Of a DNA stretch of 37,716 nt, positions 1 through 37,716 are shown piece after piece. The position numbers were made by a program, and so were the translations under genes. Source of the stretch: Leptolyngbyaceae cyanobacterium M33_DOE_097 (GTDB taxonomy: Bacteria > Cyanobacteriota > Cyanobacteriia > Leptolyngbyales > Leptolyngbyaceae); contig DVDV01000376.1 in the NCBI GenBank assembly GCA_015296075.1, positions 1-37,716 of the forward strand. Direction: 5' to 3'. Every line of letters begins with the position of its first letter. The first letter of the stretch is position 1. Under the pieces are notes generated by a model. That model saw only the letters and a list, made by a program, of their open reading frames with translations. It had not been told where the DNA came from and did not search any database.

Positions 1-72
1 CACACTGTCCGGCGTTTGTGCCCAGTCGCAATCGCTAATTGACTCAATCGAGGGAGGAACGGGTTCATTCAT
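1..72 (-). CDS. Possible N-terminus of a leftward gene running off the window
   Basis: On the minus strand an ATG at 72 opens a 24-codon frame with no stop before the left edge. A GGTGG-like purine stretch lies just upstream. The visible peptide begins MNEPVPPSIES and continues with DCDWAQTPDSV. The D-W-x-x-T-P-x-S-V pattern recalls the N-terminal segment (DUF6444-like) found before the coiled coil of some IS66-type transposases, but 24 residues are too few to decide. Without the sequence to the left this could also be an unrelated hypothetical protein or a chance open frame. Confidence 0.3.
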   Translation of the reverse strand, partial: MNEPVPPSIESISDCDWAQTPDSV

Positions 73-861
73 CTTGCCACCCTAACAGCCGCCAGTGTTT
101 TTCTCAATTAAATTTTGTCAACCCCTTGAACGGTTACCTTACGAAGGTCAAAAGTAGGATTTTCACCCGTCTCATTTGATACATCGATCGCAGTCATACA
201 GCACACCTGAAAAAATCGAAGTACGCTAATAGTTTTACAGCAGAACTATCTAGACTTCGAGCTTGGTGGCTGCTTTATTTACTAAAACAAATTAACAGTT
301 TTCCAACCGTGTAATAAACTTTTGAAAAATAAAAACCAGGCGACACTCTCTCTTGAGCTTTGACTTTTAGCCTTGAGCATTACGTTTTACGCTACTCATT
401 TTGTTATTCATTTCAAGCAATAAAACTACAGATAGGTTCTTCAGTTAGCCAAAGATAAAAATTCTTTTCGCTTAAATTATTTAATAACCTGGCAGATTCT
501 TATGAGATAGAAAGTAGCAAATTCAACTTAACTCCGACTGTAAAAAACCCCACCAAACAACCAGCAAGGTTAGTAACGATGGGGCAAGAGACGCAGTTAG
601 GAGGTATCTCACTCACTAAACTACACAAGGAAATATCGTTAATGCCTGCATTTAATAAGTTCTTAAACTCTTAAGCGCGAGACGTAAAGGAATTGCAACA
701 TTTTTCTCTTCGCTGAAATCCTCGGTTGACAACGGCGATCGCGTTCTCAACCCAATACTTTCCCGGAAAATCCAAAAAGCGCGGTATAAGGAAGATATTG
801 ACGACTAGCAGCAAAACAAAGCAATCGTTGCACCCTGACCACCGCAAAACAGATTGAAGGA
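73..861. other. Intergenic region, AT-rich, no convincing protein gene
   Basis: About 790 bp separate the left-edge frame from the kinase gene. Neither strand shows a persuasive coding frame. A hairpin followed by a T-run on the minus strand (542-584) is the clearest structure and is listed separately. A ten-codon frame at 642-674 (MPAFNKFLNS) has AAGGA upstream but is too short to call. A TTGACA at 726-731 lacks a well-spaced -10 element, so no promoter for the kinase gene is assigned. Confidence 0.6.
542..584 (-). terminator. Putative Rho-independent terminator (leftward)
   Basis: Read on the minus strand, CCCCA (580-584) pairs with TGGGG (548-552). An inner stem AACC/GGTT forms between 568-571 and 559-562, and six T residues follow (542-547). 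No protein gene is seen immediately upstream on the minus strand, so it may end an unannotated small RNA or stop leftward read-through. Confidence 0.5.
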
Positions 862-2958
862 ATGCTTACAAGTTTGCAGAACGGCCGTTACAGAATCTTA
901 CGTGACCTCGGTGGCGGTGGCTTTGGCAAAACATTTGTTGCAGAAGATACTCTATCGAGCGATCGCCGCATCTGCGTGATTAAGCAGTTTCAGCCAGGTA
1001 GTCGTGACCAAGAATTTCTGAAAATTGCGCGGCGTCTGTTTCAAAGTGAAGCAGAAACCCTTCGCAAGCTAGGCAACCACGCTCAAATTCCAGAGCTATA
1101 CGATGGGTTTGAAGAAGATCAAGAATTTTATTTAGTGCTGGAATACATCGAAGGTCAAGCACTTAACCAGCGACTCAATGAAGTGAGTCGGCTAGATGAA
1201 TCAGATGTTACCCAACTGCTACGCGATGTATTAGAAGTATTAGATTTCGTTCATCAAAATCAGGTAATTCATCGTGACATCAAACCTGCCAATCTGATTC
1301 AGCGAAAAGATGATGGGAAGTATGTCTTAATCGACTTTGGGGCAGTCAAACAACTTCAGACTCAATTACACACAGAATTGATGCAAACGGGCTACACCGT
1401 AGGCATTGGCACACAGGGCTATGGTCCGAGTGAGCAGTTGATGGGCAAGCCACGCTACAACAGCGACATCTATGCCCTGGGTATGACAGCCATTCATGCG
1501 CTTACAGGAATGCAACCCGCTCAGTTGCCAACGCATCCCGATACCGGAGAAGTCATTTGGCGCGATGAAGCCTTAGTCAGTCCAAAGCTAGCTGCCATCT
1601 TAAACAAAATGGTGCGCTATCACTTTAGCGATCGCTACGCTGCAGCCCGTGATGTTTTATCTGCGCTTGATCAACCCGCTGAAACCATTCTCGACGAAAC
1701 ACAGGCACCATTGCTAGGTGACTATGGAATGACGCGTCCTGTGCAGGATAGTGTGCGAGAACAAACGCGTGTTTTACGCAAACCTGCGCGATCGCTCTAT
1801 ACCTTCTTCATTCTGGGATTGGCAAGCTTTGCCGTCACTGGCGTTGTGGCAGGCATTCGTTTACTCGGAGGCTTACAAACAGCAGAGCTAGCCGCGTACG
1901 ACCGCATGGTTCGCTACAAGCCTGTCATGCCCAGAGATGATCGCCTTACAATTGTGGCAATTACCGACACCGATATTCAAACTTTGAAACGGTTTCCAAT
2001 TCCAGATGCGGCGATCGCCCAACTGATTCAACGGCTGCAAACCTTTCGTCCACGGGCGATCGGCCTCGACTTACTGCGTGACATTCCGCAAGAGCCAGGT
2101 CATCAAGCTCTCGTCAAAGCCTTGCAAGCAGACAACGTCATTACAATCACCAATTTGGGTAATCCCCCAACTCCGGCTCCGCCTAATGTACCCGCTGATC
2201 GGGTTGGGTTTAATGATATTCCGCTCGACCCCAGTGACATTGCCCGTCGCAATCTCATGTTTCTCAACCTGGGGGAACGCGATTACTATTCCTTTTCGCT
2301 CCGGCTCGCTTTAGCTTACCTGGCAGGCGAAGGCATTACATTTGATTCCAATACCGAAAACCGGGACTACGTGCGCTTAGGCAAAGCAACCTTTACGCCC
2401 TTAAACAAAAACAGTGGTGGATACGAAACAATAGACGATCGCGGCTATCAAATCCTGTTGCGTTATCGGGGTCGCAACATTGCCCAACAGGTCAGCCTTT
2501 CAGATGTCTTGGCAGGCAAGGTCAAGCCGGAATGGTTTCAAGACCGGGTGGTTTTAATCGGCACAACCGCATTGACTGCCAAGGACTTGTTTTCAACCCC
2601 TTACAGCAGCGTGAATGAGGACATCCCCAGAATGCCGGGAGTGATGGTGCATGCCCAGATGGTCAGCCAAATTTTAGATGCGGCGATGGGTCAATCGGCT
2701 TTGTTTTGGTTTTGGCCAGAGTGGCTTGAAGTGGTGTGGATCGCAGGCTGGGCGATGTTAGGCAGCGCGATCGCCTGGTTTATCCGGCATCCGATTTGGG
2801 TCGGGTTAGCCGGAGTCAGCCTGGTTGCAAGCCTATTGGTGAGCTGTTATAGCTTGTTTCTGGCTCTCAATTGGGTTCCCTTTATCGCCCCCGCGATCGC
2901 CGCGATCGTGGCAGGTGGTCTGGTCATTGCTTATCGAGCCTATGCTGACCAAAATTAG
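862..2958 (+). CDS. Serine/threonine protein kinase with CHASE2 sensor domain
   Basis: A 698-residue membrane-bound Hanks-type kinase. The N-terminal kinase domain (about 10-275) has a glycine-rich loop GGGGFGKT (17-24), the ATP-binding lysine K41 in VIKQF, the catalytic loop HRDIKPANL with D139, and the metal-binding DFG at 158-160, so it looks active. A membrane segment follows near 313-335, then a CHASE2 domain (about 340-610), and three hydrophobic segments end the protein. In this family CHASE2 is an extracytoplasmic sensor of unknown ligand, with the kinase in the cytoplasm. AAGGA just before the ATG supports the start. The next gene begins 27 bp downstream, so the two may be cotranscribed. 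The substrate cannot be inferred. Confidence 0.93.
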   Translation: MLTSLQNGRYRILRDLGGGGFGKTFVAEDTLSSDRRICVIKQFQPGSRDQEFLKIARRLFQSEAETLRKLGNHAQIPELYDGFEEDQEFYLVLEYIEGQALNQRLNEVSRLDESDVTQLLRDVLEVLDFVHQNQVIHRDIKPANLIQRKDDGKYVLIDFGAVKQLQTQLHTELMQTGYTVGIGTQGYGPSEQLMGKPRYNSDIYALGMTAIHALTGMQPAQLPTHPDTGEVIWRDEALVSPKLAAILNKMVRYHFSDRYAAARDVLSALDQPAETILDETQAPLLGDYGMTRPVQDSVREQTRVLRKPARSLYTFFILGLASFAVTGVVAGIRLLGGLQTAELAAYDRMVRYKPVMPRDDRLTIVAITDTDIQTLKRFPIPDAAIAQLIQRLQTFRPRAIGLDLLRDIPQEPGHQALVKALQADNVITITNLGNPPTPAPPNVPADRVGFNDIPLDPSDIARRNLMFLNLGERDYYSFSLRLALAYLAGEGITFDSNTENRDYVRLGKATFTPLNKNSGGYETIDDRGYQILLRYRGRNIAQQVSLSDVLAGKVKPEWFQDRVVLIGTTALTAKDLFSTPYSSVNEDIPRMPGVMVHAQMVSQILDAAMGQSALFWFWPEWLEVVWIAGWAMLGSAIAWFIRHPIWVGLAGVSLVASLLVSCYSLFLALNWVPFIAPAIAAIVAGGLVIAYRAYADQN

Positions 2959-2985
2959 AGGTAGCACTACCAAACAGCAAGAAGC

Positions 2986-4014
2986 ATGGCTCTCTATCCG
3001 CCGCATCTCACTTCTCTCTTACAAGCTTGCCCAACGGTTGAAACCACATCTGACGCGCCCCACTACTTTCCATTAGAAAACGGGCGCTACGAAATTAAAC
3101 CGGGGATGCTGCCGTTAGAGACTGATTTAGGGAATGGAGCCATTGATCGCCAGGTCTTTCAATTTGATCGGAATCGTGAACACTACTACCGCATCAAACA
3201 AGCAGCCCGCGCTGAATGTCTGGAAAAGTACTATCAAACTTGCAATTACACCGACACTGTTGCTTGTGCAGTGACCCACTTTATCGTCGAACGGTTGACG
3301 CACGAGCATCCTCAGACGTTTCATGCGATCGCCCAACCAAACGGTGCCTGCTCATTGCACAATCGATTCACGCAGGAAACATTGCATTTTGATGCCGACT
3401 GGCAACTGCAACCCGACAAGCAACAGCAAACCCCCTATGTCTCCGCCCTGGATGCTTTAGCCACTCAGGTTCAAGAAGATTTAGTTGTGGTCAGCCGCGA
3501 TCAGAAAAAACATTGGGTCAGTGCGATTCATCTCTGCTTCCCGAACTACTGGGCGGCTACGGACAAGATTGGGCAAGACTTTGCGACTGTCCATGCGCCT
3601 GTCGCTGGCATGGAGAAGTTGAACCAGCGAGGTCCAGCGCTGACCCACACCATGATTGCTCATCGTCCGACAGTCCGGTTTGGCTGGGGGTTAACCACCG
3701 ATACGCGCCTCAATCACCATCCTGATGCGCCGCCTGGTATACCTTTGAGCGAATGGCAGGGCAGACAATTTAACCCGCAAACACCCCGCCTCTACGTTCG
3801 AGTTGAGCGCCAGGTGATTTGGGGATTTGCAGCGGTGAATGCTGCTTTGTTTGCCATTCGCACCTACTTTTGGGATTGTGCCATTCTGCGGCAACAGATT
3901 GCGCGCAGATCGCAACTCCAGGCCGCGATCGCATCAATGACACCCGCCACACTCGCCTATAAAGGCTTGGCCAACAGCAAAACCGCGATCATGACCTGGC
4001 TTACCTCTGGTTAA
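2986..4014 (+). CDS. DUF3445 family protein (haem-dependent oxidative N-demethylase-like)
   Basis: A 342-residue soluble protein with no signal peptide. It matches the DUF3445 family, whose characterised member is the alpha subunit of a haem-dependent dimethylamine-oxidising demethylase. Visible family features are the central VQEDLVVVSR block (about 164-173), the IHLCFPNYW segment, the HAPVAGM motif (about 204-210), and the C-terminal RVERQVIW and ALFAIRTYFWD stretches. The real substrate in cyanobacteria is unknown, and no partner subunit genes lie nearby. It starts 27 bp after the kinase stop with a weak purine-rich site (AAGAAG), which suggests a two-gene unit. Family assignment is good; enzymatic activity is inferred only. 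Confidence 0.8.
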   Translation: MALYPPHLTSLLQACPTVETTSDAPHYFPLENGRYEIKPGMLPLETDLGNGAIDRQVFQFDRNREHYYRIKQAARAECLEKYYQTCNYTDTVACAVTHFIVERLTHEHPQTFHAIAQPNGACSLHNRFTQETLHFDADWQLQPDKQQQTPYVSALDALATQVQEDLVVVSRDQKKHWVSAIHLCFPNYWAATDKIGQDFATVHAPVAGMEKLNQRGPALTHTMIAHRPTVRFGWGLTTDTRLNHHPDAPPGIPLSEWQGRQFNPQTPRLYVRVERQVIWGFAAVNAALFAIRTYFWDCAILRQQIARRSQLQAAIASMTPATLAYKGLANSKTAIMTWLTSG

Positions 4015-4093
4015 GTGACAACAACCCAAAGGGGGGTTAACCGCTTGGTAGAATGGTTTGATGCCGTTATTGACCTTTTCTGGAGAACGCAAC

Positions 4094-4846
4094 ATGACGC
4101 AGGTTGCAGCAACAGCGATCGCAGACCAAGACATTGCCAAGCTTGAAGCAGAACTCGTTAATCAAAGCCCTCAAAAAATTTTAGAGCGCGCCCTCAGCCT
4201 GTTTGACAACATTGCCATCTCCTTCAGTGGAGCCGAAGATGTCGTGTTAATTGACATGGCTCACCGGATCAACCCCAACATCAAAGTCTTTAGCCTGGAT
4301 ACAGGCCGGCTCCATGCAGAGACCTATCAATTTATTGAAAAGGTGAGAAAGCATTACGGCATTGCCATTGAGATCATGTATCCCGATGCGGCGGCAGTCG
4401 AAGCTTTAGTCACAGAAAAAGGTCTCTTCAGTTTCTACGAAGATGGGCATAACGAGTGCTGCGGAATTCGTAAAGTAGCCCCGCTTCGCCGTAAACTCGC
4501 GACCGTAGACGCCTGGGTCACGGGTCAGCGTAAAGACCAAAACCCGTCAACGCGGGCTAGCGTGCCAGTCATTCAGGCAGACACCACCTTTGCGGCGGGC
4601 GATCGCCAACTGATCAAATTTAACCCCTTAGCCAACTGGTCTTCTGCCGATGTTTGGATGTACATCCGCTCTTACGAAGTACCTTACAACCCACTCCACG
4701 AACGAGGTTTTGTGAGCATCGGCTGCGAACCCTGCACCCGTCCCGTGCTACCAAACCAGCATGAGCGCGAAGGTCGCTGGTGGTGGGAAGATGCAGGGAA
4801 AAAGGAATGTGGTTTACATGCTATTAACACCAAGCAAGAAGGGTAA
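4094..4846 (+). CDS. cysH: Assimilatory sulfonucleotide (APS/PAPS) reductase
   Basis: A 250-residue enzyme that reduces activated sulfate to sulfite for cysteine synthesis in the cytoplasm. The start at 4094 is preferred over an in-frame ATG at 4058 because GGAGAA sits at a good distance and homologues begin there. The PP-loop is represented by SFSGAEDV (43-50), and the catalytic cysteine is in the ECGLH motif (C239). Two further pairs, C122-C123 and C211/C214 in GCEPC, are the ligands of the [4Fe-4S] cluster that marks the APS-reducing type. Classical PAPS reductases of the E. coli type lack them. The substrate is therefore more likely APS. The gene stands alone; no other sulfate-assimilation genes are adjacent. 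Confidence 0.95.
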
Positions 4847-4862
4847 GTAAGCGATCGGGAAT

Positions 4863-4904
4863 GAAGGTTGGGGGGATGGCTGAGCATCTATTCACTCAAC
4901 CTTC
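4863..4904 (+). terminator. Possible terminator after cysH
   Basis: GAAGGTTG (4863-4870) pairs with CAACCTTC (4897-4904) around a 26-nt loop. It is followed by a T-containing but interrupted tail. It lies between the convergent cysH and rpsU genes. The weak tail and long loop keep confidence modest. Confidence 0.4.
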
Positions 4905-4932
4905 GCTATCTTAATTACTTACTCAATGAGTT

Positions 4933-5121
4933 TTAGGCTCCACCCCGCGACTGCCAGCGTTTACGTCTAGCGCTTGCCTTTCGTTTTGCCTTTTCAAGGG
5001 GAGTCTCATAATGCCGTTTCTTCTTCATATCGGCGAAGATATCAGCTTTAGAGACTTGCCGCTTAAAGCGACGGAGTGCAGACTCAATCCCTTCATTCTC
5101 ACCCAAAATCACCTGAGCCAC
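4933..5121 (-). CDS. rpsU: 30S ribosomal protein bS21
   Basis: A 62-residue basic protein of the small ribosomal subunit, which acts near the 16S rRNA 3' end during initiation. The [16 protein letters not shown] block and the lysine/arginine-rich C-terminus ([13 protein letters not shown]) are diagnostic. The start is a GTG at 5121 with a strong AGGAGG seven bases before it. It lies downstream of an RRM-protein gene on the same strand. This arrangement is known in Anabaena, where rpsU is cotranscribed with rbpA1 and responds to temperature. The 196-bp gap between the two contains hairpins, one followed by a T-run, so expression probably depends on read-through or on a local promoter. Confidence 0.97.
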
Positions 5122-5238
5122 TTCACAACCTCCTCTTTGTGTTAAATAGTGCGTGAAAACTGGCAGAACTCAATACTTCAGTTCTAGCAAATAGCGGTGC
5201 AGAACGATCCTGCCAGGAGTTGAGTGGTGAGAAACCGG

Positions 5239-5280
5239 AAAAAAACTCTAGCAGAATAAGGCACTTCCTTTTCTGCTAGA
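5239..5280 (-). terminator. Terminator/attenuator between rbp and rpsU
   Basis: On the minus strand a perfect 10-bp stem, TCTAGCAGAA (5271-5280) with TTCTGCTAGA (5247-5256), has a 14-nt loop and is followed by G and seven T residues (5239-5245). This is a textbook intrinsic terminator placed between two genes that are usually cotranscribed. It probably yields a short rbp mRNA and a minor long rbp-rpsU mRNA. Confidence 0.8.
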
Positions 5281-5317
5281 AGCTCCTCATTTATGAGTTT
5301 TTTGTTAGTTATTTTAT

Positions 5318-5626
5318 TTAGTAGCGACGATCGCCCCGTGATTGGCGATTATTTCCCCATCCACCACCTGAGGCTGGACGCTCTTCGCGTGGGCGAGCCT
5401 TATTCACTTTCAGGTCACGACCCATCCATTCTGCTCCGTCGAGTGCATCGATCGCAGCCGTTTCTTCTGCATCTGACGACATCTCAATAAAGCCAAAACC
5501 ACGACGGCGACCTGTTTCGCGATCTGTCGGGAGTTGTACCCGCTTAACTGTTCCGTATTCTGCGAAAATCTCGCTGACTGCCTCTTCAGTCGCCTGATAA
5601 GGCAGGTTACCAACATAGATTGACAT
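5318..5626 (-). CDS. RRM-type RNA-binding protein with glycine-rich tail (cyanobacterial Rbp family)
   Basis: A 102-residue protein with a single RNA recognition motif. RNP2 is IYVGNL (3-8) and RNP1 is RGFGFIEM (42-49). A short Gly/Asn/Arg tail (GGGWGNNRQSRGDRRY) ends the protein. The start at 5626 is chosen because the RRM begins at once and GGAG lies just upstream; an 11-residue upstream extension is unlikely. In cyanobacteria these proteins bind RNA, and several with Gly-rich tails are induced by cold. The downstream rpsU and the long leader (promoter candidate at 5833-5861) fit that regulated rbp-rpsU arrangement. The RNA targets cannot be told from sequence. Confidence 0.95.
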   Translation of the reverse strand: MSIYVGNLPYQATEEAVSEIFAEYGTVKRVQLPTDRETGRRRGFGFIEMSSDAEETAAIDALDGAEWMGRDLKVNKARPREERPASGGGWGNNRQSRGDRRY

Positions 5627-5832
5627 GAACCACTCCATGTGAAATGTGCAGAGAATCAAGTCGGAGAGTTGCCTGTCAACCTATATGAAGACTCAACTGA
5701 ACCCGAATATGAAATCTCATTCGATTTAATACTAGCGCAGAACAAGGCGGTTGCTTGCTCTGCTGCCAAAAAAGTCACCACCCCGTCAGGAAAGCTGGCT
5801 AAGCAGAAGACTCATCTCAATTTTAGTCTCAA

Positions 5833-5861
5833 CTATTACACTTCGACGAACAAACTGTAAA
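5833..5861 (-). promoter_or_regulatory. Candidate sigma70-type promoter for rbp
   Basis: On the minus strand, TTTACA (5856-5861) and TAATAG (5833-5838) are separated by exactly 17 bp. Transcription would begin near 5826, giving a leader of about 200 nt before the rbp start. Long leaders are typical of cold-regulated rbp genes in cyanobacteria. Confidence 0.45.
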
Positions 5862-6016
5862 CTACTCGCACACACAAAAGCCACGCTCAGAGGATTTTTA
5901 ATCAAAAGACTGCAAAACTTGCAAAGACAAATCGCAAATGACTGTAAAAGCTCAATAAAGATCGGCGGCTAAATCGTCCTTTCCATTTCGATTCAGATAG
6001 GATTCGATCGCAGGAT

Positions 6017-6052
6017 TTAATGAACTTTCATGACTTAATGAACTTTCATAAC
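6017..6052. repeat. Tandem pair of 18-bp repeats, each containing a small palindrome
   Basis: TTAATGAACTTTCATGAC (6017-6034) is followed directly by a copy with one mismatch (6035-6052). Each unit contains ATGAA-CT-TTCAT, a palindrome with 5-bp arms. The pair ends about 92 bp before the GTG of the first glycosyltransferase gene, a position that suits an operator for a dimeric regulator. Confidence 0.7.
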
Positions 6053-6144
6053 GATCTTAACTGTGGCACTTTTATAAAAGTTTTTGTACTTTACTCGCCA
6101 CTGCGCGATCCCAGTCCTGCTGATCAACGCTGGAGAATGAGTCT

Positions 6145-7470
6145 GTGAAATCCAAGTGTCCGCCAGTTGATAAACGGGTTTCAGTCGATCACCCCATCGG
6201 TGTTCGGTGTGTCGAGTTAACACAGCCACTTGCACCATTGATGGATGTGCAAAGTTATAGTCACGTTCGAGTTTACGTTGCTAGAAACGGTAGCCCGTTT
6301 GGCTGGGTTCAAATCACCAACCAGTTTCAGCCTCTTAGCGTTACCGATTTAGCCCAAGCGATCGCGCAGAAATTTGGCTCAGACAGCCTTGCCCCTGTTG
6401 CGTCAGCCCCAACCGAGTCACTTGCGCCCGACGTTTCGGTGTCGATCATCGTGGCAACCTGCGATCGCCCGACTGACTTACGCAGTTGCCTGCGCCAGTT
6501 GACAACCCAAGCAACCCAACGCCCCGTTGAAATCATTGTTGTCGATAATCGGCCTGACTCCGGTTTAAGCGCACCCGTCGTTGCAGATTTTCCACAAGTC
6601 ACGTTAGTCAATGAGCCACGTGCGGGGGTTTCCTATGCTCGCAATGCTGGCATTAGCCAAAGTCACGGCGAGATCATTGTTTCAATTGACGATGATGTGG
6701 TTGTCGCACCCGACTGGCTCGAAAAGTTAGTTGCGCCATTCTCTCGTTCAGAAGTCATGGGGGTCACCGGCAATGTGCTGCCTTTAGAGTTGGAAACCCC
6801 GGCGCAACAACTATTTGAAATTTATGGAAATGGTGGTCTGAGCCGAGGTTTTGAGCCATTTGAAGTCGATCGCGACTGGTTGCTTAGCTCGCGGCTGGTT
6901 GCCCCCGTTTGGGAATTGGGTGGTACAGCGAATGCAGCCTTTCGAGCCTGTGTCTTTAGCGATCCCAAGATTGGCTTGATGGAGGAAACATTAGGGCCAG
7001 GAATGCCATCAGGAGTGGGTGAAGACATTTACCTGTTCTACAAAATCTTGCTTGCAGGGCACACCATGGTTTATCAAGCGTCTGCCTGCGTGTGGCATCG
7101 GCATCGGCGCACACTTCCTGAATTGCGTCGTCAACTCTACAACTACAGCAAGGGTGTTATTTCGTATCATCTGACCACCCTCCTGCGCGATCGCGATTTT
7201 CGCCTCTTGCACAGCTTGCTGATTTTTCTACCGATTTACCACATCAAGCAAGTGGTTTGGTTTCTCATCGGGCAGAGTGCTTACCCCGCTTCGCTCGTTT
7301 GGGTTGAAGTCCTTGGTCACCTGGCTGGGCCGTGGTCGCTCTGGCGATCGCACCAGCGCGTTCAATCGCTTGGTCGCAGTGCCTCCTATGTGGATCCGGC
7401 ACAGCGTCTCACTCACAATTCAACTTTTCCTGTGGCGCAAGCCAAATCATCATCCTTGTCCTTGAGGTAA
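6145..7470 (+). CDS. Family 2 glycosyltransferase with N-terminal accessory module
   Basis: A 441-residue protein. Residues 18-82 form a small module (ending VRVYVARNGSPFGWVQI plus a helix) that recurs twice in the next gene. The GT-A fold GT2 domain follows from about 97: SVSIIVATCDRP, the metal/nucleotide-sugar site DDD at 182-184, GGTANAAFR, the GEDIYL acidic motif, and a WHRHRR segment. The C-terminal 120 residues are partly hydrophobic and may touch the membrane. The start is GTG with GGAGAA seven bases upstream. The stop lies only 2 bp before the next gene. It probably adds a sugar to a lipid-linked or exported glycan; donor and acceptor are unknown. Confidence 0.9.
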   Translation: MKSKCPPVDKRVSVDHPIGVRCVELTQPLAPLMDVQSYSHVRVYVARNGSPFGWVQITNQFQPLSVTDLAQAIAQKFGSDSLAPVASAPTESLAPDVSVSIIVATCDRPTDLRSCLRQLTTQATQRPVEIIVVDNRPDSGLSAPVVADFPQVTLVNEPRAGVSYARNAGISQSHGEIIVSIDDDVVVAPDWLEKLVAPFSRSEVMGVTGNVLPLELETPAQQLFEIYGNGGLSRGFEPFEVDRDWLLSSRLVAPVWELGGTANAAFRACVFSDPKIGLMEETLGPGMPSGVGEDIYLFYKILLAGHTMVYQASACVWHRHRRTLPELRRQLYNYSKGVISYHLTTLLRDRDFRLLHSLLIFLPIYHIKQVVWFLIGQSAYPASLVWVEVLGHLAGPWSLWRSHQRVQSLGRSASYVDPAQRLTHNSTFPVAQAKSSSLSLR

Positions 7471-7472
7471 CC

Positions 7473-10148
7473 ATGCCAAATTGGGTTAAGACTGTCGATA
7501 TTGAATTGAGTGGCCCAATTCAATCTATTGAGAATCTCAAAGCCTACCAAGTTTTGCGCGGCTTACTCCGCTGGCAGGGAGCGCCAGTTGGATATATTGA
7601 GATGCCTGTGAATGGCGATCGCTGCGCGGCTTCCGAGATTACCAAAGCGGTTTTGGCGCAAGGCGTTGAGTGGCTCAAACACAATCTTGTTTATAACCGT
7701 CTAACCCAATCAGACAACTTAAGCTGGCAGATTAGTGAGCTATTACGCCTCCCTCCTAACCGCTCTCATAAACTCTTACCCGTTACAGTTGCGCTTTGCC
7801 TTGAGCGCATTGAACCTAATCTGATGGCATGTCTCGCGGTGTTGCAGCAATCGATTTATCCCAAGTTAGATGTGCTGATCGTTGATGCAAGCACCGAGAA
7901 AAATGAGCTAGCGGCTACTGTCGCTGAGTTTGGCGATCGCTTTCACTATCATGCTTCACCTGCGCCGAGCTTAAATGCCGCGCGCAACTTTGCCATTCAA
8001 ACAGCGAAAGGCGACATTCTGGCCTTTCTCGATGGCTCTGTCATTCCTGCGAGTGACTGGGTTGACGCTCTCGCAGCCGCCTTTGCCGAACAACCTCAAG
8101 CTGCTGCCATTGCTGGACTAGCGATACAAGCAGAGTCTACAAGTGCTTCGCAAATTTGGTTTGAGCAACGTTATAGCCTGTGGCGTGGATTTCAACCAGC
8201 GTGGCATGCCTTTAATTTGACTGCCCCAATCAAATGGAACTTATTAGGAACCTGGCAGATTGGGACAGGCGCAAATCTTGCTTTCCGTCGTCGTGTGTTT
8301 GACCAGATTGGCGGTTTTGATCTGGCGCTTGACCAGGCGCAACTGACTGAGGGTGGCAGCGATATGGATTTGCTCGGTCGGCTGTTATTGGCAGGCGAGC
8401 AGGTTTTTTATGAGCCAAAAGCGATTGTTTACTACAACACCCCTGCAACCGAAGCTGAGCTGCGATCGCATATCTGCCGCTACATCACAAGCTTCTACGC
8501 GTATCTCAGCGCCAGTTCTCAACGGTATCCCAAGCTAAAGCTGGCGTTTTTTAAGGTCGGTTTGTGGCAACTGCTTTACTCGTTGAAGTCTCTGCTTCTC
8601 ATCAAGTGGTTTCCGCGCCGCATGATTTTGATGGAGCTGCTGGCGATCTCCGGGTGTCAGGGCAAATATACCAAGGCACAACAAACACAAACATCCGTCT
8701 CAAATACTCCTTCTCTGGTTGCAAGCCAGCCTGCGAAGCGGTTGATGGCCGTGCGCACCATAGAAGTAAACCAACCCTTGCCAACATTGAGGGACGTTAC
8801 CGATTATCAAACTGTTCGCGTGTTTGTCAGATTTGATGACGCGCCAATCGGTTACGTTGACATTGAGAATAATGGTCGGGTTATCTCTCCTGCCTGGTTA
8901 GCTCGCAAGATTGCTTTTACGCTGGCTGATGAGTTGCTGGCTGTTCCCTTGGCTCACAACCAGGAAGCTGTTTGGGCGAGTTTACAAACCGCTTTAAGAG
9001 ATTACCTTCAAGCCGATGCCGTCGCACCCGCTCAACCTGTGCCCGCTCAACTAGCACCTGATGTGCCAGTCAGCATTATTGTGACGACCTGCGATCGCCC
9101 CGACGACCTCGAAGTGTGTTTACAACAATTACTGGCTCAAGAAACGCACCGTCCCGTTGAAATTGTGGTTGCTGATAACCGTCCCGCATCGGGCCTCACC
9201 GCTCCTGTTGTGGCGAAGTTTTCAGGGGTGAAACTGGTCAGTGAGTCTCGCCCCGGCGCTTCCTATGGCAGAAATGCGGCGATCGCCGTAACCACAGGCG
9301 ACATCATTGTTTCGGTTGATGATGATGTGACGGTTCCGACCGACTGGTTAGAAAAGCTGATTGCTCCAATGGCACGCCCAGAAGTGATGATGGTGACGGG
9401 CAACGTGCTTCCTAAAGAGCTAGAAACTCCGGCTCAACTTCTCTACGAGCAAATTAAGGGAGGTCTCAGTTCTGGGTTTAAGCCGCTTGAGGCAAATGGT
9501 GACTGGTTCTACTCCTACGAGCGCAGCACTCCTCCAATTTGGGAGTTAGGCGTTTCTGCCAATGCCGCTTATCGAGCCAGCATTTTCTGCCATCCGCAGA
9601 TTGGTTTAATGGATGAGGTGCTTGGGCCGGGTACTCCCACGATTGGAGGCGAGGAAGTTTTATTGATGTACAAGGTTCTCAAAGCAGGCTACACCATCCT
9701 TTACGAGCCGAAAGCCTATGTGTGGCATCGTCACCGTCGTGAGTTAAAAGCGTTTTATCGTCAAATTTATGGACACATGAAAGGTGGCACCGCTTACTTA
9801 CTTGCCCTTTGGCTGAAGGAAAAAGACCCACGCGCCTTTCGTCACCTCTTCTTTGAGTTACCTCGCTATTACAGTCGTCGTTGCTATGAACGGTTGCGTG
9901 GTTTTGACCAAACGCCTTGGCAATATATTTGGAGTGAGGTGAGTGGCTATGTCACAGGCTTTTTAGGCTATTGGCAAAGCTGTCAACGGGTTAAAAAGTT
10001 AGGCTACAGTCAACCTTACATTCCAGTTTCAGAACGCAACGTGGTTGCATTCGCTCCAACGGCGGAGGAAATACGACCGTTGCCAATTCAGCCTCACTCA
10101 ACATCTGCTTCAACGCAAGACAAGCCCTCTCCCGTTTCGATGGGATAG
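7473..10148 (+). CDS. Double GT2 glycosyltransferase (two module-GT2 units fused)
   Basis: An 891-residue bifunctional-looking protein. Unit 1 has the accessory module at 5-70 and a GT2 domain at about 102-400. Unit 2 has the module at 427-491 and a GT2 domain at about 530-760, with a C-terminal tail to 891. Unit 2 closely resembles the whole preceding gene product, with shared motifs VSIIV.TCDRP, VDDDV (616-618), ETPAQ and WHRHRR. Unit 1 is divergent: the DXD site reads D187-G188-S189. It may therefore be inactive or structural. The start ATG at 7473 follows GAGG; a longer frame from 7332 only overlaps the previous gene. Fusion and duplication are inferred from the repeated architecture. Confidence 0.9.
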   Translation: MPNWVKTVDIELSGPIQSIENLKAYQVLRGLLRWQGAPVGYIEMPVNGDRCAASEITKAVLAQGVEWLKHNLVYNRLTQSDNLSWQISELLRLPPNRSHKLLPVTVALCLERIEPNLMACLAVLQQSIYPKLDVLIVDASTEKNELAATVAEFGDRFHYHASPAPSLNAARNFAIQTAKGDILAFLDGSVIPASDWVDALAAAFAEQPQAAAIAGLAIQAESTSASQIWFEQRYSLWRGFQPAWHAFNLTAPIKWNLLGTWQIGTGANLAFRRRVFDQIGGFDLALDQAQLTEGGSDMDLLGRLLLAGEQVFYEPKAIVYYNTPATEAELRSHICRYITSFYAYLSASSQRYPKLKLAFFKVGLWQLLYSLKSLLLIKWFPRRMILMELLAISGCQGKYTKAQQTQTSVSNTPSLVASQPAKRLMAVRTIEVNQPLPTLRDVTDYQTVRVFVRFDDAPIGYVDIENNGRVISPAWLARKIAFTLADELLAVPLAHNQEAVWASLQTALRDYLQADAVAPAQPVPAQLAPDVPVSIIVTTCDRPDDLEVCLQQLLAQETHRPVEIVVADNRPASGLTAPVVAKFSGVKLVSESRPGASYGRNAAIAVTTGDIIVSVDDDVTVPTDWLEKLIAPMARPEVMMVTGNVLPKELETPAQLLYEQIKGGLSSGFKPLEANGDWFYSYERSTPPIWELGVSANAAYRASIFCHPQIGLMDEVLGPGTPTIGGEEVLLMYKVLKAGYTILYEPKAYVWHRHRRELKAFYRQIYGHMKGGTAYLLALWLKEKDPRAFRHLFFELPRYYSRRCYERLRGFDQTPWQYIWSEVSGYVTGFLGYWQSCQRVKKLGYSQPYIPVSERNVVAFAPTAEEIRPLPIQPHSTSASTQDKPSPVSMG

Positions 10149-10174
10149 TTCACCTAACCCTTAAGAAACAGCCT

Positions 10175-10975
10175 ATGGTGCCCAAAACCCAGATGTTACC
10201 AAAGTTCAAACGGCGGCAATTTGTCTATTACTCTGACTTAATTGCTGTGCTCGTTTCTCGTGAGTTAAAGCTGCTCTATAAGCGATCGCTCCTGGGCATT
10301 GCCTGGACACTGATCAATCCCCTGCTGCAACTGGCTGTCTTCAGCTTCGTTTTTCGGGGCGTGTTGCAGGTCAGCATTCCCCACTACGCCTCTTACGCCT
10401 TTAGTGGTCTGCTGATCTGGTCGTGGACGCAAACTTCGCTGGTACAAGCAACTGGGCTGATTACAAACAATCGGGCCTTAATTCGCCAACCTGGTTTTCC
10501 AATCGCAATTTTGCCTATCGTTACCGTCACCACTGGTTTAATCCACCTGTTGTTAGCGTTGCCAGTGCTGCTCATTTTTCTGGCTTGGGAAGGAGTGCCC
10601 CTGCAACCAGTCGTGTTATTGCTGCCAGTGCTGCTAGCCATTCAATTTGGTTTAACGGTTAGTCTGGCTTATCCTCTAGCCGCGATGAATGTGACATTTC
10701 GAGATACGCAGCATACAGTAGCAGTAATCTTGCAGTTAATGGCTTACCTGTTACCTATTTTTTATGCACTAGAGCAGGTGCCTGAAAGCTTTCGAAGCAT
10801 TTACACGCTGAACCCAATGGTGCCTTTACTGGACGCTTACCGCAAAATTCTTGTATATGGCGCGATGCCTGCCTGGGAAGGGATCCTTTTATTAGGAGCC
10901 TTAGCCGCTGTGCTGCTGCCCCTTGGATACCGAATCTTCAAACGTCAGAGCGATCGCTTTGTAGAGGAGCTGTAA
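10175..10975 (+). CDS. wzm: ABC-2 type polysaccharide export permease (Wzm-like)
   Basis: A 266-residue inner-membrane protein with about six hydrophobic segments. Family features are the amphipathic N-terminus with SRELKLLYKRSLLGIAW, the PLLQLAVFSFVFRG segment, NVTFRDT (the conserved cytoplasmic RDT motif), and the C-terminal NPMVPLLDAYR region. Partnered with the ATPase that starts 4 bp downstream, it should form a channel that exports a finished or growing polysaccharide to the periplasm. The first ATG (10175) has only a weak AAGAAA site, and a second in-frame ATG at 10193 cannot be excluded. O-antigen, S-layer glycan or exopolysaccharide are all possible substrates. Confidence 0.92.
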   Translation: MVPKTQMLPKFKRRQFVYYSDLIAVLVSRELKLLYKRSLLGIAWTLINPLLQLAVFSFVFRGVLQVSIPHYASYAFSGLLIWSWTQTSLVQATGLITNNRALIRQPGFPIAILPIVTVTTGLIHLLLALPVLLIFLAWEGVPLQPVVLLLPVLLAIQFGLTVSLAYPLAAMNVTFRDTQHTVAVILQLMAYLLPIFYALEQVPESFRSIYTLNPMVPLLDAYRKILVYGAMPAWEGILLLGALAAVLLPLGYRIFKRQSDRFVEEL

Positions 10976-10979
10976 CTGA

Positions 10980-12188
10980 ATGTCACCCATTGCTGTCAGC
11001 GTTCAAAACCTTGGAAAACGATTTCATCGCTTTCATAGCAATCGCCCTCGCACAATTATGGAGGCGGCTCTTTCTGGCTGGCGGCGCTTAAAGCCAACTG
11101 ATTATTTTTGGGCTTTACGCAACGTAAGTTTTACCGTTGCACCCGGACAAATGCTTGGCGTCTTAGGCCACAATGGCGCAGGTAAATCGACCCTGCTGCA
11201 ACTACTCGGTGGGGTTGGGCGAGCTGACGAAGGCTCAATTCAAATTAATGGCAGAATTGGTGCCCTGCTAGATTTAGGGGCGAGCTTTCATGCTGACTTG
11301 ACCGGACGCGAAAATGTCTTTGTCAGTGCGATCGCGGCGGGTTTAACCAGACGGGAAGTACAGCGTCGCTTTGGGGCGATCGTCGAGTTTGCCGAACTGG
11401 AACCATTTATCGATAGTCCGCTACGCACCTACTCCACCGGGATGCAGATGCGGCTTGCCTTCTCAATCGCTGTCCACACCGCTCCCGATGTGTTGCTGGT
11501 GGATGAACACCTGTCAGTTGGGGATATCGCCTTTCAAACCAAATGCCTGGATCGGATTATGGATTTGAAAGCCAATGGTTGCGCGATCGTGTTGATCTCT
11601 CAGAGTGCTGAGCAAATCTGCGAACTTTGTGACCAGGGGCTTTGGCTCAATCAAGGACAAATTGCAGCCCTGGGAGAGCCCCATGCAGTCGCCGATGCCT
11701 ACGCCCGTCGCATGGCAGCCAAGTCTCTACCTCAGCCCAATCAAACCTACAGCCGAGAGATTGAAATTACAGGTGTCGAGATTTTAGATGCAAACCACAA
11801 TCCAACTCGCTATATCTCTTCAGGCGAAGGGGTTACCTTTGTCATTACCTACGAAGTACACCAGCCTCTCACAGATGCCATTTTTAGCGTTAGCATCAGC
11901 CACGAAGACGGACAAATTTACTTCAACACGCATACAGCTATTGCGGGTCTGTCATTGCCACTCGAAATTGGTACCGGACAAATCATCCTTAAGCTAGGGC
12001 GGCTCGATCTGGTGAGCAACCAGTATTTCGCCAATATTGGCGTCTTTGCGCGTGACTGGAGTCATACCTATGATTACCATTGGCATCAACATGCCTTTGA
12101 AGTGGGCTGGACTCCGGCAACGGGTGGCATTCTACATCCACCACAACAGTGGGAGATCAGACAAAAATCTAGTTCGATTAGCGTCTAA
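10980..12188 (+). CDS. wzt: ABC transporter ATPase with C-terminal glycan-recognition domain (Wzt-like)
   Basis: A 402-residue protein that powers the neighbouring permease. Walker A is GHNGAGKS (63-70), the signature is YSTGMQMR (151-158), and Walker B is VLLVDEHLSVGD (171-182). After residue 255 a beta-rich domain of about 150 residues follows (ITGVEILD, VTFVITYEV, then GTGQIILKL). In known Wzt proteins this part binds the end-capped polysaccharide and gives export specificity. The usual H-loop histidine is replaced: the segment reads LISQSAEQI with Q208. GAGGAG lies ten bases before the ATG, and the gene starts 4 bp after the permease stop, so translation is likely coupled. Confidence 0.93.
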   Translation: MSPIAVSVQNLGKRFHRFHSNRPRTIMEAALSGWRRLKPTDYFWALRNVSFTVAPGQMLGVLGHNGAGKSTLLQLLGGVGRADEGSIQINGRIGALLDLGASFHADLTGRENVFVSAIAAGLTRREVQRRFGAIVEFAELEPFIDSPLRTYSTGMQMRLAFSIAVHTAPDVLLVDEHLSVGDIAFQTKCLDRIMDLKANGCAIVLISQSAEQICELCDQGLWLNQGQIAALGEPHAVADAYARRMAAKSLPQPNQTYSREIEITGVEILDANHNPTRYISSGEGVTFVITYEVHQPLTDAIFSVSISHEDGQIYFNTHTAIAGLSLPLEIGTGQIILKLGRLDLVSNQYFANIGVFARDWSHTYDYHWHQHAFEVGWTPATGGILHPPQQWEIRQKSSSISV

Positions 12189-12207
12189 ACCTGATTAGGT
12201 ACAACCC

Positions 12208-12927
12208 ATGTCACAGTCTTTTCATCCGGCTCAGCATCGTCAGTTGATTGAAGTCCACCCCGAAACGATCGCCCCCAAATTTGAATACAACAATGAGACA
12301 CTCAACGATCGCTGGATTGTTGAATACATTTTTCCAAATCGACGCAACGGTTACTTTGTTGAGGCAGGCGCAGCAAACGGTAGAGCAGCCAGCAGTTGCT
12401 ACATCTTAGAGACCGAGTTGGATTGGACGGGTATTTGTATCGAACCTAATGAGTCTTTTTTTCAGAAATTAATCGAAAATCGCCCCCATAGCATCTGTGA
12501 AAACGTCTGCCTAGCTGACCAGCCTGGTAAGGTCACCTTTATCCAAGGGGATGGTTTGCACTCTTCCTACCTAAGTGGCATTAAAACGAATTTAGAGCAG
12601 TTTAAATCCGGTAGTGCAGAGATTTTGCAAGAAGGAGCCGTGCTTGAGAAAGAAGCAGTTACCCTGGTGTCTTTATTGGAAAAGCACAATGCTCCCAATG
12701 TAATTGACTACGGAGCGTTTGACATTGAAGGAAGTGAGTTAGATGTTTTACAAAACTTTCCCTTCGATCGCTACCGTTTTCTTGCCCTCACGATGGAATG
12801 TGACGAATCAGTTTGGGAACAACTCTTTCCAATTCTGGCACGCTACGGTTACCGTCAAGTGAGCAACCCATTTAACCCCAAAATGCATTGGGAAAAATAC
12901 TGTCTGCATGAAAGTGTTGAATGGTAA
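12208..12927 (+). CDS. FkbM family methyltransferase
   Basis: A 239-residue SAM-dependent methyltransferase of the FkbM type, which often O-methylates sugars in glycan clusters. The glycine-rich SAM loop is FVEAGAANGR (about 50-59), followed by GICIEPNESFF (the acidic adenosine-binding strand). The FDIEGSELDVLQNF block near 171-184 is the family's conserved DxEG motif. The ALTMEC strand comes after. It starts 19 bp after the Wzt-like ATPase on the same strand, so it may modify or cap the exported polysaccharide; Wzt domains can recognise such caps. Which hydroxyl is methylated is unknown. Confidence 0.88.
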   Translation: MSQSFHPAQHRQLIEVHPETIAPKFEYNNETLNDRWIVEYIFPNRRNGYFVEAGAANGRAASSCYILETELDWTGICIEPNESFFQKLIENRPHSICENVCLADQPGKVTFIQGDGLHSSYLSGIKTNLEQFKSGSAEILQEGAVLEKEAVTLVSLLEKHNAPNVIDYGAFDIEGSELDVLQNFPFDRYRFLALTMECDESVWEQLFPILARYGYRQVSNPFNPKMHWEKYCLHESVEW

Positions 12928-12969
12928 AAATCGACTAATTTTTAAGTCATCAGCTTTAAGCTCAGTTCT

Positions 12970-14979
12970 ATGCAAAACCAACAGCTAAATGGAAGCGCGA
13001 TCGCAAACTTTATAGCCAATTGGCTAGATCGATTTGGACAACTAAAAAATTTTCAGTCGCTTTTCAAAAAAGTTTTTATACCGACGCTTACATGGCTATA
13101 TCAGTTACAAACAAAACTATCGCCTCAGAATCCGCACGCGTTGCATAAGCTGGCAAAAGCCTGGTTACAGCAAGAAAACTGGGAGACAGCTTGCAGAACT
13201 GCGCAGGCAGCGATCGCGCTTGATCCGAGTGTGGCCTGGTTTCATCAAACGTTAGGCGAAGCAGCAACCGGGTTGGGCAAGTGGCAACTAGCCGAACAAA
13301 GCTATCAACAAGCGATCGCACTCGATCCAAACGTGGCCTGGTTCCACTTTGGCTTGGCAAAAGCGCATATCGCTCAAGAAAACTGGCAGCCTGCGATCTC
13401 AGCGGGTCAGCAAGCTGTCATTCTAGAGCCAGATGGTTTCTGGTTTCATTACACGTTGGGTGAAGCTCTCGTCAAAGGAGGCGAGTGGGAGACAGCCCTT
13501 CCCATTTTGCAAAAAGCTGTTCAGCTTCAACCCAGCTTTCCCTGGACGTATTATCACCTGGGCGATGCTTTACTCGCTCTGGAACAGGTTGATGACGCGA
13601 TCGCCAGCTATCAGAAGAGCGTTGATCTCCGCCCTAATAACGACTATCTGGTGCAAAACCTGGAGTACGCCCAACACATTCGGCACCAGTGGCAAAAACT
13701 GACTGACTATTGCGATCGAATGCGGCACAAGCTTTCTGGCGATGGCACTCCCCTCAAAATCTTGATGATCACCCCCTATCTACCTTATCCACCTGCATCA
13801 GGGGCATTAGCGCGGATGTTTCACGAACTCAAGGCACTCAGCGCTCAGCATCACGTTGTCCTGGCGAGCTTGATGTTTGCGCGAGAAGAGTATGCCTACG
13901 AAACAGACCTAGAGCAGTACTGCGACCTGGCAATTACGGTGCCCCTGGGCGATGCGCCGCCCCGTCAAACCGACGAGCCAAAAATCGTCAATCGCTACAG
14001 CAGCATCCGCTTCCGCCTCGTTCTCAAAGCCCTGCAAGACGTTGGGTTTGATATCGTGACTTACAACTTTGTCTACGCCGGACAGTATGCCGAGTTCTTT
14101 CCCCAGGCATTTAACGTTCTCAACGAACACAACATTGAATCTGAACTGCTCAAACGAACCGCTGAGCTGCAAAAGGAAAAATCAAACATTAACCAACTGG
14201 CGCAGCAAACCGACGCTGTTCGCTCGTTTCTTGAATCAGAGCTAGACGCGAAGTTGCTTGCGGCCTACGAAGACCAGATCTGGCCTACGTTTCCGCTGAG
14301 AACAGTGGTGAGCGATCGCGATCGGCAAATTCTTGACAGCCGTTGCACTCAAGGAAAAACCCTGGTCGTGCAGAATGGGATCGATACCCAGTCCGTTCAA
14401 CTGCTCCCATCCCGCACCAATAAAACGCTGATTTTCATTGGCACGTTGAACTACTACCCCAACATTGATGGCGCTTGCTACCTGGTTGAGCAAATCATGC
14501 CCTTTGTTTGGGAAATTGACTCAACGATTCAGGTGGTGATTGCCGGGTCGATGCCACCCCAAAAAGTGCTGGATCTGGCTCGCGATCGCCGAGTTCGCGT
14601 TGTGCCTAACCCACCTAACATGGATGAGGTTGCGAGCGAATGTAGCTTGTCGGTTGTGCCCTTACGAGTGGGGAGCGGCACCCGCATCAAAATTCTGCAT
14701 TCTCTGGCGTTGGGCTTACCGACCATTTCCACCAGCCTGGGTTGCGAAGGGCTAGCAGTCGAGGATGGCACCCATTTAATTATTCGCGATGAACCCGCCG
14801 ACTTTGCCCGCGCGATCGCCCAACTCCTGAACGACTCCGCCTTACAGGAAAACCTGCGCCAAAATGGTCGCCAACTCGTAGAGCAGCACTACGACTGGAA
14901 CCAGATCTATCAGCAGGCCGAGCAACAACTCGTTGCCCAGTTTGCCGAGTGGAAAGCCACACAACAGGTTCGGTGTTAG
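12970..14979 (+). CDS. TPR repeat protein fused to GT4 glycosyltransferase
   Basis: A 669-residue fusion. Residues about 55-225 contain five tetratricopeptide repeats (for example NWETACRTAQAAIALDPS and KWQLAEQSYQQAIALDPN). Residues 262 to the end are a GT-B fold glycosyltransferase: LKILMITPYLPYPPASGA near the start, NEHNIES, then FIGTLNYYPNIDG, VVIAGSMPP, and the nucleotide-sugar site VGSGTRIKILHSLALGLP in the C-terminal half. TPRs would mediate assembly with other cluster proteins. The gap to the FkbM gene is 42 bp, and no strong ribosome site precedes the ATG. It is the last obvious glycan gene in this run. Acceptor and sugar cannot be deduced. Confidence 0.9.
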   Translation: MQNQQLNGSAIANFIANWLDRFGQLKNFQSLFKKVFIPTLTWLYQLQTKLSPQNPHALHKLAKAWLQQENWETACRTAQAAIALDPSVAWFHQTLGEAATGLGKWQLAEQSYQQAIALDPNVAWFHFGLAKAHIAQENWQPAISAGQQAVILEPDGFWFHYTLGEALVKGGEWETALPILQKAVQLQPSFPWTYYHLGDALLALEQVDDAIASYQKSVDLRPNNDYLVQNLEYAQHIRHQWQKLTDYCDRMRHKLSGDGTPLKILMITPYLPYPPASGALARMFHELKALSAQHHVVLASLMFAREEYAYETDLEQYCDLAITVPLGDAPPRQTDEPKIVNRYSSIRFRLVLKALQDVGFDIVTYNFVYAGQYAEFFPQAFNVLNEHNIESELLKRTAELQKEKSNINQLAQQTDAVRSFLESELDAKLLAAYEDQIWPTFPLRTVVSDRDRQILDSRCTQGKTLVVQNGIDTQSVQLLPSRTNKTLIFIGTLNYYPNIDGACYLVEQIMPFVWEIDSTIQVVIAGSMPPQKVLDLARDRRVRVVPNPPNMDEVASECSLSVVPLRVGSGTRIKILHSLALGLPTISTSLGCEGLAVEDGTHLIIRDEPADFARAIAQLLNDSALQENLRQNGRQLVEQHYDWNQIYQQAEQQLVAQFAEWKATQQVRC

Positions 14980-15027
14980 AAACTGCATTTAACAACGAAG
15001 ATAAGGGCTAAATGCTAGCATCCAACC

Positions 15028-15462
15028 ATGAGCAAAAAAGATTCAACTGACTTTAGTTTGTGGATTGATCAAACCGCGCAACTGCTGCAAGAGCGACGTT
15101 GGCAAGAGATCGATCTGCCCCGCTTAATTGAAGAGGTTGAAAATTTGGGTAAAAGTGAGCGCCGAGGAATTGCAAGTCAACTGACTCGACTCTTGCTGCA
15201 CTTACTCAAGTGGCAATATCAACCAGAGCGCCGCTCTGATAGCTGGCTTGACTCAATTACGGATGCTCGCACCCAAATTGAACTAATCATCGAAGACAGT
15301 CCAAGTTTACAAAGTTACCCTGCAGAACAGATTGAAACCAGCTATCAACGTGCCCGTCGCCAAGTCGCACAACAAACCAAGCTTGAGCTTGCCGTCTTTC
15401 CAGCCAATTGCCCCTATCCTCTCACCCAGGTTTTAGCAGAAGGTTGGCTCCCCGAAAGTTAA
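15028..15462 (+). CDS. DUF29 family protein
   Basis: A 144-residue protein of the DUF29 family, which is abundant in cyanobacteria and has no known function. The conserved parts are DFSLWIDQTAQLLQERRW at the N-terminus, DLPRLIEEVENLGKSERR (about 30-47), the LLLHLLKWQYQPERR segment, and the C-terminal FPANCPYPLTQVL. It is mostly helical with no signal peptide. It lies 48 bp after the TPR-glycosyltransferase and 79 bp before the hpnA-like gene, all on the same strand. DUF29 genes occur in many contexts, so the position says little about function. Confidence 0.88.
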   Translation: MSKKDSTDFSLWIDQTAQLLQERRWQEIDLPRLIEEVENLGKSERRGIASQLTRLLLHLLKWQYQPERRSDSWLDSITDARTQIELIIEDSPSLQSYPAEQIETSYQRARRQVAQQTKLELAVFPANCPYPLTQVLAEGWLPES

Positions 15463-15541
15463 TCTGCTGAAGTTGCGATCGCATGCTGAGACCCAGATGA
15501 AGCTGCTATACTCCGCAGGGCAGTGTCTTTTTCGGTAAGCT

Positions 15542-16528
15542 ATGCGTGTCTTTGTCACAGGTGGAACAGGCTTTGTAGGCGCAAACTTGATTCGGCTGTT
15601 GTTAGCAGAAGGCCACACTGTGCGAGCCTTGGTGCGATCGCCCAAGACTGCCAGCAACCTGCAAGGACTCGATGTTGAAATCATCCAGGGCGACCTCAAC
15701 GACCCCGAACTCTGGCGATCGCTGCAAGGTTGCGAGGTGTTGTTTCATGTTGCGGCTCACTACTCACTCTGGCGAACCGACCAGGCAGCGCTTTACCGGA
15801 GCAACGTTGAAGGCACGCGCAACATTCTTGCGGCTGCCCGCAAAGCGGATATTAACCGCACCGTTTATACCAGTTCTGTTGCCGCGATCGGGGTCAACCC
15901 CAATGGACAGCCCGCCAACGAAACCTATCAATCACCGCCCGAAAAATTAATCGGAGCCTACAAACAATCCAAATACTGGGCTGAGCAAGAAGCAGTCAAA
16001 GCAGCCCAGGCAGGGCAAGACGTTGTGATTGTGAACCCCAGCAGTCCGCTGGGTGCTTGGGATAGCAAACCTACCCCAACGGGCGACATTGTGTTGCGGT
16101 TTTTACGTCGCCAAATGCCCGCCTACATCAACACTGGCCTCAACTTCATTCACGTCAAAGATGTGGCCTGGGGTCACTTGCTAGCGTTGCAAAAAGGTAA
16201 ATCAGGCGATCGCTACATTCTTGGCCATCAAAACCTGACGCTGCAAGCACTGCTGCAACAACTGGCCACTATCACCGGATTGCCAGCCCCTCAACGGGAA
16301 GTGCCAGCCTGGTTACCCCTCACCGTCGCCTGGATTGACGAGAACATTTTGACCACTTTTGGTAAACAGCCATCGGTTCCGGTGGATGGTGTGCGGATGG
16401 CAACCCAAAAAATGTACTACGACGCCAGCAAAGCGGTACACCAGTTAGGTTTACCCCAAACCCCGATTGCAACTGCTCTGCAAGATGCCGTGAATTGGTT
16501 CGTTGAACATGGCTATGCAAAGTTGTAG
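15542..16528 (+). CDS. hpnA: NAD-dependent epimerase/dehydratase, hopanoid-associated HpnA type
   Basis: A 328-residue extended short-chain dehydrogenase/reductase. It has the Rossmann motif GGTGFVG (7-13), an acidic turn DLND (51-54), the catalytic serine region TSSVAAIG (110-117) and YKQSK with Y140/K144. The FHVAAHYSLW segment and NPSSPLGAWDSKPTPTG block are those of the HpnA group, which is linked to hopanoid or sugar-nucleotide metabolism. No squalene-hopene cyclase lies in the window, so the pathway role rests on family resemblance. A sugar-nucleotide reductase serving the upstream glycan cluster is an alternative. GGTAAG precedes the ATG. A strong hairpin follows the stop. Confidence 0.85.
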   Translation: MRVFVTGGTGFVGANLIRLLLAEGHTVRALVRSPKTASNLQGLDVEIIQGDLNDPELWRSLQGCEVLFHVAAHYSLWRTDQAALYRSNVEGTRNILAAARKADINRTVYTSSVAAIGVNPNGQPANETYQSPPEKLIGAYKQSKYWAEQEAVKAAQAGQDVVIVNPSSPLGAWDSKPTPTGDIVLRFLRRQMPAYINTGLNFIHVKDVAWGHLLALQKGKSGDRYILGHQNLTLQALLQQLATITGLPAPQREVPAWLPLTVAWIDENILTTFGKQPSVPVDGVRMATQKMYYDASKAVHQLGLPQTPIATALQDAVNWFVEHGYAKL

Positions 16529-16537
16529 TCATCCCAT

Positions 16538-16568
16538 GGTAGGGATTTGGCAGTGCCAAACCCCTACC
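16538..16568. terminator. Strong hairpin between convergent hpnA and gcvP
   Basis: GGTAGGG (16538-16544) pairs with CCCTACC (16562-16568), and an inner TTTGGC/GCCAAA stem closes on a 3-nt loop, with one A/C mismatch. It fills the 59-bp gap between two convergent genes. It lacks an immediate T-run on either strand, so it may block read-through from both sides rather than act as a classical intrinsic terminator. Confidence 0.65.
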
Positions 16569-16587
16569 ACAGAAGGTTCTTATTTTC

Positions 16588-19554
16588 CTAAACGTACTCC
16601 TCCATCGAAGGACACGTACACACCAGGTTGCGATCGCCATAGGCTTGATCCACTCGACCCACAGCCGCCCAAAACTTCGCTTCCTTTGTCCACTGAGTCG
16701 GATACACCGCTTGCTGACGCGAATAGGGGCGATTCCAGTCTTCGGTCAGCGCCAGGGCTGTATGGGGTGCATTCTTAAGCAAGTTATTTTGGCGATCGCT
16801 CTGACCCTGCTCAATCTGCCGGATCTCTGCGCGAATCGCAATCATGGCATCACAGAAGCGATCGAGCTCAAATTTAGACTCGCTCTCGGTTGGCTCCACC
16901 ATAATCGTGCCTGCCACAGGCCAGGAAACGGTGGGGGGATGGAAGCCATAGTCAATCAGGCGTTTGGCGATGTCATCCACCTCAATCTCAGCCGACTTTT
17001 TAAAAGGACGCAAATCGAGAATGCACTCGTGCGCGACCAACCCTTGCTTACCCTTATACAGCACGTCGTAGTGCCCCTCTAAACGTTTAGCAATGTAGTT
17101 GGCATTGAGAATCGCCACCTTTGTCGCGTCGGTCAGACCTTCACCACCCATCAAGGCAATATACATCCACGAAATCGGCAAAATGCTGGGGCTACCCCAG
17201 GGAGCCGCAGAAACAGGACCAATGCCCTGCTTGCCACCCATCTCAACCACCGGATGCTTAGGCAAGAAAGGAGCCAGATGTTTTGCAACCCCAATTGGTC
17301 CCATACCGGGACCACCGCCCCCATGCGGAATGCAGAACGTCTTATGCAAGTTAAGGTGGCACACGTCTGCCCCAAACTCAGCCGGGCGACACAACCCGAC
17401 CAACGCATTCAGGTTGGCTCCATCCATATAAACCTGACCACCATTGCTATGAATCACGTCACAAATGGCTTGAATGCTTTCTTCAAACACGCCGTGAGTT
17501 GAGGGATAGGTCACCATCAAAGCAGCAAGCGTCTCACGATATTTCTCTGCTTTAGCTGTCAAGTCAGCCACATCAATATTGCCCTCATTGTCGCAGGCAA
17601 CCGCTACCACCTGCATCCCTGCCATCACCGCACTCGCAGGATTCGTTCCATGCGCCGAAGTCGGAATCAAACAGACATTGCGATGGTCGTCTCCACGCGA
17701 GAGATGATACTCGCGAATCACCAACAACCCAGTGTACTCACCCTGCGAACCCGCATTTGGCTGCAGCGAGATAGCCGCAAAGCCTGTAATTTCAGCCAGC
17801 CATTGCTCTAGCTGCTCAAACAATTGTTGATAGCCATGCGTTTGATCCTCCGGCGCAAACGGATGAATTTGCCCAAACTCCGGCCAGGTAATTGGCACCA
17901 TTTCGCTGGTGGCATTGAGTTTCATCGTGCAAGAGCCCAGCGGAATCATCGCCGTTGCCAGCGACAAGTCTTTGCTTTGCAAGCGATAGAGATAGCGCAG
18001 TAGCTCCGTTTCAGAATGGTAGGAATTAAAGACCGGATGAGTCAAATACGGGCTTGTGCGTTGCAGATTGGCGGGGACAGGCGACTGCGGACACGCTAAC
18101 AGCAAATCTTCGGGGGTAAAGTGGGCAATGTGCTCGCCCGCAAAGATTTGAAACAGCGCAATCAAATCATCAGACGAAACGGTTTCATCGAGCGCAACAC
18201 AAATCGATCGCTCACTGATTTGCCGCAGGTTAATCCGATGAGAATGCGCCCGCGCTAAAATTTCTGGCGCTTTACCCGCACCGACATCCACACATAGCGT
18301 GTCAAAGTACGGTTCCGTTTGAGTTTTGTAGCCGAGCCGTTCTAGGCCAGTCGCCAAAATGCCAGTTAAGCAATGAATCCGATGGGCGATCGCCCGTAAC
18401 CCAGCAGGGCCATGATAGACCGCATAGGTACTGGCAATAATCGCCAACAAGACCTGCGCCGTACAGATATTGCTCGTCGCTTTATCGCGCCGAATATGTT
18501 GCTCTCGCGTTTGCAGAGCCAACCGCAACGCCCGCTGTCCGTGACTGTCTTTTGAGACACCGACCAGACGCCCTGGCAATTGCCGTTTAAACGCTTCTTT
18601 CGTTGCGAAGTAAGCGGCATGTGGCCCACCAAAACCAAGGGGCACCCCAAACCGTTGCGTATTGCCGATCGCAATATCTGCCCCAAATTCACCGGGGGGT
18701 TTGAGCAGCGTCAGGCTCAACAAGTCAGCCGCCACCGTCACCAGTGCCCCAGCTGCATGAGCGCGATCGCAAAACCCGCTGTAGTCATAAATCACACCAT
18801 TCGTTGCAGGGTATTGCAACAACACACCAAACACAGGCACATCAAAAGCAAAAGTGCGATGATCTCCCACAACCACCTCAATGCCCAGTGGTTGAGCGCG
18901 GGTTTGCAGAACGGCGATCGTTTGAGGATGGCACGCTTCTGACACCCAAAACGTTTTCGACTTCGTTTTAGTTGCCCCAAAGCTCATAGTCATGGCTTCT
19001 GCCGCAGCCGTCGCCTCATCCAACAGAGACGCATTGGCAATTTCCAACCCGGTCAGGTCCGTCACCATTGTTTGAAAGTTCAGCAGCGCTTCCAGGCGAC
19101 CCTGAGCAATCTCTGGCTGGTAGGGAGTATATTGCGTGTACCAACCTGGATTCTCCAGAATATTGCGCTGAATCACAGTTGGCGTAATGCAATTGTGATA
19201 ACCCATGCCGATATAAGAACGGTAGACCCGATTCTCAACGGCAATTTCCTTCAGCTCTTGCAGCAGCTCATACTCGCTCTTGGCCTGCTCTAAGTGCAGG
19301 GGCTTCTTTTGGCGCAGACTCGCTGGCACCGTCGCGTCAATTAACGCATCTAAACTTTCAAAGCCCAACACAGCCAGCATGGCGCGAATGTCTTCGGGTG
19401 TCGGGCCAATGTGGCGATCGCAAAAACGGTCGGTCAACGCGAGCGGATTCGAGATCGGATTCATCGAGACTAAACCAGGTGCTTTACCAACCTTATCAGC
19501 CCCATTTGTTGAACCGTTTTCTTGCTTGTTTACACCAACGCTGACGTGCTCCAT
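16588..19554 (-). CDS. gcvP: Glycine dehydrogenase (decarboxylating), P-protein
   Basis: A 988-residue PLP enzyme that decarboxylates glycine and passes the aminomethyl group to the lipoyl arm of GcvH. In cyanobacteria this is the photorespiratory and one-carbon route. It is the full-length single-chain form: the N-terminal half begins at [11 protein letters not shown], and the C-terminal half has the PLP lysine K738 in [16 protein letters not shown] with the glycine-rich loop after it. AGAGG sits six bases before the ATG at 19554. A 45-residue low-homology N-terminal extension precedes the conserved core; start choice within it is uncertain. gcvH lies 336 bp upstream on the same strand, too far for tight coupling. 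Confidence 0.98.
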
Positions 19555-19890
19555 GCTTGCCTCTAAATGCTGCTTCTGGAAAAGTTAATTGGACTCACTC
19601 CCACGAGCGAGGTTTATCTTCATATTTTGCAACAATTTAACTAGAACCGCAGACTGACATGACTCAACTTTGAATCGTGATCGGTTCTATCTTGACGGTA
19701 ATTGAGCAAAAGGGTGGTCATGTTGACTCGCTTCACCCAGAGCCAAAATCCGCTCAGAGTGCTGAGGAGAAGCCAATCCGCTCAGACAACTAACGCCTGC
19801 GATCGCACGCCACAAACACTTCAAACCAACCCTTCAACCCACTTTCTTACAATAGTAGAAAATATTTTATAGCCCCACATTTGTCGGCAG
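19555..19890. other. Upstream region of gcvP with direct repeats and a candidate promoter
   Basis: No gene is seen in these 336 bp. On the minus strand TTGAGT (19662-19667) and TAGTTA (19638-19643), 18 bp apart, form a possible gcvP promoter. Farther upstream AATCCGCTCAGA occurs twice (19747-19758 and 19775-19786), each preceded by AGCC, with a short hairpin between the copies. No glycine-riboswitch core was recognised. Confidence 0.5.
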
Positions 19891-20280
19891 CTACTCCCCT
19901 TCGACCTGAGCCTTGTAATCATCAGCCGTCAGCGTCTCATCAAGATCTTCCAGGTTTTCGACCTGCACCTTAATCAACCAGGCTTCACCATAGGGGTCGT
20001 CTGCCAACTGTTCTGGCGCGTCTAGCAATGGGGTATTGACTGCTAGCACAGTGCCAGAAACGGGTGCATTCAGGTCTTCAACGGCTTTCACCGATTCTAC
20101 TGTGCCAAACTTCTCACCTTTCTCAATCGTGTCGCCCACATCTGGCAACTCTAGAAACACAATGTCACCCAGTTGATCGACAGCGAAGGCAGTAACGCCA
20201 ATCGTTGCGGTTTCGTCGATCAATCGCACATATTCGTGGGTATCAAGGTACTTTAATTCCGGTGGATACTCAAAAGGCAT
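19891..20280 (-). CDS. gcvH: Glycine cleavage system H-protein (lipoyl carrier)
   Basis: A 129-residue lipoyl-domain protein that shuttles the aminomethyl intermediate between GcvP, GcvT and the L-protein. The lipoylated lysine is K65 in [12 protein letters not shown]. The flanking [14 protein letters not shown] and [13 protein letters not shown] segments form the two halves of the barrel. TGAGGT lies just upstream of the ATG. It stands between gcvT (244 bp upstream) and gcvP (336 bp downstream), all leftward. The lipoamide dehydrogenase gene is not in the window. Confidence 0.98.
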
Positions 20281-20524
20281 AAAACCTCACGCAAACTAAC
20301 GTAAAATCGACTGTTTTGTCGTAATTTTGCTACTTACCGCCTAATTGCTTCTGATTTACCCAAGCAAGGAGATGTGGGGTTTAGCTTCCTGTTCCTCGCT
20401 TCAGTGTTACAAGCATTTAGCAATTACTGACTTCAACACAGAGAGTATAGATAAGTCGAGCTTAGAATTCCACTATTTCCTAACTTCTCACTCTATTTCT
20501 TAAACTCACAAGTTCTCAAGCAAC

Positions 20525-21637
20525 CTAGCTCGTCGCAGAGGGGATAACACGCTCAACCCGACGATAAAACGGCTTTTTAACCACCGTCGCCGGATACAAC
20601 TTGCCCCGAATTTCGACCTCAAGCGCTTGACCGACTTTGGCAAACTCAGATGACACATAAGCCAGCGCGATCGCCCGTTCTAGCGTGGGGGACATCGTGC
20701 CACTCGTGACCTCACCCACACTGTTTCCCGTGACCACCACCGGATAGCCATGTCGCGCAATGTTGCGCCCCTCCATCTGTAGCCCCACCAGCTTGCGCGG
20801 CACCCCGTTTTGCTTTTGCTGCTCTAAAACAGAGCGACCGATAAAATCACCCTTGCTATCGAGGTGCACCAGCCAACCCAGGCCAGCTTCCAGCGGGGTT
20901 GTGTGGTCGTCGATATCCTGACCGTAGAGACACATCGCCGCTTCGAGCCGCAACGTATCACGCGCCCCCAAACCGCAGGGAGTCACACCCGCCTCTAACA
21001 GCGATCGCCACAATTCTTTGCCGGATGCCTCACCCAGCATCACCTCAAAGCCATCTTCTCCGGTGTAGCCAGTCCGAGCCAGAAAAGCAGGTTGCCCAAA
21101 AATCTCCGCTTCCAAATGCCCAAACGCTTTCACAGCCAGCAGATCAGGCGCGACAAAAGGTTGCAATTGAGCGATCGCCGCTGGGCCTTGAATCGCTAAC
21201 AACACCTTCTCATCCGACACATCCTGAAAATCTATATCCTTCAGGTGTTCTAAAATCCAGGCTTTGTCTTTGTCCTTAGTGGCAGCATTGACAATCGCGG
21301 CCCAACGCTCCTCACCATTTGAGTCAGTGCCCTGGTAATAGAAAATCAAATCATCAATAATGCCCGCTTCTGGGTTGAGCAAAACGGTGTATTGCGCCGC
21401 CCCTGGCTGTAAACGGCTCAAATCAGAGGGAACAAGAGTCTGCAACTGGTTCAGCACCCCCTGCCCCTTGAACAGGAAATTGCCCATGTGCGAAATATCA
21501 AACACTCCGGCACCCGTTCGAACGGCGTGATGCTCGCGCGTAATCCCGCTGAACTGAATGGGCATCTCCCACCCAGAAAACTCAGTCATCCGGGCGTTTT
21601 GCTGTTTGATCAGATCGTAGAGAGGAGTTCTTTTCAA
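20525..21637 (-). CDS. gcvT: Aminomethyltransferase, glycine cleavage T-protein
   Basis: A 370-residue folate enzyme that transfers the methylene group from lipoyl-bound aminomethyl to tetrahydrofolate and releases ammonia. Family marks are [15 protein letters not shown] near the N-terminus, DISHMG (about 47-52), the folate-site region ending [12 protein letters not shown], and [18 protein letters not shown]. The apparent start is TTG at 21637 with no clear ribosome site; no in-frame ATG or better start lies nearby. The preceding gene ends 45 bp upstream, so gcvT may be translated from a longer transcript that starts at 22117 or beyond. Confidence 0.96.
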
Positions 21638-21682
21638 AATCGGGTAAAAGCAGACAATAAATTTGAGTCGGTGTGAAGCTGC

Positions 21683-22117
21683 CTAGGTCGAGAAAAAATC
21701 TTGGGGCATTGCGATCGCCAACAAATCAGGCTCAACCCAGCCAAATCGAGCCTCAACCGACATCAATCGCGCTCGACTGTAATAGTGAAAGACCGAATGC
21801 TGATCAGCGTAAGCAATCAACTGATCAGCCAGTTCATCCAACGAGGGCGATCGGTCAGCTTGCTGTAAAAATTGGGCGATCAGCCAGACATAAAAGCGCG
21901 TAATGGTTTCGTGATAACCCTGCGTCTCCGTGTTCGCAACACCACAGGCAACATTGTATTGTCGGATGCGATCGCGCAAAAAAATTAGCGACTGCCCCGG
22001 CGACAGTTGCATCACATACCACAGGCCCACTCGCAAATGAGCGGCATGAGTCCATTCTGATTTAGGCAACCGACCTTCAAGAAACAACTGAACCGTGCTT
22101 TCTGTCTGAGTCAGCAT
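21683..22117 (-). CDS. Conserved hypothetical protein
   Basis: A 144-residue soluble protein not assigned to a named family. Conserved-looking features are WTHAAHLRVGLWYV near 22-35, GYHETITRFYVW (about 67-78), and an FHYYSRARLMS segment near 113-123. The repeated histidine-containing motifs (H, HL, HET, HYY) could be metal or substrate ligands, but this is speculation. It ends 45 bp before gcvT on the same strand and may be cotranscribed with it. A small hairpin (AGGCA/TGCCT) lies just upstream of its ATG, between it and yggT. Confidence 0.75.
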   Translation of the reverse strand: MLTQTESTVQLFLEGRLPKSEWTHAAHLRVGLWYVMQLSPGQSLIFLRDRIRQYNVACGVANTETQGYHETITRFYVWLIAQFLQQADRSPSLDELADQLIAYADQHSVFHYYSRARLMSVEARFGWVEPDLLAIAMPQDFFST

Positions 22118-22162
22118 AAAACCAGGCAGAGTGCCTCAGAAATTGGACTCACTCTCCATTCT

Positions 22163-22444
22163 TTAGTACATAGCTGATGGGATTGCTGCCACAGCTCGTT
22201 GAACAAACTGCAGTAACATAAACGCCAAAATCGGCGAAAAATCGATCCCACCCAGTGGGGGAATAAAAGACCGGAAGACGTTGAGGTAAGGATCGGTAAT
22301 TTGGCTCAGCGCTGCAAAAGGCTGATTGTACCAATCAACATTGGGAAACCAGCTCAGCAGAATGCGAATAAACAACAGCAAAGTGTAAATCGTGAGAAAG
22401 GTGCTGAGAGTGCTTACCAACGTATTAATTGCTTGTGGATCCAT
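22163..22444 (-). CDS. YggT family membrane protein
   Basis: A 93-residue protein with two membrane segments (FLTIYTLLLFIRILLSWF and the C-terminal FSPILAFMLLQFVQRAV). The linker NVDWYNQPFAALSQITDPYLNVFRSFIPP is the YggT signature. In plastids and cyanobacteria the family (YLMG/CCB3) is linked to nucleoid distribution and cytochrome b6f haem attachment. The start at ATG 22444 is preferred over a TTG at 22474, because AGAGGA then lies about 12 bases upstream. A 10-bp AT-rich hairpin (22478-22499) precedes the gene. Confidence 0.92.
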   Translation of the reverse strand: MDPQAINTLVSTLSTFLTIYTLLLFIRILLSWFPNVDWYNQPFAALSQITDPYLNVFRSFIPPLGGIDFSPILAFMLLQFVQRAVAAIPSAMY

Positions 22445-22608
22445 AGCTGTAATGATTCCTCTTTCAGCTGCCAATTATCAAAGTGACTAAAATTTTTTAG
22501 CCACACAATTCATATTCGAGTTTAGCATTCCTATTCAAAGACGAGCCGCGTCAATGTGAAGAGCCTAAAGGTTCTCAGTCTACCGATCTATCTACCTGAC
22601 TGGATCGA

Positions 22609-22926
22609 TCAATTCTCGCGGTTTGCCGGGGGCGCTTTGTCGGCTGTGGCATGTCCGCCATTGATGCCGCCAAGCTGCTGACGGACATCATCGATCGCGT
22701 CATTTAACTGAGCAATTTTTCCTTCTAGCTTGCGGCGGGCAACTTCCATATCAACGGGTTTGCCTTTGGGGGCTGCAAGCGTTCTGGGTTTACCTTCGGG
22801 CAAATTTTCGGGATCTTCTTCGGTGGTCAGGCGTGATGCCGTAATGGCTCCCAAAACACCACCAACAACGCCACCCACCAGAGTGCCCAGTAAAAAACCA
22901 CCTAAAAAGTTATCTCGCTGACTCAT
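22609..22926 (-). CDS. Small glycine-zipper membrane protein, conserved hypothetical
   Basis: A 105-residue protein starting MSQRDNF. A single hydrophobic glycine-rich segment, GGFLLGTLVGGVVGGVLGAI (about 8-27), resembles a glycine zipper or a YtxH-type membrane anchor. A charged linker with PEGKPRTLAAPKGKP follows, then a short predicted coiled coil (ARRKLEGKIAQLNDAIDDVRQQL). The start at 22926 is chosen over an upstream codon at 23010 that would lie inside upp. It follows upp by 37 bp on the same strand and is probably cotranscribed with it. Function unknown. Confidence 0.75.
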   Translation of the reverse strand: MSQRDNFLGGFLLGTLVGGVVGGVLGAITASRLTTEEDPENLPEGKPRTLAAPKGKPVDMEVARRKLEGKIAQLNDAIDDVRQQLGGINGGHATADKAPPANREN

Positions 22927-22963
22927 AACTAAAATAACCCCGTCGCTCTCTGCTCTTATTGTG

Positions 22964-23614
22964 TCACGTACCAAAGGTGCGATCGCCTGCGTCGCCCAAA
23001 CCCGGAACAATGAAGCCGCGATCGTTCACCGTTTCATCAATCATTGCCGCAAAGATTGCCAGCGCTGGATAATTTGCTCCTAATTTTTGTAACGCCATCG
23101 GAGCGGCAACAACTGAAATAATTCGGACATGCGCCGGATCAACACCCCGCTTCACCAACTCACCCATGGTTGCCATAATCGTGCCGCCTGTAGCCAGCAT
23201 CGGCTCTGAGATCAACACTCGTGTCTCAGGCGCAAACTGCTCAGGAAACTTATTGAGATAACAGGTCGCCTCTAAAGTCTCTTCATCACGCGCAAAACCG
23301 ATGTGATAAATCGACGCTAACGGCAACAGAGCCTGTGCCCCATCGAGCAATGCCAGCCCCGCCCGCAAAATTGGCACCACCACAGTTGGCACCTCTGGGT
23401 CAATAAACTTTGCCGGACAAGGAGCCAACGGCGTTTCAACCATCAGTTCTTTGGTTGGCAACCATTCTCGAATCGCTTCATAGGTCAGCCAGCGCCCTAA
23501 CTCTGTCATCGCACTGCGAAACAGCACATTCGGAGTCGAAGCATCTCGTGCGACACCTAACCAATGCTGAATCAAGGGATGAGGAGGAACGTAAACGCGC
23601 AATTGCTGAGTCAT
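22964..23614 (-). CDS. upp: Uracil phosphoribosyltransferase
   Basis: A 216-residue pyrimidine-salvage enzyme converting uracil and PRPP to UMP. The PRPP loop is EPMLATGGT (137-145). The uracil-binding C-terminus reads IVPGLGDAGDRTFGT. The PILRAGLALLDGA segment (81-93) is also diagnostic. The PRPP loop carries Glu137 where many bacterial enzymes have Asp in DPMLATGGS, a conservative change. No strong ribosome site precedes the ATG. It is divergent from the GNAT gene across 227 bp and followed closely by the glycine-zipper gene. Confidence 0.97.
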   Translation of the reverse strand: MTQQLRVYVPPHPLIQHWLGVARDASTPNVLFRSAMTELGRWLTYEAIREWLPTKELMVETPLAPCPAKFIDPEVPTVVVPILRAGLALLDGAQALLPLASIYHIGFARDEETLEATCYLNKFPEQFAPETRVLISEPMLATGGTIMATMGELVKRGVDPAHVRIISVVAAPMALQKLGANYPALAIFAAMIDETVNDRGFIVPGLGDAGDRTFGT

Positions 23615-23841
23615 AAGAGCGAGAGAAAGCTAGCGCTATCCATCATACTTCTTCCGGTTCAATCCAATTTTTGAATCCTGTGCTTTTTTGCTCGCGATCG
23701 CAAAAATTTGCGCCCTCTCAAGTAGATTGTGTTAGCCGCAACCCACCCAGCCCGTCAAGCCACAGCCTTACGTTACACTTTAGCGAAGCCTTGCCGCAGG
23801 CTTTAAGCCCCAGAAAATTTAGCCTTAGCGGAGCGATCGCG

Positions 23842-24306
23842 ATGCAAATTCGCCTGTTTCAACCAGAAGATGCCACCCAAATCGCCCAACTCTTTCATGA
23901 CACCGTGCGTGAAATCAATCGCCGTGATTACTCTGCGAGCCAGGTAGAAGCCTGGGCACCCGATGACCTCAATTTTCGCAATTGGGCTGAGACCTGCGCT
24001 CAACGATTTACCTTTGTTGCCGATGCTGGGGGCACCATCGCAGGCTTTGGCGAGCTAGAGGCTGACGGTCACATCGACTGCTTTTTTTGCCACAAAGACT
24101 ATCAGGGCAAGGGCATTGGGCAGCAGATTTATCAGGCGATCGAGACAAAAGCGTTAGAGTTGTCGCTTCAGCGATTGTTTGTTGAGGCCAGCATCACAGC
24201 TAAACCCTTCTTTGAACGGATGGGCTTTACCCTGATCAACGAGCAAACCGTTTCAGCCAGAGGCGAAAGCTTTATCAACTACGTCATGGAAAAAGAACTG
24301 AGCTAA
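23842..24306 (+). CDS. GNAT family N-acetyltransferase
   Basis: A 154-residue acetyltransferase. The acetyl-CoA loop is YQGKGIGQQIYQAIE (about 90-104), and the C-terminal KPFFERMGF strand completes the fold. The N-terminal segment HDTVREINRRDYSASQVEAWAP is characteristic of the YafP-like subgroup, whose substrates are mostly unknown. ATG 23842 is preferred over a TTG 171 bp upstream because GGAG lies directly before it and the domain begins there. Its stop lies 3 bp from the end of the convergent Nudix gene. A small-molecule or protein substrate cannot be chosen from sequence. Confidence 0.9.
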   Translation: MQIRLFQPEDATQIAQLFHDTVREINRRDYSASQVEAWAPDDLNFRNWAETCAQRFTFVADAGGTIAGFGELEADGHIDCFFCHKDYQGKGIGQQIYQAIETKALELSLQRLFVEASITAKPFFERMGFTLINEQTVSARGESFINYVMEKELS

Positions 24307-24309
24307 GCA

Positions 24310-24717
24310 TTAAACCTGTTGCAATAACCGAGGCCAGACAAACTCAGTCACCAGCGGCGCAACAGATTGATGAATTGGAGCCGCGATCGCCTGCCAAAAA
24401 ATTTCTTCGATTTCATTTTGCGGCAGCGGCTCCCCCACGAGTGCCCCCTGATAAACACTTGCCGTAATCAGCGTATCGGCTTCATTAGCGGCTGCAACCG
24501 TCACCTGCCCCCAAAAGTCAAAGCTGTCTGGAGCGATCGCGCAACCAATCTCTTCTTGCACCTCTCGCGTCAGTGCCGCAATATCGTCTTCCCCGGTAGC
24601 CAGTTTGCCACCAGGAAACATAAACCGTTGCGTGTGGCGCTTTCTCACAAGCAACAAATGGCGATCTCGCACAAACACCCCTGCCACAACCGAAATCACT
24701 GCTGCCGACACAACCAC
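24310..24717 (-). CDS. Nudix hydrolase, MutT-like
   Basis: A 135-residue single-domain Nudix protein that hydrolyses a nucleoside-diphosphate-linked compound. The Nudix box is complete from G37 to C59 (GX5EX7REVQEEIGC: E43, R51-E52, E55-E56). FMFPGGKL precedes it. The size and the KRHTQRFMFPGGK lead-in fit the MutT or general-purpose class, and substrates could be oxidised nucleotides. The start is GTG with AAGG close upstream; a second GTG two codons later is possible. It converges on the GNAT gene with a 3-bp gap. Confidence 0.9.
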   Translation of the reverse strand: MVVSAAVISVVAGVFVRDRHLLLVRKRHTQRFMFPGGKLATGEDDIAALTREVQEEIGCAIAPDSFDFWGQVTVAAANEADTLITASVYQGALVGEPLPQNEIEEIFWQAIAAPIHQSVAPLVTEFVWPRLLQQV

Positions 24718-24800
24718 CTACCTTGCCTGACTTGCCACAATTTTACGCCCATCATCCTACCGAGTTGAACCATGCCACAACGATCGCCCTCGTAGCCTCC

Positions 24801-24994
24801 GCCTCACCCCACCCGTACCTTCTGCCAGCGATCGAAGCATCAAACTTGCAACCCGTACCACTTGGCTAGCCAACCATTCAACACCTACCGACACCACCTT
24901 GCGGGGGTCGTAGGGGAGTGAGTCCCCTACACAGCGGGGGCGCGGGGGAAGTCCCCCGATCTGGCGGCTCCGCCGCCCCCAAAACTTCGCTTTA
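24801..24994. repeat. Dispersed hairpin-rich repeat, copy 1
   Basis: About 194 bp that match copy 2 at 30395-30589, nearly identical over the last 100 bp and partly diverged before that. The conserved block holds three hairpins: GTAGGGGA/TCCCCTAC (24910-24930), CGGGGG/CCCCCG (24943-24958) and GGCGG/CCGCC (24963-24974). Both copies begin GCCTCA, share GGCTAGCCAACCATTC, and end TTCGCTTTA. Confidence 0.85.
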
Positions 24995-25115
24995 TCCTGT
25001 TCTAACCCAAACGCTCCAGCCCCTCCTTCTCAAAAGCACAAATCCGCAGATAAAGGCGAGCTAGTAAGGCAACCGCTACATTCAGATTTGCCACTTGAGA
25101 AAGCAACCAAATCTA

Positions 25116-25144
25116 TTGACAATTATTTTCAATAAGACTATCTT
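25116..25144 (+). promoter_or_regulatory. Sigma70-type promoter upstream of the crtH-proximal RNA
   Basis: TTGACA (25116-25121) and TATCTT (25139-25144) are exactly 17 bp apart. Transcription would start near 25151, 30 bp before the terminator stem at 25181. Confidence 0.7.
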
Positions 25145-25150
25145 GAATTT

Positions 25151-25214
25151 AGTGTTCTCCTCTCTAAAGGATCGGCAGGTGGGATTGGTCGGCAGTTTTG
25201 ACCAGTCCCTTTTT
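25151..25214 (+). ncRNA. Candidate small RNA (about 65 nt) upstream of crtH
   Basis: A near-consensus promoter (25116-25144) is followed at about 65 nt by an intrinsic terminator, leaving no room for a protein. The predicted 5' part has a CU-rich stretch GUUCUCCUCUCU, which can form a small UCCU/AGGA hairpin and could pair with purine-rich ribosome sites. The 3' part is the terminator stem. This design resembles known cyanobacterial regulatory RNAs such as PsrR1 and Yfr1, though homology could not be tested. The alternative is a terminated leader (attenuator) of crtH. Confidence 0.5.
25181..25214 (+). terminator. Rho-independent terminator upstream of crtH
   Basis: GGGATTGGTC (25181-25190) pairs with GACCAGTCCC (25200-25209), a 10-bp stem with one G-T pair and a 9-nt loop, followed by five T residues. 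Confidence 0.8.
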
Positions 25215-25227
25215 GTTTGTGCAGGGT

Positions 25228-25255
25228 TTGACACCACTTACCGATAGACTAATAG
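25228..25255 (+). promoter_or_regulatory. Candidate crtH promoter
   Basis: TTGACA (25228-25233) and TAATAG (25250-25255) are 16 bp apart, directly after the terminator. The start would lie about 30 bp before the crtH ATG. A CCACT/AGTGG inverted repeat spans the spacer and -10 region and could bind a regulator. Confidence 0.5.
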
Positions 25256-25292
25256 TGGATAAAGACTGTTACAAATCGCGATCGCTCAAGTC

Positions 25293-26840
25293 ATGACTTC
25301 TCTGGCTCACCCCTCTCAAACCGATTTAACCGCTGATGATCTGCAATCTACCAATTGGGACGCGATCGTAATTGGCTCAGGCATTGGTGGCTTAGTCACC
25401 GCTACGCAACTAGCCGCCAAAGGTGCAAAAGTCCTTGTTTTAGAGCGTTACCTAATCCCTGGTGGCAGCGCGGGCTACTTTGAGCGCAACGGTTATCGGT
25501 TTGATGTCGGTGCCTCAATGATCTTTGGCTTCGGCAAGCAGGGCACCACCAATCTTTTGACACGGGCACTAGAAGCCGTTGATGTCGAGCTTGAAACTAT
25601 CCCCGATCCGGTTCAAATTCACTACCATTTGCCAGATAACTTAGATCTGAAAGTTCATCGCGAATATGAGAATTTCTTGCAAGAGCTAATCGCAAAATTT
25701 CCCCACGAGGAAAAGGGCATTCGTCAGTTTTATGGCGAGTGCTGGCAGGTGTTCAACTGTTTAAATGCAATGGAACTGCTTTCATTAGAAGAACCCCGCT
25801 ACCTGATGCGCGTCTTCTTTCAGCATCCCTTTGCCTGTCTAGGCTTAGTCAAATATCTGCCACAAAACGCCGGAGACATTGCGCGTCGCTACATCCACGA
25901 CCCGGCTCTGCTTAAGTTCATTGATATGGAGTGCTACTGCTGGTCAGTCGTCCCTGCTGACATGACCCCCATGATTAATGCGGGCATGGTTTTTAGCGAT
26001 CGCCATTACGGCGGCATCAACTACCCAAAAGGCGGCGTCGGTCAAATTGCCCAGAAGTTAGTCGAGGGGCTTGAGAAGCATCACGGCCACATTCGTTACA
26101 AGGCGCGTGTAACAAACGTCCTAATTGAGAATGGCAAAGCCGTTGGGGTACAACTAGCCACCGGAGAAACCTACCGGGCTAAGCGCATCATCTCAAACTC
26201 AACCCGGTGGGACACGTTTGAAAAGCTGATTCCTTCAGAGCAGATGCCCGCTGCTGAGCAACGCTGGCAAAAACGGTATCGTAAGTCACCCAGTTTTCTC
26301 AGCTTGCATTTAGGCGTCAAAGCCGAAGCCCTACCAGCAGGTACAGAATGCCACCACATCTTGCTCAATGACTGGGCCAAAATGGAAGACCCAGAAGGCA
26401 CCATTTTTGTGTCTATCCCTACGCTGCTAGATCCGACCCTGGCACCTGCCGATCATCATATTATCCATACCTTTACCCCCAGTTGGATCGAAGACTGGCA
26501 AGGCTTAACCCCCCAGGCTTATCAAGAGAAGAAAGAGGCGGCTGCCCAACAGCTCATCGCCCGGCTTGAGCAAATCTTTCCAAATTTGGCTCAACACTTG
26601 GATTATCAAGAAGTTGGCACACCCCGCACCCACCGTCGCTTTCTAGGTCGTGAGGATGGCACCTATGGCCCTATTCCGGCGCGTAAGCTGCTAGGGCTGC
26701 TAGGGATGCCGTTTAACCGCACCTCGATTCCGGGTCTTTATTGTGTGGGTGATAGCACCTTTCCAGGGCAAGGGTTAAATGCAGTGGCCTTTTCAGGCTT
26801 TGCCTGTGCCCATCGGGTGGCTGTCGATTTAGGCTTCTAA
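25293..26840 (+). CDS. crtH: Carotenoid cis-trans isomerase (prolycopene isomerase)
   Basis: A 515-residue FAD-dependent CrtISO-type enzyme that converts poly-cis lycopene to all-trans lycopene in carotenoid synthesis, likely at the thylakoid or cytoplasmic membrane. The dinucleotide-binding motif is [19 protein letters not shown] (26-44), ending in [15 protein letters not shown]. The C-terminal flavin motif is [22 protein letters not shown] (about 484-505). The long [20 protein letters not shown] and [13 protein letters not shown] segments are typical of CrtH rather than CrtI-type desaturases. The C-terminal end overlaps the convergent next gene by 12 bp. Confidence 0.95.
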
Positions 26841-27317
26841 ACTCGCTTTCAAACTTGCCAACAGCCCCGATAGAGCTTGATGCACGGACTCATGGGTGTA
26901 CTCGTCATCCGGGTGGGGAGCCTGCCCTGGCTTTTGAAAAAAGGGACGCTCTCCGTAGGTTTCGCCCCATTGCACATCCACCCGCCGCACAAACTCATAG
27001 AGTAACTCAGGATTAGCCACAATTTGCTCCAGCAGTTTAGAGAGAGCATTGAGCGGCGAATTTAAGTGACAACTCACATCTACCTCGTGGGTCTGCACCC
27101 AAGTCTTGAGCGCCGCTTTTAACGCACCCGATGAATCCGTGAGGTTGTACTCAATGTAAAGCAAAATTTCGGTGGTGGCTTGTACGAGCTTGGGTACGGG
27201 CGAATCACCCTTCATAAAAGACCCAGCTTCTTTGCCAATCACATCAGCCAACGAGAACGATCGCCCCTTCAGGATGTCTCGCTCAAGCTCACAACTGTTG
27301 CCGTCCGTCTCTGTCAT
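26829..27317 (-). CDS. Conserved cyanobacterial hypothetical protein
   Basis: A 162-residue soluble protein without a named family. The start at ATG 27317 ([13 protein letters not shown]) is preferred to a TTG at 27353. Conserved-looking parts are [15 protein letters not shown] near 19-33, [19 protein letters not shown], and a helical C-terminal half. It is acidic with no signal peptide or membrane segment. Its last 12 bp overlap the 3' end of crtH on the other strand, so the two transcripts are antisense at their tails. It lies 48 bp downstream of the small gene at 27366-27593 on the same strand. Confidence 0.75.
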
Positions 27318-27365
27318 AGCACCAGCTAAGCATCGATATAATTTGGCTGTCAATCAGTCGATAAG

Positions 27366-27593
27366 TTAATCAACAACTCGTAAACGGCCTGATCGCAATA
27401 ACTCAAAGACTTGATTGGCTAAATCACGCTCCATGCTCGTAATGGTTTTGTGATTCATCAGTGCTGCCATGAAACGCTGCTGGTCTGCGCGAGTGATTTT
27501 CCCAGAATCAATGATTGCCTTAAAGAGTTGTTGAAACTCAGTGCGAGGTGGATTTGGATTGTGGTCACTCATTTTGTAAGTAGATGCAGTCAT
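27366..27593 (-). CDS. Small conserved cyanobacterial protein
   Basis: A 75-residue mostly helical protein (68 residues if the second ATG at 27572, MSDHNPN, is used). The core TEFQQLFKAIIDSGKITRAD, then QQRFMAALMNHKTITSMERDL, and the terminal FELLRSGRLRVVD recur in cyanobacterial genomes as a small protein of unknown function. Neither start has a clear ribosome site, so the true N-terminus is undecided. It precedes the gene ending at 26829 on the same strand and may be cotranscribed. Confidence 0.75.
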   Translation of the reverse strand: MTASTYKMSDHNPNPPRTEFQQLFKAIIDSGKITRADQQRFMAALMNHKTITSMERDLANQVFELLRSGRLRVVD

Positions 27594-28154
27594 AGCAGCG
27601 CACGGTTTTTGGACACTAAGTTAAAGTAACAGCAAATCCAAAGAAATACTGTAAAACTCAAAACGTTTGGGCAACTTTTTGAACTGTCACTTTTATTCTT
27701 TAGAAATAGACTTAATTCGTATATCCCTAAATTTTCTCACGATTTGCGACTCAGATTTATGGCGTACCTTTTACTGCAAATCGAGGGCTTAATCCCAATA
27801 AATTCGTTTCTTAATTTAAGCAAAATGGCTGGTTTTTCAAGAAGCGTAAATCCACCGAAAGTAATAGCAGAAGGACTTTTCTAATTCGCGTTTCAACTCA
27901 ACCAAACGATAGATGAAAGAAATTATTTCTATCTTTTAATTCGAAGAATTGCGTAGTTTTCACTAAAGACAACTGCTTTTCTGAATGGCAGTTCAGCAGA
28001 ATTAACCAAAGCTTCATTTCAGTAGAGGGAAATTTTGAGGAGCCTTTACAAACTTCTGAAATCGAGTTTGTATTGTGGGAGCAGAAGCGATCGCCGATTT
28101 TCTCTCCATCTACCATCGCGATCGCAGCCACAGCAGAAAATAAGGACTGAATCA
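27594..28154. other. AT-rich intergenic region with an 8-bp inverted repeat
   Basis: These 561 bp are noticeably AT-rich and contain no convincing gene. CGATTTGC (27740-27747) and GCAAATCG (27776-27783) form a perfect inverted repeat with a 28-nt spacer. A second AT-rich hairpin followed by TTTT lies near 27910-27940. An open frame on the minus strand (27898-28200) has no homologue-like character and overlaps the next gene. Confidence 0.5.
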
Positions 28155-28457
28155 ATGGCTGATTCTGCTTTTTACTTCCTCTCCTCTTTCCTTCAATCAC
28201 GTCAGACTCGCTTCAATTTCTTGCAGCCCTTGCGGCAGTGGATTGATAGTCTCGAAATTAACAACCCTAAAATGGCTCGTCTGATTTACTGGTTAATCCC
28301 TGGCAATTGCCCGTTTGAGCGCGATGTCAAAGTATTTGGACGCACAGTGCTGCACATTCCTCCCCTGTGCAAGCTCAACCCACTATACGAGCAGCTTGTG
28401 GGGCTACGGTTTCGATCGCTCTGTTACCTGGTCGATACCTGCGGTGAAACACCTTAA
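28155..28457 (+). CDS. Mo-dependent nitrogenase C-terminal-domain-like protein
   Basis: A 100-residue protein of the family named after the C-terminal region of Mo-dependent nitrogenase proteins (Mo-nitro_C), found widely in cyanobacteria including non-fixers. Conserved parts are LQPLRQWIDSLEINNPKMARLIYWLIPGNCPFERD and the IPPLCKLNPLYEQLVGLRFR segment. Cysteines at C52, C70, C88 and C94 are visible, but ligand roles are not established. AAGGA sits eight bases before ATG 28155, which is favoured over an upstream in-frame start at 28035. No nif genes are in the window. It converges on the CobW gene with a 33-bp gap. Confidence 0.85.
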   Translation: MADSAFYFLSSFLQSRQTRFNFLQPLRQWIDSLEINNPKMARLIYWLIPGNCPFERDVKVFGRTVLHIPPLCKLNPLYEQLVGLRFRSLCYLVDTCGETP

Positions 28458-28490
28458 CGACAGCTTAGCGGCACTGACTCCACCCCAAAC

Positions 28491-29534
28491 TCAATTGGCA
28501 GCTTGTTGTAATTGAGCCGAAATTGCGGCAGTGTCGAGAGCCTTACCGATGAAAACGAGCTGAGTTTGGCGGGTTTCGTCGTTTTTCCAGGGGCGATCGT
28601 AGTAGTGTTCAAAGCGGTTGCCGACCCCTTGCAGCACCATTCGCATGGGCTTTTGTGGCACTGAAACAAACCCCTTAATGCGATAAATCTCGTGCTGATT
28701 GACCAACGCCTCAAGCTGTTGTCGCAACTTTTGAGGCTCAAACTCTTGCTCTAACACCAATTGAGTCGCCACAATCTCATCGTCGTGATCGTGATCTTCT
28801 TCGGTGTCGTGGTGACTCGGACGACTCGCCAAATTATCTTCAACCGCTGCCTGAAAACCAAGCAATACCTCCGGATCGAGCTGACCTCGCTGACTCGCCA
28901 CAATCTTGACCGCTCGTGGCAACTCTGCCTGGATCCGGTCAACAACCGCCGCTTGAGCCACTTCGTCAACGAGATCCGTCTTGTTAAGAATCACCAAGTC
29001 GGCACAGGCCAACTGGTCTTCAAATAATTCCTGAATCGGCGTTTCATGATCTAAACTGGGATCCGCTTGGCGCTGAGCTTCTAGTGCTTCCAGATCAGCC
29101 GCGATCGCCCCCGTTGAGACTGCTTCGCAATCAACCACCGTAATCACCCCATCCACCGTGGCAGCGTTGCTAATCTCCTGCCAGCGAAAAGCTTTGACCA
29201 ACGGTTTTGGCAGCGCCAGCCCAGAGGTTTCAATCAAAATATGGTCAATGCGATCGCGCCGTTTGAGCAGCTCTTGCATCGTTGGCAAAAACTCTTCTTG
29301 CACAGTGCAGCAGAGGCAGCCATTTGTCAGCTCAACAATATTCGTTTCAGCGTCCTCATCATCACAGACCTGGCAGCTGCGCAGCAGTTCACCATCGATC
29401 CCCAGTTCGCCAAACTCGTTGACTAATACAGCAATTCGGCGTTGCTGGTTGTTTTGCAGCAAGTGTCGAATCAGGGTTGTCTTACCGCTACCCAAAAAGC
29501 CAGTAATCACTGTAACGGGAATTTTTGCTGCCAT
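28491..29534 (-). CDS. cobW: CobW/COG0523 family GTPase metallochaperone
   Basis: A 347-residue P-loop GTPase. Walker A is GFLGSGKTT (12-20), the metal-binding motif GCLCC lies at 72-76, the nucleotide specificity motif NKTD is at 184-187, and a His/Asp-rich stretch (HHDTEEDHDHDDE, 241-253) can hold metal. The C-terminal CobW_C domain includes EIYRIKGFV. The family delivers zinc or cobalt to client enzymes. In cyanobacteria such genes are often labelled cobW, but no cobalamin genes are present here, so the metal and client are unsure. ATG 29534 is chosen over a frame 156 bp longer because homology begins there. Confidence 0.92.
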   Translation of the reverse strand: MAAKIPVTVITGFLGSGKTTLIRHLLQNNQQRRIAVLVNEFGELGIDGELLRSCQVCDDEDAETNIVELTNGCLCCTVQEEFLPTMQELLKRRDRIDHILIETSGLALPKPLVKAFRWQEISNAATVDGVITVVDCEAVSTGAIAADLEALEAQRQADPSLDHETPIQELFEDQLACADLVILNKTDLVDEVAQAAVVDRIQAELPRAVKIVASQRGQLDPEVLLGFQAAVEDNLASRPSHHDTEEDHDHDDEIVATQLVLEQEFEPQKLRQQLEALVNQHEIYRIKGFVSVPQKPMRMVLQGVGNRFEHYYDRPWKNDETRQTQLVFIGKALDTAAISAQLQQAAN

Positions 29535-29711
29535 GAACGATGCCAGTCCTACCAGAGAATGAGAATGCTCGCCTAGCCTACCACAGGAACTCAAAGGATG
29601 ACTTAGCCGCAGGCTTGCTTTAATTATGGTGCTCTCGCTGGCAATCGCGAATTGAGTTGTCGAGTTATGCGATGCTAAACCCTGAATCACTCATAACTTT
29701 CAGGTGTTGTT

Positions 29712-30263
29712 ATGCCCTACGGCTCTGAACCAGCAGAAATTTTAGAAAAGCGGCTTGTTTTTCAGGGACGCAAGTTTTCGTTTGAGTCACTTCAGTTGCG
29801 CTTGCCCAATCAACAACAAGGCGAATGGCAGTGCGTTCGCCATCCAGGAGGAGCATTAGCTGTGCCCGTGACAAATGACGGTCAGTTTGTTGTGCTGCGC
29901 CAATATCGGTTTACAGCTCAGGGGCGGTTGCTAGAGTTCCCTGCAGGCACAATTGAGCCAGGAGAAACGCCCGAATCCACAATCTATCGTGAAATCGAGG
30001 AAGAAACGGGCTACCACGCCAATCAATGGCAAAAGTTAGGCGAGTTTTTTGTTGCCCCGGGTTACTCAGACGAGATTATTTATGCGTTTTTAGCCCAGGA
30101 TTTAGAAAAGTTAGAGGTGCCACCTTCCCAAGATGAAGACGAGGATATTGAGGTGCTACTGATGAGTGAGACGGAGTTAGAAGCCGCGATCCATCGAGGT
30201 GAGATGGCAGATGCAAAGTCGATTTCTAGTTTTGTGCTGGCGCGGCCTTACTTGAGGAAATGA
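29712..30263 (+). CDS. Nudix hydrolase, ADP-ribose pyrophosphatase-like
   Basis: A 183-residue Nudix protein. The box runs G79 to G100 (GX5EX7REIEEETG, with E85, R93-E94, E97-E98). It is preceded by LLEFPAGTIEPGE, which is typical of ADP-ribose pyrophosphatases that cleave ADP-ribose to AMP and ribose-5-phosphate. The VVLRQYRF strand and GYSDEIIYAFLA segment support this group. AGGTG lies just upstream of the ATG. It is divergent from the CobW gene over 177 bp. Confidence 0.92.
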   Translation: MPYGSEPAEILEKRLVFQGRKFSFESLQLRLPNQQQGEWQCVRHPGGALAVPVTNDGQFVVLRQYRFTAQGRLLEFPAGTIEPGETPESTIYREIEEETGYHANQWQKLGEFFVAPGYSDEIIYAFLAQDLEKLEVPPSQDEDEDIEVLLMSETELEAAIHRGEMADAKSISSFVLARPYLRK

Positions 30264-30849
30264 TGTTCTCCTAGCGATCGCGTGAACAGACCCTACTAAT
30301 CACGAAAAAGCCTTCTTTTGCGTTCACTTTCTTTCGAACCAACAAACCTTAGACTCAGACTATTGTTGCCAAGCCGATCGCTCCCTTAACCCCCGCCTCA
30401 CGTCACCTGTACTTTCGATGCGAGATCGAGGTATCAAACTTGTCACCCGTACCGTCTGGCTAGCCAACCATTCGACCCCCACACGCATGACCTTGCGGGG
30501 GTCGTAGGGGAGTGAGTCCCCTACACAGCGGGGGTGCGGGGGGAAGTCCCCCGATCTTGCGGCTCCGCCGCCCCCAAATCTTCGCTTTAATTCCATCAAA
30601 GCTTTTTCTTGGACTTTAGACTAAACGCAATTTTCCACTATACATAAGGGCAAACAGCCACTTGCCCCTCCTAAATGAGGTGTATTTTTGGAAATAATCC
30701 AAACTCCAGTTTTTCTTAGAGACATTTTTCTGCGTCAGCAATCCTTGAGATACCCCAAAACCACCCAAGAGATTAGCCCTACTCAAGCCTAGAAGACTTT
30801 AAACAGTGCTACAACAGTTGGGCTGATAAGCAACAGCAGCTCGCCCGTT
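30264..30849. other. Intergenic region between Nudix gene and mutS2
   Basis: These 586 bp contain copy 2 of the dispersed repeat and then about 250 bp of AT-rich sequence. GGGCAA (30649-30654) and TTGCCC (30663-30668) form a 6-bp hairpin about 190 bp beyond the mutS2 stop; on the minus strand its T-tail is weak. No gene is supported. Confidence 0.6.
30395..30589. repeat. Dispersed hairpin-rich repeat, copy 2
   Basis: Matches copy 1 at 24801-24994 in the same orientation, including the three GC-rich hairpins. Small differences include one extra G in the G-run and T for G before CGGCTCCGCC. An open frame across it on the minus strand (30360-30599) reflects the repeat's low stop density and is not called as a gene. 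Confidence 0.85.
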
Positions 30850-33393
30850 TTAGCGCAAATAGGCGATCGTCACGCCAGATCCCCCATCTTCGCGAGCCGC
30901 TAACTCATAACGCTCAACCAGGGGATGGCTTTGAAGAAAAGCATGCACCCCTTGCCGCAATTTTCCGGTGCCCTGCCCGTGAATAATCCACAAAGCAGAA
31001 CCCGCCACATTATTAATCGCTTTGTCGATAATCGGCTCGGCATCTGCCACACGACTTCCGCGAATATCCACCGTGTTACCAGAGGTGCGGATCAGTGGCG
31101 GAGGTGCAGAGTTAGCCTGGGGCTGCGGTTTCGCTTTGGGCATCTCAGTTGGCGTCGGCTTTTGAATCGCCGCTTTCTCACCCGACAACGATTCCACATC
31201 AACAAGCGAGATCGTCATCTTCATTAAACCGAAACGCACAGTGATCTCGTCATCATCGTTCGGTTCAGTCAAAACCTCTGCCACCTGACCCAAACGCGGA
31301 ATTCGCACGCGATCGCCCACCTTCGGACGAAAGCCTTTGGGCACTTCAGGCTTGACTTGTCGAGAAGGCAGATGTTTTTCGGCGAGCTGGTTCAGGCTTT
31401 CCGTTGCTTGCTGCGCGTCCTGCGCCGTAGCAGGCCCCTTTTGCAACTGGCGAATCACCTGAGCAATTTCGCTTTTAGCTTCCGTGATCGCCGCTTGCAC
31501 CGATTGCTCCTGCGCGACTTGCAGATCCCGTTCGCGTTCTTTCAGCAATTCAGCTTTACGGGCCACCTCATTGTGGAGACGTTCGGCCTGCGCGAGCAAC
31601 TGAGCAGCCTGATGCGATTTTTCTTCTTGACGACGACGTTGTGCCTCTAAACCAGCAATCACCTCATTCACTTCTTGTGAGGCACCACCGACCACCGCTT
31701 GAGCAGCTTCTACAATCGGCTGAGACAACCCCAAACGAAGCGCGATCGAGAGCGCATTCGACCGTCCCGGAATGCCCCACAACAAGCGATAGGTCGGCGA
31801 CAGCGTCACCTCATTAAACTCAACCGAAGCATTCTCAAACCGCTCGTCCTCATACTTAAGGGCTTTTAACTCACCGTAGTGAGTCGTCGCGATCGTCAAA
31901 GCCGATTGACTCGCGAGATGCCTTAACAGGGCGATCGCCAAGGCACTCCCCTCAGTAGGATCCGTTCCCGCACCAACCTCATCCAGCAAAAGCAGTGAAA
32001 GCGGTGGATTCTGAGTCGGTGTTGGCCCAGTAAGTGCGGTTGAAGGCTCCGGTGGCCCATCCCCCTCTTGCAAGCCGGAAGTTACTTCAGTAGCAGGATT
32101 CGAGACTGAGGGATTGACACCATCCAAAGCAGCCAAAATTCTGACAATGCGGCGGACATGGCCTGAAAACGTCGAAAGATTCTGCTCAATGGACTGTTCA
32201 TCGCCAATATCTGCCAAAACCTGAGTAAACCAGGGCAACTCCACAGGTTCCTTAGCGGGCACAAACAACCCAACCTTTGCCATCAGAACGGCCAAACCTA
32301 GAGTTTTAAGAGTCACCGTCTTGCCCCCCGTGTTAGGGCCTGTAATCGCCACCACCCGGATCTGCGGCTGAACTATCACATCAATCGGCACAACCGCTTG
32401 TCCCTGCTCGTGTTGCTGCTGCCAAACCAGCAGGGGATGGCGCAATCGCCGCAACGTAATCGGCGACGTGACCAAATCAGATAAATCCTCTGAAGCAGTC
32501 TGCGCTGCCACATCGATAAACCGGGGTGGGTTCGCCTCCAACCAATAGCTGTAGCGAGCGCGGGCTGTCGCTAAATCGAGAGTGGTGGCGATCGCCAACA
32601 ACCGTTCAAGATCCTCTGCCACCTCCGCGACTTTCTCCGTCAAAGCTCGCCGCACCGCTTCTGACTCCGCCTCTTCACGGCGTTGTAATTGGCGCAACTG
32701 GTTATTCGCCTCAACAGTCGAACCTGGTTCAACATATAAAGTGGCACCACTCATCGACGAGTCATGCACAATACCGGGAATCAGGTCTTTGTGCGTCGCC
32801 TTCACCGGAACCACAAAGCGTCCGTTGCGCTGAGTAATTAGATGTTCTTGAACCGCATTCGCTTTGCGTTGCAGCAGGCTTTGCAACATGCTGTAGATGC
32901 GATCGCGCCCTTGCCGCAGCTTTTGCCGAATTTCCTCTAGCTTAGGCGTAGCCCGATCCGTCACATCGCCATTATCATCAATGCAATAGTGGATGTCTTG
33001 CTCTAATTCCGGGAAAGTCCGCAGCTCTGCAACCAGTTGATTCAACACCTCCAGGTCGGGTTGGTCATCAATCACACGCCGCAATTGACGGGCACCTGCC
33101 AGCGTCGTAGCGATCGCCAACAACTCATTCCCCGACAAAATCCCCTGCCGCTGCGATCGCTCCAGCGCATCCCCAATATCTTGAATCCCATCAAACCGTA
33201 ACCCGCTCGTCAGGCGCGTTTCTAACTCATAAACTTCTTTCGTTTGAGCCAACAAATATTCAGTTTCTTGCCGAGTCTCAGGCAGCTTAATTTGGCGAGC
33301 CGCGATCGCGCCCAACTTGGTTGCTGCAAACGTCGCCAAATGTTGGCATAAGCGCGACCATTCTAAAAGTTCAAGGGTTTCAGCCTGAATCAA
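30850..33393 (-). CDS. mutS2: MutS2 family ATPase/endonuclease
   Basis: An 847-residue MutS2 protein. In bacteria MutS2 limits recombination or acts in ribosome rescue. The ATPase has Walker A GPNTGGKT near 353 and Walker B LLLLDEVGAGTDPTEGSALA near 466. A long coiled-coil region follows. The C-terminal Smr nuclease domain begins at VDIRGSRVADAE and contains HGQGTGKLRQG. Between Walker A and B lies a Pro/Thr/Ser-rich insertion of about 40 residues (containing TSGLQEGDGPPEPSTALTG) unusual for the family core. The apparent start is TTG at 33393 with only a weak purine site; the sequence IQAETLELLEW fits the usual N-terminus. Confidence 0.96.
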   Translation of the reverse strand: MIQAETLELLEWSRLCQHLATFAATKLGAIAARQIKLPETRQETEYLLAQTKEVYELETRLTSGLRFDGIQDIGDALERSQRQGILSGNELLAIATTLAGARQLRRVIDDQPDLEVLNQLVAELRTFPELEQDIHYCIDDNGDVTDRATPKLEEIRQKLRQGRDRIYSMLQSLLQRKANAVQEHLITQRNGRFVVPVKATHKDLIPGIVHDSSMSGATLYVEPGSTVEANNQLRQLQRREEAESEAVRRALTEKVAEVAEDLERLLAIATTLDLATARARYSYWLEANPPRFIDVAAQTASEDLSDLVTSPITLRRLRHPLLVWQQQHEQGQAVVPIDVIVQPQIRVVAITGPNTGGKTVTLKTLGLAVLMAKVGLFVPAKEPVELPWFTQVLADIGDEQSIEQNLSTFSGHVRRIVRILAALDGVNPSVSNPATEVTSGLQEGDGPPEPSTALTGPTPTQNPPLSLLLLDEVGAGTDPTEGSALAIALLRHLASQSALTIATTHYGELKALKYEDERFENASVEFNEVTLSPTYRLLWGIPGRSNALSIALRLGLSQPIVEAAQAVVGGASQEVNEVIAGLEAQRRRQEEKSHQAAQLLAQAERLHNEVARKAELLKERERDLQVAQEQSVQAAITEAKSEIAQVIRQLQKGPATAQDAQQATESLNQLAEKHLPSRQVKPEVPKGFRPKVGDRVRIPRLGQVAEVLTEPNDDDEITVRFGLMKMTISLVDVESLSGEKAAIQKPTPTEMPKAKPQPQANSAPPPLIRTSGNTVDIRGSRVADAEPIIDKAINNVAGSALWIIHGQGTGKLRQGVHAFLQSHPLVERYELAAREDGGSGVTIAYLR

Positions 33394-33543
33394 GGCACAT
33401 CTCTAACACGCATCAATTCTCATTTTAGAGATTGTTGCGAATCTAGGTGAGGGGAGACGCTGAGAAATCAACCTTTTAGCCAATCAACCCAACTCAAACT
33501 CCAAAAAATCCAAGTCTCTCAGCGACACTGAAACGGCGACCTA

Positions 33544-33667
33544 ATACCAATTCTGCAAAACTGGGCTACAGATGATTATCGGTAAGAGCAGTATTTCCTT
33601 CGGAAACGCTACACGAACGCAAACCGCCCCTACGAGGATCTGTCAATTGGATTTAGAGAATTGGTAT
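33544..33667. repeat. MITE-like element with 11-bp terminal inverted repeats
   Basis: ATACCAATTCT (33544-33554) and AGAATTGGTAT (33657-33667) are perfect inverted repeats bounding 124 bp without a gene. Similar ATACCAATTC-ended intergenic elements are common in cyanobacterial genomes. The interior contains a segment around TTCGGAAACGCTACACGAAC that also recalls cyanobacterial short dispersed repeats. No clear target duplication is seen. Confidence 0.6.
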
Positions 33668-33673
33668 CACATT

Positions 33674-33727
33674 AAAAACGGGTTTAGCAACCTCATCCCT
33701 GCGTCAGGATTCCGTCACTAAACCCGT
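33674..33727 (-). terminator. Rho-independent terminator of the large repeat-protein gene
   Basis: On the minus strand ACGGGTTTAG (33718-33727) pairs with CTAAACCCGT (33678-33687), a perfect 10-bp stem. A 30-nt loop contains a smaller ATCC/GGGAT hairpin, and a T-run (33674-33678) follows. It lies just after the stop at 33747. Confidence 0.8.
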
Positions 33728-33746
33728 CTCAACTAACGAACCCGAA

Positions 33747-36700
33747 TTAGCGGAGTCCCCACAATTCGTTGCCTACCTCAGTGCTTTCTGCTCCAAGCCC
33801 TGAAGCTGTGAAGAAGATAGTGCCGCCAGCAGTCGTCAAGTTACTAGGCGTGCTACTAAAGGTGCCTGTTGTCACCTGAGTTGTGCCATTAGAGGTACCA
33901 TCACTCTGCCAGATACGAGTCGTGGTCGCGTCGGATGCCACAAAGAACAACTTGCCATTTAGATTTGTCAAGGATTGGATATTGTCGCTACCTGCCGGAT
34001 TGATGTCTCGCACCAGCCCTGTCACGCCCGCTGCCGGAGTTGCAGTCCATAGCTGCTGACCCGTAGCCCCACCCAGATCAACCACAAAGAAGAGGCGATC
34101 GCCAACAACAGTCAAGTCTCTCGGTGCCGTTCCACCCGCGGGTAAGGCAGTACCCGGCACTGGTTCAACTCCAGTTGCAGTGGTGCGATAGAGACCAGTG
34201 CCCGCTGCACCCGTCGCAAAGAAGTAAACCACACCGTTGAGGTTGACCAGCTCGGTTGGGTTAGAGTTTGCAGCATTGGGGTTAATGTCACTAAAGCGAA
34301 CTGTACCCGCAGCCGTACCGTCACTTCGCCATAGCTCCCGCCCATTTGTTGCGTCAGTCGCAACAAAGTAGAGCGTATTACCCACAGCCAAAAGATTGTC
34401 AATCGAACCTTGGACAATCTCACGCACCTCAACAGTTCCGTCTGTGGTGCCATCCGTCTTCCATAGCTCAGTGCCACCATTCGCAACGAAGTAAACCGTA
34501 TTACCCACAACTGTTAACTGCTCAGGGGTAGAGTAAGTTCCAGTAATAGGTGTCACGGTTGTGCCATCGGTTCGGTAGAGACTAACTCCACCCTGGTTGG
34601 TCGTCGCTCGGAAGTACAGCGTTCCATCTGATAGGGCAACCAGGTTAGAAGGCGAAGAGTCACCAACACCAGGGCTGATATCGCTGATCCGTACTGGTTG
34701 GGCCGATGGCTGAGTCAGATCCAAGCTCCATAACTCGATACCAGTAACGCCATCATTGGCTGTGAAGTAGAGCCGATTACCGACAATCGTTAAGTTGCCA
34801 GGATTAGAACTTGCACCATCAGCAACCGTGTTGAGGTCAACAACGCGAGTTGTCGTCGTGCCATCACTCCGCCACAGCTCACGACCTGTATCGCCATCAT
34901 TCGCTGAAAAATACAGGATAGAACCCGCCGCAACCAAACTTTGCGGTGAGGAACTTTCAGTACCACTGGTGGCATTGGGTATCTGGTTAATATCAGAAAT
35001 AACCTGTTCACCACTGACTCGGTTCACAGTAACGATCGCATTGACCGTCTGTGACACCGTTGCCTGACCACCAGTAAAGCCGAGATCATTCGCCTGAATA
35101 TCAATCAGCAGCGTATTGGTCGGAGGATTAGAGATCGGTGTAAAGGTTAAACCCTGCAGAGCAGCATTGATTGCAGCCACTGTTCCTTCGAGCGTGAAGC
35201 TACCACTACCGTTTGCACCTGCCACAAATGTGACACCCGGCGCACCCGCTGGAATATTCAGCGTTCCTAGGGGTTGTGGCACACCGGAACTGTCAATGAT
35301 TTGAGCGCGGGCACTCAGCCTTACACGAATTAGATTCGGGCCAGCATCAACATCCGTAACTGTTACACCCGGAATACCGACTGGATTCGTCCCGGAAGTG
35401 ATTTGAACACCCGGCACCTGTAAAGTCGGCGGGTTATTCGCCGCCCCAACAGTTAGCGTAACCGTAGCTGTCCCAGAGGGTGAAATGCCATCCGTTGCCT
35501 GGTAGGTAAACGTATCCGTACCGACAAAGTTATTGGCTGGCTGATAGGTAAACGCGCCATCCGGGTTCAGTACGACTACACCATTATTGGTCGTCGTTAT
35601 GGTTGCAGTACCCGCCCCTGCAACTAATAAACTGTCACCGTCTGGGTCGGTGTCACCATTCAACACCCCTTCCGCCGCAGTTACAGACAGAGTGCTGTTA
35701 GCATTGACCGTAAAGGCGTCGTTGTCAGCCGTAGGTGGCGCACTGGTCGCCGCGATCGATATCGTCGCAGACTGAGTCACCGTGTTACCGCGACCATCTG
35801 TGACCTGATACACAAAGCTATCCGTTCCCGCAGTGGGAAACTGCGCAGCATCAGGCGTGTAGACAAAGGTGCCATCCGTGTTCAGCGTCAGGCTACCCCG
35901 CGTTGTAGAAGTGAGCGTTGTCGCTGTCAGCACATCACCGTCGGGATCAGTCGCAGCTCCTAAAACACCAGCTGTCGTGGCACCAACACTCAGCACATTA
36001 CCCCGGTTTATCGAGTAAGCCGCTGGAGGTAGCACCGTTGGAGCAGCATTCGCCGTTAGCGAAATTATCAACGTTGCTAACCGTTGTTCAAAGCCATCTG
36101 ACAGCCGGTAGACAAAGGTTGCAGTCTCTGTAGACGGAGTTGCCGGAGGCGTATAGACAAACGAACCATCCGCATTTAACTGAATCTGACCAGGGCCGTT
36201 CGTGCTGACATTCTCAAGTGGAATGTCAGCTGTGAGCGTATTGCCATCTGGATCAGTGTCATTTGCCAAAACGCCGAGAGCTATTGCCGTTGAAACCGTT
36301 GTCACCGTTAAGGGGCGATCGTTTACGGCTGTAAAGGTTTCACCAAGAACATTCGGAGCCTGGTTCGCTACGACAGTGATAAAGGCAGTTGCAATATCAG
36401 AGGTTTCACCACCAGTACTAAACTGATAGGTAAAGCTATCGGTTCCCGCGCTGGCTCCAGCAGCCACAGTATAGACAAACGTACCATCCGAAGCAGGAGG
36501 GGTAACAAACTGACCTAATGTTGGCCCACTCAACACAGTGATACTCGCCGTGCTGGCACCACCCAACGCATCATTTGCCAGGAGAGGATTACCCGTTGGC
36601 GCAACACTCAAAGTTTGCCCCAGCGCGACGGAGTAGGTGTCATCAACCGCATCAATACCCGCTTCAGCATTGACTGTGATTGAGACCGTTGCCGTATCAC

Positions 36701-37716
36701 TTGCGCCAGCCGGATCGATCGCCGCGTAAGTAAAGGTCACAACTTCACCCACGGTCGCGGCTGTCCCTGCACTGGGCGAGTAGACAAAGGTGCCATCCGA
36801 ATTTAAGGTCACTGTCCCTTTCGTTGGCTGTGCCACCACAGTCGTTGTCAGCGTCGCACCCGGATCAGGATCCAGATCGTTTTGCGTCAGGCTATTAATT
36901 GCATCGACGGTCAAAGTGCGATTAATAGCAACGTTAAAGGTGTCATCGACAGCATTTGGCACGGTGTTACTGACAATTGACAGCGTCGCAGTCGCTGTTG
37001 TTGTAGCCGTTGCACCAAACTCATCAACTGCAATGTAAGTGAAACTATCAACGCTGCCAGCAACGGCTCCAGGGCCAGGTGTGTAGACAAAAGAGCCATC
37101 CGGATTCAGTGTCAACGTCCCTTGGGTGGTTGTCGCGACCGTTTGTACCGTAAATGGACCTGCATCTGAGTCATTGAAACGCACCCCTGTGTCAACATCC
37201 ACCGATCGCGTCGTGCCTGCCACAACCGAGTAGGTGTCATTCGCAACCACAGGCGGGTTGTTAGTCGCCACGCTGATAAACACCGTCGCTGTATCCGTCA
37301 GACCTCCTGCATCGGTAATCTGGTAGACAAAGCTATCGGTACCAGTGAAGCTAGCGGTTGGCACATAAGTAAAGGTGCCATCTGTGCCGTTAAAGCCGAT
37401 GATTGTGCCGTTATTTGGTGTGGTCGTCGAAGCAATACTGGCTGTTAACGGCGTTCCTTCTGGATCGGTATCGTTCGTAAAGATATCGCGATCAATACCC
37501 ACTACCAGTGAAGCTGGAGAGGGTAACGCCTGGAAAGTGTCATCCACTGCATTTGGTGGCTGATTGGCCGTCACCGTACCAATCGTGATAGATACCACGC
37601 CTGTGTCGGTGGCCTGTCCATCGCTCACCGTGTAGGTGAAGCTATCCACCGTGTTGTCCAACCCAGTCGGGGGAGTATAGGTGAACGTGCCATCGGGGTT
37701 CAGCGTCACTGTGCCA
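33747..37716 (-). CDS. Giant surface repeat protein: cadherin-like repeats plus ELWxxDGT propeller (C-terminal part)
   Basis: The reading frame is open to the right edge, so the N-terminus is missing; over 1320 residues are visible. About eight tandem repeats of roughly 95-105 residues come first. Each has VDDTF-like entry, a ND.DPDG calcium-type motif, LNPDGTFTYTP, and DSFTY.V.DG segments, as in bacterial cadherin-like/VCBS domains. A different beta domain follows (about 840-970). Nine ELWxxDGT-type repeats then run to the end; the last is short and ends NELWGLR, as expected for a propeller closed by its first blade. Such proteins are secreted or surface-bound adhesins. No sorting signal is visible at the C-terminus. 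Low aromatic, Thr/Ala/Gly/Val-rich composition fits an extracellular protein. Confidence 0.9.
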   Translation of the reverse strand, partial: GTVTLNPDGTFTYTPPTGLDNTVDSFTYTVSDGQATDTGVVSITIGTVTANQPPNAVDDTFQALPSPASLVVGIDRDIFTNDTDPEGTPLTASIASTTTPNNGTIIGFNGTDGTFTYVPTASFTGTDSFVYQITDAGGLTDTATVFISVATNNPPVVANDTYSVVAGTTRSVDVDTGVRFNDSDAGPFTVQTVATTTQGTLTLNPDGSFVYTPGPGAVAGSVDSFTYIAVDEFGATATTTATATLSIVSNTVPNAVDDTFNVAINRTLTVDAINSLTQNDLDPDPGATLTTTVVAQPTKGTVTLNSDGTFVYSPSAGTAATVGEVVTFTYAAIDPAGASDTATVSITVNAEAGIDAVDDTYSVALGQTLSVAPTGNPLLANDALGGASTASITVLSGPTLGQFVTPPASDGTFVYTVAAGASAGTDSFTYQFSTGGETSDIATAFITVVANQAPNVLGETFTAVNDRPLTVTTVSTAIALGVLANDTDPDGNTLTADIPLENVSTNGPGQIQLNADGSFVYTPPATPSTETATFVYRLSDGFEQRLATLIISLTANAAPTVLPPAAYSINRGNVLSVGATTAGVLGAATDPDGDVLTATTLTSTTRGSLTLNTDGTFVYTPDAAQFPTAGTDSFVYQVTDGRGNTVTQSATISIAATSAPPTADNDAFTVNANSTLSVTAAEGVLNGDTDPDGDSLLVAGAGTATITTTNNGVVVLNPDGAFTYQPANNFVGTDTFTYQATDGISPSGTATVTLTVGAANNPPTLQVPGVQITSGTNPVGIPGVTVTDVDAGPNLIRVRLSARAQIIDSSGVPQPLGTLNIPAGAPGVTFVAGANGSGSFTLEGTVAAINAALQGLTFTPISNPPTNTLLIDIQANDLGFTGGQATVSQTVNAIVTVNRVSGEQVISDINQIPNATSGTESSSPQSLVAAGSILYFSANDGDTGRELWRSDGTTTTRVVDLNTVADGASSNPGNLTIVGNRLYFTANDGVTGIELWSLDLTQPSAQPVRISDISPGVGDSSPSNLVALSDGTLYFRATTNQGGVSLYRTDGTTVTPITGTYSTPEQLTVVGNTVYFVANGGTELWKTDGTTDGTVEVREIVQGSIDNLLAVGNTLYFVATDATNGRELWRSDGTAAGTVRFSDINPNAANSNPTELVNLNGVVYFFATGAAGTGLYRTTATGVEPVPGTALPAGGTAPRDLTVVGDRLFFVVDLGGATGQQLWTATPAAGVTGLVRDINPAGSDNIQSLTNLNGKLFFVASDATTTRIWQSDGTSNGTTQVTTGTFSSTPSNLTTAGGTIFFTASGLGAESTEVGNELWGLR

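Follow-up and report, generated by a model that had tools for sequence, protein, structure and literature searches.

The analysed window, i.e., the whole stretch of 37,716 nucleotides from the Leptolyngbyaceae cyanobacterium M33_DOE_097, contains a compact unit of promoter, small RNA and terminator on the forward strand, which lies upstream of the carotenoid isomerase gene crtH and downstream of the divergently oriented upp gene. The following features are needed for the description of this locus; the last one lies outside the window, on another contig of the same genome.

25116-25144, plus strand: sigma-70-type promoter TTGACA-17-TATCTT, recognised from its sequence and from the presence of TTGACA at about the same place in 79 of 82 promoters

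25117-25131, plus strand: TGACAATTATTTTCA, a 7-1-7 inverted repeat that resembles a Fur box and overlaps both the -35 element and the spacer, based on sequence and family consensus, weak for the window alone

25151-25214, plus strand: small RNA of about 64 nt (predicted), very probably an IsaR1 orthologue, based on conservation in 29 of 29 fetched loci of relatives, covariance model R1, and synteny with crtH and upp

25155-25165, plus strand: CU-rich segment TTCTCCTCTCT, pairing box A, the UCCUCUC of which pairs in silico with GAGAGGA at ribosome-binding sites

25169-25179, plus strand: GGATCGGCAGG, pairing box B, with in silico complementarity to UGCYGWUUC-like boxes immediately 5' of the ribosome-binding site

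25181-25214, plus strand: intrinsic terminator with a stem of 12 pairs, a loop of 5 nt and then TTTTT, based on sequence, predicted fold and covariation

25243-25250, plus strand: GATAGACT, which may serve crtH as the -10-like element of a separate promoter, with GATA[A/C/G]ACT in 12 of 58 spacers of relatives

25293-26840, plus strand: crtH, carotenoid isomerase (TIGR02730, 961.7 bits versus a cut-off of 586.9), a conserved downstream neighbour and not a predicted target

22964-23614, minus strand: upp, uracil phosphoribosyltransferase (NF001097 and TIGR01091, both over the cut-off), the conserved divergent upstream neighbour

L158:3578-5209 (contig C9 of the same genome), minus strand: ndhC-ndhK-ndhJ, the leader of which is predicted to pair best with IsaR1 of the 225 gene starts sampled

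The promoter consists of TTGACA (25116-25121), a spacer of 17 nt and TATCTT (25139-25144), and transcription is predicted to start at A25151, the first base of a block that is conserved in relatives. The transcript would end after a stem-loop (25181-25209) that is followed by TTTTT (25210-25214). This order of promoter and intrinsic terminator had been proposed in an earlier sequence-only reading and is confirmed, as is the run of five T residues, while the stem has 12 pairs instead of the 10 that had been counted. A pattern scan of positions 22000-29000 revealed seven promoter-like sites, compared to a mean of 5.9 in shuffled sequences, and nine terminator-like sites, compared to 8.3, the terminator of the small RNA having the longest stem among the nine. 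Therefore, the patterns alone are at chance level, and it is their conservation that lifts the locus above chance.

A DNA search with a query that included the promoter matched 39 of 58 genomes, the own genome included, and the loci of the best 29 of the 38 matching non-self genomes were fetched. All 29 have, in this order, a TTGACA promoter, AGTGTTCTCCTCTC, GGATCGGCAGG or a close variant of it, and a terminator. Conservation of the promoter, the CU-rich stretch and the terminator in relatives had been chosen beforehand as one of two tests on which the proposed gene was to stand or fall, and all three are conserved. Model R1, a covariance model built from the body of the RNA with the promoter left out, matches 103 of 386 cyanobacterial genomes at E-values up to 0.01, and 84 of the 386 with at least 30 bits, a hand count that includes the own genome and some members of the model. 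A laxer run of the model yielded 29 matches in 24 genomes, and of the 20 that were inspected six were real (L228-L232 and the diverged L238). The E-values of the other 14 are all 4e-5 or weaker, and these matches resemble fortuitous terminators or coding sequence. Because so many of the weak matches are chance-like, the low end of the 103 genomes was discounted and the number of 84 was relied on. L238 (genome G037, positions 578-644) is a diverged isaR1-like copy, in which ACTCCTACTCCTCTC replaces AGTGTTCTCCTCTC and which has a TTGACA/TATATT-type promoter; the ferredoxin leader fetched from this genome is devoid of GAGAGGA.

The alignment also shows covariation, with a score of 0.312 versus 0.187 in shuffles, and the number of cells with changes on both sides, all of them in the terminator stem, is 26 versus 8.3; neither value was reached in any of 500 shuffles. 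The number of stem pairs that have changed on both sides is 6 of the 10 counted in 30 sequences, versus 4.3 in shuffles, a value that 70 of 500 shuffles reach. The whole RNA folds better than shuffled sequences (z -2.5 and -2.6), and the 29 nt at the 5' end fold no better than those (z 0.03). The CU-rich stretch had been described as exposed. It is indeed present at 25155-25165; its exposure is only partial, since the fold prediction places its UCCU opposite AGGA in a weak hairpin at the 5' end. As for a possible peptide, a reading frame that begins with the GTG at 25152 has no stop codon in the translated stretch, which runs into the terminator.

The sequence-only reading had pointed to the cyanobacterial RNAs PsrR1 and Yfr1, and thus to a known small RNA acting in light acclimation or in general stress. 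The small size and the CU-rich segment agree with this, and a sub-threshold match of the window to the PsrR1 model RF02701 (15.2 bits, E 4.3) shares the motif UUCUCCU. However, this match stays 27 bits below the gathering score of 42, and PsrR1 has a length of 131 nt (PMC6202907) and has been reported to be induced by high light (PMC6091082). A search with the PsrR1 model found no match in the own genome, and control genomes were equally devoid of matches, so that this negative result carries no weight. Yfr1 is already refuted as an identity, the window having no match to RF01116 and the Yfr1 gene of this organism being found elsewhere in the genome (G000:C233:3829-3892, 60.4 bits). The search of the window against Rfam 15, which had been suggested as a check, retrieved no family at its gathering score, PsrR1 and Yfr1 included; the same is true for 10 homologue loci, and no credible family appeared at E-values up to 10. 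It is thus exceedingly improbable that the RNA is one of these two.

The genomic neighbourhood was compared in 81 homologue loci, which span about 1.5 kb on each side of the RNA. In 58 of them the crtH gene follows the RNA on the same strand, and in 61 upp lies upstream in divergent orientation; 48 loci have both genes and 10 have neither. In the window, a GNAT acetyltransferase gene (plus strand) and a NUDIX gene (minus strand) lie at 23671-24717 between upp and the small RNA; upp is within about 1 kb of the RNA in many loci of relatives. The region between the NUDIX gene and the small RNA (24901-24987) contains G+C-rich stretches with the potential to form hairpins, GTAGGGGAGTGAGTCCCCTAC and GGGGGAAGTCCCCCG, which have only chance-level Rfam matches.

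Both upp and crtH have been named together with a characterized small RNA. A review from 2026, citing the IsaR1 paper of 2017, lists upp and crtH as target genes of IsaR1 of Synechocystis 6803 (PMC13414033). Pairing was assessed against a background of 225 gene starts, sampled from the window plus roughly 303 kb of the same genome, using duplex energies that ignore the folding of the target. Among these 225 starts there is no pairing signal for crtH (percentile 80) or upp (percentile 61). Therefore, we read both as neighbours of the RNA and not as targets, and the target label of the review would seem to stem from a mix-up with the neighbours.

The position of the RNA also gave rise to the proposal that it acts as a leader or attenuator of crtH. 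Transcription from the promoter at 25116 would then, under certain conditions, read through the terminator, crtH would be under iron control, and the small RNA would be a by-product or a leader with a dual function. The frequency of crtH on the same strand (58 of 81 loci) fits to this proposal, as does the distance between the 5' end of the RNA and the first usable start codon of crtH, which is at most 150 nt in 20 of the 58 loci (some with doubtful TTG codons), 142 nt in the window, and 116 nt in a locus of the genus Synechocystis (L062), in which a further promoter would hardly fit. However, the spacing of the RNA and crtH varies from about 60 to more than 1000 nt, while the 5' block of the RNA is nearly invariant, boxes that fit its 5' half are found in genes not linked to it, and a single consensus fold is predicted, without a competing antiterminator. 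In addition, a separate element, GATA[A/C/G]ACT, is located ahead of crtH in the window and in 12 of the 58 relatives. It appears to be a better candidate for the crtH promoter than the second promoter that had been noticed in the window, TTGACA-17-AATAGT at 25228-25256, the letters of which are there but which is not conserved, as TTGACA is found in only one of 58 spacers between the RNA and crtH in relatives. Taken together, a leader or attenuator role is not supported for crtH, and we consider it improbable. It is least improbable in lineages in which no more than about 50 nt separate the terminator from the crtH start, e.g., L062. In L062, L056, L079 and similar loci, crtH follows soon after the terminator, with little room for a separate promoter. 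In such lineages, expression of crtH by read-through during iron starvation is possible.

In the set of 82 promoters of the small RNA (the window and 81 homologues), the spacer is itself conserved, with the family consensus TTGACAnnnATTCTCAATAA. Such conservation is not known to be required by a sigma factor alone. The consensus of FurA in Anabaena is AAATAAATTCTCAATAAAT (PMC4005646), and the best match of the 82 promoters to this Anabaena consensus comprises on average 13.2 of 19 positions, compared to 10.8 in dinucleotide shuffles. Matches of at least 13 of 19 positions are present in 59 of the 82 promoters, versus 5.8% of the shuffled sequences. The match of the window itself is modest, with 13 of 19 positions in a shifted register and, by eye, 12 of 19 in the conserved register. 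Across the RNA family, the promoter spacer can thus be described as Fur-box-like.

Candidate targets were analysed with leaders of sufB, acnB, chlN and the best TIGR02008 ferredoxin gene per genome, a candidate Fed1 orthologue, from relatives. The median percentile of pairing of the ferredoxin leaders is 2.2 in genomes with the small RNA (n=19) and 14.2 in genomes without a credible copy (n=7), and for sufB the respective values are 5.8 (n=19) and 84.4 (n=7); most of the genomes without the RNA belong to relatives at a greater distance. The own ferredoxin leader has a duplex energy of -25.9, which was reached by 73 of 9000 shuffled leaders, and the own sufB leader is only at the 13th percentile. 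Many ferredoxin leaders have a common architecture: TGCCGTTTC or TGCTGTTTC, a few bases, GAGAGGA, and then the ATG. GAGAGGA occurs in 19 of 19 ferredoxin leaders from genomes with the RNA, in three of seven from genomes without it, and in two of the 225 background starts; for TGCYGW followed by GAGAGGA the numbers are 13 of 19, none of seven, and one of 225. These results support the earlier proposal of a free-standing small RNA that is able to pair with ribosome-binding sites. As counter-evidence, both boxes were also found in two of three ferredoxin leaders of a group classified as unsure, G009 (L187) and G011 (L188), genomes with only chance-like matches to the model. With about 450 and 360 contigs, respectively, both assemblies are fragmented, and a copy of the RNA may have been missed; it is also possible that the boxes have outlived the RNA. 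For acnB and chlN there is no pairing signal in genomes with the RNA, with median percentiles of 40.9 (n=17) and 32.2 (n=20), respectively, and they are unsupported as targets.

Among the 225 sampled gene starts of the own genome, the leader of ndhC-ndhK-ndhJ is the best partner, with a duplex energy of -34.7 kcal/mol. This value was reached by none of 9000 shuffled leaders and by one of 2000 shuffled small RNAs. The leader, CTGCTGATTCCAGAGAGGATGCACT, precedes a GTG start codon. NdhC is just below the cut-off of one model (154.8 versus 163 bits), and the two genes that follow ndhC score above the cut-offs of the models for subunits B/K and J. A gene with a rubredoxin match below the cut-off (66 versus 90 bits) lies divergently upstream of this gene cluster. 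Among the papers searched, which comprised work other than the original IsaR1 paper of 2017, PMC6091082 is the only one that mentions both IsaR1 and ndhC, and it names ndhC for heat, without a link to IsaR1. NDH-1, the respiratory complex, is possibly new as an IsaR1 target. That the RNA uses a two-box grip and, besides ferredoxin, directly silences ndhC-ndhK-ndhJ is suggested by the predicted duplexes, with the ndhC leader analysed in this single genome, and we regard the chances for and against it as evenly balanced.

From gene structure, conservation, covariation, synteny and complementarity we infer a model with Fur binding, induction by iron starvation and a block of translation as its steps. 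With ample iron, Fur-Fe(II) would be bound to the AT-rich box that spans the -35 element and the spacer, and would keep the gene silent. Iron starvation would release Fur, and the RNA of about 64 nt would be transcribed up to the intrinsic terminator. Two boxes, UCCUCUC and GGAUCGGCAGG, lie in the 5' half of the RNA. The former is predicted to pair with the ribosome-binding site GAGAGGA of the ferredoxin and ndhC leaders and the latter with a UGCYGWUUC-like box, the end of which lies 1-8 nt upstream of GAGAGGA, while in the own sufB leader GUUCUC is predicted to pair with GAGAAC instead. The entry of ribosomes would be blocked, so that iron-rich proteins, i.e., ferredoxin, the SUF machinery, and probably NDH-1, would no longer be made. 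The RNA of the window would thus be a Fur-repressed, iron-sparing and trans-acting RNA. If the silencing of ndhC is true, the same RNA would cut both NDH-1 cyclic electron flow and respiration in iron starvation.

The small RNA gene at 25116-25214 is real, and it is mostly a known thing. We are highly confident that it is the isaR1 gene of M33_DOE_097 and that its product is an orthologue of IsaR1, an assignment that is based on synteny, length, promoter and targets and not on the letters of the PCC 6803 RNA. IsaR1 has a length of 68 nt (PMC6202907), which compares well with the short, free-standing RNA of 64 nt with its own promoter and terminator predicted here, and it is conserved and repressed by Fur (PMC7760821). 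The listed targets are fed1, petJ, sufBCDS, sodB, petABDC1, acnB, hemA and chlN (PMC8136909), and targeting of fed1 and sufBCDS is in agreement with the in silico pairing. Target lists may differ between lineages, and acnB and chlN were therefore not treated as defining IsaR1. The published PCC 6803 gene has its start at TSS 3164320. All five genomes of the genus Synechocystis in our set contain a homologue (best matches to model R1 of 31.8-39.1 bits), and four of the five loci (L062, L063, L065 and L081) have crtH downstream. The window shares the location at upp and crtH with many of the homologue loci. As the identity rests on properties, without a direct comparison of the IsaR1 letters, the RNA might alternatively belong to a family that is homologous and syntenic across cyanobacteria, yet distinct from IsaR1, e.g., another Fur-regulated small RNA. 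However, upp and crtH are the very genes that have been tied to IsaR1 (PMC13414033), and length, putative Fur-type promoter, wide spread, and predicted pairing with ferredoxin and sufB all coincide with IsaR1. Therefore, we consider a distinct family to be very unlikely.

The identification as IsaR1 corrects a plausible mis-assignment, to a light-response RNA or a crtH attenuator, to a role in iron-stress control. A covariance model is now given for a widespread regulator for which Rfam 15 has no match in the window and in 10 homologue loci. Furthermore, the two-box pairing rule is testable, and the Fe-S-bearing NDH-1 complex is possibly a new target for the sparing of iron.

Among known systems, the RNA is closest to IsaR1 of Synechocystis PCC 6803 and its homologues, with which it has in common the size, the upp/crtH neighbourhood, the putative Fur-type promoter, the wide conservation, and the complementarity to ferredoxin and sufB leaders. 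It differs from the version of the genus Synechocystis in the letters of the boxes, with the form AGTGTTCTCTTCTCAAGGATTCAGTRGG in the four genomes inspected there. Further differences are the two genes that separate the RNA from upp in the window, and that pairing with acnB and chlN is not seen here. PsrR1 is likewise a CU-rich cyanobacterial small RNA and affects photosynthesis genes, but it is about twice as long, and its model scores far below the gathering score. Yfr1 is also a short cyanobacterial small RNA, but its gene occupies another place in the same genome. RyhB and PrrF are proteobacterial small RNAs that are repressed by Fur and spare iron. In function the RNA of the window would be like these, and no membership is claimed: a Fur-repressed RNA would shut down proteins that use iron.
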